Source: Palleronia salina (GTDB lineage: Bacteria; Pseudomonadota; Alphaproteobacteria; Rhodobacterales; Rhodobacteraceae). Taken from it: 64,000 nucleotides of DNA. The translations under genes and the position numbers were made by a program. A model generated the notes under the pieces. It had not been told where the DNA came from. It saw only the letters and a list, made by a program, of their open reading frames with translations, and did no database searches. Below, in pieces: positions 1 through 64,000 of the stretch. The number at the start of each line of letters is the position of its first letter. Position 1 is the stretch's first letter. The stretch covers positions 1 through 64,000 of the forward strand of contig NZ_FQZA01000007.1 of the NCBI RefSeq assembly GCF_900141995.1, given 5' to 3'.

Positions 1-47
1 AAAGCGAGGAGGCTAAATGCCGCGAATGGTCGTGTAAGGGGGGAAGT

Positions 48-131
48 TGGTGGGCGACCCTGGAATCGAACCAGGCGTGCGTCTCCGCGAGGGAGTTACA
101 GTCCCCTGCCACACCTTGCGGCCTGTCGCCC
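48..131 (-). tRNA. tRNA-Tyr (GTA anticodon)
   Basis: Read on the minus strand it folds as a class II tRNA. The acceptor stem GGGCGAC pairs with GTCGCCC, the T arm is CCTGG-TTCGATT-CCAGG, the anticodon loop is CTGTAAC (anticodon GTA, tyrosine) and there is a long variable arm. Discriminator A and an encoded CCA end follow. A good promoter lies directly upstream (142-170). Confidence 0.95.
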
Positions 132-141
132 AACGTGCGCC

Positions 142-170
142 GAGGTATCGCCGCGCCGCGGGAGGGTCAA
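142..170 (-). promoter_or_regulatory. Promoter of tRNA-Tyr
   Basis: On the minus strand TTGACC (170-165), a 17-base spacer and TACCTC (147-142) stand 10 bases before the mature 5' end of the tRNA. Both boxes fit the alphaproteobacterial sigma-70 pattern. The site also overlaps the leader of the divergent rlmB gene. Confidence 0.6.
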
Positions 171-217
171 GGCGAAATTCGCTTGTCTTCGGTGCGATTG
201 GCCCGCATCACCGCCCC

Positions 218-1000
218 ATGGCCAGGAAACCCCAACGCATCATCGAGAAGGAGCGGGCGCGGCGCGAGGCGGCACGCTCCACCCTGTGGCTTTTCGGGCT
301 GCACGCGGTGCGCGACGCGCTGCTGAACCCCGCCCGCCAGAAGCTGCGGCTGGTGGTCACGCGCAACGCCGAGGAGCGGCTGGGCGACGCCATCGCCGCG
401 TCGGAGATGACGCCCGAGATCGGGGATCCGCGCAAGTTCCCCGCGCCGCTCGACCCCGGATCGGTGCACCAGGGCGCGGCGCTCGAGGTGCGGCCGCTGG
501 ACTGGGGGCCGCTCGACGATCTGCTGGCGCGGGCCGAGGGGCCGCCGCGGCTGGTGCTGCTGGACCGGGTGAGCGACCCGCACAACGTGGGCGCCATCCT
601 GCGCTCGGCCGAGGTGTTCGGCGCCACGGCGGTGATCGCTCCCGCCCGCCACGCGGCGCCGGAAACCGGCGCGCTGGCCAAGACGGCCTCGGGCGCATTG
701 GAGCGCCAGCCCTACCTGCGCGTGGGCAACCTGGGCAACACCATGACCGAGCTTGCGAAATCCGGCGTGATCCTCCTGGGGCTGGACGGGGAGGCCGAGA
801 CCTCGATCGCCGACGCGGCGGCGCAATACCACGACCGGCCGCTGGGCCTGGTGATGGGGGCCGAGGGGCCCGGGCTGCGCGCGCGCACGCGGGAGCTGTG
901 TCATGGGCTGGTGCGGATCGACGCGGCCGGAGGCTTCGGGTCGCTGAACGTGTCGAACGCGGCGGCCGTGGCGCTTTATGCCACGCGAATCGCGCGGTGA
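218..1000 (+). CDS. rlmB: 23S rRNA (guanosine-2'-O-)-methyltransferase RlmB (SpoU family)
   Basis: 260 aa SPOUT methyltransferase expected to 2'-O-methylate G2251 in the peptidyl-transferase P loop of 23S rRNA, using S-adenosylmethionine. An N-terminal substrate-binding domain (WLFGLHAVRDAL) precedes the catalytic domain. The three SpoU motifs are visible: DPHNVGAILRSAEVFG, GLVMGAEGPGL and GFGSLNVSNAAAVALY, the last being the knotted SAM site. I start at the ATG at 218; the frame is open further upstream, but that stretch runs through the tRNA gene. There is no obvious Shine-Dalgarno before this ATG. The gene diverges from tRNA-Tyr. A TrmH-type tRNA methylase is the alternative, but the N-terminal domain favours RlmB. 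Confidence 0.88.
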   Translation: MARKPQRIIEKERARREAARSTLWLFGLHAVRDALLNPARQKLRLVVTRNAEERLGDAIAASEMTPEIGDPRKFPAPLDPGSVHQGAALEVRPLDWGPLDDLLARAEGPPRLVLLDRVSDPHNVGAILRSAEVFGATAVIAPARHAAPETGALAKTASGALERQPYLRVGNLGNTMTELAKSGVILLGLDGEAETSIADAAAQYHDRPLGLVMGAEGPGLRARTRELCHGLVRIDAAGGFGSLNVSNAAAVALYATRIAR

Positions 1001-1112
1001 TCACACTCGCGCGACCGGATCTGGTGCAACCGGGCGGTGATTCCCACGTTTATCCCATGGCACCCGATCCGGAACCTCGGGTGACCTGTCACTGTCCCTC
1101 GTTCCGAAACTC

Positions 1113-1144
1113 GCGCCCGGGCCTTGCGCCACGGGCGCTTTTTT
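1113..1144 (+). terminator. Rho-independent terminator
   Basis: GCGCCCG (1113-1119) pairs with CGGGCGC (1132-1138) around a 12-base loop, followed by six T (1139-1144). It lies 113 bases after rlmB and 16 bases before the next start codon, so it probably ends rlmB transcription or attenuates read-through into the CoA-binding gene. Confidence 0.6.
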
Positions 1145-1159
1145 GTCGAAGGTGCCGGC

Positions 1160-1624
1160 ATGGATGACAGTGACCTCAAACGGATCCTGACTGGCACCAA
1201 GACCGTCGCCTGCCTCGGCGTCTCGCCCAACCCGGTGCGCCCCAGCTATTTCGTGGCCCGCTACCTGAGCTTGCGCGGCTTCACCGTGCATCCGGTGAAC
1301 CCGGTGGCCGCGGGGCAGCGGATTTTCGGGCGCGAGGTCCTGTCGAGCCTGTCGGACCTGCCCGCGGGGGTGCAGATGCTCGACGTCTTCCGCCGCTCGG
1401 AATTCGTGCCCGAGATCGTCGACGAGGCGCTGGAGGTCATGCCCGATCTCAGGGTGATCTGGATGCAGATCGGCGTGCAGCATGAGGGGGCCGCCGCGAA
1501 GGCGCGGGCGCGGGGGATCGAGGTGGTGATGAACCGCTGCCCCAAGATCGAGTACCAGCGCCTGTTCGGCGAATTGCGCATGGGCGGCTTCGCGACCGGG
1601 GTGATCTCGTCCAAGCGGCGGTAG
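1160..1624 (+). CDS. CoA-binding protein (YccU-like)
   Basis: 154 aa single-domain Rossmann-fold protein of the CoA_binding_2 type. The N-terminal nucleotide-binding turn TVACLGVSPNPVRPSYFVA and the HPVNPV motif after strand 2 are typical of the YccU group. The C-terminal NRCPKIEYQRLF is also characteristic. These proteins bind CoA or related nucleotides; no catalytic role is established. The start is the ATG at 1160, with GAAGG a few bases upstream. The gene runs convergent with hisE, separated by a 62-base repeat element and a hairpin. Confidence 0.8.
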   Translation: MDDSDLKRILTGTKTVACLGVSPNPVRPSYFVARYLSLRGFTVHPVNPVAAGQRIFGREVLSSLSDLPAGVQMLDVFRRSEFVPEIVDEALEVMPDLRVIWMQIGVQHEGAAAKARARGIEVVMNRCPKIEYQRLFGELRMGGFATGVISSKRR

Positions 1625-1641
1625 GGCGTCGGACCGGTCAC

Positions 1642-1703
1642 GGGGGCGCCGCCCCCGTCCGCTGCGCGGACTCCCCCGGAGGTATTTCGGGAAAGATGAA
1701 GCC
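1642..1703 (+). repeat. Dispersed 62-base hairpin repeat, copy 1
   Basis: A 62-base element nearly identical (4 mismatches) to 59033-59094. It contains three potential stem-loops: GGGGGC-GCC-GCCCCC, GTCCGC-TGC-GCGGAC (overlapping) and CTCC-CCC-GGAG, followed by GGTATTT and AAAGATGAAGCC. Both copies lie just after a plus-strand gene and before a convergent minus-strand gene. Confidence 0.75.
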
Positions 1704-1721
1704 GGGGTTTTCCCCGGCTTT
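1699..1721 (+). terminator. Hairpin terminator between CoA-binding gene and hisE
   Basis: AGCCGGGG (1700-1707), loop TTTT and CCCCGGCT (1712-1719) form an 8-bp GC-rich stem followed by a short T run. It overlaps the end of repeat copy 1 and could stop transcription from both sides of this convergent pair. Confidence 0.5.
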
Positions 1722-1763
1722 GCGATATTTGCAGTTGCTGGCGCCGCGGCCGTGATCCGGCGT

Positions 1764-2072
1764 TCAGCGCGCGGCTTTTTCGGCGAGTCCGGATTGCGAC
1801 TGGCGCCGGGCGAGTTCGGCCTCGATATCGGCAAGGCTCACGTCGCGGGCGGCGCACATGACCAGCAGGTGATAGAGCGCGTCGGCGGCCTCGGATGCCA
1901 GGCGGTCGCGGTCGCCCTTCACGGCCTCGATGATCGCCTCGACCGCCTCCTCACCGAACTTTTCGGCGCATTTCTCGGGACCCTTCGACAGGAGCTTCGC
2001 CGTCCACGAGCTGTCGGGATCGGCCTCCTTGCGGGCGGCGATGGTGGCGGCGAGATCGTGCAGCGCGCTCAT
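1764..2072 (-). CDS. hisE: Phosphoribosyl-ATP diphosphatase HisE
   Basis: 102 aa enzyme of histidine biosynthesis step 2: it hydrolyses phosphoribosyl-ATP to phosphoribosyl-AMP and pyrophosphate in the cytosol. The MazG-like helical fold is recognisable from [21 protein letters not shown] and the acidic [14 protein letters not shown] metal site. It is the stand-alone form; the HisI cyclohydrolase is not fused and is not in this window. Its ATG overlaps the hisF stop by four bases (ATGA), so it is translationally coupled to hisF. Confidence 0.95.
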
Positions 2073-2830
2073 GTCAGCCTCATGGGGATGCCGGCGGCGG
2101 CCATGTGGGCCTTGGCCTCGGCGATGGAATAGTCGCCGAAATGGAAGATCGAGGCGGCCAGCACCGCCGACGCGCCGCCCTTGGTCACCCCTTCGACCAG
2201 GTGGTCGAGCGTGCCCACCCCGCCCGAGGCGATGACCGGCACCGAGACCGCGTCGCTGATCGCGCGGGTCATGGGCAGGTTGAACCCGGCCCGCGTGCCG
2301 TCGCGGTCCATCGAGGTCAACAGGATCTCGCCCGCGCCCTTGGCCACCACGGTGCGGGCGAATTCCACCGCGTCGATGCCGGTGGGGCGGCGGCCGCCAT
2401 GGGTGAAGATCTCCCACCGGTCCTCGGACACCGCCTTGGCGTCGATGGCCACCACGATGCATTGCGAGCCGAAGCGGTCGGCGGCTTCGGACACCACGTC
2501 GGGGTTCGCCACGGCGGCCGAGTTGAAGCTGACCTTGTCGGCGCCCGCCAGCAGCAGGTTGCGCACGTCGTCGGCGGTGCGCACGCCGCCGCCGATGGTC
2601 AGCGGCATGAAGCAGTGCTCGGCCGTCCGCGTGACCAGGTCGAACATGGTGCCGCGGTTCTCGTGCGTGGCGTGGATGTCGAGGAAACACAGCTCGTCCG
2701 CGCCGGCCGCGTCATAGGCGATTGCCGCGTCCACCGGGTCGCCCGCGTCGCGCAGGTCGACGAAGTTCACGCCCTTGACCACGCGGCCATCGGCGACATC
2801 GAGACAGGGGATGATCCGGGTCTTGAGCAT
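2069..2830 (-). CDS. hisF: Imidazole glycerol phosphate synthase cyclase subunit HisF
   Basis: 253 aa (beta/alpha)8 barrel. It takes ammonia made by HisH and converts PRFAR to imidazole-glycerol phosphate and AICAR. The duplicated half-barrel signatures are visible: [12 protein letters not shown] with the catalytic Asp near the N-terminus and [11 protein letters not shown] with the second catalytic Asp in the C-terminal half, plus the phosphate loops ASGGVG and GGGV. Length is normal. It is separated from hisA by two plus-strand genes. A weak TAGAAG -10 box ends 6 bases before the ATG and no Shine-Dalgarno is seen. Confidence 0.97.
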
Positions 2831-2930
2831 GGCCCGCTTCTAGCGCGGGCATCACGTTTGTGCCAGTGGCCGATCGACCGGTCTGGCGCGGGCTACGTAC
2901 CGTCTGGAACCGCAACCTGGAGGAGCAACC

Positions 2931-3374
2931 ATGCGCAGACTTATCCCGGTCCTCGGGGCCCTGCTGGCCGCGACGCCCGCCCTGGCCGACTACCAGCGGA
3001 TGCAGGCGGAGGGCTCGGTCCCGGAGGCCATGGAGCGTCTGACCGCCGCGGTGGAGGAGGCGGGGGCGACCGTGTTCGCCACCATCGACCACGGCGCCGG
3101 GGCGGCGTCGGTGGACATGGACCTGCCCGACAGCCAGCTCTTGATCTTCGGCAACCCGATTCTGGGCACGCCCGCCATGCAGGCCGACCCGCTGGCGGGG
3201 CTGCACCTGCCGCTGAAGATCCTGGTCTATGCCGATGGCGACGGGCAGACCTGGGTCGCCTACGAGGAGGTCGAGGAGACCTTCGATGAGCTTGACGCCG
3301 TGGAGGACCTGGAGGTTCTGAAGCGGATGGAAGGCGCGCTCGGCAATTTTTCGTCCGTCGCGGCTGGCGAATAG
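2931..3374 (+). CDS. Exported DUF302-type protein
   Basis: 147 aa with a clear Sec signal peptide (MRRLIPVLGALLAATPALA) and a mature domain resembling DUF302. This is seen in the AVEEAGATVFATIDHGAGA opening, the central LLIFGNPILGTPAM and the LKILVYADGDGQTWVAY strand. The domain fold is known but no biochemical function is established. A good ribosome binding site (GGAGGAG) precedes the ATG. It lies on the strand opposite to the his genes, between hisF and hisA. Confidence 0.75.
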   Translation: MRRLIPVLGALLAATPALADYQRMQAEGSVPEAMERLTAAVEEAGATVFATIDHGAGAASVDMDLPDSQLLIFGNPILGTPAMQADPLAGLHLPLKILVYADGDGQTWVAYEEVEETFDELDAVEDLEVLKRMEGALGNFSSVAAGE

Positions 3375-3486
3375 GCGTCTCGGCGCCGAGCGTTCCGACG
3401 GGGCCTCGCAGGGTCGGGTCGGCGCCCCACCTCAAGGTCAGGCCGTGCCATTCCCGGCGCGGCGCATGACCGGAAAGGATGCCGCC

Positions 3487-3642
3487 ATGACCCTGCGCAC
3501 GATTCCCCTGATCCCCATGATGACGCTTGCCGCCTTCCTCGGGCTGGCCGCCTGCCAGGAAGAGGAGGCCGAACCCGAGGACACCGGGGCCGAGACCGGC
3601 CAGATGGAGGAGACCGAAGAAGGCGAGGCCGAGACCGAGTAG
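3487..3642 (+). CDS. Small acidic lipoprotein
   Basis: 51 aa. A hydrophobic signal with lipobox LGLAAC is followed by a mature tail made almost only of Glu, Thr, Gly and Ala (EEEAEPEDTGAETG and similar). I start at the ATG at 3487, with GGAAAGGA upstream; a longer frame begins at 3445 but would bury the signal peptide. It is probably anchored to a membrane. I do not recognise a function. It runs convergent with hisA. Confidence 0.55.
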   Translation: MTLRTIPLIPMMTLAAFLGLAACQEEEAEPEDTGAETGQMEETEEGEAETE

Positions 3643-3672
3643 GTCCGGCCGGCCTGTCGCGGCGCGGGGCCC

Positions 3673-4389
3673 TCAGCCCAGCGCCGCGATGGCCTGCGAC
3701 AGGTCCAGCGCGCCGTCGTAAAGCGCGCGGCCCGAGATCGCGCCCGCGATGACGCCGGTGTCGCGCAGGGCCAGAAGGTCGTCCATGGACGACACGCCGC
3801 CCGAGGCGATGACCGGCATCTCGACCGCGCGGGCCAGCGCGGCGGTGGCGGCCACGTTCGGCCCCTGCATGGCGCCGTCACGGTCGATATCGGTGTAGAT
3901 GATCGCGGCGACGCCCGCGTCCTCGAAGGATTTCGCCAGGTCGGTCACCTGCATGTCGGTCTCGGTCGCCCAGCCGCGCGTGGCCACGCGGCCGTTGCGC
4001 GCGTCGAGCCCCACGGCGACCTTGCCCGGGAAGGCGCGCGCCGCCTCGCGCACAAGGTCGGGGTTCTCGACCGCCACGGTCCCGAGGATCACGCGCGCCA
4101 GGCCGCGGTCGAGCCACGCCTCGATGGTCGCCATGTCGCGGATGCCGCCGCCCAGCTGCGCGGGGACGTCGACCGCGGCAAGGATCGATTCGACCGCCGC
4201 GGCGTTCACCGGCCGGCCCTCGAACGCGCCGTTCAGGTCCACGAGGTGGAGCCATTCGCATCCGGCGGCCACGAAGCTTTGCGCCTGCGCGGCCGGATCC
4301 TCGCCGAAGACGGTCGCCGCCTCCATGTCGCCACGCAGGAGCCTTACGCAGGCGCCGTCCTTCAGGTCGATGGCGGGGTAGAGGATCAT
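3673..4389 (-). CDS. hisA: ProFAR isomerase HisA
   Basis: 238 aa (beta/alpha)8 barrel catalysing the Amadori rearrangement of ProFAR to PRFAR in histidine biosynthesis. The N-terminal [14 protein letters not shown] carries the first catalytic Asp and [12 protein letters not shown] the second. Phosphate-binding loops QLGGGIR and ASGGVSS are present. The ATG at 4389 gives the normal length. Plus-strand genes flank it on both sides, so it cannot share one uninterrupted collinear block with hisBH or hisFE. Confidence 0.96.
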
Positions 4390-4521
4390 GGCGCGGGCTC
4401 CTGTGGCGATTTCACCGCGCTTTTGCCCGCAGCGGCGAAGGCATGCAACAGACCCAACGTCAGTGTTGCGTGGCGCGCGGGTGCTGCGCATCGTCGGCGC
4501 AGTCTTTCGGGAGGAGATACC

Positions 4522-4911
4522 ATGAAAAAGACCATTCTCGCCGCCATCGCCACGCTGGGCCTGGCCGGGGCCGCGCATGCCCAGGACGTCAGCGGCCAGT
4601 GGCGCACGCAGGCCGACGACAACGGCAACTTCGCGCTCGTGACGATTTCGCCTTGCGGTGGCGATTATTGCGGCGTGATCTCGGCGGCCTACGGCCCCGA
4701 CGGCCGCCAGATCCAGTCGCCGAACGTGGGCCGGCGCATCGTCTGGGACATGACGCCCCAGGGCGGCGGGTCCTTCACCGGCGGCAAGATCTGGGCCCCG
4801 GACCGCGACAAGACCTACAACTCTAAGATGCAGCTTTCGGGCAATTCGCTGAAGGTCGAGGGCTGCGTCCTGGTGGTCTGCCGCGGGCAGACCTGGGCCC
4901 GGGCGAACTGA
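4522..4911 (+). CDS. Exported DUF2147 protein
   Basis: 129 aa with a signal peptide ending in AGAAHAQ. The mature domain resembles DUF2147: [20 protein letters not shown], a YCG motif, and a closing [19 protein letters not shown]. The domain is a small lipocalin-like beta barrel with no settled function. It has four cysteines in the mature part, which could form disulfides in the periplasm. GGGAGGAG precedes the ATG. It is inserted antisense between hisA and hisH. Confidence 0.78.
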
Positions 4912-4983
4912 GCAAGGCTGGCTGAGACCCGGCACGGGGCTAGGTCGTCTTCAAGCGCGACACAGCGAAGGAGGACGCCACCC

Positions 4984-5805
4984 GTGCCGATGATCCAGAC
5001 TGCCGACAAGATCGACCTTTACGTCAAGGACTGGGGGTCGGGCCGCCCGGTCATCCTGATCCACGGCTGGCCGCTGAACGCTGACGCGTGGGAGGCGCAG
5101 GCCCTGGCCCTGCTCGAGGCCGGCTTCCGCGTCATCAGCTACGACCGGCGCGGGTTCGGCCGGTCGGGCCAGGCCTGCAAGGGCTACGACTACGACACCA
5201 TGGCCGATGACCTGGCGTCGATCATCCGCACGCTCGACCTGCGAGACGTGACCATCGTGGGCTTTTCCATGGGGGGCGGCGAGGTCGCCCGCTACATGAC
5301 GCGCCACGGCACCGCGCGGCTGCGCAGCGCCGCGCTGATCGCGTCCATCGTGCCCTACATGGCCAAGACCGGAGACAACCCCAAGGGCGTCCCGGCCGAC
5401 GCGTTCCAGGGGATGAAGGACGGCGTGCGCACCGACCGGCCGCAGTTCATGCGCGACTTCTTTCCCAACTTCTTCGGCAACGGGACCGATGCGGGCGGGG
5501 TCAGCGAGGGCATGCTCGACTGGACCTTCAACATGGCGATGATGGCCAGCCCCAAGGCCACGATCGACTGCATCGACGCGTTCGGGACCACGGACCTGCG
5601 CGAGGACGCGCGCAAGATCGACGTGCCCGTGCTGATCGTCCACGGAACGGGGGACGAGATCGTGCCCATCGACGTGTCGGCCCGGCAGGCGGCCGAGCTG
5701 ATCGAGCAGTCCACCCTGAAGGAATACGAGGGCGCGCCCCACGGCCTGACGGCGACCCATGCCGAGCGGCTGAACGCCGACCTGCTGGAGTTCCTGAAGG
5801 GCTGA
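4984..5805 (+). CDS. Alpha/beta hydrolase (non-heme chloroperoxidase/esterase-like)
   Basis: 273 aa alpha/beta hydrolase. The oxyanion motif HGWPLNADAWE, nucleophile elbow GFSMGGGE (Ser), the acid in VLIVHGTGDEIVP and the catalytic His in GAPHGLTATHAER give a complete triad. The sequence style matches the cofactor-free haloperoxidase/arylesterase group; the natural substrate cannot be told. The start is the GTG at 4984 because AGGAGG lies nine bases upstream; an ATG two codons later is possible. It is cytoplasmic, with no signal peptide. Confidence 0.82.
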   Translation: MPMIQTADKIDLYVKDWGSGRPVILIHGWPLNADAWEAQALALLEAGFRVISYDRRGFGRSGQACKGYDYDTMADDLASIIRTLDLRDVTIVGFSMGGGEVARYMTRHGTARLRSAALIASIVPYMAKTGDNPKGVPADAFQGMKDGVRTDRPQFMRDFFPNFFGNGTDAGGVSEGMLDWTFNMAMMASPKATIDCIDAFGTTDLREDARKIDVPVLIVHGTGDEIVPIDVSARQAAELIEQSTLKEYEGAPHGLTATHAERLNADLLEFLKG

Positions 5806-5850
5806 GGTCGCGTTCACGGTTTGTCAGCGATCGCGGGGCAGGATGGGGTC

Positions 5851-6093
5851 ATGCGATACGCCCCGTCTGCCCTGCTGCCGTTGATCATTCTTGCCGCCTG
5901 CGGGTCCGTTGACGGCACCGATGCGGGCCACACGGTGATGGTCGACACCTACCTGTCCACGCCGGATCCGGGATCGGCCAGCCGGGACGCGGCCGCGCGC
6001 AGGTGCCGGGCGCGGGGGCAGGGCGGTGCGACCCATATCGCGACGCGGGACACCGCACGCAGGACCGTGCGCCACGTCTTTCGCTGCGGCTGA
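5851..6093 (+). CDS. Small putative lipoprotein
   Basis: 80 aa. The N-terminus MRYAPSALLPLIILAACGS looks like a lipoprotein signal with Cys at the lipobox. The mature part is Arg/Ala-rich with two further cysteines. I do not recognise a family. The ATG at 5851 follows GGATGGGGTC. It runs convergent with hisH. Confidence 0.5.
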   Translation: MRYAPSALLPLIILAACGSVDGTDAGHTVMVDTYLSTPDPGSASRDAAARRCRARGQGGATHIATRDTARRTVRHVFRCG

Positions 6094-6121
6094 GGCCCTG
6101 GGGACCAGCCCCGCGCGGGCC

Positions 6122-6763
6122 TCAGGGGGTCCAGGCCAGGAAATTCGCGATCAGGCGCAGCCCGGCCGATTGGCTTTTCTCGGGGTGGAACTGCGTGCCG
6201 ACCCGGGTGCCATGGGCGACCACGGCGGTGATGTCGGTGCCGTAATCGCAATGGGCCAGCCGCTGCGCCGGGTCGCGCATGGCCATGTGGTACGAGTGCA
6301 CGAAATAGGCGTGATCGCTGGTTTCCAGCCCGTCCAGCACGGGGTGGGGCCGGTCGATAACCAGGTCGTTCCAGCCCATATGCGGCACCTTCAGCGCGGC
6401 GTCGCCGGGGTCGATCGCGACGACGTCCGCGTCGATCCAGCCCAGGCCCTCGGTCTCGCGGTACTCGAACCCTCGCTGCGCCATCAGCTGCATGCCCACG
6501 CAGATGCCCAGGAACGGGCGGCCGCGCTCCTCGACCGTTTCCAGCAGCGCCTCGTGCAGGGCGGAGCGGTCGCGCACCAGCGCGGCGCGGCAGGCCGGGA
6601 AGGCGCCGTCGCCCGGCAGCACCACGCGGTCGGCGCGGGCCACGTCCTCGGGGCGGGACGAGACCAGCACCTGGCCGCCATCGGTTTCGCGCGCCATGCG
6701 CTGGAAGGCCTTCTCGGCCGAATGCAGGTTGCCGCTGTCGGTGTCGATCAGGACGGTGAGCAT
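6122..6763 (-). CDS. hisH: Imidazole glycerol phosphate synthase glutaminase subunit HisH
   Basis: 213 aa class I glutamine amidotransferase that feeds ammonia to HisF. The oxyanion strand VLPGDGAFP, the nucleophile Cys in GICVGMQLM and the His-Glu pair in TQFHPEKSQ complete the triad. KVPHMGWNDL at the HisF interface is also present. It starts 4 bases after the hisB stop, so the two are co-transcribed. Confidence 0.96.
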   Translation of the reverse strand: MLTVLIDTDSGNLHSAEKAFQRMARETDGGQVLVSSRPEDVARADRVVLPGDGAFPACRAALVRDRSALHEALLETVEERGRPFLGICVGMQLMAQRGFEYRETEGLGWIDADVVAIDPGDAALKVPHMGWNDLVIDRPHPVLDGLETSDHAYFVHSYHMAMRDPAQRLAHCDYGTDITAVVAHGTRVGTQFHPEKSQSAGLRLIANFLAWTP

Positions 6764-6767
6764 GGGG

Positions 6768-7355
6768 TCAGAGCGCGCCCTTGGTCGAGGGCACGGCATT
6801 GGCCTTGCGCGGATCGGCCTCGACCGCCTGGCGCAGGGCGCGGGCGGTGGCCTTGAACGCGGCCTCGGCGATGTGGTGGCTGTTGATGCCGCGCACCATG
6901 TCCAGGTGCAGCGTGATGCCGCCATGGGTGCTGAACGCCTGGAAGAACTCGCGCACCAGCTCGGTGTCGAAGGCGCCGATCTTCTGGGTGGGGAAGGCGA
7001 CGTTCCAGCCCAGCCAGGCCCGGCCCGACAGGTCCAGCGCGCACATCACCTGCGCGTCGTCCATGGGCAGCGCGCACTGGCCGTAGCGCGCGATGCCGCG
7101 CTTGTCGCCCAGCGCCTTGGCCAGCGCCTGGCCCAGCGCGATGCCCACGTCCTCGACCGTGTGGTGGTCGTCGATATGCAGGTCCCCGGTCGCCTTGATC
7201 TTCATGTCGATCAGCGAATGGCGCGCCAGCTGGTCCAGCATGTGGTCGAAGAAACCCACGCCGGTCTCCATGTCGTAGGATCCGGTGCCGTCGAGGTCGA
7301 CCATCACGGTGATGTCGGTTTCCGAGGTCTTGCGGGTGATCGAAGCGCTGCGCAT
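6768..7355 (-). CDS. hisB: Imidazoleglycerol-phosphate dehydratase HisB
   Basis: 195 aa monofunctional dehydratase (no phosphatase half) making imidazole-acetol phosphate. The duplicated manganese motifs are visible: [26 protein letters not shown] and [23 protein letters not shown] lies a few bases before the ATG. It is the first gene of the hisB-hisH pair and is preceded by a plausible promoter at 7391-7419. Confidence 0.97.
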
Positions 7356-7390
7356 CTTGCGGCCTTTCGCCAGGGTCGGGTCTCAGCCCG

Positions 7391-7419
7391 GCTATAGGCG
7401 CGATGGCGCCGGCTGAAAA
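7391..7419 (-). promoter_or_regulatory. Candidate hisB promoter
   Basis: On the minus strand TTTTCA (7419-7414), a 17-base spacer and TATAGC (7396-7391) lie about 36 bases before the hisB ATG. Each box matches the consensus at 4 of 6 bases. Confidence 0.35.
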
Positions 7420-7525
7420 GCCTCGCCGCGCCGCACGGAAAAAACCGGCGCAATTAGATGACATCCGCCCGGTGTTCGGGTTTACCTAGTGACATGACGG
7501 GGTTGCACAAACCCTCGGTGTCGCG

Positions 7526-7554
7526 TTGGACTGCTCCGGACTAAGGTCTAGCTA
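7526..7554 (+). promoter_or_regulatory. Candidate promoter of the aceE-aceF-lpd operon
   Basis: TTGGAC (7526-7531), a 17-base spacer and TAGCTA (7549-7554). It would give a long untranslated leader (about 120 bases) in which regulation could act. The -10 contains CTAG-like sequence shared with other promoters in this window. Confidence 0.4.
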
Positions 7555-7680
7555 GCCACTAGGCGACATTACCAGGCCGACGGGAGGCGTCCTGGCGTCG
7601 GGAGAGCAAGCTGCCACTGCGCCGCCTGCCACCCACAGCGCCCGATCTCTCCCACGGTACGAACGCGAAGGGATGAGACT

Positions 7681-10335
7681 ATGAAAGACGGCCAATCGGA
7701 TATCGACCCCGTAGAATCCCAGGAATGGCAGGAGGCGATCGAGGACGTCATCGCCCGCGACGGCCCCGACCGTGCGCATTTCCTTCTGGACAAGGCCGTG
7801 TCACAGGCCCGCGCCCACGGCGCGCAGCTGCCCTTCTCGTCGACCACGCCCTACCAGAACACCATTCCCGCCGACGAGCTGCTGGAAATCCCCGGCGACG
7901 CCGAGATGGAAAAGCGCATCCGCTCCATCAACCGCTGGAACGCCATGGCGACCGTGGTGCGCCGCAACAAGGAATCGTCGGAATACGGCGGTCACATCGC
8001 CAGCTTCGCGTCCTCGGCGGCCATGTACGACATCGGCCTGAACCACTTCTGGCGCGCCAAGTCGTCCATCCACGGCGGGGATCTCGTCTTCTTCCAGGGC
8101 CACATCATCCCCGGCATCTATGCCCGGTCCTTCATGGAAGGCCGCATCTCGGAAGACGAGCTGATCAATTTCCGCTCGGAGGTCGCGGGCAACGGGCTGT
8201 CGTCCTACCCGCACCCCTGGCTGATGCCGGATTACTGGCAGTTCCCCACCGTCTCCATGGGGCTTGGCCCGCTCATGGCGATCTACCAGGCGCGGTTCAT
8301 GAAATACATGCACAACCGCGGCCTGATCGACGCTGCGGACCGCAAGGTCTGGTGCTTCCTCGGCGACGGCGAGATGGACGAACCCGAAAGCCTTGGCGCC
8401 ATCAACCTCGCCGCGCGCGAGAAGCTGGACAACCTGATCTTCGTCATCAACTGCAACCTGCAGCGGCTCGACGGCCCGGTGCGCGGCAACCACAAGATCG
8501 TGCAGGAGCTCGAGGGCAGTTTCCGCGGCGCCGGCTGGGAGGTCATCAAGACGCTCTGGGGCCGTGGCTGGGACGATCTGCTGGAGCGTGACACCTCGGG
8601 CAAGCTGCGCCAGCTCATGGACGAGACGCTGGACGGCGACTACCAGACCTTCCGCTCGAAGGATGGCGCCTATATCCGCGAGCACTTCTTCGGCAAGTAT
8701 CCCGAGACGGCGGAACTGGTCGAGGACTGGACCGACGAACAGATCTGGAACCTGCGCCGCGGCGGGCACGACCCGCAGAAGGTCTATACCGCCTACAAGC
8801 GCGCGACCGAGGTCAAGGACCGCCCCACCTGCCTGCTGATCAAGACGGTCAAGGGCTATGGCATGGGCAAGGCCGGCGAGGGGCAGAACACCACCCACCA
8901 GCAGAAGAAGCTGGACGAGGAACAGCTTCTGGCCTTCCGCGACCGCTTCAAGATCGACCTGAGCGACGAGGACGCCAAGAAGGCGCCGTTCATCACGCTC
9001 AACAACGCGCAGAAGGCCTACCTGGCCGACCGCCGCAAGGACCTGGGCGGTCCGTTTCCCGCGCGCTTCACCGACAGCCCGTCGCTCGAGGTGCCGTCGC
9101 TCGACGCCTTCTCGCGCGAGCTGAAGGACAGCGGTGACCGCGAATTCAGCTCGACCATGGCCTTCGTGCGCGTGCTGACCACGCTGCTGCGCGACAAGAA
9201 GATCGGCGAACGCGTCGTGCCCATCGTGCCCGACGAATCCCGCACCTTCGGGATGGAGGGTCTGTTCCGCTCGGTCGGCATCTACAACCCGCTGGGGCAG
9301 AACTACACGCCCGAGGACCGGGACCAGATGTCCTACTACAAGGAGGCTCTGGAAGGTCAGGTGCTCCAGGAAGGCATCAACGAAGCAGGTGCCATGGCCG
9401 ACTGGATCGCGGCGGCCACGTCGTATTCGACCCACGGCGTGCCGATGATCCCGTTCTACATCTACTACTCGATGTTCGGCTTCCAGCGGATCGGCGACCT
9501 GGCCTGGGCCGCCGGCGACAGCCGCGCGCGCGGCTTCATGCTGGGCGGCACGGCCGGGCGGACCACCCTGAACGGCGAGGGTCTTCAGCACGAGGACGGG
9601 CACAGCCACATCCTGAGCTCGACCGTGCCGAACTGCATCAGCTACGACCCCACCTTCAGCTACGAGGTGGCGACCATCGTGCAGTCGGGCCTGAAGCGGA
9701 TGTTCGCGGACCAGGAGGATGTCTACTTCTACATCACCCTGATGAACGAGAACTATCACCACCCCGAGATGCCCATGGGCAGCGAGGAGGGGATCCTCAA
9801 GGGGCTCTACCGCTTCCGCAAGACCGACAAGCCCGGCAAGAAGCACGTGAACCTGATGGGGTCGGGCACGATCCTGGTGCAGGTGATCAAGGCGGCCGAG
9901 ATGCTGAAGGAGGATTTCGGCGTAACCAGCGACATCTGGTCGGCGACGTCCTTCACCGAGCTGGCCCGCGACGGGCAGGACTGCGCCCGCCACAACCGCC
10001 TGAACCCCTTCGCCGAGCCCAAGGTGCCGTATGTCACCCAGACGCTCACCAACGCCAAAGGACCGATCGTGGCGGCGACCGACTACATGAAGAACTTCGC
10101 GGAACAGATCCGCGGCTTCGTCGAGCAGCCCTACACGGTGCTGGGCACCGACGGGTTCGGCCGGTCCGACAGCCGCGTGAACCTGCGCCGCTTCTTCGAG
10201 GTCGACGCGAACCACATCGCGGCGGCGGCCATGCACGAGCTGTTCAAGCAGGGCAGGGTCACCAAGGCCGACATGGAAAAAGCGTTGAAGAAATACGAGA
10301 TCGACGGCGGCAAGCCCAACCCGCGGCTGGCCTGA
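7681..10335 (+). CDS. aceE: Pyruvate dehydrogenase E1 component, homodimeric type
   Basis: 884 aa thiamine-diphosphate enzyme that decarboxylates pyruvate and reductively acetylates the E2 lipoyl group. The ThDP/magnesium motif runs from GDGEMDEPESLGA (about residue 229) to NCNLQ (about 257). The full-length single-chain form (transketolase-like, as in E. coli AceE) differs from the E1-alpha/beta pair common in alphaproteobacteria. GAAGGGATGAG precedes the ATG. It is the first gene of a three-gene operon with aceF and lpd; 31 bases separate it from aceF. Confidence 0.96.
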   Translation: MKDGQSDIDPVESQEWQEAIEDVIARDGPDRAHFLLDKAVSQARAHGAQLPFSSTTPYQNTIPADELLEIPGDAEMEKRIRSINRWNAMATVVRRNKESSEYGGHIASFASSAAMYDIGLNHFWRAKSSIHGGDLVFFQGHIIPGIYARSFMEGRISEDELINFRSEVAGNGLSSYPHPWLMPDYWQFPTVSMGLGPLMAIYQARFMKYMHNRGLIDAADRKVWCFLGDGEMDEPESLGAINLAAREKLDNLIFVINCNLQRLDGPVRGNHKIVQELEGSFRGAGWEVIKTLWGRGWDDLLERDTSGKLRQLMDETLDGDYQTFRSKDGAYIREHFFGKYPETAELVEDWTDEQIWNLRRGGHDPQKVYTAYKRATEVKDRPTCLLIKTVKGYGMGKAGEGQNTTHQQKKLDEEQLLAFRDRFKIDLSDEDAKKAPFITLNNAQKAYLADRRKDLGGPFPARFTDSPSLEVPSLDAFSRELKDSGDREFSSTMAFVRVLTTLLRDKKIGERVVPIVPDESRTFGMEGLFRSVGIYNPLGQNYTPEDRDQMSYYKEALEGQVLQEGINEAGAMADWIAAATSYSTHGVPMIPFYIYYSMFGFQRIGDLAWAAGDSRARGFMLGGTAGRTTLNGEGLQHEDGHSHILSSTVPNCISYDPTFSYEVATIVQSGLKRMFADQEDVYFYITLMNENYHHPEMPMGSEEGILKGLYRFRKTDKPGKKHVNLMGSGTILVQVIKAAEMLKEDFGVTSDIWSATSFTELARDGQDCARHNRLNPFAEPKVPYVTQTLTNAKGPIVAATDYMKNFAEQIRGFVEQPYTVLGTDGFGRSDSRVNLRRFFEVDANHIAAAAMHELFKQGRVTKADMEKALKKYEIDGGKPNPRLA

Positions 10336-10366
10336 AGTCGACCGATAACGAGGAGACAGAAGAACA

Positions 10367-11704
10367 ATGGCAACAGAAGTTAAAGTTCCCGATATCGGCG
10401 ATTTCGATGACGTTCCCGTCGTGGCCGTTCTGGTCAGCGTCGGCGATACCGTCGCGAAGGAAGACCCGCTGATCGAGCTGGAGTCCGACAAGGCCACCAT
10501 GGAAGTGCCCAGCTCGCACGCGGGCAAGGTCGTCGAGATGAAGCTCAGCGAGGGCGACAGCGCCTCCGAGGGCACCGTGATCCTTCTGCTCGAGGAAGAG
10601 GGCGCCGGCGGCGGTGACGATTCCGGCGGCGGCGACGACAAGGCCGAGGCCGACAGCGGCGGCAAGGACAAGCCCGCCGAGGCCTCCGGTGGCGGCCAGG
10701 AGGGCTATGGCGACGGCGACCAGAAGGGTCAGAGCGCCGCGCCCGCGTCGAACGCCCAGTCGTCCAACACCGTGGTCGACACCGGAAGCTCGAAATTCCA
10801 CGCCTCGCCCAGCGTGCGCGCCTTCGCCCGCCGGGTGGACGTGGACCTGCGGCAGGTGAACGGGTCCGGCCGCAAGGGCCGCATCCTGCGCGAGGATGTC
10901 GAGAAGGCGCTGAAATCCCAGGCCGCGCCGTCGGGCGCCAGCGCCGGGCAGGCCGCGCAGGGGGGCATGGGCATCCCGCCGATCCCGGCGCAGGACTTCT
11001 CGAAGTTCGGCGAGGTCGAGAATGTCGAGATGACCCGGATCCAGAAGATCTCGGGCCCCGCGCTGCACCGGTCGTGGCTGAACATCCCGCATGTCACCCA
11101 CAACGAGGACGCGGATATCTCGGTCACCGACGATTACCGCAAGGAGCTGGACACCCAGGCCAAGAACGAGGGCTACCGCGTCACGCTGCTGTCCTTCGTG
11201 GTGAAGGCCAGCGTCAGCGCGCTGAAGACGCACTGGCAGTTCAACAGCTCGCTCCACCCCGATGGCGACAAGCTGATCCGCAAGCACTACTACAACATCG
11301 GTTTCGCCGCGGACACGCCGAACGGGCTGATGGTGCCGGTCATCAAGGACGCCGACAAGAAGGGCATCGTCGAGATCTCGAAAGAGCTCGGCAGCCTCAG
11401 CGCCGCCGCGCGCGACGGCAAGCTGAAGGGCGACGACATGAAGGGTGCGACCTTCACCATCTCGTCCCTGGGCGGCATCGGCGGCACCAGCTTCACCCCC
11501 ATCGTCAACGCGCCCGAGGTCGCGATCCTGGGCCTGACCAAGTACTGGATGAAGCCCATCTGGGACGGCGAGAAGTTCGTGCCGCAGAAGACCCTGCCCA
11601 TGAGCCTCAGCTACGACCACCGCGCCATCGACGGGGCGCTGGCCGCCAAGTTCGCGGCGCGCCTGGCCTATCTCATGGCGGACCCCCGCCGGTTGATGCT
11701 GTAA
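10367..11704 (+). CDS. aceF: Dihydrolipoyllysine acetyltransferase (PDH E2)
   Basis: 445 aa. One N-terminal lipoyl domain (residues 1-77, lipoyl Lys42 in ESDKATME) is followed by a Gly/Asp/Lys/Ser-rich linker to about residue 140. Then comes a peripheral-subunit-binding domain (about 145-182) and the catalytic domain from about 220, with active-site motif SYDHRAIDGA near residue 415. It transfers the acetyl group to CoA. It has a single lipoyl domain, where E. coli has three; the adjacent E3 carries an additional one. It lies between aceE and lpd in one operon. Confidence 0.96.
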   Translation: MATEVKVPDIGDFDDVPVVAVLVSVGDTVAKEDPLIELESDKATMEVPSSHAGKVVEMKLSEGDSASEGTVILLLEEEGAGGGDDSGGGDDKAEADSGGKDKPAEASGGGQEGYGDGDQKGQSAAPASNAQSSNTVVDTGSSKFHASPSVRAFARRVDVDLRQVNGSGRKGRILREDVEKALKSQAAPSGASAGQAAQGGMGIPPIPAQDFSKFGEVENVEMTRIQKISGPALHRSWLNIPHVTHNEDADISVTDDYRKELDTQAKNEGYRVTLLSFVVKASVSALKTHWQFNSSLHPDGDKLIRKHYYNIGFAADTPNGLMVPVIKDADKKGIVEISKELGSLSAAARDGKLKGDDMKGATFTISSLGGIGGTSFTPIVNAPEVAILGLTKYWMKPIWDGEKFVPQKTLPMSLSYDHRAIDGALAAKFAARLAYLMADPRRLML

Positions 11705-11719
11705 AGAGGGAAGCGAGAC

Positions 11720-13483
11720 ATGGCTGATATCAAACTTCCCGACATCGGGGATTTCACCGATGTGCCCATCGTTGCCGTGCTGGTCAGCGTTGGCGACAAG
11801 GTCGAGGCCGAGGACCCGCTGATCGAGCTGGAATCCGACAAGGCCACGATGGAGGTGCCGAGCCCGCAGGCCGGCGTCGTGAAAGAGATCAAGGTCAAGG
11901 AAGGCGACACCGTTTCCGAAGGCGACCTGATCATGGTGTTCGAGGGCGCAGACGAAGGCTCCGGCGGTGGCGGGGGCGGCGACGACAAGCCCGCCGAGAA
12001 GGCCGAGACGCCCAAGCAGGACGACACGCCCGCGCCCAAGGCCGCGTCGGGCACCAAGGCCGGATCGGGCGACATGCATGCCGACCTGGTCGTGCTGGGC
12101 TCGGGGCCGGGCGGCTACACGGCCGCCTTCCGCGCCGCGGACCTGGGCAAGTCGGTCATCCTGATCGAGCGTTATTCCACCATCGGCGGCGTCTGCCTGA
12201 ACGTGGGCTGCATCCCGTCGAAGGCCCTGCTGCATGCGGCCAAGGTCATCACCGAGACCGAAGAGATGTCGTCGCACGGCCTGGCCTTCAAGCGCCCCGA
12301 GATCGAGCTGGACAACCTGCGGTCCTGGAAGGACGGCGTGGTCAAGCAGCTGACCGGCGGCCTTGCGGGGCTGTCGAAGCAGCGCAAGGTGCAGATCGTG
12401 ACCGGCTGGGGCGAATTCTCGGGCGCGAACTCGATCAGCGTGTCGACCGATGATGGCCAGAAGACCGTGACCTTCGACCAGTGCATCATCGCCGTGGGCT
12501 CCACCCCGGTCGAGCTGCCGTTCATTCCCCACGACGACGAACGCATCGTCGACAGCACCGGCGCGCTGGAGCTGTCCAACATTCCCAAGAAGATGTGCGT
12601 CCTTGGCGGCGGCATCATCGGGTTCGAGATGGCGACCGTCTACGAGGCCCTGGGCTCCGAGGTGACCGTGGTCGAGATGATGGACCAGATCCTGCCCGGC
12701 GCCGACAAGGACATCGTGAAGCCCCTGTCCAAGCGCATGGAGAAGCGGCTGAAATCCATCAAGCTGAAGACCAAGGTCACGGACGTGAAGGCCCAGAAGA
12801 ACGGGCTGAAGGTCACCTTCGAGGACGAGAAGGGCGAGTCGAGCAGCGAGATGTTCGACAAGATGCTGGTCGCAGTGGGCCGTCGCCCGCTGGGCGCGTC
12901 CTGCGCCGCCGACAAGGCCGGCGTGAAGGTCAGCGACCGCGGCTTCATCAACGTGGACCACCAGCAGCGCACCAACGTGGATCATATCTTCGCCATCGGC
13001 GACGTGGTCGGCCAGCCCATGCTGGCGCACAAGGCGGTGCACGAGGGCAAGGTCGCGGCCGAGGTCGTCTGCGGCGAGAAACGCGCCTTCGACGCCCGCA
13101 TCATCCCCTCGGTGGCCTATACCGACCCCGAGGTGGCGTGGTGCGGCGTGACCGAGGAGCAGGCCAAGAAGGAAGGCCGCAAGATCCACAAGGGCGTGTT
13201 CCCCTGGGCCGCGTCCGGCCGGGCGCTGGCCAACGGCCGGTCCGAGGGGATGACCAAGCTGATCTTCGACCCCGAGGATGACCGGGTGATCGGCGGCGCC
13301 ATCGTCGGCACCAACGCGGGCGACCTGATCTCCGAGGTGGCGCTGGCCATCGAGATGGGGTCCGACGCGGTGGACTTGGGCCACACCATCCACCCGCACC
13401 CGACACTGTCCGAGACGGTGAACTTCGCGGCCGAGATGTTCGAGGGCACCATCACGGACCTCATGCCGCCGAAGAAGAAATGA
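11720..13483 (+). CDS. lpdA: Dihydrolipoyl dehydrogenase with N-terminal lipoyl domain (PDH E3)
   Basis: 587 aa. Residues 1-77 form a lipoyl domain (Lys41 in ESDKATME) closely resembling that of the neighbouring E2. A Gly/Ala/Pro/Lys linker runs to about residue 117, followed by a complete flavoprotein disulfide reductase. This has FAD loop GSGPGG (127-132), redox pair Cys159/Cys164 in CLNVGC, NAD loop LGGGIIGFE and C-terminal HPHPTLSE with the catalytic His. It reoxidises dihydrolipoyl groups with NAD+. The fused form is known from some beta- and gammaproteobacteria. Last gene of the operon, followed by a terminator. Confidence 0.95.
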
Positions 13484-13491
13484 GACTCGAG

Positions 13492-13520
13492 ACGGCCGCG
13501 GATCCCTTCCGCGGCCGTTT
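13492..13520 (+). terminator. Terminator of the pyruvate dehydrogenase operon
   Basis: A 10-bp perfect stem ACGGCCGCGG (13492-13501) / CCGCGGCCGT (13509-13518) with a 7-base loop and a short T run, 9 bases after the lpd stop. Confidence 0.75.
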
Positions 13521-13593
13521 CGCTTCGGGTGTCCGTGTTGCCCGTTCAGCCCGGATGTTCCTGAAAACAAAGGGTTTCGAAATAGCGTGCCGA

Positions 13594-13621
13594 TTGAAAC
13601 CGGACCGGTTCACGCTAGGTA
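13594..13621 (+). promoter_or_regulatory. Candidate phasin promoter
   Basis: TTGAAA (13594-13599), a 16-base spacer and TAGGTA (13616-13621), about 70 bases before the phasin ATG and downstream of the PDH terminator. The -35 box matches 5 of 6 consensus bases. Confidence 0.45.
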
Positions 13622-13691
13622 AGCTCATAAGATACAGTGAGGGGGCGTGCCGCCCGGTGCGCCCCGACCCCGCAACGAGAGGAGACGCCCC

Positions 13692-14189
13692 ATGGCACAG
13701 AACAATCCCTTCGACATGAATCCCTGGATGAAAGCCTTCGATCCCGAGGAAATGCGCAAGATGTGGGATCCGCAGAACATGATGAGCATGTTCCAGCAGC
13801 AGCCCAAGGGCCAGATGTTCGACATGGAAGACGTCATCAAGGCCAACCAGCGCAATTTCGACGCCATGGCCGAGGCCAACAAGTCGGCCGCCGAGGCCTA
13901 CAAGGGCCTGCTGGATAAGCAGATGGAAATCTTCGACAAGATGACCGATGCCGCCCGCCAGCAATACGAGTGGATCGAGGCGAATACCGGCCCCGAACAG
14001 ATGAAGGCCAAGACCGCCGCCATGAACGACGCGGTGGAAGAAGCGCTGAAGATGATGCGCAAGATGGCCGAGGACGCCCGCAACGCCAACGAAGAAGCCT
14101 TCAAGCAGGCCCAGGGCCAGATGAAGGAAGCCGTCAGCAAGGTCGAGGAAACGGCCAAGAAGGCGGCGGCTCAGGCCAAGAAATCCTGA
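13692..14189 (+). CDS. Phasin family protein
   Basis: 165 aa, almost entirely helical, with no signal peptide. An N-terminal MNPW segment and a long amphipathic coiled coil (ANQRNFDAMAEANKSAAEAYKG and on) end in an Ala/Lys-rich tail. This is the phasin_2 pattern. Phasins coat polyhydroxyalkanoate granules and control their size. No other pha gene lies in the window, so granule association is inferred from family alone. The gene is monocistronic, between its own promoter and a strong terminator. Confidence 0.85.
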   Translation: MAQNNPFDMNPWMKAFDPEEMRKMWDPQNMMSMFQQQPKGQMFDMEDVIKANQRNFDAMAEANKSAAEAYKGLLDKQMEIFDKMTDAARQQYEWIEANTGPEQMKAKTAAMNDAVEEALKMMRKMAEDARNANEEAFKQAQGQMKEAVSKVEETAKKAAAQAKKS

Positions 14190-14232
14190 GGCTTCCGCGT
14201 CGGCAGTATACCGACGTATTCCGCTAAATATC

Positions 14233-14264
14233 GGGAAACGCTGCACATTCAGCGTTTCCCTTTT
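14233..14264 (+). terminator. Terminator of the phasin gene
   Basis: An 11-bp perfect stem GGGAAACGCTG (14233-14243) / CAGCGTTTCCC (14250-14260) with a 6-base loop and TTTT. It is the best intrinsic terminator in the window. Confidence 0.85.
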
Positions 14265-14308
14265 GCGTTCCAGGGGCTAGCGTGGCGCAAGTCCGCGCGA
14301 GGTTTCCC

Positions 14309-15589
14309 ATGGCGTCCATCAACGATCATCCGCTGCGTTACGCGCTGGCCAACGAACTTCACGCGCGGCCTTTCCCGTCGCTCAGCGCGCCGTGTTTCGC
14401 CGCCTATCTCGCGATCAAGGCGCCCGAGAACGCCGCCGGACGCGACCGCACCGCCGACCGCGACCACCTGGTCGCGCTGCTCGACCGCTTCGGCGCCCAG
14501 CACCCCAAGGCCGACGCCACCCATTGGTTCGGACAGATCGGCCGGTACGAGCTGAAATGGGAGCAACATACCGAGTTCGTGACCTACACGATCTTCGGCG
14601 ACGGCGTGGCCGAGAAACCGTTCGACAGCGGCATCTTCGACGTCTTTCCGAACGACTGGCTGGCCGACGCGCCGGGGGCGCGCATCACCTCGGCGCTGAT
14701 CCGGGTCGAGGAAAGGCCCGACGACGACACGGTGCGTGATCGGCTGGCCAAGTGGTTCGTGCCCGAAAGCCTGGCCGCCTCCGAGGTCCTGGACCGCAGC
14801 GCCCTGATCGCCAGCGACTTCCGCATCGACACGACGGGGCATATGCGGATGGCGGTCTTCACCAAGCCCGATATCGGCAACCGCCGCGTGGGTCGCATCG
14901 TGCAGCGCCTGTGCGAGATCGAGACCTACAAGACCATGTCCATGCTGGGCCTCGCCCGCGTGCGCAGCCTGTCCGCCAAGCTGGGGCAGCTCGACCGGGA
15001 CCTGACGCGCCTGATGGACGACATGACCGGCGACAATGCCCGCCCCGAGGCGACGCTGAAGGCGCTGCTGGGCGTCTCGGCCGAGCTCGAAACCATCCTC
15101 GCCCAGACCTCGTTCCGGTTCGGCGCCACCGGCGCTTACGAGGCGCTGGTGAACCAGAGGGTGAAGGTCCTGCGAGAAGAGGCGTTCGAGGGCCGCCAGA
15201 CCATCGGCGAATTCATGATGCGCCGGTTCGACCCGGCCATGCGCACCGTCACCGCGACGCGCGGGCGGTTGCAGGAAATGTCCGAACGCGCCCTGCGCGC
15301 GGGAGAATTGCTGCGCACCCGGGTCGATGTCGAACGCTCGGCCCAGAACCAGGATCTGCTGGAAAGCATGGATCGCCGGGCCGACCTGCAACTGCGGCTG
15401 CAACGCACGGTCGAAGGCCTGTCGGTGGTGGCGATCAGCTATTACGCGCTGAACCTGGTGCTGTATGTCGCGGCGCCCATCTTCGCCGCGATCGGCGTGT
15501 CCAAGGCGATCGGCACGGCAATCCTGGTCCCGCTGGTGGTGCTGGCCGTCTGGGCGCTGGTCCGCCGCATTCGCAACGCGATCGAGTAG
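14309..15589 (+). CDS. DUF3422 family membrane-anchored protein
   Basis: 426 aa. The conserved N-terminal region (HPLRYALANELHARPF, then HWFGQIGRYELKWEQHTEF) and the long helical middle are typical of DUF3422. The C-terminus carries two membrane helices (about residues 365-420, VVAISYYALNLVLYV and ILVPLVVLAVWAL). Function is unknown for the family. I start at the ATG at 14309; a GTG at 14282 would add nine residues. It runs convergent with the MATE gene, 4 bases apart. Confidence 0.8.
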   Translation: MASINDHPLRYALANELHARPFPSLSAPCFAAYLAIKAPENAAGRDRTADRDHLVALLDRFGAQHPKADATHWFGQIGRYELKWEQHTEFVTYTIFGDGVAEKPFDSGIFDVFPNDWLADAPGARITSALIRVEERPDDDTVRDRLAKWFVPESLAASEVLDRSALIASDFRIDTTGHMRMAVFTKPDIGNRRVGRIVQRLCEIETYKTMSMLGLARVRSLSAKLGQLDRDLTRLMDDMTGDNARPEATLKALLGVSAELETILAQTSFRFGATGAYEALVNQRVKVLREEAFEGRQTIGEFMMRRFDPAMRTVTATRGRLQEMSERALRAGELLRTRVDVERSAQNQDLLESMDRRADLQLRLQRTVEGLSVVAISYYALNLVLYVAAPIFAAIGVSKAIGTAILVPLVVLAVWALVRRIRNAIE

Positions 15590-15593
15590 GCGC

Positions 15594-16976
15594 TCACTCG
15601 GCCGGGCGCGCGCTGGGGACGGGGACGCCGGGCAGGTCCAGCGACAGGATGCCGGTCCAGCGGGCCGCCACCAGCGCGGCCAGCGCCGCCGCCACGTTGG
15701 CCACCGCGGCCGCGACGGCGATGCCGGTGAACCCCATGACCCCCACCAGCGCCCAGGCCAGCGGGATATAGACCAGCAGGATCCGCCCGAGGCTCAGCCC
15801 CATGGAGACCGTGGCCCGCGACCGGGCGTTCATCGCCGCGTTCGCCGTGACCATCATGCCGTAGCCGAACAGCGACAGCCCCGCGATATGCAGGTAGGTC
15901 GTTGCGATCTGCGCGTCTTCCTCGCCCGAGGCGATGGCCCCGGCGAAGACATCGCCGAACAGCAGCAACAACGCCGCCAGGGCCGCGCCGTAAACTATGC
16001 ACAGCAGGAAGGTGAAGCGCATGGCGGCGCCCGCGCGGTCCTGCCGGTCGGCGCCCCAGTTCTGGCCGATCACCGGCCCGATCCCCGAGCTCAGCGCCAG
16101 CATCGGCACCAGCGCCAGCGTCTGGATCCGCGTGGCCGCGCCGAACCCCGCCACCGCCGCGTCGCCCAGCGTCGCCACGGCCGCCGTGACCGCGGCCATG
16201 CCCATGGGGTTGATCGCGTTCGAAAACGCGGCCGGCAGCCCCACGCCCAAGATCTGGCGCGCGCTGGTCCACAGGTTCTTCAACGGATCGGCGCACAGCG
16301 TCAGGTGCCCGCTGCGCAAGGCCCAGGCCAGGCCGAACAGGACGGCCAGCAGCCGCGCGAGGAACGTGGCCAGTCCCGCGCCGCCGGTGCCCATCGCGGG
16401 CAGGCCCCACATCCCGAAGATCAGCAGCGGATCGATCGCGATGTTGAAGACCGATTGCCCCGACATGATGATCGACGCCGTGACCGCGTTCCCGTGCGCC
16501 CGGAACATGGCGCCCAGCTGCATCGAGATCACCAGCAGCGGGAAGGACATCAGCCACCACCCCATGTAGGCGCGGATCTCGGGCAGGGTGCGGTCCGCCG
16601 CGCCCAGCAGCGAAAAGATCGGGTTGAGCAGAAGCCACAGGACGAGGGCCGTGATCACGCCGATCGCGATGCCCAGTCCCAGCGCGTGGAAGGCCACGCG
16701 GTTGACGGCGCCGTCGCCATCGGCGCGCCCGATCCCCTGGCTCAGCGCCGCGTTGCTGCCCGCCGACAGCCCGATGGACAGCGACGTGATCGCCGTGGCG
16801 ACGGGGAAGAAGAAGCCGACGGCGGCCAGCTGCGCCTGGCCGACCTTCCCCAGGAAGAACGCGTCGGCCAGCCCCACGGCGATCACGCCGAAGATGCCCA
16901 CGACCATGGGGGCCGATGTGCCCACCACTGCCCATCGCACCGATCCCGTCGTGAGATCCCTGTCGCCCTTCGCCAT
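15594..16976 (-). CDS. MATE family efflux transporter
   Basis: 460 aa integral membrane protein with about 12 hydrophobic helices in two homologous halves, typical of MatE drug/sodium antiporters. The opening segment APMVVGIFGVIAVGLADAFF and the GQNWGAD motif in the second half fit the family. Its substrate cannot be deduced. The ATG at 16976 is chosen because the longer frame adds an Arg/Gly-rich stretch before the first helix. A promoter candidate lies at 17005-17032. Confidence 0.88.
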   Translation of the reverse strand: MAKGDRDLTTGSVRWAVVGTSAPMVVGIFGVIAVGLADAFFLGKVGQAQLAAVGFFFPVATAITSLSIGLSAGSNAALSQGIGRADGDGAVNRVAFHALGLGIAIGVITALVLWLLLNPIFSLLGAADRTLPEIRAYMGWWLMSFPLLVISMQLGAMFRAHGNAVTASIIMSGQSVFNIAIDPLLIFGMWGLPAMGTGGAGLATFLARLLAVLFGLAWALRSGHLTLCADPLKNLWTSARQILGVGLPAAFSNAINPMGMAAVTAAVATLGDAAVAGFGAATRIQTLALVPMLALSSGIGPVIGQNWGADRQDRAGAAMRFTFLLCIVYGAALAALLLLFGDVFAGAIASGEEDAQIATTYLHIAGLSLFGYGMMVTANAAMNARSRATVSMGLSLGRILLVYIPLAWALVGVMGFTGIAVAAAVANVAAALAALVAARWTGILSLDLPGVPVPSARPAE

Positions 16977-17004
16977 GCCGTATCCCGTGCCGCGTGTTCT
17001 TGCG

Positions 17005-17032
17005 GAGCTAGCGGCGGCGCCGTCGCAGGCAA
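17005..17032 (-). promoter_or_regulatory. Candidate promoter of the MATE transporter
   Basis: Minus strand TTGCCT (17032-17027), a 16-base spacer and TAGCTC (17010-17005), about 28 bases before the ATG. Confidence 0.35.
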
Positions 17033-17097
17033 GCCGCGGGTCTTGTGGCCCGGCCGCGCCTGTCCCATCCTGCGCGCCAAGCCGACAGGAGCCCCCC

Positions 17098-18261
17098 ATG
17101 CCCATCAAGAACCGTTTCGCCGAAATGTTGCCCGAAATCACCGCCTGGCGGCAGGATCTGCACGCCCATCCCGAGATCCTGTTCGATACGCACCGCACCG
17201 CCGCGCTGGTGGCCGAGCGGCTTCAGGCCTTCGGGTGCGACGAAGTGGCCACCGGTCTGGGCCGCACCGGCGTTGTCGGCATCATCGAAGGCAAGACCAA
17301 CGCCTCGGGCCGCACGATCGGGCTGCGCGCGGACATGGATGCACTCCCGATCCGCGAGGCGACGGGCAAGCCCTATGCCTCGACCACCGACGGCGCGATG
17401 CATGCCTGCGGCCACGACGGTCACACCGCCATGCTGCTGGGCGCCGCGAAATACCTGGCCGAGACACGCAATTTCGACGGCCGCGTCGCCGTGATCTTCC
17501 AGCCCGCCGAAGAGGGCGGCGGCGGCGGGCGCGAGATGTGCCGCGACGGCATCATGGAACGCTGGAACATCGAGGAGGTCTACGGCATGCACAACTGGCC
17601 CGGCATCCCCGTGGGCCAGTTCGCGATCCGCCCCGGGCCCTTCTTCGCCGCCACGGACGTGTTCGACATCGTGGTGGACGGGCAGGGCGGCCACGCCGCC
17701 AAGCCGCACGAAACGGTCGACCCCATCGTCTGTGCCGCGCAGATCGTCTCGGCGATCCAGTCCATCGCGTCGCGCAACGCCGACCCGGTGGAACAGATCG
17801 TGGTGTCGGTCACCTCGGTCGAATCCTCGTCCAAGGCCTTCAACGTGATCCCCGGATCGGTGGCGCTGAAGGGCACCGTGCGCACGCTGAGCCCCGCCAT
17901 GCGCGACCTGGCGCAGACCCGGCTGAGCCAGCTGGCCGAAAGCGTGGCGGCGGGCTTCGGCGCCGTGGCGCGGGTGGATTACGACCGCAACTACCCGGTG
18001 ATGGTGAACCATCCCGACCAGACCGATTTCGCGGCGCAGGTCGCCGCCTCGGTGGCCGGAGACTGCGCGCATGCGCCACTGGTCATGGGGGGCGAAGATT
18101 TCGCCTTCATGCTCGAGGAGCGGCCGGGCGCCTACATCCTCGTGGGCAATGGCGATACCGCGCCGGTCCACCACCCCGAATATGATTTCACCGATGACGC
18201 GATCCCCGCTGGCTGCTCGTGGTGGGCCGGCATCGTGGAACAGCGACTGCCGGCGGCGTGA
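17098..18261 (+). CDS. M20 family amidohydrolase (hippurate hydrolase-like)
   Basis: 387 aa zinc peptidase/amidohydrolase of the M20D group. The N-terminal WRQDLHAHPE, the metal site LRADMDALP, MHACGHDGHTAMLLGAA, the catalytic QPAEEGGGGG and the late MGGEDFAFMLEERPGAY are all present, as is the dimerisation-domain GGHAAKPH. It would hydrolyse N-acyl amino acids or related amides; the substrate is uncertain. It overlaps the next gene by four bases (GTGA), indicating one transcript. Confidence 0.9.
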   Translation: MPIKNRFAEMLPEITAWRQDLHAHPEILFDTHRTAALVAERLQAFGCDEVATGLGRTGVVGIIEGKTNASGRTIGLRADMDALPIREATGKPYASTTDGAMHACGHDGHTAMLLGAAKYLAETRNFDGRVAVIFQPAEEGGGGGREMCRDGIMERWNIEEVYGMHNWPGIPVGQFAIRPGPFFAATDVFDIVVDGQGGHAAKPHETVDPIVCAAQIVSAIQSIASRNADPVEQIVVSVTSVESSSKAFNVIPGSVALKGTVRTLSPAMRDLAQTRLSQLAESVAAGFGAVARVDYDRNYPVMVNHPDQTDFAAQVAASVAGDCAHAPLVMGGEDFAFMLEERPGAYILVGNGDTAPVHHPEYDFTDDAIPAGCSWWAGIVEQRLPAA

Positions 18262-18998
18262 AGCCGGTCCTGATCCTCCAGGGCCGCCCCGAGGACTTGG
18301 CGGCCGACGAGGAATACGACGCGATCCTGCGCCGCGGCGGCTTGACCGGGGACGACACGTTGCGCGTGCGGCTGGAACGCGACGGCCTGCCGGACGGCCT
18401 GTCGCTGGACGATGTCGGCGCGATCATCATGGGCGGCGGGCCCGCCTGCGTCTCCGACGATCCCTCGACTCGCAGCGCGCCCGAGACCCGCATCGTCGAA
18501 GGGCTGCGCGCGCTGCTGGTCGATATCTGCGCGCGCGACCTGCCGTTTCTCGGCTGTTGCTACGGGATCGGGGCGCTGGCCGATTTCCTGGGCGGCCCGG
18601 TCTCGAAGGACCGCTGGGGCGAGGGCGTGTCGGTGACCGATTGCCGTGTGACCGATGCGGGCCGCGCCGATCCACTGCTCGAAGGTGTGCCCGACCGTTT
18701 CGGCGCGCTGGTGGCCCACAAGGAGGCGGTGCAGGCCCTTCCGCCGAGCTGCGCGCATCTGGTCGAGGGGCCGGACTGCCCGTTCCAGATGATCCGCCAC
18801 GGGCGCAACGTCTATGCCACGCAGTTCCACCCCGAGGCCGACGCCGCCAGCTTTGCCCTGCGCATCGATGTCTATGCCGACCGCGGCTATTTCGAGCCGT
18901 CCGAGGCCGAGCGGCTGAAGGCCCTTGCCGCCGCAGGGCCGGTGGACGCGTCGCACCGGATCCTCGCCAACTTCGTCCGGCGGTATCGCGGGGCCTGA
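18258..18998 (+). CDS. Class I glutamine amidotransferase (GMP synthase-like domain)
   Basis: 246 aa. A lone type-1 glutaminase domain: IIMGGGPACVSD, nucleophile Cys in LGCCYGIGALA, and His-Glu in ATQFHPEAD. It resembles stand-alone GuaA-N-like proteins that deaminate glutamine or gamma-glutamyl compounds; the acceptor is unknown. The start is the GTG overlapping the stop of the M20 gene, so the two are translationally coupled. An amide-hydrolysis partnership is an inference only. Confidence 0.8.
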   Translation: MKPVLILQGRPEDLAADEEYDAILRRGGLTGDDTLRVRLERDGLPDGLSLDDVGAIIMGGGPACVSDDPSTRSAPETRIVEGLRALLVDICARDLPFLGCCYGIGALADFLGGPVSKDRWGEGVSVTDCRVTDAGRADPLLEGVPDRFGALVAHKEAVQALPPSCAHLVEGPDCPFQMIRHGRNVYATQFHPEADAASFALRIDVYADRGYFEPSEAERLKALAAAGPVDASHRILANFVRRYRGA

Positions 18999-19010
18999 GG
19001 CGTGGGATAT

Positions 19011-19032
19011 GAGTATTTGTAGACCAGTGATG
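19011..19032 (+). repeat. Dispersed GTATTTG/GACCAGTGATG repeat, copy 1
   Basis: A 22-base element with core GTATTTG-n-AGACCAGTGATG, 13 bases after the amidotransferase stop and before the convergent waaA gene. Further copies on the same strand are at 30019, 30093 and 31911. Confidence 0.7.
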
Positions 19033-19052
19033 AGGCCGGGGCGCGTTTTTCC

Positions 19053-21341
19053 TCAGGCGCGGCGCAGCAGGTCGCGGTAGATCGCGATCAGCGCGTCCGC
19101 CTCGGATTGCAGGGTGAAGTGCGCGCGGACATGGGTGCGGGCGGCGGCGCCCAGCTGCGCCAGCCGGTCGCGGTCGGACAGGGCCGTGCGCACGGCGTCG
19201 GCGATGACCGACGCCTCCCCGGGCGGCACCAGCGCGCCAGTCTGGCCGTCCACCACCAGTTCGTCGAAGGCGCCGACCGTGGTCGCGATCACCGGCACGC
19301 CGCAGGCCATGGCCTCGAGCGGGGTCAGGCCGAAGCCTTCCCACCGCTGGGGCGCGACGTAGAGGTCGAGCGCGGCGTAATGGTCGGCGATCTCGTGCAC
19401 CGGAACTTCGGGCGGGAAGAGGATGCGCCCGGACAGGCCGGCGGCCTCCACGCGCGCCTTCAGGTCCTGCAGGAAGGCGCGGTCCTTCTCGGTCGCGCGG
19501 CCCATGACCAGCGCGGTGGCGTCGGGATGCGCGGGCAGGACCGCGATCATCGCGTCGACGAACAGGTCCGTGCCCTTGGAGCTTCGGATGCGCCCGAAGC
19601 AGCCGATCAGCAGTCCGTCCGGCAGGCCCAGCCGCTGCCGCAGCGCGGTGCGGTCCGGGGCGGGGGTGAAGGCGTCCGTGTCGATCCCGTGGCGGATGAC
19701 GCTGGCGGGCCGGTCGAGATAGGCGGCGGTCTTGTCCGACGTCGCCACCACGGCGTCCATGCGCGCGATCAGCCACTTGGTCAGCCCGGTATGTCGCCGC
19801 TGCGAGGCCGACGTGAACAGCAACGCCATCCGCTTGCGCAGCAGGTGGCGCAGGGCGAGGCCGCCGATCATCTCGACATTGCGGCGCGCATGCCAGACAC
19901 GGCGCACCCGCCGGGGCAGAAGCGGCAACCGCCAGAGCGGGATCTGCGGAACGTGGTCGGGCAGGGCGGGGGCGGTGGCGCGGATGGCGATCTGGCGGGC
20001 CTGAAGCGGCACCAGTCGCACCACCGTGGCGGTCACGCCCGAGAGCCGGCGCTTGAAATTCGGGGCCAGGACGACCGGCGGCGCGGTCTCGGACGGGCGG
20101 GCCGCCAGCCCGCGAAGCTCGTCCGCCACCGCGTCGAGGTCCGGGGCCTGCAATTCGGCGGCACCGGCGCGGTCGCCGTCGAGGAAGGGCGCGATCGCGG
20201 CGGGCAACTGCGCCGGATCGTCTATCACGGTCGCGGCGCCCTGATCGACCAGGGCCGCGTAGATGTCGGCGGCGTTGGTGATGTGCGGCCCCGTCACCGC
20301 GTGGCAGCCGAGCTGCGCGGGCTCCACCGGGTTGTGGCCGCCCATGTCGGTGAACGAGCCGCCGACGAAGGCCGCGGGGGCGAGCGAGAACCACAGCCCG
20401 AGCTCGCCCAGCGTATCGGCCAGGTAGATCTGGCACCGCGCGTCTGGCAGCGCGGCGGTCGAGCGTTGGGTGACCCAGAACCCCCGGTCCTGCAGCTCGG
20501 CCGCGATGGCGTCCCCACGCTCGGGGTGGCGGGGGACGAGGATCAGCAGCAGGTCGGGGCGGTCGTTCAGGAGGGTGCGATGCGCCTCGGCGGCAATGAC
20601 CTCTTCCCCCGGGTGGGTCGAGGCCGCGACCCAGACGGGCCGACCCGCCAGCGCGCCCTGCATCTCGTCCAGCCGGGCGGTGTCCACGGGCAGCGGATCG
20701 GCGGCCGTCTTCAACGTGCCGATCACGCGCAGCCGGTCGTCCCGCGCACCGAGCTCCCGCAGGCCCCGCGCCGTCCGCTCATCTTGGGCGAGGATCAGGC
20801 CGATCCGGTCCAGCATGTGGCGGGCCAGGGGGCGCAGCTTCTGCCAGCGGCGCAGCGACCGGCCCGATAGGCGCGCGCCGACCAGCGCGACGGGAATGGC
20901 GCGGTCGTGCGCTTCGGTGATCTGCCGGGGCCAGAGCTCGGATTCCGTGAGCACCAGCAGGTCCGGGCGCCAGTGGTCCAGGAACCGCCGCACGGCGCGC
21001 CCGGTGTCGAGCGGCGCGAAGCGGTGGACCAGGTCGGGCGCGCGGGCGGCCACCATCCGGGCCGACGTGGCGGTGGTGGTCGTCAGGACCACGGTGGCGT
21101 CCCGCGACAGGCGCTGGGCGAGGGGGAGGATCGACATCGCCTCGCCCACCGACACGGCGTGGACCCAGATGACACGTCCCGCCGGGCGGTTACCCGACTG
21201 CAATCCCCGGCGTTCGGCCAACCGATCCCCGGGCACGCCTTGCGAAGTCAGCTTGTCGGCATCCCGGCGATACGCGGCGGGCGCGATCCCCGCCGCCAGC
21301 ACCCGGTACAGTGCGTAGAGCGCCCGGCCGGGCAGGCTCAT
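19053..21341 (-). CDS. waaA: WaaA (Kdo transferase) - LpcC-like glycosyltransferase fusion
   Basis: 762 aa, two enzymes in one frame. Residues 1 to about 415 are a complete GT30 Kdo transferase: [13 protein letters not shown], the ASTHPGEEV phosphate region, RHPERG and the long C-terminal [17 protein letters not shown]. It adds Kdo to lipid A precursor. From about residue 423 a full GT4 glycosyltransferase follows, opening with [17 protein letters not shown] and carrying the EX7E motif EGFGLTPLE near 668-676. This start is typical of LpcC-type LPS-core mannosyltransferases. No stop or restart lies at the joint (around base 20075). The ATG overlaps the moaA stop (ATGA). A stop lost by sequencing error is the alternative to a true fusion. 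Confidence 0.88.
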
Positions 21342-22342
21342 CCGCCCGTGTGGCTCATGTGCCGGGTCATCTGGCCATCCGCGCGCTGGCGCGAATAGTC
21401 GAAATCATGGCCCTTCGGCTTCAGCGAGATCGCGGCGCGGATCGCCTGTTCCAGCACCCGGTCGTCGTCGGAGGCGCGCAGCGGGGCGCGCAGGTCGGCC
21501 ATGTCTTCCTGCCCGAGGCACATGTAGAGCTCGCCCGTGCAGGTCAGCCGCACGCGGTTGCAGCTTTCGCAGAAATTATGCGTCAGCGGCGTGATGAAGC
21601 CGATATCCTGGCCCGTCTCCTCGATCTTGGCGTAGCGTGCCGGGCCGCCGGTGCGCTTGGGGATATCGGACAGGGTATAGCGCTCGGCCAGTTGGCCGCG
21701 CAGGTCCTTCAGCGACCAGTACTGGCCGACGCGGTCCTCGTTGCCCAAATCGCCCATGGGCATGACCTCGATGAAGGTCAGGTCCATGCCGCGATCGGCG
21801 CACCACTCGGTCAGCGCGAACAATTCGTCCTCGTTGAAGCCCTTGAGCGCGACGGTGTTGATCTTGACCTTCAGCCCGGCGGCCAGCGCGGCGTCGATCC
21901 CCTTCAGCACCTGCGGCAGGCGGCCCCAGCGGGTCACGCGGGCGAACTTGTCCTCGTCCAGCGTGTCGAGCGAGACGTTCACCCGGCGCACGCCGGCGGC
22001 ATACAGGTCCTCGGCGAAGCGATGCAGCTGCGATCCGTTGGTGGTGAGCGTCAGCTCGTGCAGGTCGCCGCTGTCCAGGTGCCGGGACATGGAGCGGAAG
22101 AAGGTCATGATATCGCGGCGCACCAAGGGCTCGCCGCCGGTGATGCGCAGCTTCTTTACCCCCAGCCGGACGAAGGTCGAACACATGCGGTCGAGCTCTT
22201 CGAGCGTCAGCAATTCCTTCTTGGGCAGGAACTGCATGTTCTCGGCCATGCAATAGACGCAGCGAAAATCGCAGCGGTCGGTGACGGAGACGCGCAGGTA
22301 CGAGATCGCGCGCTGGAACGGGTCGATGAGGGGTGCAGTCAT
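21338..22342 (-). CDS. moaA: GTP 3',8-cyclase MoaA
   Basis: 334 aa radical-SAM enzyme that starts molybdenum-cofactor synthesis by converting GTP to 3',8-cH2GTP. The SAM 4Fe-4S cluster cysteines are Cys24, Cys28 and Cys31 (CDFRCVYC). The second cluster is in [11 protein letters not shown]. The C-terminal Gly-Gly is present (HTGG). I start at the ATG at 22342. A TTGCGG-17-TAGCTT promoter ends exactly 7 bases before it and there is no ribosome binding site, suggesting a leaderless mRNA. It is coupled to the LPS gene waaA. Confidence 0.95.
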
Positions 22343-22349
22343 GGTGGGG

Positions 22350-22378
22350 AAGCTAAGGGTCGCGCAGTCGGCCCGCAA
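22350..22378 (-). promoter_or_regulatory. Candidate leaderless promoter of moaA
   Basis: Minus strand TTGCGG (22378-22373), a 17-base spacer and TAGCTT (22355-22350). The -10 ends 7 bases before the moaA ATG, so transcription would start at or next to the A of ATG. Confidence 0.5.
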
Positions 22379-22392
22379 GCCTCCTTTGGTCG

Positions 22393-22421
22393 TTGGCAAG
22401 GCGCGCCGCAGGACCTAGCTT
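22393..22421 (+). promoter_or_regulatory. Candidate leaderless promoter of the lipoprotein gene
   Basis: TTGGCA (22393-22398), a 17-base spacer and TAGCTT (22416-22421); the ATG at 22429 follows after 7 bases. It is the divergent counterpart of the moaA promoter, with an identical -10 hexamer. Confidence 0.5.
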
Positions 22422-22428
22422 GGAACAC

Positions 22429-22923
22429 ATGAAAGTATTCTTGATCCTGGGCGCGGTCGCCCTTTCGTTGTCGGGCTGCGCCCGCGTGTCCTCGGTTTTC
22501 CAGGGCGGTGGGTCGTCTTCACCGGCGCCCCAGGCCGAGGCGGCACCACCCCCGCCCGAGGAAATCGCCGAGATCGTCAGCGCCCCGCCACCGGCAAGCG
22601 GGTCGCGCACCGCCGACGATTTCGACACCGTCACCGACGAGCAGAGGACCGCCGCGAGCGCCGCGCCCAGCGGGGGCGAGCAACGTTTGGGCGAGGTCGT
22701 CGCCTCGCTGGGCGATCCGACACAGCCCGGCCTTTGGATCAAGACCTCGCTGGTGGATGCGCAGCAGTCGGGCCGGCTGGAATACCCGGTGCGCGGCACC
22801 TCGGCGGTGGTTGAGCTGCGGCCGCTGGACGGTGACGGCGGCAGCCAGGTATCGCTGGCGGCCATGCGCCTGCTCGAGGCGCCGCTGACCGACCTGCCGA
22901 CGCTGGTCGTCTACGCCAACTGA
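22429..22923 (+). CDS. Putative lipoprotein
   Basis: 164 aa. Signal MKVFLILGAVALSLSGCARV has a lipobox Cys. The mature region begins with a Pro/Ala/Glu-rich flexible stretch to about residue 75. A compact C-terminal domain of about 85 residues follows (EVVASLGDPTQPGLWIKT ... GDGGSQVSLAAMRLL), which looks like a septal or peptidoglycan-associated accessory domain but matches no family I can name. Its stop overlaps the ATG of the acyl-CoA synthetase by one base. Confidence 0.65.
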   Translation: MKVFLILGAVALSLSGCARVSSVFQGGGSSSPAPQAEAAPPPPEEIAEIVSAPPPASGSRTADDFDTVTDEQRTAASAAPSGGEQRLGEVVASLGDPTQPGLWIKTSLVDAQQSGRLEYPVRGTSAVVELRPLDGDGGSQVSLAAMRLLEAPLTDLPTLVVYAN

Positions 22924-24533
22924 TGGACGACGCGGGGCGCGACCGGCGCATTCTGCCGCCCGATCGCGCCGCCTTCGCCTGGGATATTCCCGACCGGCTG
23001 AACATCGCCGAGCGCTGTTGCGACAGCTGGGCCGCGCTGGCGCCCGACCGCGTGGCCTTGCGTCACGTGGGCGCGAACGGCGCGGTGACGGACTGGACCT
23101 ATGCCGCCCTGAAGGACGCCTCGGACCGGCTGGCGGCGGCGCTGGCGGCACGGGGCGTGGGCCGCGGCGAGCGGGTGGCGCTGCTGCTGAGCCAGGGCCC
23201 CGAGGTCATGCTGGGGCATTTCGCGGCGATGAAGCTGGGCGCCGTCTCGCTGCCGCTGTTCACGCTGTTCGGCCCCGAGGCCCTTCGGTTCCGGCTGGCC
23301 GACAGCGCGGCGAAGGTCGCGATCACCGATGGCGCGAACCTGCCGAAGCTCACCGGCCTGCGCGACGACTTGCCCGACCTCGAACACCTGCTCTGCACCG
23401 ATCCGGGGCAGGGCGTGCCGGCGCTGGACGCGCTGGTCGCGGCGACCGATCCGATTGCCCGGTCGGTCGATACCGCCGCCGACGACCCGGCCATGATGAT
23501 CTACACGTCCGGCACCACCGGGCCGCCCAAGGGTGTCCTCCACGCCCATCGCTTCCTGCTCGGGCATCTGCCCTGCATGGAGGTCAACCACGCCGACCTG
23601 CCGTTGCCGGACGACGTGGGCTGGACGCCCGCCGACTGGGCGTGGATCGGCGGCCTCATGGACCTGGCCATGCCGTCCCTTTACTACGGCGTGCGCCTGA
23701 TCAGCCACCGGATGCGCAAATTCGACGCCGGGGCCGCGTGGGACCTGATCGCGCGCGAGCGCGTCACGCGCCTGTTTCTGCCGCCCGCCGCGCTTCGGGC
23801 CATGCGGACGGTGCCGGTGCCGCAAGGCGTCGCCGTGCGGTCCATCGGGTCGGGGGGCGAGGCGCTGGGCGCCGACCTGATCGGCTGGGGGCGCGAGACG
23901 CTCGGCGCGGAGATCAACGAGCTTTACGGCCAGACCGAGTGCAACCTCGTCGTCGCCTCGGACGCCGCGCGGGGGGTGCAAAAGCAGGGCTACATGGGCC
24001 GCGCGGTGCCCGGCCACGACGTCGCGGTGATCGACGCGGGCGGCACCCCGGTGCTGGACCAGCTGGGCGAGATCGCGGTGCGGCAGCCCGATCCCGGCAT
24101 GTTCCTGCGGTATTGGAACCGGCCCGAGAAGACGGCCGAGAAGTTCGCGGGCGACTGGATGCGCACCGGCGACCTGGGGCGGATGGACCGGGACGGCTAC
24201 GTCGCCTTCGTGTCGCGCGACGACGACGTGATCAATTCCAGCGGCTACCGCATCGGCCCGTCCGAGATCGAGGGCTGCCTCTGCGCGCACCCGGCCGTGG
24301 CGGCGGCCGCCGTCGTGGGCCTGCCCGATGCCCAGCGGGGTGAGGCGGTGACCGCCTTCGTGGTGCTGGCCGGCGGGGTCGACCCTGCGGACATCGAAGC
24401 CACGCTCATCGACCATGTGCGCAGTGCGCTCAGCCCGCACATGGCGCCCAGGGCCGTGCATCTGCGCGACAGCCTGCCGGTCACGGCCACGGGCAAGATC
24501 ATGCGCCGCGCGCTGCGCGACGACAGCGCCTAG
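22923..24533 (+). CDS. AMP-binding acyl-CoA synthetase
   Basis: 536 aa adenylate-forming enzyme that activates a carboxylic acid to its acyl-CoA. Core motifs are YTSGTTGPPKGVLHAHR (ATP loop), ELYGQTECN, RTGDLGRMDRDGY and the hinge region SSGYRIGPSEIE. The C-terminal catalytic Lys lies in ATGKIMRRAL. The layout fits the acetyl/medium-chain acyl-CoA synthetase group; the exact acid is unknown. No signal peptide. It is co-transcribed with the upstream lipoprotein and convergent with glmS. Confidence 0.88.
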   Translation: MDDAGRDRRILPPDRAAFAWDIPDRLNIAERCCDSWAALAPDRVALRHVGANGAVTDWTYAALKDASDRLAAALAARGVGRGERVALLLSQGPEVMLGHFAAMKLGAVSLPLFTLFGPEALRFRLADSAAKVAITDGANLPKLTGLRDDLPDLEHLLCTDPGQGVPALDALVAATDPIARSVDTAADDPAMMIYTSGTTGPPKGVLHAHRFLLGHLPCMEVNHADLPLPDDVGWTPADWAWIGGLMDLAMPSLYYGVRLISHRMRKFDAGAAWDLIARERVTRLFLPPAALRAMRTVPVPQGVAVRSIGSGGEALGADLIGWGRETLGAEINELYGQTECNLVVASDAARGVQKQGYMGRAVPGHDVAVIDAGGTPVLDQLGEIAVRQPDPGMFLRYWNRPEKTAEKFAGDWMRTGDLGRMDRDGYVAFVSRDDDVINSSGYRIGPSEIEGCLCAHPAVAAAAVVGLPDAQRGEAVTAFVVLAGGVDPADIEATLIDHVRSALSPHMAPRAVHLRDSLPVTATGKIMRRALRDDSA

Positions 24534-24537
24534 CGGA

Positions 24538-26349
24538 TCACTCCACCGTCACAGATTTCGCCAGGTTGCGTGGCTGGTCCACGTCGGTGCCCTTGGCGAT
24601 GGCGGTGTGATAGGCCAGCAGCTGCGCGGGCACGGCATAGAGGATCGGCGCCCACAGCTCGGCCACATCGGGCATCTGCGCCGTGTGCCAGGTCGTCCGC
24701 TGCGACGACAGACCCTGGGTGTCGCTGACCAAGACGACCTTGCCGCCGCGGGCCATAACCTCCTGCATGTTGCTGACGGTCTTGCCGAACAGCGGGTCGG
24801 TGGGGGCGAAGACGATGACGGGCACGCTGTCGTCCACCAAGGCGATGGGCCCGTGTTTCAATTCGCCCGACGCATAACCTTCGGCGTGGATGTAACTGAT
24901 TTCCTTGAGTTTCAGTGCCCCTTCGAGCGCCAGCGGATACATCGCGCCGCGCCCCAGGAACAGGATGTCGCGCGCCTCGGACAGATCGCGGGCGATATCG
25001 CGCAGCTCGTCCTCGATGTTCAGGGCCTGGGCGATCAGCGCCGGGATCCGGGTGAGCGTGTCGAGATGCGCGTCCATCTGCTCGGCCGTCAGCGTGCCGC
25101 GATCGCGCGCCGCCTTCAGGGCGAGGACCGCGAGCACGGCCAGCTGGCAGGTGAAGGCCTTGGTCGACGCGACCCCGATCTCGCGGCCCGCGAGGATGGG
25201 CAGCACCACGTCCGCCGCGCGCGCGATCGAAGATCCCTCGACATTCACCACCGCGACGATGGGGCATTTGCCCTTGCAATAGTTCAGGGCGGCCAGGGTA
25301 TCGGCCGTCTCGCCCGACTGGCTGACGAAGACGGCCAGCGTGCCCTCGGGGATCGGCGGCTCGCGATAGCGGAATTCCGAGGCCACATCGACCTCGACCG
25401 GCAGGTTGGCCAGCCGCTCGATCCAGTATTTCGCCACGAGACAGGCATAGTAGGCCGTGCCGCAGGCGACCATCACCACGCGGTTGACCTTGGCGAAATC
25501 GACGGCGTCGTTCGGCATCACCAGGTCGGCGTCGCGGATGTAGTGCTGTAGCGCCTGGTCCAGAACCGCCGGCTGCTCGGCGATTTCCTTGGCCATCCAG
25601 TGGCGGTGGCCCCCCTTTTCGACGCGGCCCGCCTCGGGCGTGATCGGCTCGCTGGGACGCTCCACCGGCTGGTTGTGGGCGTCGTAGATCTGGACCGAGT
25701 TGCGGGTCAGAACCGCCCAGTCGCCTTCCTCGAGATAGGTCAGGTGATCGGTCATGGGCGCCAGCGCGATGGCGTCCGACCCGACATAGGCCTCGCCATC
25801 ATCCAGGCTGATGGCCAGCGGGCTGCCGCGCCGCGCCGCGATCATCAGGTCGTCGTGCCCGTCGAACAGGAAGGCAAGCGCGAACGCGCCTTCCAGCCGC
25901 TGCAGGGTCTGTGCCACGGCTTCGTCGGGGGTCGCGCCGTCCTCGAGATAGCTTTGCGCCAGCAGCGCGATGGTCTCGGTATCGGTATCCGTCTCGGCGC
26001 CGAAGTTCTGAGCCTTCAGCTCGGCCCGAAGCGTCTCGAAATTCTCGATGATCCCGTTGTGCACCACCGCAACCGGGCCCGCGCGATGCGGGTGGGCGTT
26101 GACCTCGGTCGGTGCGCCGTGGGTGGCCCAGCGGGTATGGCCGATGCCGGACTTGCCGGGCAGCGGATCGCGCACCAGCGTGTCGCTGAGATTGATGAGC
26201 TTGCCCACGGCGCGGCGCCGGTCGAGATGGCCGTCGTCCACCGTGGCGATGCCGGCGCTGTCGTAGCCGCGGTATTCCAGGCGCTTCAGCGCCTCGACCA
26301 GAAGGGGCGAGACCTCGTGCTTGCCCAGAACGCCGACGATGCCGCACAT
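24538..26349 (-). CDS. glmS: Glucosamine-6-phosphate synthase (isomerizing)
   Basis: 603 aa. It makes glucosamine-6-phosphate from fructose-6-phosphate and glutamine, the entry to amino-sugar and cell-wall synthesis. The N-terminal class II glutaminase begins MCGIVGVLG with the nucleophilic Cys2. Two SIS sugar-isomerase domains follow (FVSQSGETADTLAAL is the first phosphate loop), and the sequence ends in AKSVTVE. Its start is one base after the glmU stop, so glmU-glmS form one operon. No glmS ribozyme is present, as expected outside Firmicutes. Confidence 0.97.
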   Translation of the reverse strand: MCGIVGVLGKHEVSPLLVEALKRLEYRGYDSAGIATVDDGHLDRRRAVGKLINLSDTLVRDPLPGKSGIGHTRWATHGAPTEVNAHPHRAGPVAVVHNGIIENFETLRAELKAQNFGAETDTDTETIALLAQSYLEDGATPDEAVAQTLQRLEGAFALAFLFDGHDDLMIAARRGSPLAISLDDGEAYVGSDAIALAPMTDHLTYLEEGDWAVLTRNSVQIYDAHNQPVERPSEPITPEAGRVEKGGHRHWMAKEIAEQPAVLDQALQHYIRDADLVMPNDAVDFAKVNRVVMVACGTAYYACLVAKYWIERLANLPVEVDVASEFRYREPPIPEGTLAVFVSQSGETADTLAALNYCKGKCPIVAVVNVEGSSIARAADVVLPILAGREIGVASTKAFTCQLAVLAVLALKAARDRGTLTAEQMDAHLDTLTRIPALIAQALNIEDELRDIARDLSEARDILFLGRGAMYPLALEGALKLKEISYIHAEGYASGELKHGPIALVDDSVPVIVFAPTDPLFGKTVSNMQEVMARGGKVVLVSDTQGLSSQRTTWHTAQMPDVAELWAPILYAVPAQLLAYHTAIAKGTDVDQPRNLAKSVTVE

Positions 26350-26350
26350 G

Positions 26351-27700
26351 CTAGTTGGTCCTCTTGCTTTTCGCGGCCTTCAGCCGCGCCATCAGCTTGC
26401 GGGCGAAGCCGTCCTTGTTCAACTGACGCGCCCGGCCAAGGGCCAGCGCGCCGTCGGGCACGTCCGACGTGATGACCGAGCCCGAGCCGGTCATCGCCTC
26501 GTCGCCGACCTTGACCGGGGCGACCAGCATGGTGTTCGACCCGATGAAGGCCCGTTCCCCGATCGTGGTCTGGTGCTTGAAGACCCCGTCGTAATTGCAG
26601 GTGATGGTGCCCGCCCCGATATTCGCGGCCGCGCCCACCCGGGCGTCGCCGATATAGCTGAGGTGGTTGACCTTGGCGCCTTCGCCCAGCTCGGCCGACT
26701 TGATCTCGACGAAATTGCCGACCTTCGCGCCATTGCCCAGCTCGGCGCCGGGGCGCAGGCGGGCGTAGGGGCCGACCACCGCGTCGGCGCCCACGTGGCA
26801 GCCCTCCAGGTGGCTGAAGGCGCGGATGGTCGCGCCCGACTCGACCGTCACGCCGGGGCCGAAAACCACGTGCGGCTCGACCACCGCATCGCGGCCCAGC
26901 TCGGTATCGTGGGCGAAATAGACGGTGTCCGGCGCGGTCAGCGTGACGCCGTTCTCCAGCGCCGCGTCGCGCTTGCGGGACTGGAACAGCGCCTCGGCCC
27001 GGGCAAGCTCGGCGCGGGTGTTGATGCCCATCGTCTCGGCCTCGGGGCAGGTCACGGCGGTGGCGTGCATGCCCTGCGCGCGGGCGATGGCGACGATGTC
27101 GGTCAGGTAATATTCGCCGCTGGCGTTGTCGTTGCCCACCGCGTCGATCAGGTCGAACAGCACGGCCGCATCGGCGCAGATGACGCCCGAGTTGCACAGC
27201 GTGATGGCCCGCTCGTCCTCGGACGCGTCCTTGAACTCGACGATGGCCTCAAGCCGGTCGCCCGCCATCTTCAGCCGGCCATAGCGGCCGGGGTCGGCGG
27301 CCTCGAAGCCCAGCACCACGACGGCGGCGCCGTCGCGGCGGGCCTCGGCCATCCGGGTCAGCGTTTCGGGACGGATGAAGGGCGTGTCGCCGTAAAGCAC
27401 GAAGACATCGCCCTCGGCCCCCTCCAGCGCCGCGCGCGCCTGCGCCACGGCATGTCCGGTGCCCAGTTGTTCGGATTGCAGAACCACCTGGAGGTCGGGA
27501 TCGGTTTCGGCGGCGGCCTTGCGCACCGCGTCCGCGCCGTGCCCCGCGACCAGAACCCGGCGTCCCGGCTCGAGCGTGACGGCCGAGGCCAGTGCATGGG
27601 CGAAGAGCGGCGCGTGGCCGATCTGGTGCAGGACCTTCGGCAGGTCCGATTGCATCCGCGTGCCCGCGCCCGCGGCCAGAACGACAAGATGAGACGGCAT
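26351..27700 (-). CDS. glmU: Bifunctional GlmU (GlcNAc-1-P uridyltransferase / GlcN-1-P acetyltransferase)
   Basis: 449 aa. The N-terminal pyrophosphorylase opens with LAAGAGTRMQSDLPKVLH. The C-terminal half is a left-handed beta helix of hexapeptide repeats with the acetyl-CoA site (NIGAGTITCNYDG). Together they make UDP-GlcNAc for peptidoglycan and LPS. I start at the ATG at 27700; the upstream in-frame extension is not family-like, and GGGAAAGGG precedes this ATG. It is divergent from gph. Confidence 0.96.
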   Translation of the reverse strand: MPSHLVVLAAGAGTRMQSDLPKVLHQIGHAPLFAHALASAVTLEPGRRVLVAGHGADAVRKAAAETDPDLQVVLQSEQLGTGHAVAQARAALEGAEGDVFVLYGDTPFIRPETLTRMAEARRDGAAVVVLGFEAADPGRYGRLKMAGDRLEAIVEFKDASEDERAITLCNSGVICADAAVLFDLIDAVGNDNASGEYYLTDIVAIARAQGMHATAVTCPEAETMGINTRAELARAEALFQSRKRDAALENGVTLTAPDTVYFAHDTELGRDAVVEPHVVFGPGVTVESGATIRAFSHLEGCHVGADAVVGPYARLRPGAELGNGAKVGNFVEIKSAELGEGAKVNHLSYIGDARVGAAANIGAGTITCNYDGVFKHQTTIGERAFIGSNTMLVAPVKVGDEAMTGSGSVITSDVPDGALALGRARQLNKDGFARKLMARLKAAKSKRTN

Positions 27701-27799
27701 CGGCACCCTTTCCCGTGGATCTTGCGGTTGTGTGCCGCAGGCCGCGCCGGGGTGCAATCCCGCTTGCCATCACAACCCGTTTCGCCGAGTTACCTTGGC

Positions 27800-28474
27800 A
27801 TGAGCGCATCGCGACAGACCGTGATCTTCGACCTCGACGGCACGCTGGTCGACACCGGCGCCGACCTGATCGCCGCCGCGAACGCGTCGTTCCGCGACAT
27901 GGGGCTGGGCGATCTGCTGGACCCGGAGGCCGACAAGGCCACCGCGTTCCGCGGGGCGCGCGCCATGCTGCGGCTGGGGCTGGGCCGGACCGGTGCGGTG
28001 GACGAGACGGTGGTCGATCGCGAGTACCCGGGCCTGCTGGCCCATTACGACCGGGCGGTGTGCGTGCACTCTCACTTCTATCCCGGCGCAGTCGAGGCTG
28101 CCGAGGCCCTGCGCGGGCGCGGCGTCGCGCTGGGCATCGCCACCAACAAGCCCTTCGGGCTGGCCGACAAGCTGCTGCGCGCGCTGGGTGTGCGCGACCA
28201 TTTCGGCCCCCTGGTGGGCGCCGACAGCCTGCCGGTGCGCAAGCCGGATCCCGCCCATTTGTGGGAGGCGGTGGACCTGGCCGGCGGCGCGCGAGACCGC
28301 ACGCTTTTGGTGGGCGATACCGAGACCGACCGCACCACGTCGCGCAACGCGGGCGTGCCGTCGGTGCTGGTCACCTTCGGCCCCGAGGGCCGCGACATCG
28401 CGCGCCTTGCGCCCGAGGCGCTGCTGGATCATTTCGACGATCTGCCCGACCTTGTGGACCGCCTTCTGGGCTGA
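27800..28474 (+). CDS. gph: HAD phosphatase, phosphoglycolate phosphatase type
   Basis: 224 aa HAD hydrolase. Motif [11 protein letters not shown] carries the nucleophilic Asp. Motif II is GIATNKPF, motif III is RKPDPAHL and motif IV is LVGDTETD. A helical cap (about residues 15-85) is of the Gph/PGPase type. It is expected to dephosphorylate 2-phosphoglycolate, though HAD specificity is hard to fix from sequence. Position divergent to glmU supports the usual family annotation. Confidence 0.82.
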
Positions 28475-28479
28475 GCGGC

Positions 28480-28502
28480 CAAATTTTCGGATCGAAAATT
28501 TG
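28480..28502. promoter_or_regulatory. Perfect AT-rich inverted repeat, candidate operator of ivd
   Basis: CAAATTTTCG and CGAAAATTTG are perfect 10-base arms around GAT. The element stands out in this GC-rich window and lies 5 bases after the gph stop and 51 bases before the ivd ATG. It overlaps the -35 of a weak promoter candidate (TTGCGC at 28500, 16 bases, TACTGT at 28522), so a dimeric repressor site is plausible. A hairpin terminator of gph is the alternative. Confidence 0.55.
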
Positions 28503-28553
28503 CGCCCGGCGGCGCCGGCGATACTGTGGCGGAAACCAAAGGGAGGAGCGGGC

Positions 28554-29717
28554 ATGTTCACGGGCTCGATGACGTTCGATCTGGGCGAGGACATCAACGC
28601 CATGCGCGACATGGTGCACGCCTGGGCGCAGGAGCGGGTGAAACCCATGGCGGCCGAGATCGACCGCTCGAACAGCTTCCCGCCCGAGCTCTGGCCCGAG
28701 ATGGGCGAGCTGGGCCTGCTGGGCATCACCGTGCCCGAGGCCGAGGGCGGCGCGGGGATGGGATATTTGGCCCACGTGATCGCGGTGGAGGAAATCGCGC
28801 GCGCGAGCGCCTCGGTCAGCCTGAGCTATGGCGCGCATTCAAACCTCTGCGTGAACCAGATCGCGCTGAACGGTACTTCCGAGCAGAAGGCACGCTATCT
28901 GCCCGCGCTGATCTCGGGGCAGAATGTCGGCGCTTTGGCCATGTCCGAGGCGGGGGCGGGGTCGGACGTGGTGTCGATGTCGCTGAAGGCCGAGAAGCGC
29001 AACGATCACTACCGCCTGTCGGGCACGAAGTACTGGATCACCAACGGCCCCGACGCCGACACGCTGGTGGTGTATGCCAAGACCGACCCCGAGGCGAAAT
29101 CGCGCGGGATCACGGCCTTCCTGATCGAGAAGACCATGACCGGCTTCACCACCTCGTCGCATTTCGACAAGCTGGGGATGCGCGGCTCGAACACGGCCGA
29201 GCTGATCTTCGACGCGGTCGAGGTGCCGTTCGAGAACGTCCTGGGCGAAGAAGGCGGCGGCGTCGCCGTTCTGATGTCGGGGCTGGACTACGAACGGGTC
29301 GTCCTGTCGGGGATCGGCACCGGCATCATGGCCGCCTGCCTGGACGAGGTGATGCCCTACATGGCCGAGCGCAAGCAATTCGGTCAGCGGATCGGGAATT
29401 TCCAGCTGATGCAGGGCAAGATCGCGGACATGTATACCGCCATGAACAGCGCGCGGGCCTATGTCTACGAGGTCGCGCGCGCCTGCGACGCGGGCCGCGT
29501 CACCCGGCAGGACGCGGCGGCCTGCGTTCTTTATGCCAGCGAGGAGGCGATGAAGGTCGCCCACCAGGCGGTGCAGGCGCTGGGCGGCGCGGGCTTCCTC
29601 GCCGACGCCCCCGTGGCCCGCATCTTCCGCGACGCGAAGCTCATGGAGATCGGCGCCGGCACCTCCGAGATTCGGCGCATGCTGGTGGGCCGCGAACTCA
29701 TGGCCCGGATGGGATGA
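28554..29717 (+). CDS. ivd: Isovaleryl-CoA dehydrogenase
   Basis: 387 aa FAD-dependent acyl-CoA dehydrogenase, third step of leucine degradation (isovaleryl-CoA to 3-methylcrotonyl-CoA). Typical segments are [66 protein letters not shown] and [21 protein letters not shown]. The candidate catalytic Glu is in the GLDYERVVL region, as in isovaleryl-type members. GGGAGGAG precedes the ATG. The mcc genes for the next step lie downstream, which fixes the substrate. Confidence 0.92.
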
Positions 29718-29998
29718 GGCGCGGACCGGTGGTCGTGGTGCTGGTCGCGCTGGCTGCCACGGCGCTGGGCCTCGGGCTGGTGCTGGGACTGCGCGCGGTC
29801 CGGCTGGACGAGGGCGCGGTGATCGCCCTCCACGCCGAGCGCTGGGCGGAAGAGACCGGGGGACGCGCCGAACAATGCGTCGCCGTGCCGGGACAGGGGA
29901 GGGTCTGGCTGCGCATCACCTGCGACGGCCCCGAGCGGCGGGTGATCGGCGTGTCGCGCCTGGGCTTCGAGATCGACCTGCCCGAGGCGGGGATCTGA
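29714..29998 (+). CDS. Small single-pass membrane protein
   Basis: 94 aa. One N-terminal membrane helix ([21 protein letters not shown]) is followed by a soluble domain of about 65 residues with two Cys. It overlaps the ivd stop by four bases (ATGA) and is therefore in the leucine operon. I do not recognise a family. Confidence 0.6.
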
Positions 29999-30018
29999 GC
30001 CGGGCGGTTGGCCTGCCT

Positions 30019-30040
30019 GAGTATTTGAAGACCAGTGATG
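30019..30040 (+). repeat. Dispersed GTATTTG/GACCAGTGATG repeat, copy 2
   Basis: Same 22-base element as at 19011, 20 bases after the small membrane-protein stop. Confidence 0.7.
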
Positions 30041-30092
30041 GTGACTGAACCGCGCCCCGCTTCGCACGCGTTTTGGCGCGGAGGGCGCGCCG

Positions 30093-30114
30093 CGGTATTT
30101 GCAGACCAGTGATG
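30093..30114 (+). repeat. Dispersed GTATTTG/GACCAGTGATG repeat, copy 3
   Basis: A third copy, 74 bases after copy 2 in the same orientation and upstream of the mccB promoter. GC-rich sequence lies between the two. Confidence 0.7.
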
Positions 30115-30184
30115 CGGCAGGAGCGTGCCGACCGTTTGCTGGGCCGGGGCGGGCGGGCCCGGCATCGGAGTGGCCCGCGGGGCC

Positions 30185-30213
30185 TTGCCGCTGTCGGCGC
30201 CCCCGCCTAACCT
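30185..30213 (+). promoter_or_regulatory. Candidate mccB promoter
   Basis: TTGCCG (30185-30190), a 17-base spacer and TAACCT (30208-30213), 30 bases before the mccB start. It suggests the carboxylase genes are transcribed separately from ivd. Confidence 0.45.
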
Positions 30214-30243
30214 GCGGCTCGCCGGGCTTTGGGAGGAATTCGG

Positions 30244-31848
30244 TTGCAGATCAGATCGAAGATCCTGACCGGATCGGCAGCGTTTCGCGAGAACGAAGCG
30301 CATCACCTGGGCTTGCTCGAGCAGGTGCGCGCGGCCGCCGACACGGCGATGGCGGGCGGCGGCGAACGGGCGCGCGCGCGCCACGTGGCGCGGGGCAAGA
30401 TGGCGCCGCGCGACCGGGTCGCGGGGGTGCTGGACCCCGGGTCGCCGTTCCTCGAGGTGGGCCTGACCGCGGCCCACGGCATGTATGACGGCGCGGCCCC
30501 TGCGGCGGGTGCCATCGCCGGGGTGGGGCGGGTCGCCGGGCGGCAATGCATGGTGCTGGCCAACGACGCCACCGTGAAGGGCGGGACCTATACCCCCATG
30601 ACGGTGAAGAAGCACCTGCGCGCCCAGGAAATCGCCGAGCAGAACGCGCTGCCCTGCATCTACCTCGTGGATTCGGGCGGCGCGAACCTGACCTTGCAGG
30701 ACGACGTGTTCCCGGACCGGGATCATTTCGGGCGCATCTTCTACAACCAGGCGCGGATGAGCGCGGCGGGCATCGCCCAGATCGCCGTTGTCATGGGATC
30801 CTGCACCGCCGGGGGCGCCTACGTGCCGGCCATGTCGGACGTGACCATCATCGTGCGCGACCAGGGCACCATTTTCCTGGCCGGCCCGCCGCTGGTGAAG
30901 ATGGCCACCGGCGAAGTGGTGGATGCCGAGGCCCTGGGCGGCGGCGACGTGCACACGCGGCTGTCGGGCGTGGCCGACGCGCTGGCCGAGGACGATGCCC
31001 ATGCGCTGGCGCTGGCGCGGCAGGCGGTGGCAAGCCTCGGGGCCGCGCCGCAGGTCACGGTGGCCCGCCAAACGCCGGAGGCCCCGGCCCACGATCCCGC
31101 CGAGCTGCTGGGGGTCGTGCCGAAGGCGCTGACCACACCCTACGACGTGCACGAGGTCATCGCGCGGCTGGTGGACGGCTCGCGCTTCGACCCGTTCAAG
31201 GCACGGTTCGGCGACACGCTGGTCTGCGGTTTTGCCCATGTGGACGGCTGGCCGGTGGGCATCGTCGCCAATAACGGCGTGCTGTTCTCCGAGGCCGCGC
31301 AGAAGGGCGCGCATTTCGTCGAGCTGTGTTCTCAACGGCGCGTTCCCCTGGTTTTCCTGCAGAACATCACCGGCTTCATGGTCGGCCAGCGCTACGAGAA
31401 CGAGGGCATCGCCCGGCACGGCGCGAAGCTGGTGACCGCCGTGAGCACCACGTCGGTGCCGAAGATCACCATGCTGATCGGCGGCAGCTTCGGGGCGGGC
31501 AATTACGGCATGGCCGGGCGGGCCTATTCGCCGCGTTTCCTGTGGACGTGGCCGAACAGCCGGATCTCGACCATGGGCGGTCCGCAGGCCGCGGGCGTGC
31601 TGGCGACCGTGACGCGCGCCCAGAAGGAGGCGCGCGGCGAGAGCTGGTCGGCCGAGGACGAGGCCGCGTTCAAGGCGCCCATCGAGGACCAGTTCGAGCG
31701 GCAGTCGCATCCGCTTTATGCCAGTGCCCGGCTCTGGGACGATGGCGTGATCGATCCGCGCCGCGCGCGCGACGTGCTGTCGCTGAGCCTTGCGGCCGCG
31801 TGCAACGCGCCGATCCGCGAGACGCGCTTCGGCGTGTTCCGGATGTGA
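30244..31848 (+). CDS. mccB: Methylcrotonyl-CoA carboxylase, carboxyltransferase subunit
   Basis: 534 aa carboxyltransferase that moves the carboxyl group from biotin to 3-methylcrotonyl-CoA (leucine degradation). Two crotonase-fold halves are seen, with acyl-CoA and carboxybiotin motifs [17 protein letters not shown] and [17 protein letters not shown], and [21 protein letters not shown] choose the TTG at 30244: it directly follows GGGAGGAATTCGG, and the resulting N-terminus [10 protein letters not shown] fits the family. It partners with the biotin subunit MccA downstream. Confidence 0.93.
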
Positions 31849-31910
31849 GGATGGATCGCGGGCGACAGGACATCGCGGCGATGCCGCGCTGCTTCCGGGC
31901 GGTGCGCCGT

Positions 31911-31932
31911 GAGTATTTGAAGACCAGTGATG
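31911..31932 (+). repeat. Dispersed GTATTTG/GACCAGTGATG repeat, copy 4
   Basis: A fourth copy, 63 bases after the mccB stop and 50 bases before the nitronate monooxygenase start. All four copies are in the same orientation. Confidence 0.7.
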
Positions 31933-31981
31933 CCGCGGGCGGGCGGGACGGATCGGCTGTTCGGCGCAGGGCCCGCGGGGT

Positions 31982-32965
31982 GTGGCTGTGATCCGGTCCC
32001 GGCTGTCGGACCTGTTCGGGCTGGACGCCCCGGTGGTTCTGGCGCCCATGGCGGGCGTGTCCGGCGGCGCGCTGGCCGCGGCGGTCAGCCGGGCGGGGGG
32101 GCTCGGGCTTGTCGGCGGGGGCTACGGTGACCCGGATGTCGTCGCGCGCGAAATGGCGCTGGCCGATGCGCCGGTGGGCGTGGGGTTCATCACCTGGTCG
32201 CTGACGCCCGAAACGCTGGACAGGGCGCTGGACCTGCGGCCGCGCGCGCTGCTGCTGTCCTTCGGCGACCCGGTGCCGTTCGCGGACGCGATCCACGCGG
32301 CGGACGTGCCGCTGATCTGCCAGGTGCAAGGCGTGGCCCACGCCCGCCGGGCCATCGCGGCGGGGGCGGCCGTGCTCGTTGCGCAGGGCGGGGAGGCGGG
32401 CGGCCACGGCGCGGCGCGCGGGACCATGGCGCTGGTGCCCGAGATCGCCGACCTGCTGGCCGCCGAGGCGCCCGATGTCGTGCTCGTGGCCGCGGGTGGC
32501 ATCGCGGACGGGCGCGGGATGGCCGCCGCTCTGATGCTGGGAGCCGATGGCGTGATGCTGGGCAGCCGGTTCTGGGCGGCATCCGAGGCTCTGGTGGCCC
32601 CCGGCCTGGTCGACGCCGCGCTGGCGGCCGATGGCGACTGCACCGTGAAGGGGGACCTGCCCGATGCCGCGCGGGGGCTGAACTGGCCGGGCGCCTACGC
32701 CATCCGCACGTTGCGCACGGCGTTCACCGACCGCTGGGACGGTCGCGGCGCCGCGCTGCGCGACGACGCGGATGCCCGTGCGGGCTGGGTCCGGGCCATG
32801 CAATCCGGCGACGCCGAAGCCGCCAGCCCCGTGGTGGGCGAGGCGGTGGGCCTGATCGGCGACCGTTTGCCCGCAGCCGACATACTGGCCCGCGTCGTGG
32901 CCGAGGCCGAAGATTTGCTGCGGGACGCCCCGCGAAGGAGTGAGACGTGTTCCGCACCATCCTGA
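31982..32965 (+). CDS. Nitronate monooxygenase family protein
   Basis: 327 aa FMN-dependent TIM barrel of the 2-nitropropane dioxygenase/NMO type. The opening LDAPVVLAPMAGVSGGALAA, the phosphate region GGEAGGHGAARGT with the His of the active site, and VAAGGIADGRGMAAALMLGADG are characteristic. It would oxidise alkyl nitronates, or reduce enones as some members do. Starts GTG 31982 or GTG 31988 are both possible. Its 3' end overlaps mccA by 19 bases, so it is locked into the mcc operon, an unusual place for this family. Confidence 0.8.
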   Translation: MAVIRSRLSDLFGLDAPVVLAPMAGVSGGALAAAVSRAGGLGLVGGGYGDPDVVAREMALADAPVGVGFITWSLTPETLDRALDLRPRALLLSFGDPVPFADAIHAADVPLICQVQGVAHARRAIAAGAAVLVAQGGEAGGHGAARGTMALVPEIADLLAAEAPDVVLVAAGGIADGRGMAAALMLGADGVMLGSRFWAASEALVAPGLVDAALAADGDCTVKGDLPDAARGLNWPGAYAIRTLRTAFTDRWDGRGAALRDDADARAGWVRAMQSGDAEAASPVVGEAVGLIGDRLPAADILARVVAEAEDLLRDAPRRSETCSAPS

Positions 32966-34881
32966 TCGCCAATCGCGGCGAGATCGCCTGCCGCGTCATC
33001 GACACCTGCCGCCGGCTGGGCATCGCGACCGTTGCCGTCTATTCGGACGCCGACGCGGGCGCGCGCCACGTCTGCATGGCCGACCGCGCGGTCCATATCG
33101 GCGGCGCGGCGCCGGCCGAAAGCTACCTGCGCGGCGACGCCATCATCGCGGCGGCACGGGCGACGGGGGCCGAGGCGATCCATCCCGGCTACGGCTTCCT
33201 GAGCGAGAACCCGGATTTCGTCGACGCGGTCGAGGCGGCTGGCCTCGTCTTCATCGGCCCGTCGGCGGAGGCGATCCGCAAGATGGGCCTGAAGGATGCC
33301 GCCAAGGCGTTGATGGTCGAGGCCGGCGTGCCTGTCGTGCCGGGATACCATGGGTCAAACCAGGACGCCGATACCCTGGCCAAGGCGGCGGACGAGATCG
33401 GGTACCCCGTGCTGATCAAGGCCGTGGCGGGCGGCGGCGGCAAGGGCATGCGCCGCGTGGACCGGGCAGCGGACTTCGCCGCCGCGCTGGACAGCGCCCG
33501 GTCCGAGGCGCGGGGCGCTTTCGGCAACGATGCTGTGCTGGTCGAGAAGTTCGTGTCCCGCCCGCGCCATATCGAGGTGCAGGTCTTCGGCGACGGCACC
33601 CACGCGCTGCACCTGTTCGAGCGGGACTGCTCGCTTCAGCGGCGCCACCAGAAAGTGGTGGAAGAGGCGCCCGCCCCGGGTATGTCCGCAAGCGTGCGCG
33701 CCGCCATGGGTGCGGCGGCCGTCCGCGCCGCCGAGGCCATCGGCTATGCAGGCGCCGGGACCGTCGAGTTCATCGTCGATGGCGGCACGCTGGACGAGGA
33801 CAGCTTCTATTTCATGGAGATGAACACCCGCCTCCAGGTCGAGCACCCGGTGACCGAGGCGATCACCGGCCACGACCTGGTGGAATGGCAGCTGCGCGTC
33901 GCGGCGGGCGAGGGGCTGCCGGTGGCTCAGGATGCCCTCGCGATCCGGGGCCACGCGGTCGAGGTGCGGCTTTATGCCGAGGATGTCGCCGCGGGCTTCC
34001 TGCCGGCGACCGGGACACTGGCCGCCCTGCGCTTCCCCGAGGGCCTGAGGGTCGAGACCGGCGTGCGCGAGGGGGACCCGATCAGCCCCCACTACGACCC
34101 GATGATCGCCAAGCTGATCGCCCATGGCGACACCCGGGACGCTGCGCTTGGTCGCATGGCCCGGGGGCTGGAACGCCTGGTGGTGGGCGGCACCGTGACC
34201 AACAAGGCCTTCCTCCAGGCGCTGGTGGACCACGATGGCTTCCGCGCGGGGCAGGTCGACACCGGGCTGATCGACCGCGACCTTTCGGCGTTGACGCGAA
34301 CGCCCGCGCCCGGCGGCGCCGAGATCGCGATGGCCGCCCTGGCCGCGCTGGGGCTGGAGATACCGGGCGATCGGCTGCAGGGCTTTGCGCTGTGGCAGGG
34401 GGTCGGCCAACCGGTCGTGCTGGCCCACGGCGAAGACCGCGTGATGCTGAATGTGCTTTGCGAGGGCGGGCAGTCGCGCGTGGTCTCCGGGGGGCCGGAC
34501 GGCCCGGTGCGTCTGCTGTGGCAAGGGGACGCGTGGTGGGTCGACGGGCGGCGCATGCCCGCTCCGCTGCGGTCGGGCGCGCTGGTCGTGGTGCCGTCGG
34601 GCCCCGGCCACGCCTTCCGCGTGATCGACCCGCTGGACCGCGACGCGGCGGCGGGGCCGGGGGCCGACGTCGTCCAGGCCCCTATGCCGGGCCTCTTGCG
34701 TGCCGTTCACGTGGCCGAGGGCGCCGAGGTGGCCGTGGGCGATGCGCTGGCCGTGCTCGAGGCGATGAAGATGGAGCACGTCCTGAGGGCCGAACGCGCG
34801 GGGAAAATTGCCGAAATTCTGGTCGAACAGGGCAGCCAGGTGGCAGCCGGCGACGCGCTGATCCGGCTCGCCGAGATATGA
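32947..34881 (+). CDS. mccA: Methylcrotonyl-CoA carboxylase, biotin-carrying subunit
   Basis: 644 aa. The biotin carboxylase part (residues 1 to about 450) has ILIANRGEIACRVI, the ATP-grasp glycine loop KAVAGGGGKGMR and MEMNTRLQVEHPVTE. A linker domain follows, then the C-terminal biotinyl domain with Lys608 in LEAMKMEH. It carboxylates its own biotin using ATP and bicarbonate and passes it to MccB. The start is the GTG at 32947 after GAAGGAGTGAGAC. BirA, encoded at 55.8 kb, should biotinylate it. Confidence 0.94.
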   Translation: MFRTILIANRGEIACRVIDTCRRLGIATVAVYSDADAGARHVCMADRAVHIGGAAPAESYLRGDAIIAAARATGAEAIHPGYGFLSENPDFVDAVEAAGLVFIGPSAEAIRKMGLKDAAKALMVEAGVPVVPGYHGSNQDADTLAKAADEIGYPVLIKAVAGGGGKGMRRVDRAADFAAALDSARSEARGAFGNDAVLVEKFVSRPRHIEVQVFGDGTHALHLFERDCSLQRRHQKVVEEAPAPGMSASVRAAMGAAAVRAAEAIGYAGAGTVEFIVDGGTLDEDSFYFMEMNTRLQVEHPVTEAITGHDLVEWQLRVAAGEGLPVAQDALAIRGHAVEVRLYAEDVAAGFLPATGTLAALRFPEGLRVETGVREGDPISPHYDPMIAKLIAHGDTRDAALGRMARGLERLVVGGTVTNKAFLQALVDHDGFRAGQVDTGLIDRDLSALTRTPAPGGAEIAMAALAALGLEIPGDRLQGFALWQGVGQPVVLAHGEDRVMLNVLCEGGQSRVVSGGPDGPVRLLWQGDAWWVDGRRMPAPLRSGALVVVPSGPGHAFRVIDPLDRDAAAGPGADVVQAPMPGLLRAVHVAEGAEVAVGDALAVLEAMKMEHVLRAERAGKIAEILVEQGSQVAAGDALIRLAEI

Positions 34882-34950
34882 GCCGCTGTGCGGTGGCATC
34901 CCGCGCGGGGCGCTGGTAGCGTCCGCGCGAGTGCCGCGACGGAGCCCGAG

Positions 34951-35616
34951 ATGATCACCCTGCACCATTGCCACCAGACCCGGTCCATGCGGATCCTGTG
35001 GCTGCTGCACGAGCTGGATGTCGAGTTCCAGTTGCGCGTGCGGCCTTTCGACCAGTCCCTGCGCGACCCCGAATACCTGTCACTGAACCCCGCCGGCCGC
35101 GTGCCCGCGCTGGAACTGGACGGCGACGTGATCTGGGAAAGCGGCGCCATCACCGAGGTCCTGTGCGAACGCTTCCCCGAACACGGGCTGGGCCGTCCGC
35201 CGGGCGATATCGACCGGCCGGAATTCCTGACCTGGGTGCATTTCGCCGAGACCATCAGCCAGCATGCCGCGGCCCTGACCCAGCAGCACGTGATCCTCTA
35301 CGAGGACTCCATGCGCTCGCCCACGGTGATGAAGATCGAGGCCGCGCGGCTGAAGAAATGCTACGCCGCGATCGAGGGCCGCCTGTCGACCCCGGTCGAG
35401 AATCGGGACTACCTGCTGACCAGTGGGTTTTCGGCCGCCGACATCTCGGTGGGGCAGGCGGTCTACATGGCGCGGCACTTTGCCCCGCTCGACGGCTTCC
35501 CCGAGGTCAAACGCTGGTACGACCAGATCACCGAGCGCGAAACCTTCCAGAGCGCCTTGCCGCCGGAGGGCGCCGAGCTGCTGTTCGAGCGTGACTTCTA
35601 TCCCCCCTGGGAGTGA
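34951..35616 (+). CDS. Glutathione S-transferase family protein
   Basis: 221 aa cytosolic GST. An N-terminal thioredoxin-like domain (ITLHHCHQTRSMRILWLLHEL, NPAGRVPALELDGDVIWESGAI) is followed by an all-helical C-terminal domain (FSAADISVGQAVYMA). The WESGAI Glu-Ser pair binds the glutathione gamma-glutamyl group. Substrate is unknown. It is last in the leucine-degradation block, 69 bases after mccA, where a lyase gene (mvaB) might be expected but is absent. Confidence 0.85.
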   Translation: MITLHHCHQTRSMRILWLLHELDVEFQLRVRPFDQSLRDPEYLSLNPAGRVPALELDGDVIWESGAITEVLCERFPEHGLGRPPGDIDRPEFLTWVHFAETISQHAAALTQQHVILYEDSMRSPTVMKIEAARLKKCYAAIEGRLSTPVENRDYLLTSGFSAADISVGQAVYMARHFAPLDGFPEVKRWYDQITERETFQSALPPEGAELLFERDFYPPWE

Positions 35617-35650
35617 GCCTTGCCCCGGGGCGCGCGCGCCCCGTGCCACG

Positions 35651-35679
35651 TTGACGCCCGGCCGCCCGGAGGCTAGGCA
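35651..35679 (+). promoter_or_regulatory. Candidate nuoA promoter
   Basis: TTGACG (35651-35656), a 17-base spacer and TAGGCA (35674-35679), about 51 bases before the nuoA ATG. It follows a GC-only palindrome at 35626-35643. Confidence 0.5.
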
Positions 35680-35730
35680 AAAGACAACCGCGCCGGGTCC
35701 GGCGCCGCAACCCAGAAGGTGTCCGATCCC

Positions 35731-36099
35731 ATGGATGTCGTCCTGTCCCGCGAATACCTGCCCATCATGATCCTGCTGGGCCTGGCTGTCGCCCTTGGCC
35801 TTATCCTGATCCTGGCGGCCGCCATCCTGGCCGTGCGCAATCCCGATGCCGAGAAGGTCAGCGCCTACGAATGCGGCTTCAACGCCTTCGACGACGCGCG
35901 GATGAAGTTCGACGTGCGGTTCTACCTCGTGTCGATCCTGTTCATCATCTTCGACCTCGAGATCGCCTTCCTGTTCCCGTGGGCGGTCAGCTTCAACGTC
36001 ATGACCGACGCGGCCTTCTGGTCGATGATGGTCTTCCTGGGCGTGCTGACCGTGGGCTTTGCCTACGAATGGAAGAAGGGCGCGCTCGAGTGGGAGTGA
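35731..36099 (+). CDS. nuoA: NADH-quinone oxidoreductase subunit A
   Basis: 122 aa complex I membrane subunit with three helices. The conserved [39 protein letters not shown] block lies in the middle, with the quinone-loop Cys and the charged DLE on helix 2. I use the ATG at 35731; the GTG at 35719 is too close to the AGAAGG ribosome site. Unlike usual nuo operons it is followed by a terminator and an opposite-strand gene before nuoB. Confidence 0.95.
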
Positions 36100-36110
36100 T
36101 CCTGCCGTAG

Positions 36111-37595
<1,485 letters not shown>

Positions 37596-37605
37596 GGGGG
37601 GCAAC

Positions 37606-38214
37606 ATGGCCGAGAACCTGGAAAACCTGGGCGAGCACATCAAGTCCAAGCGCCCCGATTGCGTGCTGGATTACGAGATCGCGCTGGGCGAGCTGACGGT
37701 GCATGTGGCGCTGTCGAGCCTTGTCAGCATGGTCGAGTTCCTGAAGACCGACCGGACCTGCCAGTTCTCCACGCTGGTCGACCTGACCGCCGTGGACTAC
37801 CCGTCGCGCGAGGCGCGGTTCGACCTCGTCTACCACTTCCTGTCGATGTACCAGAACCACCGCATCCGCCTGAAGGCCGAGGTGCGCGAGGACGAGATCG
37901 CCCCGTCGATCATCAACGTGCACCCCTCGGCCAACTGGTTCGAGCGCGAGGTCTTCGACATGTTCGGCGTGCTCTTCGCGGGCCATCCCGACCTGCGCCG
38001 CCTGCTGACCGACTATGGCTTCCGCGGGCACCCGCTGCGCAAGGATTTCCCCACCACCGGCTATACCGAGGTGCGGTACGACGAGGTGACCAAGCGCGTG
38101 GTCTACGAGCCGGTGAGCCTCGTCCAGGAATACCGCCAGTTCGATTTCATGAGCCCGTGGGAGGGCGCCAATTACGTTCTGCCCGGCGACGACAAGGCCG
38201 AGGCACAGGGCTGA
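37606..38214 (+). CDS. nuoC: NADH-quinone oxidoreductase subunit C
   Basis: 202 aa hydrophilic connecting subunit of complex I. The 30-kDa-subunit signature [28 protein letters not shown]-type block is complete, ending in HPLRKDFP. It is separate from nuoD, not fused as in E. coli. The start follows AAGGGGGG. Confidence 0.96.
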
Positions 38215-38293
38215 CGCGGTGCGCGCGTCGCCTTTGACACATGCTGCGCCCGTGGCCCGATAGGGCCCGCGCACCCGCTGGAGGTCGAGGACC

Positions 38294-39511
38294 ATGAAAG
38301 ACCAGAAATTCGAAGATGCCCTGACGGGCGAGCAGAAGATCCGCAACTTCAACATCAACTTCGGCCCGCAACACCCTGCGGCACATGGTGTTTTGCGGCT
38401 GGTGCTCGAGCTGGACGGCGAGATCGTCGAGCGGTGCGACCCGCATATCGGCCTGCTGCACCGCGGGACCGAGAAGCTGATGGAAAGCCGCACGTATCTT
38501 CAGAACCTGCCCTATCTGGACCGGTTGGACTACGTGTCGCCCATGAACCAGGAGCACGCTTGGTGCCTGGCGATCGAGAAGCTGACCGGCACCGAGGTGC
38601 CGCGCCGCGCGTCGCTGATCCGCGTGCTTTACTCGGAGATCGGCCGCATCCTGTCGCACCTGCTGAACGTCACGACGCAGGCCATGGATGTGGGCGCGCT
38701 GACCCCGCCGCTCTGGGGCTTTGAAGAGCGCGAGAAGCTCATGGTCTTCTATGAACGCGCCTGCGGGGCCCGGCTGCACGCCGCGTATTTCCGTCCCGGC
38801 GGCGTCCACCAGGACCTGCCGCCCGAGCTGATCGACGATATCGAGGCGTGGTGCGACCCGTTCCTGAAGGTCATGGACGATATCGACGAGCTGCTGACCG
38901 AGAACCGCATCTTCAAGCAGCGCAATGCCGATATCGGGATCGTCAACGAACAGGAAATCCAGGACTGGGGCTTTTCGGGCGTCATGGTGCGCGGGTCGGG
39001 ACTGGCCTGGGACCTGCGTCGCGCACAGCCCTACGAGTGCTACGACGAGTTCGACTTCCAGATCCCCGTGGGCAAGAACGGCGACTGCTACGACCGGTAC
39101 CTCGTCCGCATGGCCGAGATGCGCGAAAGCGTGAAGATCATCCGCCAGGCCTGCGAGAAGCTTCGCGCCGAGGACGGGCAGGGCCCGATCATGCATCGCG
39201 GCAAGCTCAGCCCGCCGACGCGCGGCGACATGAAGACCTCGATGGAAGCGCTGATTCACCACTTCAAGCTGTATACCGAGGGTTTCCATGTGCCCGCCGG
39301 TGAGGCCTATGCCGCGGTCGAGGCGCCCAAGGGCGAGTTCGGCGTCTACATGGTGGCCGACGGCACGAACCGGCCCTACCGCGCCAAGCTGCGCGCGCCC
39401 GGGTACCTGCACCTGCAGGCCATGGACCATATCTCGAAAGGGCACCAGCTGGCCGACGTCTCGGCGATCATCGGGACGCTGGACGTGGTCTTCGGCGAAA
39501 TCGACCGTTGA
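38294..39511 (+). CDS. nuoD: NADH-quinone oxidoreductase subunit D
   Basis: 405 aa 49-kDa-type subunit forming much of the quinone site. Conserved stretches are [15 protein letters not shown] (the His/loop facing quinone), [24 protein letters not shown] and the closing [30 protein letters not shown] lies upstream. Its stop overlaps the start of the following small gene by one base. Confidence 0.97.
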
Positions 39512-39993
39512 TGCGCGGGCTTTGCATCGCGGCCCTGGCCTGCGGCCTGCCCATGGCGGCCGCGGCCGAGCAAACCGAAGAGGCGCTGTTCGCCGTCCTG
39601 GCCGAACGTGGTTGTTCGGTCGGCCCGCAGGAGGTGGCTGACACGTTCGGTCCCGAAGGTTTCACGCCGGAATTCGTGCGTGAGACGTTGACCGGCCTGC
39701 TTCTGGACGGCACCGCGACCGAGGACGCCGTGGGCCGTCTGAGCGTGCCGCCGTCTCTGTGCCCGCCCGAAGGCACCGCGATGACGCCCAAGGACCAGCT
39801 GATCGCCGAGTTCGCACGCAACGACTGCACGTTAGACGCACGCCAGGTGCCCGACATCACGGAGAAAACCGGTCTGGCCGAGGCGCAGTTGCAAGCCATC
39901 ATCCAACCGTTATACGACAGCGGCGCCGTTTCAGTGGTCGGTCGCCGGGCGATCCTGACGGATCGGCTGTGCCGCGCCGCCGCCATCAACTGA
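39511..39993 (+). CDS. Exported protein with duplicated two-cysteine domain
   Basis: 160 aa. A signal peptide (about residues 1-19, ending in AAAA) precedes two similar units of about 62 residues: 22-84 (EEALFAVLAERGC ... LC) and 94-154 (KDQLIAEFARNDC ... LC). Each has one Cys near the start and one at the end, Cys35/84 and Cys106/154, 49 and 48 residues apart, suggesting one disulfide per unit in the periplasm. Predicted helices resemble small helix-turn-helix bundles. No family is recognised. It is translationally linked to nuoD and precedes nuoE. Confidence 0.75.
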   Translation: MRGLCIAALACGLPMAAAAEQTEEALFAVLAERGCSVGPQEVADTFGPEGFTPEFVRETLTGLLLDGTATEDAVGRLSVPPSLCPPEGTAMTPKDQLIAEFARNDCTLDARQVPDITEKTGLAEAQLQAIIQPLYDSGAVSVVGRRAILTDRLCRAAAIN

Positions 39994-40010
39994 GCTGACA
40001 GGACACCGTA

Positions 40011-41312
40011 ATGCTTCGCCGCCTTCACCCCGACCAGCCCGAAAGCTTTGCCTTCACGCCCGCCAACCAGGAATGGGCCGAGGCGCAGATCACCAAGTAT
40101 CCCGATGGCCGCCAGGCCAGCGCGGTGATCCCTCTGCTGTGGCGCGCGCAGGAGCAGGAGGGCTGGCTGACACGCCCGGCGATGGAAGAGATCGCCCGGA
40201 TGCTCGACATGGCCTATATCCGCGTGCTCGAGGTGGCGACCTTCTACTTCATGTTCCAGCTGCAACCCGTTGGTTCCGTTGCGCATATCCAGGTCTGCGG
40301 CACGACCTCCTGCATGATCTGCGGGGCCGAGGACCTGATCGCGGTCTGCAAGGACAAGATCGCGAAGAAGCCCCATCAGCTGAGCGCGGACGGCAAGTTC
40401 TCGTGGGAAGAGGTCGAATGCCTCGGGGCCTGTTCGAACGCGCCCATGGCCCAGATCGGCAAGGACTACTACGAGGACCTGACGACCGAGAGCTTCGCGA
40501 CGCTCATCGACCGGATGGCCGCGGGCGAGGTGCCGACCCCCGGGCCGCAATCCGGCCGCCGCGCGTCGGAACCCGCCTCGGGCCTGACCAGCCTGGGCGG
40601 TGAGCCCGACCACGACACCAATGCCAGCGTCGCGCTGGCGACCGAGATCGGCGACACGCTGAAACGGATCGACGGCACCGAGGTGCCGCTGCGCGCCCCG
40701 TGGCGCGACCTGAAACAGCCGGGCGCGGCGACCCCGCCGAAGGTGCGCGACGACATGCTGGGCCCCAAGGGCGGGATCGACGAACCCACGCCGGGCAAGC
40801 AGCCCGCCGCCGACACGCCGGTCAGCGACGAGGGCATGACCAAGCAGGAAACCGACGAAAAGAACCTCGGCCGCCCCGATGAGGGCAGCGTCGCCGACGC
40901 GCCCGAGCGGGCCGGGAAGGACGGCATGAAGCCCGCCGGATCGGCTGCGGGCGAGCCGGGCGAGGGGCGCGAGCGGATGGGCGAGGGCACGGGCCCCCTG
41001 TCGGCAGATAGTGGCGCCGACAACGCCGCTGCCGAGAACATCGCCGAGGGCGACGAGCAGCGTCCCGCCGGCATGGATGCCCCACGCGACGGTGGCGCGG
41101 ATGACCTGAAGCGGATCAAGGGCGTCGGCCCCAAGCTGGAAGAGCTTCTGCACGAGATGGGATTCCACCATTTCGACCAGGTCGCGGCCTGGACGCCGGC
41201 CGAAATCGCCTGGGTCGATCGCAACCTCGACGGCTTCAAGGGGCGCGTGATCCGAGATGACTGGGTGGGCCAGGCACGCATTCTCGCGGCAGATGGGGCG
41301 ACAGACGACTGA
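40011..41312 (+). CDS. nuoE: NADH-quinone oxidoreductase subunit E with C-terminal helix-hairpin-helix extension
   Basis: 433 aa. Residues 1 to about 170 are a normal 24-kDa-type subunit with the 2Fe-2S ligands Cys96, Cys101 (CGTTSC) and Cys137, Cys141 (CLGAC). A Pro/Gly/Ala/Glu-rich disordered stretch of about 190 residues follows. A C-terminal domain (364-427, [17 protein letters not shown]) has a helix-hairpin-helix signature and is repeated on the next gene product. NuoE is usually 160-240 aa, so this is a large extension. The electron-transfer role is as in other NuoE proteins; the extension's role is unknown. Confidence 0.93.
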
Positions 41313-41374
41313 TTTCGCGCTAGATACTGATCCCAGGGTCGAAAAGCGGCCATGCAAAGAGGGATGGAGTGAAG

Positions 41375-42148
41375 ATGAGCAAGCAATCACAGGGATCCAT
41401 GCTGCTGGTTGGGGCAATCTCCGGCGGTATCGGATTCGTCGCAGCCGTTGCACTTGTGGTGCTGGGGGGCTTCACGCTGTCCCCGGCGATTTTCATGGCG
41501 ATCGTGATCGCGGGCGCAGCGGCGGTTTTCCTGTTCTCGGGCTTCCACGGCAAGGACGCTTCACCGGTTGAGGCCGCTCCGAAAGCTGCCGCGTTGACGC
41601 CGTCACCCGACGGCAAGCTGGGCGATGTGACCCGCCCGGCAGGAACCGCGGGGGTCGAGCCCGGCAGCGCCGGACACAAGGTCCGGACCGGCACGCTTCT
41701 GAAGGGGGAAGAGGAGCTGGCCGCGCGCAAGGGCGATTGGCGCTACGAAAAGGCCGGGGCGCCGGCGGGCGCGGCCGAGAACGTCTCGAATGCCCATGGC
41801 GTCGACCAGTCGGGCACGCCCTTCGACAACGGGGACACCAAGACCGATGTCGACAGCTCGCCCGGGACCGAGCCCACGCGCCTCGACGCGCCGCGCGGCG
41901 ACGGCCCCGACGACCTGAAGAAGATCAAGGGTGTCGGCCCAAAGCTCGAGGCGATGCTGCACGACATGGGCATCTATCACTTCGACCAGATCGCGAACTG
42001 GTCGGACCCCGAGTTGACCTGGGTCGATGACAACCTCGAAGGCTTCAAGGGCCGCGCCAGCCGCGACGAATGGGTGAGTCAGGCCAAAATCCTTGCCGCG
42101 GGCGGCGAGACCGAGTTCTCGAAGAAATCCGAGAACGGATCGGCATGA
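41375..42148 (+). CDS. Two-helix membrane protein sharing the NuoE C-terminal domain
   Basis: 257 aa. Two N-terminal membrane helices (about 8-31 and 35-56) are followed by a low-complexity Ala/Pro/Gly stretch. The C-terminal domain (about 179-242) is strongly similar to that of Nuo[46 protein letters not shown]. It could tether that domain to the membrane next to complex I. The start is the ATG at 41375, following GGATGGAG. A weak CTAG-type promoter (TAGATA at 41320) lies upstream. Confidence 0.8.
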   Translation: MSKQSQGSMLLVGAISGGIGFVAAVALVVLGGFTLSPAIFMAIVIAGAAAVFLFSGFHGKDASPVEAAPKAAALTPSPDGKLGDVTRPAGTAGVEPGSAGHKVRTGTLLKGEEELAARKGDWRYEKAGAPAGAAENVSNAHGVDQSGTPFDNGDTKTDVDSSPGTEPTRLDAPRGDGPDDLKKIKGVGPKLEAMLHDMGIYHFDQIANWSDPELTWVDDNLEGFKGRASRDEWVSQAKILAAGGETEFSKKSENGSA

Positions 42149-42196
42149 CGGGTCGGGCGGCAGATGGTCCCATCGCGGCCGCCCGGTATTCGTGCC

Positions 42197-42430
42197 ATGT
42201 CTGAAGACAAGCGGCCGAAGGACCTGGCCCTGGGGCGCAGGGCGCGCAACGTGGGCATCGTCATGGCGGTGACCATGGTGCTGTGGATGGGCGCACAGTT
42301 CATCGGCGGCCAGCTGGGATTGCCCGCGCGCTTCGTCTTCCTGTTCGACCTGGCGGCGCTTGCGGCTTTCATCTGGGCGCTGGTGGTCACATACCAGATC
42401 TGGCGCCGCAGCCAGGAACACGACGGGTAG
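42197..42430 (+). CDS. DUF5337-like small membrane protein
   Basis: 77 aa with a basic N-terminus and two membrane helices ([20 protein letters not shown] and [19 protein letters not shown]). It resembles the DUF5337 proteins found in nuo clusters of Rhodobacteraceae. Function is unknown; position suggests a role around complex I. The ATG at 42197 is used; the frame extends upstream but without a ribosome site. Confidence 0.65.
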
Positions 42431-42509
42431 CCCCCAGCGCGCACCCGGCACCGAATTGCAACGACGGGTGGCCCGAACCGGGCCGCCGAGGATCGAGGAT
42501 CGAGAGACC

Positions 42510-43808
42510 ATGCTGGACGACAAGGACCGCATCTTCACCAATATCTACGGCCGCAAGGACCGTAGCCTGGCGGGCGCGAAGTCGCGCGGACACTGGGACG
42601 GCACGGCCGACCTGATCAAGAAGGGCCGCGACTGGATCGTGCAGGAGATGAAGGACAGCGGCCTGCGCGGTCGCGGCGGCGCGGGCTTCCCCACCGGGCT
42701 GAAGTGGTCGTTCATGCCCAAGGAGTCCGACGGGCGCCCGTCCTACCTCGTCGTCAACGCCGACGAATCCGAGCCGGGCACCTGCAAGGACCGCGAGATC
42801 ATGCGCCACGATCCGCATACCCTGATCGAGGGGTGCCTGATCGCCAGTTTCGCGATGAACGCGCATGCCTGCTACATCTACATCCGGGGCGAATACATCC
42901 GCGAGAAAGAGGCGCTGCAAAACGCCATCGACGCGGCCTACGACGACGGGCTGCTGGGAAAGAACGCCGCCGGGTCAGGCTGGGATTTCGACCTGTATCT
43001 CGTCCACGGCGCGGGCGCCTATATCTGCGGCGAGGAGACGGCCCTTCTGGAAAGCCTCGAGGGCAAGAAGGGCATGCCCCGGATGAAGCCGCCGTTCCCG
43101 GCGGGGGCGGGCCTTTACGGCTGCCCGACCACGGTGAACAACGTGGAATCCATTGCCGTCGTGCCCACCATCCTGCGGCGCGGGGCGTCGTGGTTCAGCT
43201 CGTTCGGGCGGGAAAACAACAAGGGCACCAAGCTTTTCGCCATCTCGGGCCACGTGAACAATCCCTGCGTGGTCGAAGAGGCCATGTCGATCACCTTCGA
43301 AGAGCTGATCGAGAAGCATTGCGGCGGCATCCGCGGCGGCTGGGACAACCTCAAGGCGGTGGTGCCGGGTGGGTCCTCGGTGCCGTGCCTGCCCGCCAAG
43401 ATCATGCGGGAAGAGGCGATCATGGATTTCGACTGGCTGCGCGAGCAGCGGTCGGGCCTCGGCACCGCGGCGGTCATCGTGATGGATCAGTCGGTGGACA
43501 TGATCAAGGCGATCTGGCGCTTCTCGGCCTTCTACAAGCATGAGAGCTGCGGCCAGTGCACGCCCTGCCGCGAGGGCACGGGCTGGATGATGCGGGTCAT
43601 GGACCGGCTGGTGAAGGGCGAGGCGGACCCCTCGGAGATCGACATGCTGCTGGACGTGACCAAGCAGGTCGAGGGCCACACCATCTGCGCCCTGGGCGAC
43701 GCGGCCGCCTGGCCGATCCAGGGCCTGATCCGTCACTTCCGGCACGAGATCGAGGACCGCATCGCCCAAAAGCGCGGCGGGGCCCGTCCCGCCGTGGCGG
43801 CGGAATGA
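42510..43808 (+). CDS. nuoF: NADH-quinone oxidoreductase subunit F
   Basis: 432 aa NADH-binding subunit. The NADH loop [19 protein letters not shown] loop [19 protein letters not shown] and the N3 4Fe-4S ligands ([12 protein letters not shown] plus the Cys in HTICALGDA) are complete. It takes electrons from NADH to FMN and the first cluster. The ATG at 42510 is normal for the family. It overlaps the EF-hand gene by four bases. Confidence 0.97.
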
Positions 43809-44284
43809 TCCGCGGCAGCCTGGCCTTTGCCACCGCGATCCTGCTGGGCCTGCCCGCCGTGGCGCAGGCCCCGGCGGACGCGGCGCGGGCGCAGATCGAG
43901 CTCATCGGTTTCGCGATCGACACGAACCACGACCAGGTCATCAGCCCGGACGAACTGGCGACCTATGGCGACGTGGTGTTCGAGACGCTGGACCGGGACG
44001 GCGATGACCGGCTGGTGCTGGACGAGATCGCGTCGTTCCGGCTTGGCATGACCGAGATCGCCGAGTTTCGCGGCCGCCAGCAGGCCTACGACACCGCGCA
44101 GGCGATCATGTTCGACATTTTCGACCGCGACAGCGATGGCGGGATCGGGCCCGACGAACACAGGAGCGGCTTCGACCGGGCCTTCGACTTCGCCGACCTG
44201 GATGGCGACGGGACGCTGACCATGGACGAATACAGCCGCGGATTCATTTACAACATCGCGATGCGCGCGGCCCTGGCGGGCTAG
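43805..44284 (+). CDS. Exported four-EF-hand protein
   Basis: 159 aa with a signal peptide (to about AVAQA). Four canonical 12-residue EF-hand loops are visible: [12 protein letters not shown] (39-50), [12 protein letters not shown] (63-74), [12 protein letters not shown] (107-118) and [12 protein letters not shown] (131-142). They form two pairs, so it is calmodulin-like and should bind calcium in the periplasm. It overlaps nuoF by ATGA and is therefore made from the nuo message. No known complex I subunit matches it. Confidence 0.82.
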
Positions 44285-44298
44285 TCCGCGCTGCGGAA

Positions 44299-44327
44299 TT
44301 GCGCTTTTATCCAAGCCGCGCTAGTGC
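44299..44327 (+). promoter_or_regulatory. Candidate internal nuo promoter
   Basis: TTGCGC (44299-44304), a 17-base spacer and TAGTGC (44322-44327), about 41 bases before the GTG of the next lipoprotein gene. Confidence 0.4.
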
Positions 44328-44367
44328 AGCGGAGTGCGGCGGGCGGCCGCGTAAGGGGAGTGATCTT

Positions 44368-44718
44368 GTGACGCCACGGCTGTCCATCATCTTGCTGCTA
44401 TGCGCGGGCCTGGCCGGGTGCGGCACGGTGCAACGGCTCAACCCGTTCTCCACATGGCAGCCCGAGACGCCGCTTCCCTATGGCGCGAACCTCAACGGCG
44501 ACAGGCGATCGCCCGATTTCACGGTTTCCGTCGCAACGCGCGGCGCGCCGATCGAGGCCTGGCGCGAGTCGGCGCGCTTTCCGGCCACGCGCCACTGCCT
44601 GCGCCGCTTCGGGTCTTCAGTGATCGACTGGCGCACCGATGGCGGGCCCGAGGACTGGGTCGTTCGCTACGATTCCGACGGCACGGCCGTCGTCTCGGGA
44701 CGCTGCGCGGCGCGCTGA
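44368..44718 (+). CDS. Putative lipoprotein in the nuo cluster
   Basis: 116 aa. Lipobox LAGC follows a hydrophobic segment (LSIILLLCAGLAGC). The mature part holds two further Cys in a compact C-terminal domain (TRHCLRRFGSSVIDW ... SGRCAAR) that may form a disulfide. The start is the GTG at 44368, preceded by AAGGGGAG. I do not recognise a family. Confidence 0.65.
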   Translation: MTPRLSIILLLCAGLAGCGTVQRLNPFSTWQPETPLPYGANLNGDRRSPDFTVSVATRGAPIEAWRESARFPATRHCLRRFGSSVIDWRTDGGPEDWVVRYDSDGTAVVSGRCAAR

Positions 44719-44758
44719 TCCGCAAGGCATCGCACAGGTCACGAATGCGTCGTCTGTA

Positions 44759-44787
44759 TTGCGGGCGCAGCATCCCCCCTTTATCTG
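44759..44787 (+). promoter_or_regulatory. Candidate internal promoter before the DUF5333-like gene and nuoG
   Basis: TTGCGG (44759-44764), a 17-base spacer and TATCTG (44782-44787), about 52 bases before the next ATG. Confidence 0.42.
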
Positions 44788-44839
44788 ATCGGGTGCTGAT
44801 GTGTGCGGACCCTTGATTCTGTTGCCGCCGGAGACGACC

Positions 44840-45247
44840 ATGAAAATTACGAAATCCCTTTTCCTTGCCGCTGCGCTTGCCCTGGGCGGGCAGGCCGCGA
44901 CCGCCCAGCAGGTTCCGCTCGAGCAGAACCAGGTGGTGAGGGATGGCTTCTATGCCATCGGCCTCGCGGACGAGATCCGCAAGAACTGCCCGCAGATTTC
45001 CCCCCGGCTGATCCGGGCCTACTCGGCCCTGAAGGACCTCGAGCAATACGCCCGCGAACAGGGCTACACCGAGGCCGACGTGAAGGCGCTGGAAGACAAC
45101 GACGCCGCCAAGGACGCCCTGCGCGCCGAGGTCAACGCCGAGCTGCAGGCCCGCGGCGCCGTTCCAGGCCAGACCTCGGGCTACTGCAAGATCGGGCGCG
45201 AGGAAATCGCGCGCGGCACCCCGGCGGGACGCCTGCTCAGGGATTGA
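44840..45247 (+). CDS. DUF5333-like exported protein
   Basis: 135 aa with a signal peptide ([23 protein letters not shown]). The helical mature domain has two conserved-looking Cys ([10 protein letters not shown] and [10 protein letters not shown]). It resembles DUF5333 proteins seen beside nuoG in Rhodobacteraceae. Function is unknown. GGAGACGACC precedes the ATG. A gap of about 180 bases with no clear gene separates it from nuoG. Confidence 0.7.
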
Positions 45248-45428
45248 TCCCGGCCGCCGCGCCGCGGCCAATCGGCGGGCGCGGTGCGGAAAATGCGCGC
45301 GACAAATGGGATCATCGCGTGATTGCGCGGTTTTCCCTGCCGCCGATGTCCTCTACATTGCGCCCCGACGGGCGGCCGTGCATCCGGCGCGGCCCACGCC
45401 CCCTTGCGACCCTTTGGAGACGAGCGGC

Positions 45429-47447
45429 ATGAGCGATCTTCGCAAAATCATCATCGACGGGCGAGAGATCGAGGTCGATCCGGCGATGACCCTGATCCAG
45501 GCCTGCGAACAGGCCGGGATCGAGATCCCGCGGTTCTGCTACCACGAACGCCTGTCCATCGCCGGCAACTGCCGCATGTGCCTGGTCGAGGTCGTGGGCG
45601 GCCCGCCCAAGCCCGCCGCCAGCTGCGCCATGCAGGTGCGAGACCTGCGCCCCGGCCCCGAAGGCGCGCCGCCGCAGGTCAAGACGAACAGCCCCATGGT
45701 CAAGAAGGCCCGCGAAGGGGTGATGGAGTTCCTGCTCATCAACCACCCGCTGGACTGCCCGATCTGCGACCAGGGCGGGGAATGCGACCTTCAGGACCAG
45801 GCCATGGCCTACGGCGTCGACTTCTCGCGCTTCCGCGAACCGAAGCGGTCGGTCACCAACATGGACCTGGGCCCGCTGGTCGGCACCCACATGACGCGCT
45901 GCATCTCGTGCACCCGCTGCGTGCGCTTCATCACCGAGGTCGCCGGCATGCCCGAGCTGGGCCAGACCGGCCGGGGCGAGGATGCCGAGATCACCAGCTA
46001 CCTGGGCCAGACCCTCGACTCCGAGATGCAGGGCAACATCGTGGACTTGTGCCCGGTGGGCGCGCTGACCTCCAAGCCCTATGCCTTCACCGCCCGCCCG
46101 TGGGAGCTGCAGAAGACCGAGACCATCGACGTGATGGATGCGCTCGGCTCGAACATCCGCGTGGACACCAAGGGGCGCGAAGTCATGCGCATCCTGCCGC
46201 GCAACAATGACGGCATCAACGAGGAGTGGCTCGCCGACCGGTCGCGCTATGTGTGGGACGGCCTGCGCCGCCAACGGCTCGACAAGCCCTATATCCGCGA
46301 GAACGGCAAGCTGCGCCCGGCCACCTGGCCCGAGGCCCTGTCGGCCGCGGCCGAGGCCATGAAGGGCAAGAAGATCGCCGGGCTCGTCGGGGACCTTGCG
46401 CCGACCGAGGTGATCCACGCGCTGAAGCAACTGGTCGAAGGGCAGGGCGGCAAGGTCGAGTGTCGTCTCGACGGCGCCAAGCTGCCCGAGGGCAACCGCG
46501 CCGCCTATGCCGGCACCGCCGCGATCGAGGATATCGACCACGCGAAGGCCGTCATGCTGATCGGCACCAACCCCCGGCTCGAAGCGCCGGTGCTGAACAG
46601 CCGGATCCGCAAGGCCTGGCTGCGCGGCGCCGATGTGGGCCTGGTGGGCGAGGCCGTGGACCTGACCTATTCCTACGACCACCTGGGCGACGGTCCGGGC
46701 ACGCTGGACGACCTGCTGTCGCGCGACCATTCCGACGTGCGCGAGAAGCCGTCGGTCATCATCGTGGGCCAGGCCGCCCTGCGCCGCGACGACGGTGCGG
46801 CCATCCTGGCCGCCGCGCAGGCGCTGGCCGAGGCGACGGGCTCGGGCCTGCTGATCCTGCACACCGCCGCGTCGCGCGTCGGGGCGATGGACGTGGGTGC
46901 GGTCACCGAGGGCGGCCTGGACGCCGCCATGGACGGGGCCGAGGTGATTTTCTCGCTGGGCGCCGACGAGGTCGAGATCGCCCAGGGGCCCACCGTGATC
47001 TACCAGGGCAGTCATGGCGACCGGGGCGCGCACCGGGCGGACATCATCCTGCCCGCCGCCGCCTGGACCGAGGAGCAGGGCCTGTTCGTCAACACCGAGG
47101 GCCGCCCGCAGCTGGCGCTGCGCGCCAACTTCGCCCCCGGTGAAGCCAAGGAAAACTGGGCCATCCTGCGCGCCCTGTCGGCCGAGATGGGCGCGACGCT
47201 GCCCTTCGATTCCATCGCCGAGCTGCGGCGCGGCATGGTCGACGCGGTGCCGCATCTGGGCCTGCTGGACGAGCTGGCCGAGAACGAGGGGGAATCCCTT
47301 GCCCGCGGCGACGTGGCCAAGACGCCCTTCGGGCAGGCGCTTCAGGACCACTACCTGGTGAACCCGATCGCCCGGGCGAGCCAGCTCATGGCCGAGCTCA
47401 GCGCGGGCGCCAAGGCGCGCGCGGGTGCCGCGCTTGCGGCCGAGTGA
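45429..47447 (+). CDS. nuoG: NADH-quinone oxidoreductase subunit G
   Basis: 672 aa 75-kDa-type subunit. The N-terminal 2Fe-2S ferredoxin domain has [21 protein letters not shown]. The His-Cys3 cluster motif is [19 protein letters not shown]. The following 4Fe-4S site is [14 protein letters not shown] with a distal Cys in CPVGAL. A molybdopterin-like fold without cofactor follows. The length is close to mitochondrial and alphaproteobacterial homologues. A weak extra promoter (TACATT around 45353) may precede it. Confidence 0.97.
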
Positions 47448-47452
47448 CCGGA

Positions 47453-47866
47453 ATGCGCCCGGCCTCCATCGCGGTGGTGGCCCTTGCGCTCGGGGGCTGC
47501 TCGGGGGCCGTCGATGACGGCCCCGACCTGCCGGTGACCCGGGTGATCCCGCCCGAGAACGCCAGCTATGCTGGTGTGCAGACGCGCCTGCTGGAGCCTG
47601 ACCTGGTGAATTTCCTGGTCGAGATGCGCGGCGCGCGTGCCCCGGCGGACGTGGATGCCTATGCCCGCTGCGCCGCCGCGCAATACGCCCTGATCCGCGG
47701 CTTCGGTTTCGCGCGGCACATCCGCACGAATGTCGAGGAAGAGGGTGGCGTTTGGCGCGGAGATGCGGTTTACACGGTGTCGCCCGCGCTGCCACCGGGG
47801 GCCCGAAATATTGACGCCGAAGTCGTCGTGGCGACCTGCCAGCAGGACGGCATTCCAACGGTCTGA
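47453..47866 (+). CDS. Putative lipoprotein between nuoG and nuoH
   Basis: 137 aa. Signal RPASIAVVALALGGC has a lipobox Cys. The mature domain of about 115 residues has Cys in YARCAAAQYAL and VATCQQDG. I use the ATG at 47453; a GTG at 47444 overlapping the nuoG stop would add three residues. No family is recognised. Confidence 0.65.
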   Translation: MRPASIAVVALALGGCSGAVDDGPDLPVTRVIPPENASYAGVQTRLLEPDLVNFLVEMRGARAPADVDAYARCAAAQYALIRGFGFARHIRTNVEEEGGVWRGDAVYTVSPALPPGARNIDAEVVVATCQQDGIPTV

Positions 47867-47887
47867 CAGTGACGGAGCCAAGCCATC

Positions 47888-48925
47888 ATGTCTGAATTCC
47901 TGACCACCCCAGCGGGCATCATCCTGATCGTCGCGGCGCAGGCCGGTCTGATCGTGACCTTCGTCATGGTGAGCCTGCTGTTCATGGTCTACGGCGACCG
48001 CAAGATCTGGGCCGCCGTGCAGATGCGGCGCGGCCCGAATGTGGTCGGCATCTTCGGCCTGCTGCAAACGGTGGCCGACGCGCTGAAATACGTTCTGAAG
48101 GAAATCGTGGTGCCCGCCGGCGCGGACCGCACGGTTTTCCTGATGGCGCCGCTCATGTCCTTCGTGCTGGCGATGCTGGCCTGGGCCGTGATCCCGTTCA
48201 ACGACACATGGGTGCTGGCCGACATCAACGTGGCCGTGCTGTTCATCTTCGCGATCTCGTCGCTGGAAGTGTACGGCGTCATCATGGGCGGCTGGGCGTC
48301 GAACTCGAAATATCCGTTCCTCGGGTCGCTGCGCTCGGCGGCGCAGATGATCTCGTACGAGGTGTCGCTGGGCCTGATCATCATCGGCGTCATCATCACC
48401 ACCGGCAGCCTGAACTTCGGCGACATCGTCCGCGCGCAGGACGGCAACCTGGGCCTGTTCAACTGGTACTGGCTGCCGCACTTCCCGATGGTGTTCCTGT
48501 TCTTCATCTCGTGCCTGGCCGAGACCAACCGCCCGCCCTTCGACCTGCCCGAGGCCGAGTCCGAGCTCGTCGCCGGCTACCAGGTGGAATACAGTTCGAC
48601 CCCGTTCCTGCTGTTCATGGCCGGCGAATACATCGCGATCTTCCTGCTCTGCGCCGTGACCACGCTGCTGTTCTTCGGCGGCTGGCTGTCGCCCATCCCG
48701 TTCCTGCCCGACGGTGCGTTCTGGATGGTTCTGAAGATGGCGTTCTTCTTCTTCCTCTTCGCGATGGTGAAGGCCGTCGTGCCCCGCTATCGCTACGACC
48801 AGCTGATGCGACTGGGCTGGAAGGTGTTCCTGCCGTTCAGCCTGTTCTGGGTCGTGCTGGTGTCGTTCTTCGCCCATTTCGAACTGTTCGGCGGCGCCTA
48901 CGCCCGCTGGACGGTCGGGGGCTGA
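47888..48925 (+). CDS. nuoH: NADH-quinone oxidoreductase subunit H
   Basis: 345 aa membrane subunit with eight helices that forms the quinone chamber with NuoB and NuoD. Conserved loops are [19 protein letters not shown] and [21 protein letters not shown], the latter with the key acidic residues. A ribosome site (GACGGAG) lies upstream. Confidence 0.97.
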
Positions 48926-48928
48926 TCG

Positions 48929-49117
48929 ATGAACGCCGGGGCGATCACGCGTCTGTACGGGGCTGGAACGCCGAATGCGCTCACGCGTCGGACGCGGCGC
49001 AGCGGCAAAGTTCCATACCAAGGCGGCGCCCGTTGCGCCGCACCTGTCCGGGGTGGCCGTTGCGACGCCCGGACGCCCGAAATTGCTACCGCCACCAAGG
49101 AGGCGACCCATGGCTGA
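48929..49117 (+). CDS. Doubtful small ORF between nuoH and nuoI
   Basis: 62 aa, rich in Arg, Gly, Thr and Ala, with no membrane helix or known motif. It starts 3 bases after the nuoH stop and runs 8 bases into nuoI, as operon genes often do. However, its third codon positions are less GC-rich than those of its neighbours, which argues against strong coding. It may be a real small gene or simply the 184-base nuoH-nuoI spacer. Confidence 0.3.
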
Positions 49118-49610
49118 CACCGGTTTCGACTATGCCCGCGCGGGCCGTTACTGGCTGCTGTTCGACATGTTCAAGGGCCTGAAGCTGGGGCTGAAGTACT
49201 TCTTCGCCCCTAAGGCCACCCTGAACTATCCGCACGAGAAGGGCCCGATCAGCCCACGGTTCCGTGGTGAACATGCGCTGCGCCGCTATCCCAACGGGGA
49301 AGAGCGCTGCATCGCCTGCAAGCTGTGCGAGGCGATCTGCCCCGCGCAGGCCATCACCATCGATGCCGAACCGCGCGAGGACGGCAGCCGCCGTACCACG
49401 CGCTATGACATCGACATGACCAAGTGCATCTATTGCGGTTTCTGCCAGGAAGCCTGCCCGGTCGATGCCATCGTCGAGGGGCCGAATTTCGAGTTTTCGA
49501 CTGAAACCCGGGAAGAGCTGTACTACGACAAGCAGAAGCTTCTGGAAAACGGCGAGCGCTGGGAAGCCGAGATCGCCCGCAACCTGGAAATCGACGCGCC
49601 CTACCGCTGA
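49110..49610 (+). CDS. nuoI: NADH-quinone oxidoreductase subunit I
   Basis: 166 aa ferredoxin-like subunit with two 4Fe-4S clusters (N6a and N6b). The ligands are Cys67/70/73/77 ([12 protein letters not shown]) and Cys106/109/112/116 ([12 protein letters not shown]). It relays electrons from NuoG to NuoB. A strong AAGGAGG precedes the ATG at 49110, so this start is preferred over the long in-frame extension upstream. Confidence 0.97.
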
Positions 49611-49641
49611 GCCGCGTCCCGCCGGACCCGAGGATTCATCC

Positions 49642-50256
49642 ATGACCCCAGCCGATTTCGCCTTCTACCTGTTCGCGACCGCCGTGGTCGCGGCGGGGCT
49701 GTTCACCGTCATCGCCCGCAACCCGGTGCACTCGGTCCTGTGGCTGATCCTGGCCTTCCTGTCTTCCGCGGGCCTGTTCGTCCTGTTGGGCGCCGAGTTC
49801 GTGGCCATGCTGCTGATCATCGTCTACGTGGGCGCGGTCGCGGTGCTGTTCCTGTTCGTGGTGATGATGCTGGACGTGGATTTCGCCGAGCTGAAGGCCG
49901 AGATGGCCAAGTACATGCCATTGGCGTTGCTGATCGGGGTCGTGATCCTCATGCAGCTGGGCATCGCCTTCGGCGTCTGGCAATCCAGCCCCATCGCCGA
50001 GCAGAACCTGGCCGCGCGGCCCGAGGATTTCACAAACGCCGCCAACACCAACCTTCTGGGTCAGCTGATCTACGACGACTATCTGCTGCTGTTCCAGCTG
50101 GCGGGGCTGATCCTGCTGGTGGCGATGATCGGGGCCATCGTGCTGACGCTGCGCCACCGGGCCGACGTGAAACGGCAGAACATCGTCGCCCAGATCATGC
50201 GTGATCCGTCCAAGGCGATGGAATTGAAGGACGTGAAGCCGGGGCAGGGGCTTTAA
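49642..50256 (+). CDS. nuoJ: NADH-quinone oxidoreductase subunit J
   Basis: 204 aa membrane subunit with five helices. [51 protein letters not shown] covers helices 2 and 3, including the region that reshapes during turnover. The C-terminal tail is charged. It sits between nuoI and nuoK in the standard order. Confidence 0.96.
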
Positions 50257-50338
50257 CCTCGGGGGCCGATGGCCTATCCGGCAATCGGGCGCGGGGCCGG
50301 TCCCCGGTGCCCCCAGAAGACCAAGAAGGACGAGGGAC

Positions 50339-50644
50339 ATGATCGGAATTGAGCATTACCTGACCGTCGCGGCCGCGCTGTTCGTGATCGGGATTTTCGG
50401 CCTGTTCCTGAACCGCAAGAACGTCATCATCATCCTGATGAGCGTCGAGCTGATGCTGCTGGCCGTGAACATCAACCTGGTCGCCTTCTCGGCCTACCTG
50501 GGCGACCTGGTCGGTCAGGTCTTCACCCTGTTCGTGCTGACCGTCGCCGCGGCCGAGGCGGCCATCGGCCTCGCGATCCTCGTCTGTTTCTTCCGCAACC
50601 GCGGCACCATCGACGTCGAAGACGTCAACGTGATGAAGGGCTGA
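50339..50644 (+). CDS. nuoK: NADH-quinone oxidoreductase subunit K
   Basis: 101 aa with three membrane helices. Conserved membrane Glu residues lie in [16 protein letters not shown] and in [13 protein letters not shown], part of the proton pathway. Four bases separate it from nuoL. Confidence 0.97.
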
Positions 50645-50648
50645 GCGC

Positions 50649-52832
50649 ATGACGACGATCATCCTGTTCGCGCCGCTGGTCGGCGCGCTGATCTGCGGCT
50701 TCGGCTGGCGCTTCATCGGCGAAAAGCCGGCGCAGTGGACCGCCACGGGCCTGCTGTTCCTCGCGGCCCTTCTGTCGTGGATCGTGTTCCTGGGCTTCGA
50801 CGGCGAGATGCGCCAGGTCCAGATCCTGCGCTGGATCGAATCCGGCTCGCTCGCCACCGATTGGGCGATCCGGCTGGACCGGCTGACCGCGATCATGCTG
50901 GTGGTGGTGACGACGGTCTCGGCGCTCGTCCACCTCTACAGCTTCGGCTACATGGCCCATGACGAGAACTTCAAGGAAGGCGAAAGCTATCGCCCCCGGT
51001 TCTTCGCCTACCTGTCCTTCTTCACCTTCGCGATGCTGACGCTGGTGACGGCCGACAACCTCGTCCAGATGTTCTTCGGCTGGGAAGGCGTGGGCGTCGC
51101 GTCCTACCTGCTGATCGGCTTCTACTACCGCAAACCCAGCGCCAACGCCGCCGCGATCAAGGCTTTCGTGGTGAACCGCGTGGGCGATTTCGGATATGCC
51201 CTTGGGATCTTCGCGCTGTTCTTCCTGGTCGACAGCGTGCAATTCAACGACATCTTCGCCGCCGGGCCCGAGCTTGCGCAGACCGAGCTCAGCTTCCTCT
51301 GGACCACCTGGAACGCGGCCGAGCTGGTGGCCTTCCTGCTGTTCGTGGGCGCCATGGGCAAATCGGCACAGCTGATCCTGCATACCTGGCTGCCCGACGC
51401 CATGGAAGGCCCGACGCCGGTGTCGGCCCTGATCCACGCGGCGACGATGGTGACCGCGGGCGTCTTCCTGGTCTGCCGCATGTCGCCGATCATGGAATAC
51501 GCGCCCAACGCCACGGCCTTCATCACCTTCCTTGGCGCCTCGACGGCGTTCTTCGCGGCCACCGTGGGCCTGGTGCAGAACGACATCAAGCGCGTGATCG
51601 CCTATTCGACCTGTTCGCAGCTGGGCTACATGTTCGTGGCCGCGGGCGTGGGCGTCTATTCGGTCGCCATGTTCCACCTGTTCACGCACGCCTTCTTCAA
51701 GGCGATGCTGTTCCTCGGTGCCGGCTCGGTCATCCACGGGATGCACCACGAGCAGGACATGCGGAACTACGGCGGGCTGAAGGACAAGCTGCCCTACACC
51801 TTCTACGCCATGCTGATCGGAACGCTGGCCATCACCGGCGTCGGCATCCCGCTGACCCATATCGGCTTCGCCGGGTTCCTGTCGAAGGACGCGGTGATCG
51901 AGTCGGCCTGGGGCGCCCATTCCGGCGTCGGCACCTATGCCTTCTGGATGCTGGTGATCGCGGCGGCCATGACCAGCTTCTACAGCTGGCGGCTCATGTT
52001 CCTGACCTTCTGGGGCAAGGCGCGCGGCGACAAGCACACGCACGAACATGCGCACGAGTCGCCCAACATCATGCTGATCCCGCTGGGCGTGCTGGCGGTC
52101 GGGTCGGTCCTGGCGGGCATGATCTGGTACGGGTCCTTCTTCGGCGACCACGCGCAGGTGAACCGCTATTTCGGCATCCCGGCCCATGCCGAGGCCGAGG
52201 CCGCCGATGATCACGGCGCCGAAACCGCCCCCGGCGACGACACCGGCGAGGGCGTGGGCGAAGCCGCGCAGGAACTGGCGCAGGGCGACGTTGCCGAAGC
52301 CGTGGACGACGCGACCGAGCCGACCGAGGACAGCCACGGCGGCGAGGGCACCCATGGCGAGGTGATGGCAGGCGGCTGGGAGGCCGGCGCCATCTACATG
52401 GCGCCCGACAACCATGTCATGGACGATGCGCACCATGCGCCGACGCTGGTGAAGATCAGCCCGTTCATCGCGATGATCCTCGGGCTGTCCCTGGCCTGGC
52501 TCATGTATATCCGCCGGCCCGAGCTGCCTGGCCGCCTGGCCGGCGCCAACCCGGTGCTCTACCGCTTCCTGCTGAACAAGTGGTACGTGGACGAGATTTA
52601 CGACGCGGTCTTCGTGCGCCCGGCCAAATCGCTTGGCAGCTTCCTGTGGCGGCGCGGCGACGGCAACGTCATCGACGGCGGCATCAACGGCCTGGCCATG
52701 GGGATCATCCCGATGCTCACCAGGCTCGCCGGCCGCGCGCAGAGCGGATACCTGTTTCACTATGCCTTCGCGATGGTTCTGGGCATCGCGCTCCTCATCA
52801 CCCTGATGACGCTCGGCGGAGGGGCGGACTGA
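50649..52832 (+). CDS. nuoL: NADH-quinone oxidoreductase subunit L
   Basis: 727 aa antiporter-like proton-pumping subunit with the long lateral helix. Motifs [19 protein letters not shown] and [16 protein letters not shown] hold the conserved Glu and Lys residues. Between about residues 510 and 585 there is an unusual hydrophilic insert rich in Ala, Glu, Asp and His ([18 protein letters not shown] and on). NuoL is normally about 610-660 aa. Its last base overlaps the nuoM ATG. Confidence 0.97.
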
Positions 52833-54385
52833 TGGACAATCTGCTTTCGATCATCTGCTTCGTGCCGCTTCTGGCCGCGGCCATTCTGGCGCTGTTCCTG
52901 CGGGGCGACGACGCGGCCTCGCAGAAGAACGCCAAGTGGCTGGCGCTGATCGCCACCGTGGTCAGCTTCCTTCTGTCGCTGTTCGTGCTGGCCGGGTTCG
53001 ATCCCGGTGCGGGCTTCCAGTTCGTGGAAGAGGGCGAGTGGATCCTGGGCCTGAACTACAAGATGGGCGTCGACGGGATCAGCGTGCTGTTCGTCATGCT
53101 GACCACCTTCCTCATGCCGCTGGTCATCATCAGCTGCTGGCAGGTCGAGACGCGCGTGAAGGAATACATGATCGCCTTCCTCGTGCTCGAGACGCTCATG
53201 CTGGGCGTGTTCATGGCGCTGGACATGGTACTGTTCTACCTGTTCTTCGAGGCCGGCCTGATCCCGATGTTCCTGATCATCGGCATCTGGGGCGGGGCGA
53301 ACCGGATCTATGCCGCGTTCAAGTTCTTCCTCTACACCTTCCTCGGCTCGGTACTGATGCTGGTGGCGATGATCGCGATGTTCAACGACGCGGGAACGAC
53401 CGACATCCCCGCGCTGCTCGAGCACGAGTTCAGCTTCGGTACCTTCAGCGTCCTCGGCATCCAGGTCGTGGGCGGGCTGCAGACCATGCTGTGGCTGGCC
53501 TTCTTCGCCAGCTTCGCGGTCAAGATGCCCATGTGGCCGGTGCATACCTGGCTGCCTGATGCCCACGTGCAGGCGCCCACGGCCGGGTCGGTCGTGCTGG
53601 CCGCGATCCTGCTGAAGCTGGGCGGCTACGGCTTCCTGCGCTTCTCGCTGCCCATGTTCCCGGTCGCGTCCGAGATCCTGGCGCCGCTGGTCCTGTGGCT
53701 GAGCGCCATCGCCATCGTCTACACCTCGCTGGTCGCGCTGGCGCAGACCGACATGAAGAAGCTCATCGCCTATTCGTCGGTCGCCCACATGGGCTATGTC
53801 ACCGCCGGTATCTTCAGCGCGAACCAGCAGGGGCTCGATGGCGCGATCTTCCAGATGATCAGCCACGGCTTCATTTCGGGCGCGCTGTTCCTGTGCGTCG
53901 GCGTCATCTACGACCGGATGCACACGCGCGAGATCGACGCCTATGGCGGGCTGGTGAACCGGATGCCGGCCTATGCGCTGATCTTCATGCTGTTCACCAT
54001 GGCCAATGTGGGCCTTCCGGGCACCAGCGGCTTCGTCGGTGAATTCCTGACGCTCATGGGCATGTTCCAGGCCAATACCTGGGTGGCGGCGGTTGCGACC
54101 ACGGGTGTGATCCTGTCGGCGGCCTATGCATTGTGGCTCTATCGCCGGGTGGTGATGGGCGCGCTGATCAAGGAAAGCCTGAAGACCATCCAGGACCTGA
54201 CCCCGCGCGAGAAATGGACCTTCGCCCCGCTGGCGGCGATGACCATCCTGCTGGGCGTCTATCCCGCGCTGGTGACCGACCGGATCGGGCCCGCGGTGGC
54301 GGATCTTCTGACGAATTACGACGACGCGGTCGCCGCGGCCGATCTCGGCCACGCGGACGGCACCGCCGTCGCCGAAGCACATTAA
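52832..54385 (+). CDS. nuoM: NADH-quinone oxidoreductase subunit M
   Basis: 517 aa, 14-helix proton-pumping subunit. Conserved segments are [21 protein letters not shown] (Glu of helix 5), [37 protein letters not shown] and the [13 protein letters not shown] loop. It starts on the last base of nuoL, indicating coupled translation. Confidence 0.97.
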
Positions 54386-54397
54386 GGGAGCGGCGCC

Positions 54398-55837
54398 ATG
54401 AGCTCTGCCGATTTTGCCATCCTCGCGCCCGAGATCCTGCTGGCCGTCTACGCCATGCTGGCGCTGCTGGGCGCGGTCTACACCCGCAAGGACGGGCTGG
54501 CGCCCGCGCTGGTGTGGATCACCGCCATCCTGTTCGTGCTGGTGGCGGCCTGGATCGGTCTGGGCGGCGGCGGCACCGATGTCGCCTTCAACGGGCTGTT
54601 CATCGACGATGCGTTCTCGCGCTTCGGCAAGGTCGTGGTGCTGCTGTCGGCCGCGTCGATCCTGGTGATGAGCCAGGAATACATGGCCCGCCGCGGGCTG
54701 CTGCGGTTCGAATACCCCGTCCTCGTCACCCTGGCGGCCATCGGCATGATGGTCATGGTCAGCGCGGGCGACCTGATCGCGCTCTACATGGGGCTCGAGC
54801 TTCAGTCGCTGGCGCTCTACGTGGTCGCCGCCCTGCGCCGCGACAGCGTGAAGTCGACCGAGGCCGGTCTGAAATACTTCGTCCTGGGCGCGCTCAGCTC
54901 GGGCCTGCTGCTCTATGGCGCGTCGCTGACCTATGGCTTCGCGGGCACCACGCTGTTCTCGGGCATCATCGAGGCGGCGGGCGAGGGCACGGCGTCGCTG
55001 GGCCTGCTGTTCGGCCTGGTGTTCATCGCGGCCGGCCTGGCCTTCAAGGTCAGCGCGGCGCCCTTCCACATGTGGACACCCGACGTCTACGAGGGCTCGC
55101 CCACGCCGATCACCGCCTTCTTCGCCACGGCCCCCAAGGTCGCGGCCATGGGGCTGTTCGCCCGCGTGGTGCACGATGCGTTCGGTGGCGTGGTGTCGGA
55201 TTGGACCCAGATCGTTGCGCTGCTGTCGGTCGCGTCCATGTTCCTGGGCGCCGTTGCCGCCATCGGGCAGACCGACATCAAGCGGCTGATGGCCTATTCC
55301 TCGATCAACCACATGGGCTTCGCGCTGATGGGCCTGGCCAGCGGGACGGCCTTTGGCGTACAGGCCATGCTGGTCTACATGGCCATCTACGTCACCATGA
55401 ACGTGGGCACCTTCGCCTTCATCCTGACCATGGAAAAGGACGGCGTGCCGGTGGTGCGGATCGACGCGCTGAACTCCTATGCCTCGCGCGAGCCGACCAA
55501 GGCGCTGGCGGTGCTGGTGCTCATGTTCTCGATGGCGGGCGTGCCGCCGCTGGTGGGCTTCTTCGGCAAGTTCTACGTGCTCAGCGCGGCGGTGCAGGCC
55601 GACATGGCGTGGCTGGCGGTGCTGGGCGTGATCGCCTCGGCCATCGCGGCGTATTACTACCTGCGGATCGTCTACTACATGTATTTCGGCGAGCCGTCGG
55701 ATGCGCTGAACGGCGGACGGTCGCCGGTGCTCTGGGGGTTCCTCATGGCGTCGGCCGCCGCGATGGTGCTGGGCGTCGTGAACCTCTTCGGTGTCGAGGG
55801 CGCGGCGGCCCTGGCGGCGCAAACCCTTGTCAACTGA
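54398..55837 (+). CDS. nuoN: NADH-quinone oxidoreductase subunit N
   Basis: 479 aa, 14-helix antiporter-like subunit. The Glu-bearing [42 protein letters not shown] and [16 protein letters not shown] are typical. It ends the complex I genes; birA begins inside its 3' end. Confidence 0.97.
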
Positions 55838-56564
55838 GCCGTCCTGGCCCGAGGGCTACGCACGGCTGGTTCGGGACAGCATCGACAGCACCAATGCCGA
55901 GGGTCTTCGCCTGGCACCCACGCTGGAGCGCCCCACCTGGATCCTCGGGCATGAACAGACCGGCGGTCGCGGACGGCGCGGCCGGGGCTGGGCCACGCCG
56001 CGGGGCAATTTCTCGGCCACGCTGATGATGCGGCCCACGGGCACTGCCGGATGGGCCGCGCTGCGCAGCTTTCTTGCCGCCAATGCCCTGTTCGAGACGC
56101 TTGCCCTGCACGTGGACCGCACGCGGCTGTCGCTGAAATGGCCCAACGACGTGCTGCTGGACGGCGGCAAGGTGGCGGGCATCCTTCTGGAAACGACGAC
56201 GCGGGACGGCGCGGTGGACTGGCTGGCCATCGGGATCGGCGTGAACGTCGCGCATGTGCCCGAAGGGATCCGCGACGCGGTCTTTCCGCCGGTTAAGCTG
56301 GATCTCGACATCGCGGCCGGGGATCTGCTCACGTCGCTCGCAGGGTTCTACGCCACCGAGGAAGGCATCATCGAGCGGCTGGGCTTCGCCCCGATCCGCG
56401 AGAAATGGCTGCGCCACGCCGCGCGCCTGGGCGAAGTCATCACCGCGCGCACCGGCACCGAGGAATTGACCGGCGTGTTTCGCGACGTGGATGAGGGCGG
56501 TCACCTTGTGCTGGACACGCCCGAGGGCGACCGGCGGATCGCGGCTGCCGATATCTACTTCTAG
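55827..56564 (+). CDS. birA: Biotin--[acetyl-CoA-carboxylase] ligase BirA (no DNA-binding domain)
   Basis: 245 aa. The catalytic core shows [14 protein letters not shown], the ligase signature [21 protein letters not shown] and [19 protein letters not shown]. The DNA-binding N-terminus of E. coli BirA is missing, so it is a ligase only. It attaches biotin to carrier proteins such as MccA here. The start is uncertain: the TTG at 55827 fits the family best, and a GTG at 55791 is also in frame. It overlaps nuoN by 11 bases. Confidence 0.9.
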
Positions 56565-56576
56565 GGGACCTCGCGC

Positions 56577-57353
56577 ATGCTTCTGGCCATCGATTGCGGC
56601 AACACGAACACCGTTTTCTCGATCTTCGACGGCGAGAACTTCATCGCGACCTGGCGCACCTCGACCGAATGGCAGCGCACGGCGGACCAGTATTACGTCT
56701 GGCTGCGCACGCTGATGAGCCTGAACAAGATCGACGTCGCGATTGACGAGGTGATCGTCAGTTCGACCGTGCCGCGCGTGGTGTTCAACTTGCGGGTCCT
56801 GTGCAACCGCTATTTCGACTGCCGGCCTTACGTGGTGGGCAAGCCCGACTGCCTGCTGCCGGTGGACGTGCGGGTGGACAGCGGCACGCAGGTGGGGCCG
56901 GACCGGCTGGTCAACACGGTGGGCGGCTTCGATCTGCACGGACCGGACCTGATCGTGGTGGATTTCGGCACCGCCACCACCTTCGACGTGGTGGGTCGCG
57001 ACGGCGCCTATGTGGGCGGTGTCATTTCGCCGGGTGTTAATCTGTCGCTGCAGGCCCTACATGACGCTGCAGCTGCATTGCCTCTGGTCGACGTGACCAA
57101 GCCCGCGCAGGTCGTGGGCAAGAACACCGTCGACTGCATGCAGTCCGGAATTTTCTGGGGCTATGTGGGCCTCATCAACGGGGTGGTCGAGCGCATCAAG
57201 GACGAGCGCGCCCGCCCCATGAAGGTCATCGGAACGGGTGGGCTGGCACCGTTATTCCAGCAAGGCGACGCGTTGTTCGACGTGTTCGAAGACAATCTGA
57301 CGATGCACGGATTGGTCGTGATCCATCGTCACAACAAGGAAATGGGTAACTAA
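56577..57353 (+). CDS. coaX: Type III pantothenate kinase
   Basis: 258 aa ASKHA-fold kinase for the first step of CoA synthesis. LLAIDCGNTNTVFSIFDG is the phosphate-binding loop. GPDRLVNTVGGFDLHG and VVDFGTATTFDVV give the pantothenate and metal sites with the catalytic Asp, and GGVISPGVNLS is present. It lies in the conserved birA-coaX-rnj run, 2 bases before rnj. Confidence 0.95.
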   Translation: MLLAIDCGNTNTVFSIFDGENFIATWRTSTEWQRTADQYYVWLRTLMSLNKIDVAIDEVIVSSTVPRVVFNLRVLCNRYFDCRPYVVGKPDCLLPVDVRVDSGTQVGPDRLVNTVGGFDLHGPDLIVVDFGTATTFDVVGRDGAYVGGVISPGVNLSLQALHDAAAALPLVDVTKPAQVVGKNTVDCMQSGIFWGYVGLINGVVERIKDERARPMKVIGTGGLAPLFQQGDALFDVFEDNLTMHGLVVIHRHNKEMGN

Positions 57354-57355
57354 CC

Positions 57356-59023
57356 ATGAGCGAAAACCGACTGATTTACCTGCCCCTCGGAGGGGCGGGC
57401 GAGATCGGCATGAACTGTTACGTCTACGGCTACGGCACGCCCGGCAAGGAGCGGCTGATCGTGGTCGACCTGGGCGTGACCTTCCCCGACATGGACACCA
57501 CCCCGGGGGTCGACCTGATCTTTCCGGACGTGAGCTGGCTGGAAGAGCGCAAGGACCGCATCGACGGCATCTTTATCACCCACGCCCACGAGGACCACGT
57601 GGGCGCCGTCGGGCACCTGTGGGGCAAGCTGGACGCACCGGTTTATGCCCGGGCCTTCACCGCGCATCACGCGCGCCGCAAGATGGAAGAGCAGGGCCAC
57701 AACCCCGACAAGGTGCAGGTGATGGGCCCTTGGCCCGAGATGCGCCAGATCGGCGATTTCAACATCGGCTTCCTGCCGGTCAGCCACTCGATCCCCGAAA
57801 GCTCGGCCATGGTGATCGAGACGCCGGACGGGCGGGTCATCCATACCGGCGACTTCAAGATCGACTACGACCCCGGCGTGGGCGAGGCGTTCGACCGCGA
57901 CCTGTGGGCCGAGGCGTCGAAGCCCGGCGTGAAGGCGCTGGTCTGCGATTCGACCAATGTCTTTTCGGGCCACGAGGGGCGGAGCGAATCCTCGCTGGCG
58001 CCCGAGATCACGCGCCTGGTGGCCGAACAGCCCGGCATGGTGGTGGCCACGACGTTCGCGTCGAACGTGGCGCGGGTGAAGACGCTGGCCGAGGCCGGCA
58101 TTGCCGCAGGACGCTCGGTCTGCCTGCTGGGCCGGGCCATGCGCCGCATGATCGAGGCCTCGGTCGAGACCGGCGTACTGTCCGATTTCCCGTCGACCAT
58201 CCCACCCGAGGACGCGCGCGAGGTGCCGCGCGGCAACCTCATGCTGATCGTCACCGGCAGCCAGGGCGAACGCCGCGCGGCCTCGGCCCAGCTGGCGCGC
58301 GGGAAGTACATGGGGCTGACCATGGCCGAGGGCGACACGTTCCTCTTCAGCTCCAAGACCATCCCCGGCAACGAGCGGGGCGTGATCTCGATCATGAACC
58401 AGTTTTCCGAGCAGGGCGTCGACGTGGTCGACGACGATGGCGGCCGCTACCACGTGTCGGGCCACGCCAACAGGCCCGACATCCTGGCCATGCACGAGCT
58501 TGTGCGCCCGCAGATGGTGGTGCCCATGCACGGTGAACACCGTCACCTGCGCGAGCACGTGAAGCTGGCCAAGGACAACGGCCGTGCCGGCGTGCTGGCG
58601 CCCAACGGCACCTGCGTGTCGCTGTCGGGCAACAAGCCCGAGGTGGTCGAGTACGTGGAAACCGGCCGCGTCTACCTGGACGGCGCGGTTCAGGTCGGCG
58701 CGCTGGACGGCATCGTGCGGGACCGGATCCGCATGGCGCTGAACGGCCACGTGGTGGTGACCCTGATCATCGACGAGGACGACACGCCACTGGGCGATCC
58801 CTGGGTCGAGCTGGTGGGGCTGCCCGAGACGGGCCGCTCGGGGAGTTCCGTGGCCGAGATCATGGAGCAGGACCTGGGCCAGTTCATGCAACGCGCCGAC
58901 GACCGCACGCTGATGGATGACGACAAGCTGGATGAACAGCTGCGCCGCGTTGCCCGAAATACCGCCAATGACGAGCTGGGGCGCAAGCCCGAGGTCACCG
59001 TGGTGATCTCTCGCCTGAGCTGA
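57356..59023 (+). CDS. rnj: Ribonuclease J
   Basis: 555 aa metallo-beta-lactamase/beta-CASP ribonuclease that processes and degrades RNA (5' exonuclease and endonuclease). The zinc motif ITHAHEDHVGAVGHLWG, then VSHSIPESSAMVI, HTGDFKID and CDSTNVFS complete the site. VTGSQGE and GHANRPDI belong to the beta-CASP part. It starts right after coaX. It is followed by repeat copy 2 of the 62-base family. Confidence 0.95.
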   Translation: MSENRLIYLPLGGAGEIGMNCYVYGYGTPGKERLIVVDLGVTFPDMDTTPGVDLIFPDVSWLEERKDRIDGIFITHAHEDHVGAVGHLWGKLDAPVYARAFTAHHARRKMEEQGHNPDKVQVMGPWPEMRQIGDFNIGFLPVSHSIPESSAMVIETPDGRVIHTGDFKIDYDPGVGEAFDRDLWAEASKPGVKALVCDSTNVFSGHEGRSESSLAPEITRLVAEQPGMVVATTFASNVARVKTLAEAGIAAGRSVCLLGRAMRRMIEASVETGVLSDFPSTIPPEDAREVPRGNLMLIVTGSQGERRAASAQLARGKYMGLTMAEGDTFLFSSKTIPGNERGVISIMNQFSEQGVDVVDDDGGRYHVSGHANRPDILAMHELVRPQMVVPMHGEHRHLREHVKLAKDNGRAGVLAPNGTCVSLSGNKPEVVEYVETGRVYLDGAVQVGALDGIVRDRIRMALNGHVVVTLIIDEDDTPLGDPWVELVGLPETGRSGSSVAEIMEQDLGQFMQRADDRTLMDDDKLDEQLRRVARNTANDELGRKPEVTVVISRLS

Positions 59024-59032
59024 GGCCGGGCA

Positions 59033-59094
59033 GGGGGCGCCGCCCCCGTCCGCTTCGCGGACTCCCCCGGAGGTATTTGTCGAAAGATGAAGCC
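59033..59094 (+). repeat. Dispersed 62-base hairpin repeat, copy 2
   Basis: It matches 1642-1703 at 58 of 62 bases with no gaps. It begins 10 bases after the rnj stop and ends 27 bases before the end of the convergent gene, and may act as its transcription end. Confidence 0.75.
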
Positions 59095-59120
59095 AGGGCG
59101 GGCCGCGCCCACCTGGCTCT

Positions 59121-59813
59121 TCAGTCGACCGGTTGCCGGGCCGCGTCTGGCGTCGCCGTGCCCTCGGCCCCGGCCTCGGCGTCGTCAGCCGAGCAGAGAT
59201 AGACGGCGCCCCCGACGGCGACCAGGCTGACGGCCGCGGCGCCGGCCAGCGCGGGGGCGGCCAGCGCGGCGGACACCGCGCCGCTGGCACCGGTGCCGAC
59301 GCTGGAGGCGATCGACGCGGCGCTGCCCGACAGGATCGCCGCGCCCGAGGCGTGCAGGACGGCATTGGTGCGACTCTGCCCTTCGGCGCGGCCGGTGGCG
59401 ATATCGGTGGCGGTTCCGGCGATGCCAACCGCCGTGTCGCGCGCGGTGTTGACCCGTTCGCAGGCGGTGCGGGCGCAGCGGCCACGGTACGTGCGTTCGC
59501 CCGGCACCAGCAGGAAGCCCAGCAGGTCATCGGGCAGCAGGCAATACCCGCTCAGATCATCTTCGGGAACCTCGCGAGCGAGGAACGCGATCAGCGTTTC
59601 GCTGTCGCAGGCGGGAGGACGGCCCCGCACCCGGTCGAGGCCCAGGGCGGCCCAGCCCGCCGCGCGTTCGCGCAGGCCTGGGCGCGGCGCGTCGAGCGCG
59701 TCACGGTCGATGGTGAGGGTCGTTGAGTTGACCTCGGCCCGGCAGAGATCCTCGGCCAGGGCAGGGGTGGCACAGACGACGGAGGCGAAGAGGAAGCAGG
59801 TAAAACGGCCCAT
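59121..59813 (-). CDS. Exported protein of unknown function with C-terminal membrane segment
   Basis: 230 aa. A signal peptide (to about PALAE) is followed by a soluble region with Cys pairs (LCRAEVNST, PACDSET, GYCLLPDD, GRCARTACERVN). An Ala/Gly/Ser-rich stretch and a hydrophobic segment (ALAAPALAGAAAVSLVAVGGAVYLC) come near the C-terminus. I do not recognise a family. It starts 10 bases after the helicase stop and is likely co-transcribed with it. Confidence 0.6.
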   Translation of the reverse strand: MGRFTCFLFASVVCATPALAEDLCRAEVNSTTLTIDRDALDAPRPGLRERAAGWAALGLDRVRGRPPACDSETLIAFLAREVPEDDLSGYCLLPDDLLGFLLVPGERTYRGRCARTACERVNTARDTAVGIAGTATDIATGRAEGQSRTNAVLHASGAAILSGSAASIASSVGTGASGAVSAALAAPALAGAAAVSLVAVGGAVYLCSADDAEAGAEGTATPDAARQPVD

Positions 59814-59823
59814 GGGCCGTGAG

Positions 59824-61347
59824 CTAGCCCGCTAGACGCTCTTCGAAAGACTTCTCGATGAATGTCGGCAGATGATCGCCCATGCCCTTGACCGCATCGT
59901 CGCCCGACGCGCCCTTGCCGCGTCCCCGGCCGCGACCACCGCGGCGGGATCCGCTTTCGGCCTCGGTCTTGGGCGTCTCGTCCTTGGGCGCTTCGGCCTT
60001 GGGGGCGTCGTCCTTCGGCGTCTCGGCTTTCGAAGGAGTCTCGTCGGCGGGTGCCTCGGACGCGGTTTCTTTCGCCGGGGCGGTGTCCGCTTTCGCCGGC
60101 GCGGTGTCTGCGTCGGACTTGCGGCGGCGCGAGCGGCTGCGCTTGGGCTTCTCGTCGGTCGCGGCCTCGGCCGTCGCAGGCTCTTCCGGCGCGTCGTTGC
60201 CCAGCGGGCTGTCGAGGCGCGGGATCTGTTTCTCGATCAGCCGCTCGACATCGTCGAGGTTCTTTTCGTCCTGGGGCACGCAGATCATGATCGCCTTGCC
60301 CTCTCGCCCCGCGCGGCCGGTCCGGCCGATGCGGTGGACGTAATCCTCGGCGTGGCTGGGCACGTCGAAGTTGAACACGTGGCTCACGGCGGGCACGTCG
60401 AGGCCCCGGGCGGCCACGTCCGAGGCGACGAGGAAGCGCAGGTCGCCCGCGCGGAAGCCATCGAGCGTGCGGGTGCGCTGCGACTGGTCCAGGTCGCCAT
60501 GGATGGGCGCCGCGTCATAGCCGTATTTCTTGAGGCTCTTGGCCACCACGTCCACGTCCATCTTGCGGTTGCAGAAGATGATCGCGTTCGAGCAGGCGTC
60601 GCCTTCCTTGTCGATCAGCGCGCGCAGCAGCTTGCGCTTCTCGCTGGGCTGGCGATCCTTGCGCGAGCCCTTGAACATCACCACGCCCTGTTCGATCGTC
60701 TCGGACGCGGTGGCCTGGCGGGCGACCTCGACGCGTTCGGGATTAGACAGGAAGGTGTTGGTGATCCGCTCGATCTCGGGCGCCATGGTGGCCGAGAAGA
60801 ACAAGGTCTGCCGGGTGAAGGGGACCAGGCTGAAGATCCGCTCGATATCGGGGATGAACCCCATGTCGAGCATCCGGTCGGCCTCGTCCACCACCATGAT
60901 CTTGACGTCGGTGAGCAGGAGCTTGCCCCGCTCGAAATGGTCGAGCAGGCGGCCCGGCGTCGCGATGAGCACATCGACGCCCTTGTCGATCAGCACGTCC
61001 TGTTCCTTGAACGAGACACCGCCGATCAGCAGCGCCTTGGTCAGGCGCACGTGCTTGGCGTAGGTGTCGAAGTTCTCGGCCACCTGGGCGGCCAGTTCGC
61101 GGGTCGGTGCCAGCACCAGGCTGCGCGGCATGCGCGCCTTGGCGCGGCCGCGGGCGAGCTGGGTGATCATCGGCAGGGTGAAGGACGCGGTCTTGCCGGT
61201 GCCGGTCTGGGCGATGCCCAGCACGTCGCGTCCCTCCAGCGCGGCGGGAATCGCCCCGGCCTGGATGGGGGTCGGCGTGGTGTAGCCGGCTTCTTCGATG
61301 GCTTTCTGGACCTTGGGGCCCAGCTTCAGGTCGCTGAATTTCGTCAT
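59824..61347 (-). CDS. DEAD-box ATP-dependent RNA helicase (RhlE-like)
   Basis: 507 aa. The helicase core (about 1-375) has the Q motif, AQTGTGKT, PTRELA, TPGRLLDH, VDEADRML, SATM and HRIGRTGRAGREG. A C-terminal tail of about 120 residues is low complexity: Arg/Ser/Lys, then repeated Ala-Pro-Lys and Glu-Thr-Pro-Lys units, then an RGG-like GGRGRGRGKG. Such tails bind RNA. It probably remodels rRNA or mRNA, perhaps in the cold. The promoter at 61450-61478 would give a leader of about 100 bases with a 6-bp hairpin. Confidence 0.92.
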   Translation of the reverse strand: MTKFSDLKLGPKVQKAIEEAGYTTPTPIQAGAIPAALEGRDVLGIAQTGTGKTASFTLPMITQLARGRAKARMPRSLVLAPTRELAAQVAENFDTYAKHVRLTKALLIGGVSFKEQDVLIDKGVDVLIATPGRLLDHFERGKLLLTDVKIMVVDEADRMLDMGFIPDIERIFSLVPFTRQTLFFSATMAPEIERITNTFLSNPERVEVARQATASETIEQGVVMFKGSRKDRQPSEKRKLLRALIDKEGDACSNAIIFCNRKMDVDVVAKSLKKYGYDAAPIHGDLDQSQRTRTLDGFRAGDLRFLVASDVAARGLDVPAVSHVFNFDVPSHAEDYVHRIGRTGRAGREGKAIMICVPQDEKNLDDVERLIEKQIPRLDSPLGNDAPEEPATAEAATDEKPKRSRSRRRKSDADTAPAKADTAPAKETASEAPADETPSKAETPKDDAPKAEAPKDETPKTEAESGSRRGGRGRGRGKGASGDDAVKGMGDHLPTFIEKSFEERLAG

Positions 61348-61364
61348 GTGTGTCCGAACGTCGA

Positions 61365-61380
61365 GGCGGCCCGTGCCGCC
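61365..61380 (-). promoter_or_regulatory. Hairpin in the predicted helicase leader
   Basis: Minus strand GGCGGC-ACGG-GCCGCC, a 6-bp GC stem with a 4-base loop, ending 17 bases before the helicase ATG. It could affect ribosome access. Confidence 0.35.
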
Positions 61381-61449
61381 TTTGCATGTTGGGACGATGA
61401 AAAACGGCCGTCCCGTCGAATAGGCGCACGCGCATCGCCGCCCGGCGCC

Positions 61450-61478
61450 TGACTACTGGCTTGACGGCCCGTCGTCAA
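61450..61478 (-). promoter_or_regulatory. Candidate helicase promoter
   Basis: Minus strand TTGACG (61478-61473), a 17-base spacer and TAGTCA (61455-61450), downstream of the exoD-like stop. Predicted transcription start is near 61443, leaving a leader of about 96 bases. Confidence 0.5.
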
Positions 61479-61506
61479 TCGGCGGGTGGTTTCCCGCGCC
61501 CGGCCG

Positions 61507-62103
61507 TCAGAGCGCCGCCACCATCGCCCAGCCCACCGGGGCGAGCGTCGCGAAGCCCAGAAGCAGGATCGCGCCGTTGCCCATGGTCAGGCCCAGCCCG
61601 AACAGGAAGCAGGGCACCGCCAGCATGGCGGGCAGCCCCGGCACGAAGCCCGCCAGCACCATGATCACGCCACCCAACGCCGTGGCCGTGCCGACGGCCG
61701 CCAGGACGACCCGTGCCCGGGCCAGCCCCCGCAGCCGGCCGGACAGGGTGTCGTCGATCCAGTTGGCCACGGGGGACGCCTTGTTCACCGCGCGCGACAG
61801 GGCGGATTTCGGGATCTCGCGCCGTCCCAGCAGATCCGGCACGCGCAAGCCACGCCGGCCGCGCAGAAGCTGCACGCCGAGGATCACCAGCGTCGCGCCC
61901 ACCAGGGCCGGAACGCCCGGCACCATTCCCACCGGCAGAAGCAGGAATGCGCTGATCGTCAGGAGGAGCGGGCCGAATCCCCGCGCCTGCAGGGTTTCGA
62001 GAAGCACGTCGAACCGCACGCCGCCGTCGCCGTCCGACAACTCGCCCAGCCGGGCGAGCAGGGACTGCACGCGGTGGTTTTCGCCCGGCTCGGATTCGGT
62101 CAT
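61507..62103 (-). CDS. ExoD-like membrane protein
   Basis: 198 aa with four or five hydrophobic segments (LLLTISAFLLLPVGMVPGVPALVGATLVILG, VVLAAVGTATALGGVIMVLAGFVPGLPAMLAVPCFLFGLGLTMG). The sequence is typical of the ExoD family linked to exopolysaccharide production in rhizobia. Its molecular activity is unknown. It lies 40 bases after prfC, behind a terminator-like hairpin. Confidence 0.8.
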   Translation of the reverse strand: MTESEPGENHRVQSLLARLGELSDGDGGVRFDVLLETLQARGFGPLLLTISAFLLLPVGMVPGVPALVGATLVILGVQLLRGRRGLRVPDLLGRREIPKSALSRAVNKASPVANWIDDTLSGRLRGLARARVVLAAVGTATALGGVIMVLAGFVPGLPAMLAVPCFLFGLGLTMGNGAILLLGFATLAPVGWAMVAAL

Positions 62104-62108
62104 GTGGC

Positions 62109-62135
62109 AAAAACGCGCAGGCGCCCCGGCGCGTT
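62109..62135 (-). terminator. Terminator of prfC
   Basis: On the minus strand AACGCGC (62135-62129) pairs with GCGCGTT (62118-62112) around a 10-base loop, followed by T residues to 62109. It lies just after the prfC stop and directly before the exoD-like start, so it may also act as an attenuator. Confidence 0.55.
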
Positions 62136-62143
62136 CCGATTGC

Positions 62144-63751
62144 CTAGACCATCATCTCTTTTGTCGCGGTCAGGTTGATGTCGGGATAGTCCCGCGCCAC
62201 GCGGTCGATGTCCCATTGCAGGCGCGTTAGGTAGACGAGGTCGCCGTCATTGTCGTGGGCGATGTGCTGCTTGTTGGCCTGCACGAACTTGTCCACCGCC
62301 GCGTCCGTGCCCGACACCCAGCGGGCCGAGGTGAACTGCGAGCCCTCGAAGCGGACGGGCAGGCCGTATTCCAGCTCGATCCGGCTGGCCAGGACCTCAA
62401 ACTGCAGCGCGCCGACCACGCCCACGATGAACCCCGCGCCCATCATCGGCTTGAACACCTTGGCGGCGCCTTCCTCGGCGAACTGGCTCAGGGCCTTGTC
62501 CAGGTGCTTGGCCTTCATCGGGTCGCCCGCGCGGCAGTTTTGCAGAAGCTCGGGCGCGAACGAGGGGATGCCGCTGACGCGCAGCGCCTCGCCTTCGGTC
62601 AGCGTGTCGCCGATGCGCAGCTGCCCGTGGTTCGGGATGCCCATGATGTCGCCGGCCCAGGCCTCTTCGGCCAGCTCACGGTCGGAGGCCAGGAACAGCA
62701 CGGGGTTCGAGATCGCCATGGGCTTCTTCGACCGCACATGGGTCAGCTTCATGCCGCGCTTGAAATGTCCCGACGCCATGCGGACGAAGGCCACGCGATC
62801 GCGGTGCTTGGGGTCCATGTTGGCCTGCACCTTGAAGACGAAGCCGGTGACCTTGTCCTCGTCGGGGCTGATCTGGCGCGGCTCGGCCTTCTGCGGCTGG
62901 GGCTGGGGGCCGAAATCGCCGATCCCGGTCATCAACTCCTTCACGCCGAAGCTGTTGATGGCGCTGCCGAACCAGATCGGCGTGAGCGTCCCGTCCAGAA
63001 GCGCCTGCTGGTCGAAGGCCGGAAGCAGCTCGCGCGCCATCTCGACCTCTTCGCGCAGCTGCTCCAGCAGGGCGGGGGGCACGTGATCGGCCATCTTCGG
63101 GTCGTCGAGGCCCTGGAGCCGGATGGTCTCGGCCACCTTGTTGCGGTCGGCCCGGTCCATGAGTTCCAGCCGGTCGTTCAGGATGTCGTAGCAGCCCAGG
63201 AAATCGCGGCCCTGGCCGATGGGCCAGCTGGCCGGCGTCACGTCGATGGCCAGGTTTTCCTGGATCTCGTCGATGATCTCGAACGTGTCGCGCGCCTCGC
63301 GGTCCATCTTGTTGCAGAAGGTCAGGATTGGCAGGTCGCGCAGGCGGCAGACCTCGAACAGCTTCTGGGTCTGGCTCTCCACGCCCTTGGCGCCGTCGAT
63401 CACCATCACCGCCGCGTCCACCGCGGTGAGCGTGCGATAGGTGTCTTCCGAGAAGTCGCTGTGGCCGGGCGTGTCCACCAGGTTGAAGCGGTAGGTGCCG
63501 AAATCGAAGGACATGGCCGAGGCCGAGACCGAGATGCCCCGGTCCTTTTCCATCTGCATGAAGTCCGAGCGCGTGCGCCGCGCCTCGCCCTTGGCGCGGA
63601 CCTGTCCGGCCATCTGGATGGCGCCGCCATACAGCAGGAACTTCTCGGTCAGCGTGGTCTTGCCCGCGTCCGGGTGGCTGATGATGGCAAAGGTCCTGCG
63701 CCGCGCGATCTCGGGCGGCAGGGGGGCGGCATTGTGCGAACGATCCAACAT
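62144..63751 (-). CDS. prfC: Peptide chain release factor 3
   Basis: 535 aa translational GTPase that recycles RF1/RF2 after termination. G motifs are IISHPDAGKTTLTEK (G1), DTPGHSDF (G3) and CNKMDRE (G4). The C-terminal RF3 domain includes GVVGALQFEVLASRIELEYGLPVRFE. The start is the ATG at 63751. A TATATC -10 ends exactly 7 bases before it and no ribosome site is seen, so the mRNA may be leaderless. Confidence 0.95.
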   Translation of the reverse strand: MLDRSHNAAPLPPEIARRRTFAIISHPDAGKTTLTEKFLLYGGAIQMAGQVRAKGEARRTRSDFMQMEKDRGISVSASAMSFDFGTYRFNLVDTPGHSDFSEDTYRTLTAVDAAVMVIDGAKGVESQTQKLFEVCRLRDLPILTFCNKMDREARDTFEIIDEIQENLAIDVTPASWPIGQGRDFLGCYDILNDRLELMDRADRNKVAETIRLQGLDDPKMADHVPPALLEQLREEVEMARELLPAFDQQALLDGTLTPIWFGSAINSFGVKELMTGIGDFGPQPQPQKAEPRQISPDEDKVTGFVFKVQANMDPKHRDRVAFVRMASGHFKRGMKLTHVRSKKPMAISNPVLFLASDRELAEEAWAGDIMGIPNHGQLRIGDTLTEGEALRVSGIPSFAPELLQNCRAGDPMKAKHLDKALSQFAEEGAAKVFKPMMGAGFIVGVVGALQFEVLASRIELEYGLPVRFEGSQFTSARWVSGTDAAVDKFVQANKQHIAHDNDGDLVYLTRLQWDIDRVARDYPDINLTATKEMMV

Positions 63752-63758
63752 GGGCTGC

Positions 63759-63787
63759 GATATAGGCCGCGCGGGATTGGCACGCAA
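63759..63787 (-). promoter_or_regulatory. Candidate leaderless promoter of prfC
   Basis: Minus strand TTGCGT, a 17-base spacer and TATATC, with 7 bases (GCAGCCC) to the ATG. The -35 is weak (3 of 6), the -10 good. Confidence 0.4.
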
Positions 63788-63837
63788 TCGGGCGCGTTTC
63801 GTGGTATGCTGAACCCACCTGACGGGGAGGTGGACTC

Positions 63838-64000
63838 ATGGAACTGATGGCAGTTGCGAAACAGCTGGTCGAGCGGGTGCGCGATGGCGACGGCACCCGG
63901 CTGCTGGACGAGATCTACGACGAGGATGCGCGCTCGATCGAGGCCTGGAGCCCGGAGGGGCAGGACCGGGAAACGCGCGGGCTGGACGCGCTGCGCGGCA
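63838..64000 (+). CDS. NTF2/SnoaL-like protein (5' part, cut by window end)
   Basis: The first 54 codons are present (MELMAVAKQLVERVRDGDG...). The opening helices and the LLDEIYDEDARSIEAW stretch resemble the nuclear-transport-factor-2-like (SnoaL) fold, small cone-shaped domains with varied or no enzyme activity. GGGGAGGTGG precedes the ATG. It is divergent from prfC. The family call is tentative because most of the gene is missing. Confidence 0.6.
   Translation, partial: MELMAVAKQLVERVRDGDGTRLLDEIYDEDARSIEAWSPEGQDRETRGLDALRG

Follow-up and report, generated by a model that had tools for sequence, protein, structure and literature searches.

The gene waaA-lpcC, at positions 19053–21341 on the minus strand of the window (the whole 64,000-nucleotide stretch of Palleronia salina DNA that was analysed), is a genuine fusion of a Kdo transferase gene with the gene of an LpcC-type glycosyltransferase, conserved as an undivided frame across species with selection on both halves. 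The two enzymes ordinarily act in succession while the sugar foundation of the bacterial outer coat is assembled. The frame runs from an ATG start through 762 codons to its stop and contains no internal stops. In the original prediction, which gave no strand, this uninterrupted 762-residue frame was described as WaaA joined to an LpcC-like transferase in a single ORF, and the seven assemblies that carry it, the trees, the spacing at the joint, the selection pattern and the structure model agree with that description. The same two-domain architecture, which the prediction had proposed looking for in related genomes, occurs in seven of the 14 genomes of the genus, that of the window included (G000, G008, G004, G012, G007, G011 and G005), and the other six fused proteins are 62–97% identical to the window protein. 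We consider it probable that the gene encodes a real two-domain glycosyltransferase, made as one protein, which would place Kdo on lipid IVA and then, likely, mannose on that Kdo, and that the two genes were fused once. Directly upstream of the fused gene, with an overlap of 4 nt, lies the open reading frame of moaA (21338–22399, minus strand).

Domain architecture and the GT4 half

Every part of the fused gene described below lies on the minus strand. Residues 1–415 (20097–21341) form the GT30 Kdo transferase (WaaA) domain, which is matched by Pfam PF04413 over residues 40–213 (6.9e-56; 189–190.4 bits against a gathering score of 23.9). Five NCBIfam WaaA models match residues 7–418 with values of 6.5e-108 to 3.5e-70, all scoring under their own cut-offs (the best reach 361.3 of 617 and 338.4 of 438 bits); these models may be tuned to other lineages. 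The GT4 domain of the LpcC/LpsB/WadC kind comprises residues 423–762 (19056–20075), with PF00534 (group-1 glycosyltransferase) on residues 564–736 (4.6e-36). The two Pfam matches fall within the two predicted parts of the frame (about 1–415 and 423–762), and the predicted LpcC-like opening of 12 residues lies at residues 425–436. The linker region between the domains (residues 388–422; 20076–20180) is poorly conserved yet nearly constant in length in the alignment of the seven fused proteins, and a helix is modelled at residues 402–413. An AlphaFold model of the whole protein (47 rows) has a mean pLDDT of 93.8, and each half can be matched along its length to GT-B enzymes of solved structure; at a pTM of 0.73, the mutual placement of the halves is not fixed by the model. 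As a separate observation, two very long frames lie opposite real genes in the window, one of 587 codons (19107–20870, plus strand) and one of 1103 codons (10259–13570, minus strand); both are probably products of chance at a GC content of ∼65–70%.

The GT4 half displays both the GT-B fold and the motif EGFGLTPLE (Glu668 to Glu676; 19314–19340), the EX7E motif of retaining GT4 enzymes, which is invariant in all seven fused proteins, as are its two glutamates. Many GT4 structures match this half at Z scores over 30, among them the C-terminal domain of Francisella LpcC (5i45; Z 30.4, r.m.s.d. 1.4–1.5 over 194 residues, 39–40% identity). A GT4 tree of 71 rows, built without an outgroup and rooted at the midpoint, splits into groups of 52 and 19 rows at a branch with SH-aLRT 100. 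The fused GT4 domains fall in the group of 52 together with stand-alone Rhodobacteraceae enzymes and with greA-linked proteins of Sinorhizobium meliloti and Rhizobium leguminosarum; the records of the latter name neither gene, and we take them to be lpsB and lpcC, respectively. These two greA-linked proteins share 52–53% identity with the fused domain, as well as the EX7E motif. They and Brucella WadC differ from it in being stand-alone enzymes, whereas in the fused protein the WaaA linker replaces the free N-terminus.

The donor of a GT4 enzyme is hard to predict from sequence, and the sister species of the fused clade carry a GT4 of the distant group in the same position. Both points speak for a different reading, in which the GT4 domain works with a different sugar or acceptor and its attachment to WaaA serves only co-expression or placement at the membrane. 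We judge this to be unlikely, as the domain groups with the LpcC/LpsB proteins, and WadC, an orthologue of R. leguminosarum LpcC, is described in two reports as a mannosyltransferase acting on Kdo I (PMC3349745, PMC6171495). By this comparison, the GT4 half most likely adds mannose to Kdo I after Kdo transfer. The GDP-mannose enzyme model TIGR01479 is matched in all 14 genomes of the genus and its cut-off is passed in 12; the exceptions are G000 and G008, in which the matches cover positions 1–359 and 1–358 only.

The joint and the Kdo transferase half

Between the GP..N motif of WaaA and the LpcC opening lie 216–219 nt in all seven fused genes and 236–515 nt in 16 distinct unfused loci. Seventeen further loci that the motif pattern failed to match were dropped from this measurement, and seven entries that duplicate unfused loci (L035–L037, L119, L121, L159 and L160) were left uncounted. 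Since the fused spacer is shorter than the unfused ones, the fusion is not a mere loss of a stop codon. Estimates of dN/dS for three pairs are 0.24–0.39 in the WaaA half, 0.26–0.73 in the linker and 0.16–0.21 in the LpcC half, and are rough because dS is ∼0.8–1 in two of the pairs.

The linker is thus the fastest-evolving segment (0.26, 0.43 and 0.73), and this, together with its poor conservation, would suit a reading in which the frame is single but yields free LpcC as well, through internal initiation or cleavage within the linker, so that the join has no function. Start-type codons do occur near the joint in single species (GTG at −2 in G011, TTG at −7 in G007 and ATG at −13 in G004), and a GTG at +15 is present in five of the seven. 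However, none of these positions is common to all seven: between −45 and +60 codons around the LpcC opening no in-frame ATG, GTG or TTG is shared, and the only shared Met position is internal, at +64/+65. An internal start at the joint was rejected on this ground. The linker, moreover, has kept its length and contains a modelled helix, and we regard the production of free LpcC as improbable.

The WaaA half has a complete GT30 fold. Aquifex aeolicus WaaA (KdtA; 2xci) is the first Foldseek match (1.4e-19) and aligns with residues 29–415 of the model (Z 32.7, r.m.s.d. 5.1 over 351 residues). The two proteins share the N-terminal helix, which is seen in the structure model at residues 5–33 within the WaaA domain and is a putative membrane anchor, and the GGHN motif. 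Glu67 (codon 21141–21143), in an H-x-x-S-x-G-E motif, pairs with the Glu of the Aquifex SIGE motif, which is presumably the catalytic base, and is invariant in all seven fused proteins. Unlike 2xci, the fused protein runs without a stop into a second glycosyltransferase, and its WaaA tail and spacer are shortened.

A second GT30-like gene lies just upstream of lpxK in all 14 genomes (L155:8304–9479, on contig 7 of G000; lpxK loci L164–L177). Because waaA-lpxK is a gene pair often found, according to PMC3087551, this arrangement could suggest that the lpxK-adjacent gene encodes the real Kdo transferase and that the WaaA half of the fused protein is inactive. We consider this very improbable, since the lpxK-adjacent protein lacks both the catalytic-column Glu and the GGHN motif in 14 of 14 genomes and, in G000, scores 28.6 bits against PF04413 compared with 190.4 for the fused protein. 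A second WaaA performing the Kdo step was rejected on the missing Glu, although Asp occupies the catalytic column in four of the 14, so that some residual function of the lpxK-adjacent protein is conceivable. By the same residue comparison, the cell probably has no Kdo transferase other than the fused protein. The second PF04413 match is found in 13 of the 14 genomes, G011 being the exception, and is below the cut-off in two of the 13 (G004 and G009). The lpxK-adjacent gene is in its own right a conserved and apparently non-catalytic relative of waaA, which may have another role in lipid A assembly. Matches to kdsB are present in all 14 genomes, none of which passes the TIGR00466 cut-off (127.6 of 155.2 bits in G000). 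Two kdsB-like matches of equal score and extent on contig 5 of G007 (45221–45916 and 88644–89339) perhaps mark a duplicated segment.

Taken as a two-domain enzyme, the fused protein would be held at the inner membrane, at its GT30 domain, by the first helix. The GT30 domain would transfer Kdo from CMP-Kdo to lipid IVA, and the GT4 domain would then attach the following sugar; by comparison with WadC and LpcC this is most likely mannose, taken from GDP-mannose and added at O-5 of the inner Kdo. Both domains are predicted to be active, and the membrane anchor, the sugar and its linkage are likewise predictions. The physical tie may make the two steps one unit, with the Kdo-lipid A acceptor passing directly between the domains, as the original prediction had suggested.

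Distribution and origin within the genus

Each of the seven fused genomes yields a single match at E<=1e-40, so that no second copy of either half is present at that level. One further locus (L044) is from the same assembly as G012 and has the same frame, and is thus no additional witness. Among the seven unfused genomes, six have adjacent genes with a stop between them. In G001, G002 and G006, waaA is followed after one TGA by a GT4 gene in the same frame, with 45–54 nt between the stop and the point that corresponds to residue 424; in G003, G009 and G013, the GT4 gene follows the waaA stop in another frame, 47–73 nt on. In the seventh, G010, the two genes are on different contigs. The GT4 of all seven belongs to the other group of the tree (hereafter type 2) and is 36–40% identical to the GT4 domain of the window protein. 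Close relatives with two genes and an intervening stop, which the original prediction had named as evidence against a fusion, therefore do exist, in half of the genus; yet they form a sister clade with a different GT4, so that they show the locus in another state and are no sign that the fused frame is erroneous. A sequencing or assembly error that removed a stop or shifted the frame between two ordinary genes, a reading to which the three same-frame loci with their single TGA might lend colour, has a negligible probability, as the undivided frame recurs in seven assemblies at identities down to 62%, with a spacing of 216–219 nt in every one, and a mistake shared by related species is very unlikely; the seven assemblies rule out a read error or misassembly as its source.

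The seven fused genomes lie on one side of a single branch in the GT4 tree (SH-aLRT 95–96), in the WaaA tree (SH-aLRT 99) and in a tree of MoaA, LpxK and the lpxK-adjacent protein combined (bootstrap 100, SH-aLRT 99). In a tree of LpxK only, they are not one group (three changes, on weak branches), and become one when MoaA and the lpxK-adjacent protein are added. The moaA match ends within ∼60 nt of the waaA match in all 14 genomes. With the fused seven together in the trees and moaA upstream throughout, the simplest explanation is that the fusion happened once, in an ancestor common to half of the genus. This event would have joined two neighbouring genes by loss of the waaA stop together with some of the spacer.

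Related fusions and the slot after waaA

Beyond the genus, waaA and lpcC are adjacent, separate genes of the same order and families in other Rhodobacteraceae. In Pseudodonghicola and Phaeobacter sp. HF9A the intervening stop is in the same frame, whereas in Lutimaribacter, Sulfitobacter sabulilitoris, two Rubellimicrobium species and Pseudooceanicola atlanticus the second gene is in a different frame.

WaaA is also joined in one frame to a GT4 of type 2, in Allgaiera indica and G357 (loci L042:541–2910, L125 and L181); G1101 gives a 789-residue frame identical to that of A. indica. This second fusion has the same domain order as the window gene, in one open frame of 789 codons. It differs in that its GT4 half is of the other group, its WaaA half branches elsewhere and its spacer is not shortened: the spacings of 234 and 252 nt in A. 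indica and G357 are no shorter than those of unfused loci. The WaaA halves of these two branch with Acidimangrovimonas, in which the genes are separate and the stop is ∼20 nt from the place matching residue 424. The different GT4 group and the different position on the WaaA tree indicate that the Allgaiera fusion is independent.

In wider surveys, full-length undivided frames were found in two of 394 genomes at the family level (G000 and G357; E<=1e-110), in one of 385 at the class level (G000; E<=1e-100) and in three of 398 at the phylum level (G000, G357 and G1101; E<=1e-75); these counts come from two scored candidates per genome and high E-value limits, so that a divergent fusion could be missed. 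Nineteen suspiciously long frames were opened, among more in the survey lists, and none joins WaaA to a GT4. In seven of them (G327, G061, G080, G193, G280, G301 and G348) a WaaA-LpcC join was not found. In the other 12 (G059, G1103, G1022, G928, G447, G1010, G735, G1106, G446, G020, G049 and G432) only 39 to 80 codons follow the WaaA match, which leaves no C-terminal partner in any of the 12. In three of these (L187, L189 and L191, of G059, G1022 and G447) the WaaA match is preceded by ∼320 to 810 codons of open frame; Pfam shows PF04413 alone in them, and the long upstream frames are probably due to chance at high GC. In G280, an LpcC-type GT4 (L152:48–1697, minus strand) continues in frame into a GT29 sialyltransferase-like stretch (PF00777, 1.1e-09).

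On a WaaA tree of 76 rows, an uneven sample picked for resemblance to the window protein, the two types of neighbouring GT4 alternate repeatedly, with eight changes per label. Well-supported branches force at least five of these changes for the LpcC label and at least six for type 2, and the type 2 label clusters no more strongly than in 94 of 500 shuffles. This repeated alternation gives the slot after waaA the look of a swappable cassette. A tentative reading, to which we attach limited credence, is that two distant GT4 types have been repeatedly interchanged in this slot, each presumably determining which sugar is placed first on Kdo, and have been welded to WaaA at least twice. The welded enzyme would then act as a committed unit and cap Kdo upon its addition, such that free Kdo-lipid IVA would not build up and the geometry of the protein would decide whether a second Kdo or the branch sugar follows.

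Both enzyme families are well known; the new part is the joined architecture and its repeated origin. Multi-module polysaccharide enzymes such as KpsC and WbdA likewise carry more than one glycosyltransferase module in one chain, but they serve capsule or O-antigen synthesis and do not combine WaaA with a core sugar transferase. In the accessible portion of the open-licence literature, neither the window type nor the Allgaiera type of WaaA fusion was found to be described. No word starting with 'fusion' appears in the main text of a 2010 survey of Kdo2-lipid A genes (PMC3087551). A search for a related core structure, directed at Paracoccus, gave no mention of that genus among the matches listed.

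Inner-core assembly is usually drawn as a relay along the membrane, in which Kdo-lipid intermediates go from one separate enzyme to the next. With natural WaaA fusions that arose at least twice, the physical coupling of successive core steps can be tested directly, and a single protein becomes available for structural work on the hand-over of the lipid. As the cell probably has no Kdo transferase besides the fused form, the core step would be tied in these organisms to a step that is usually essential.
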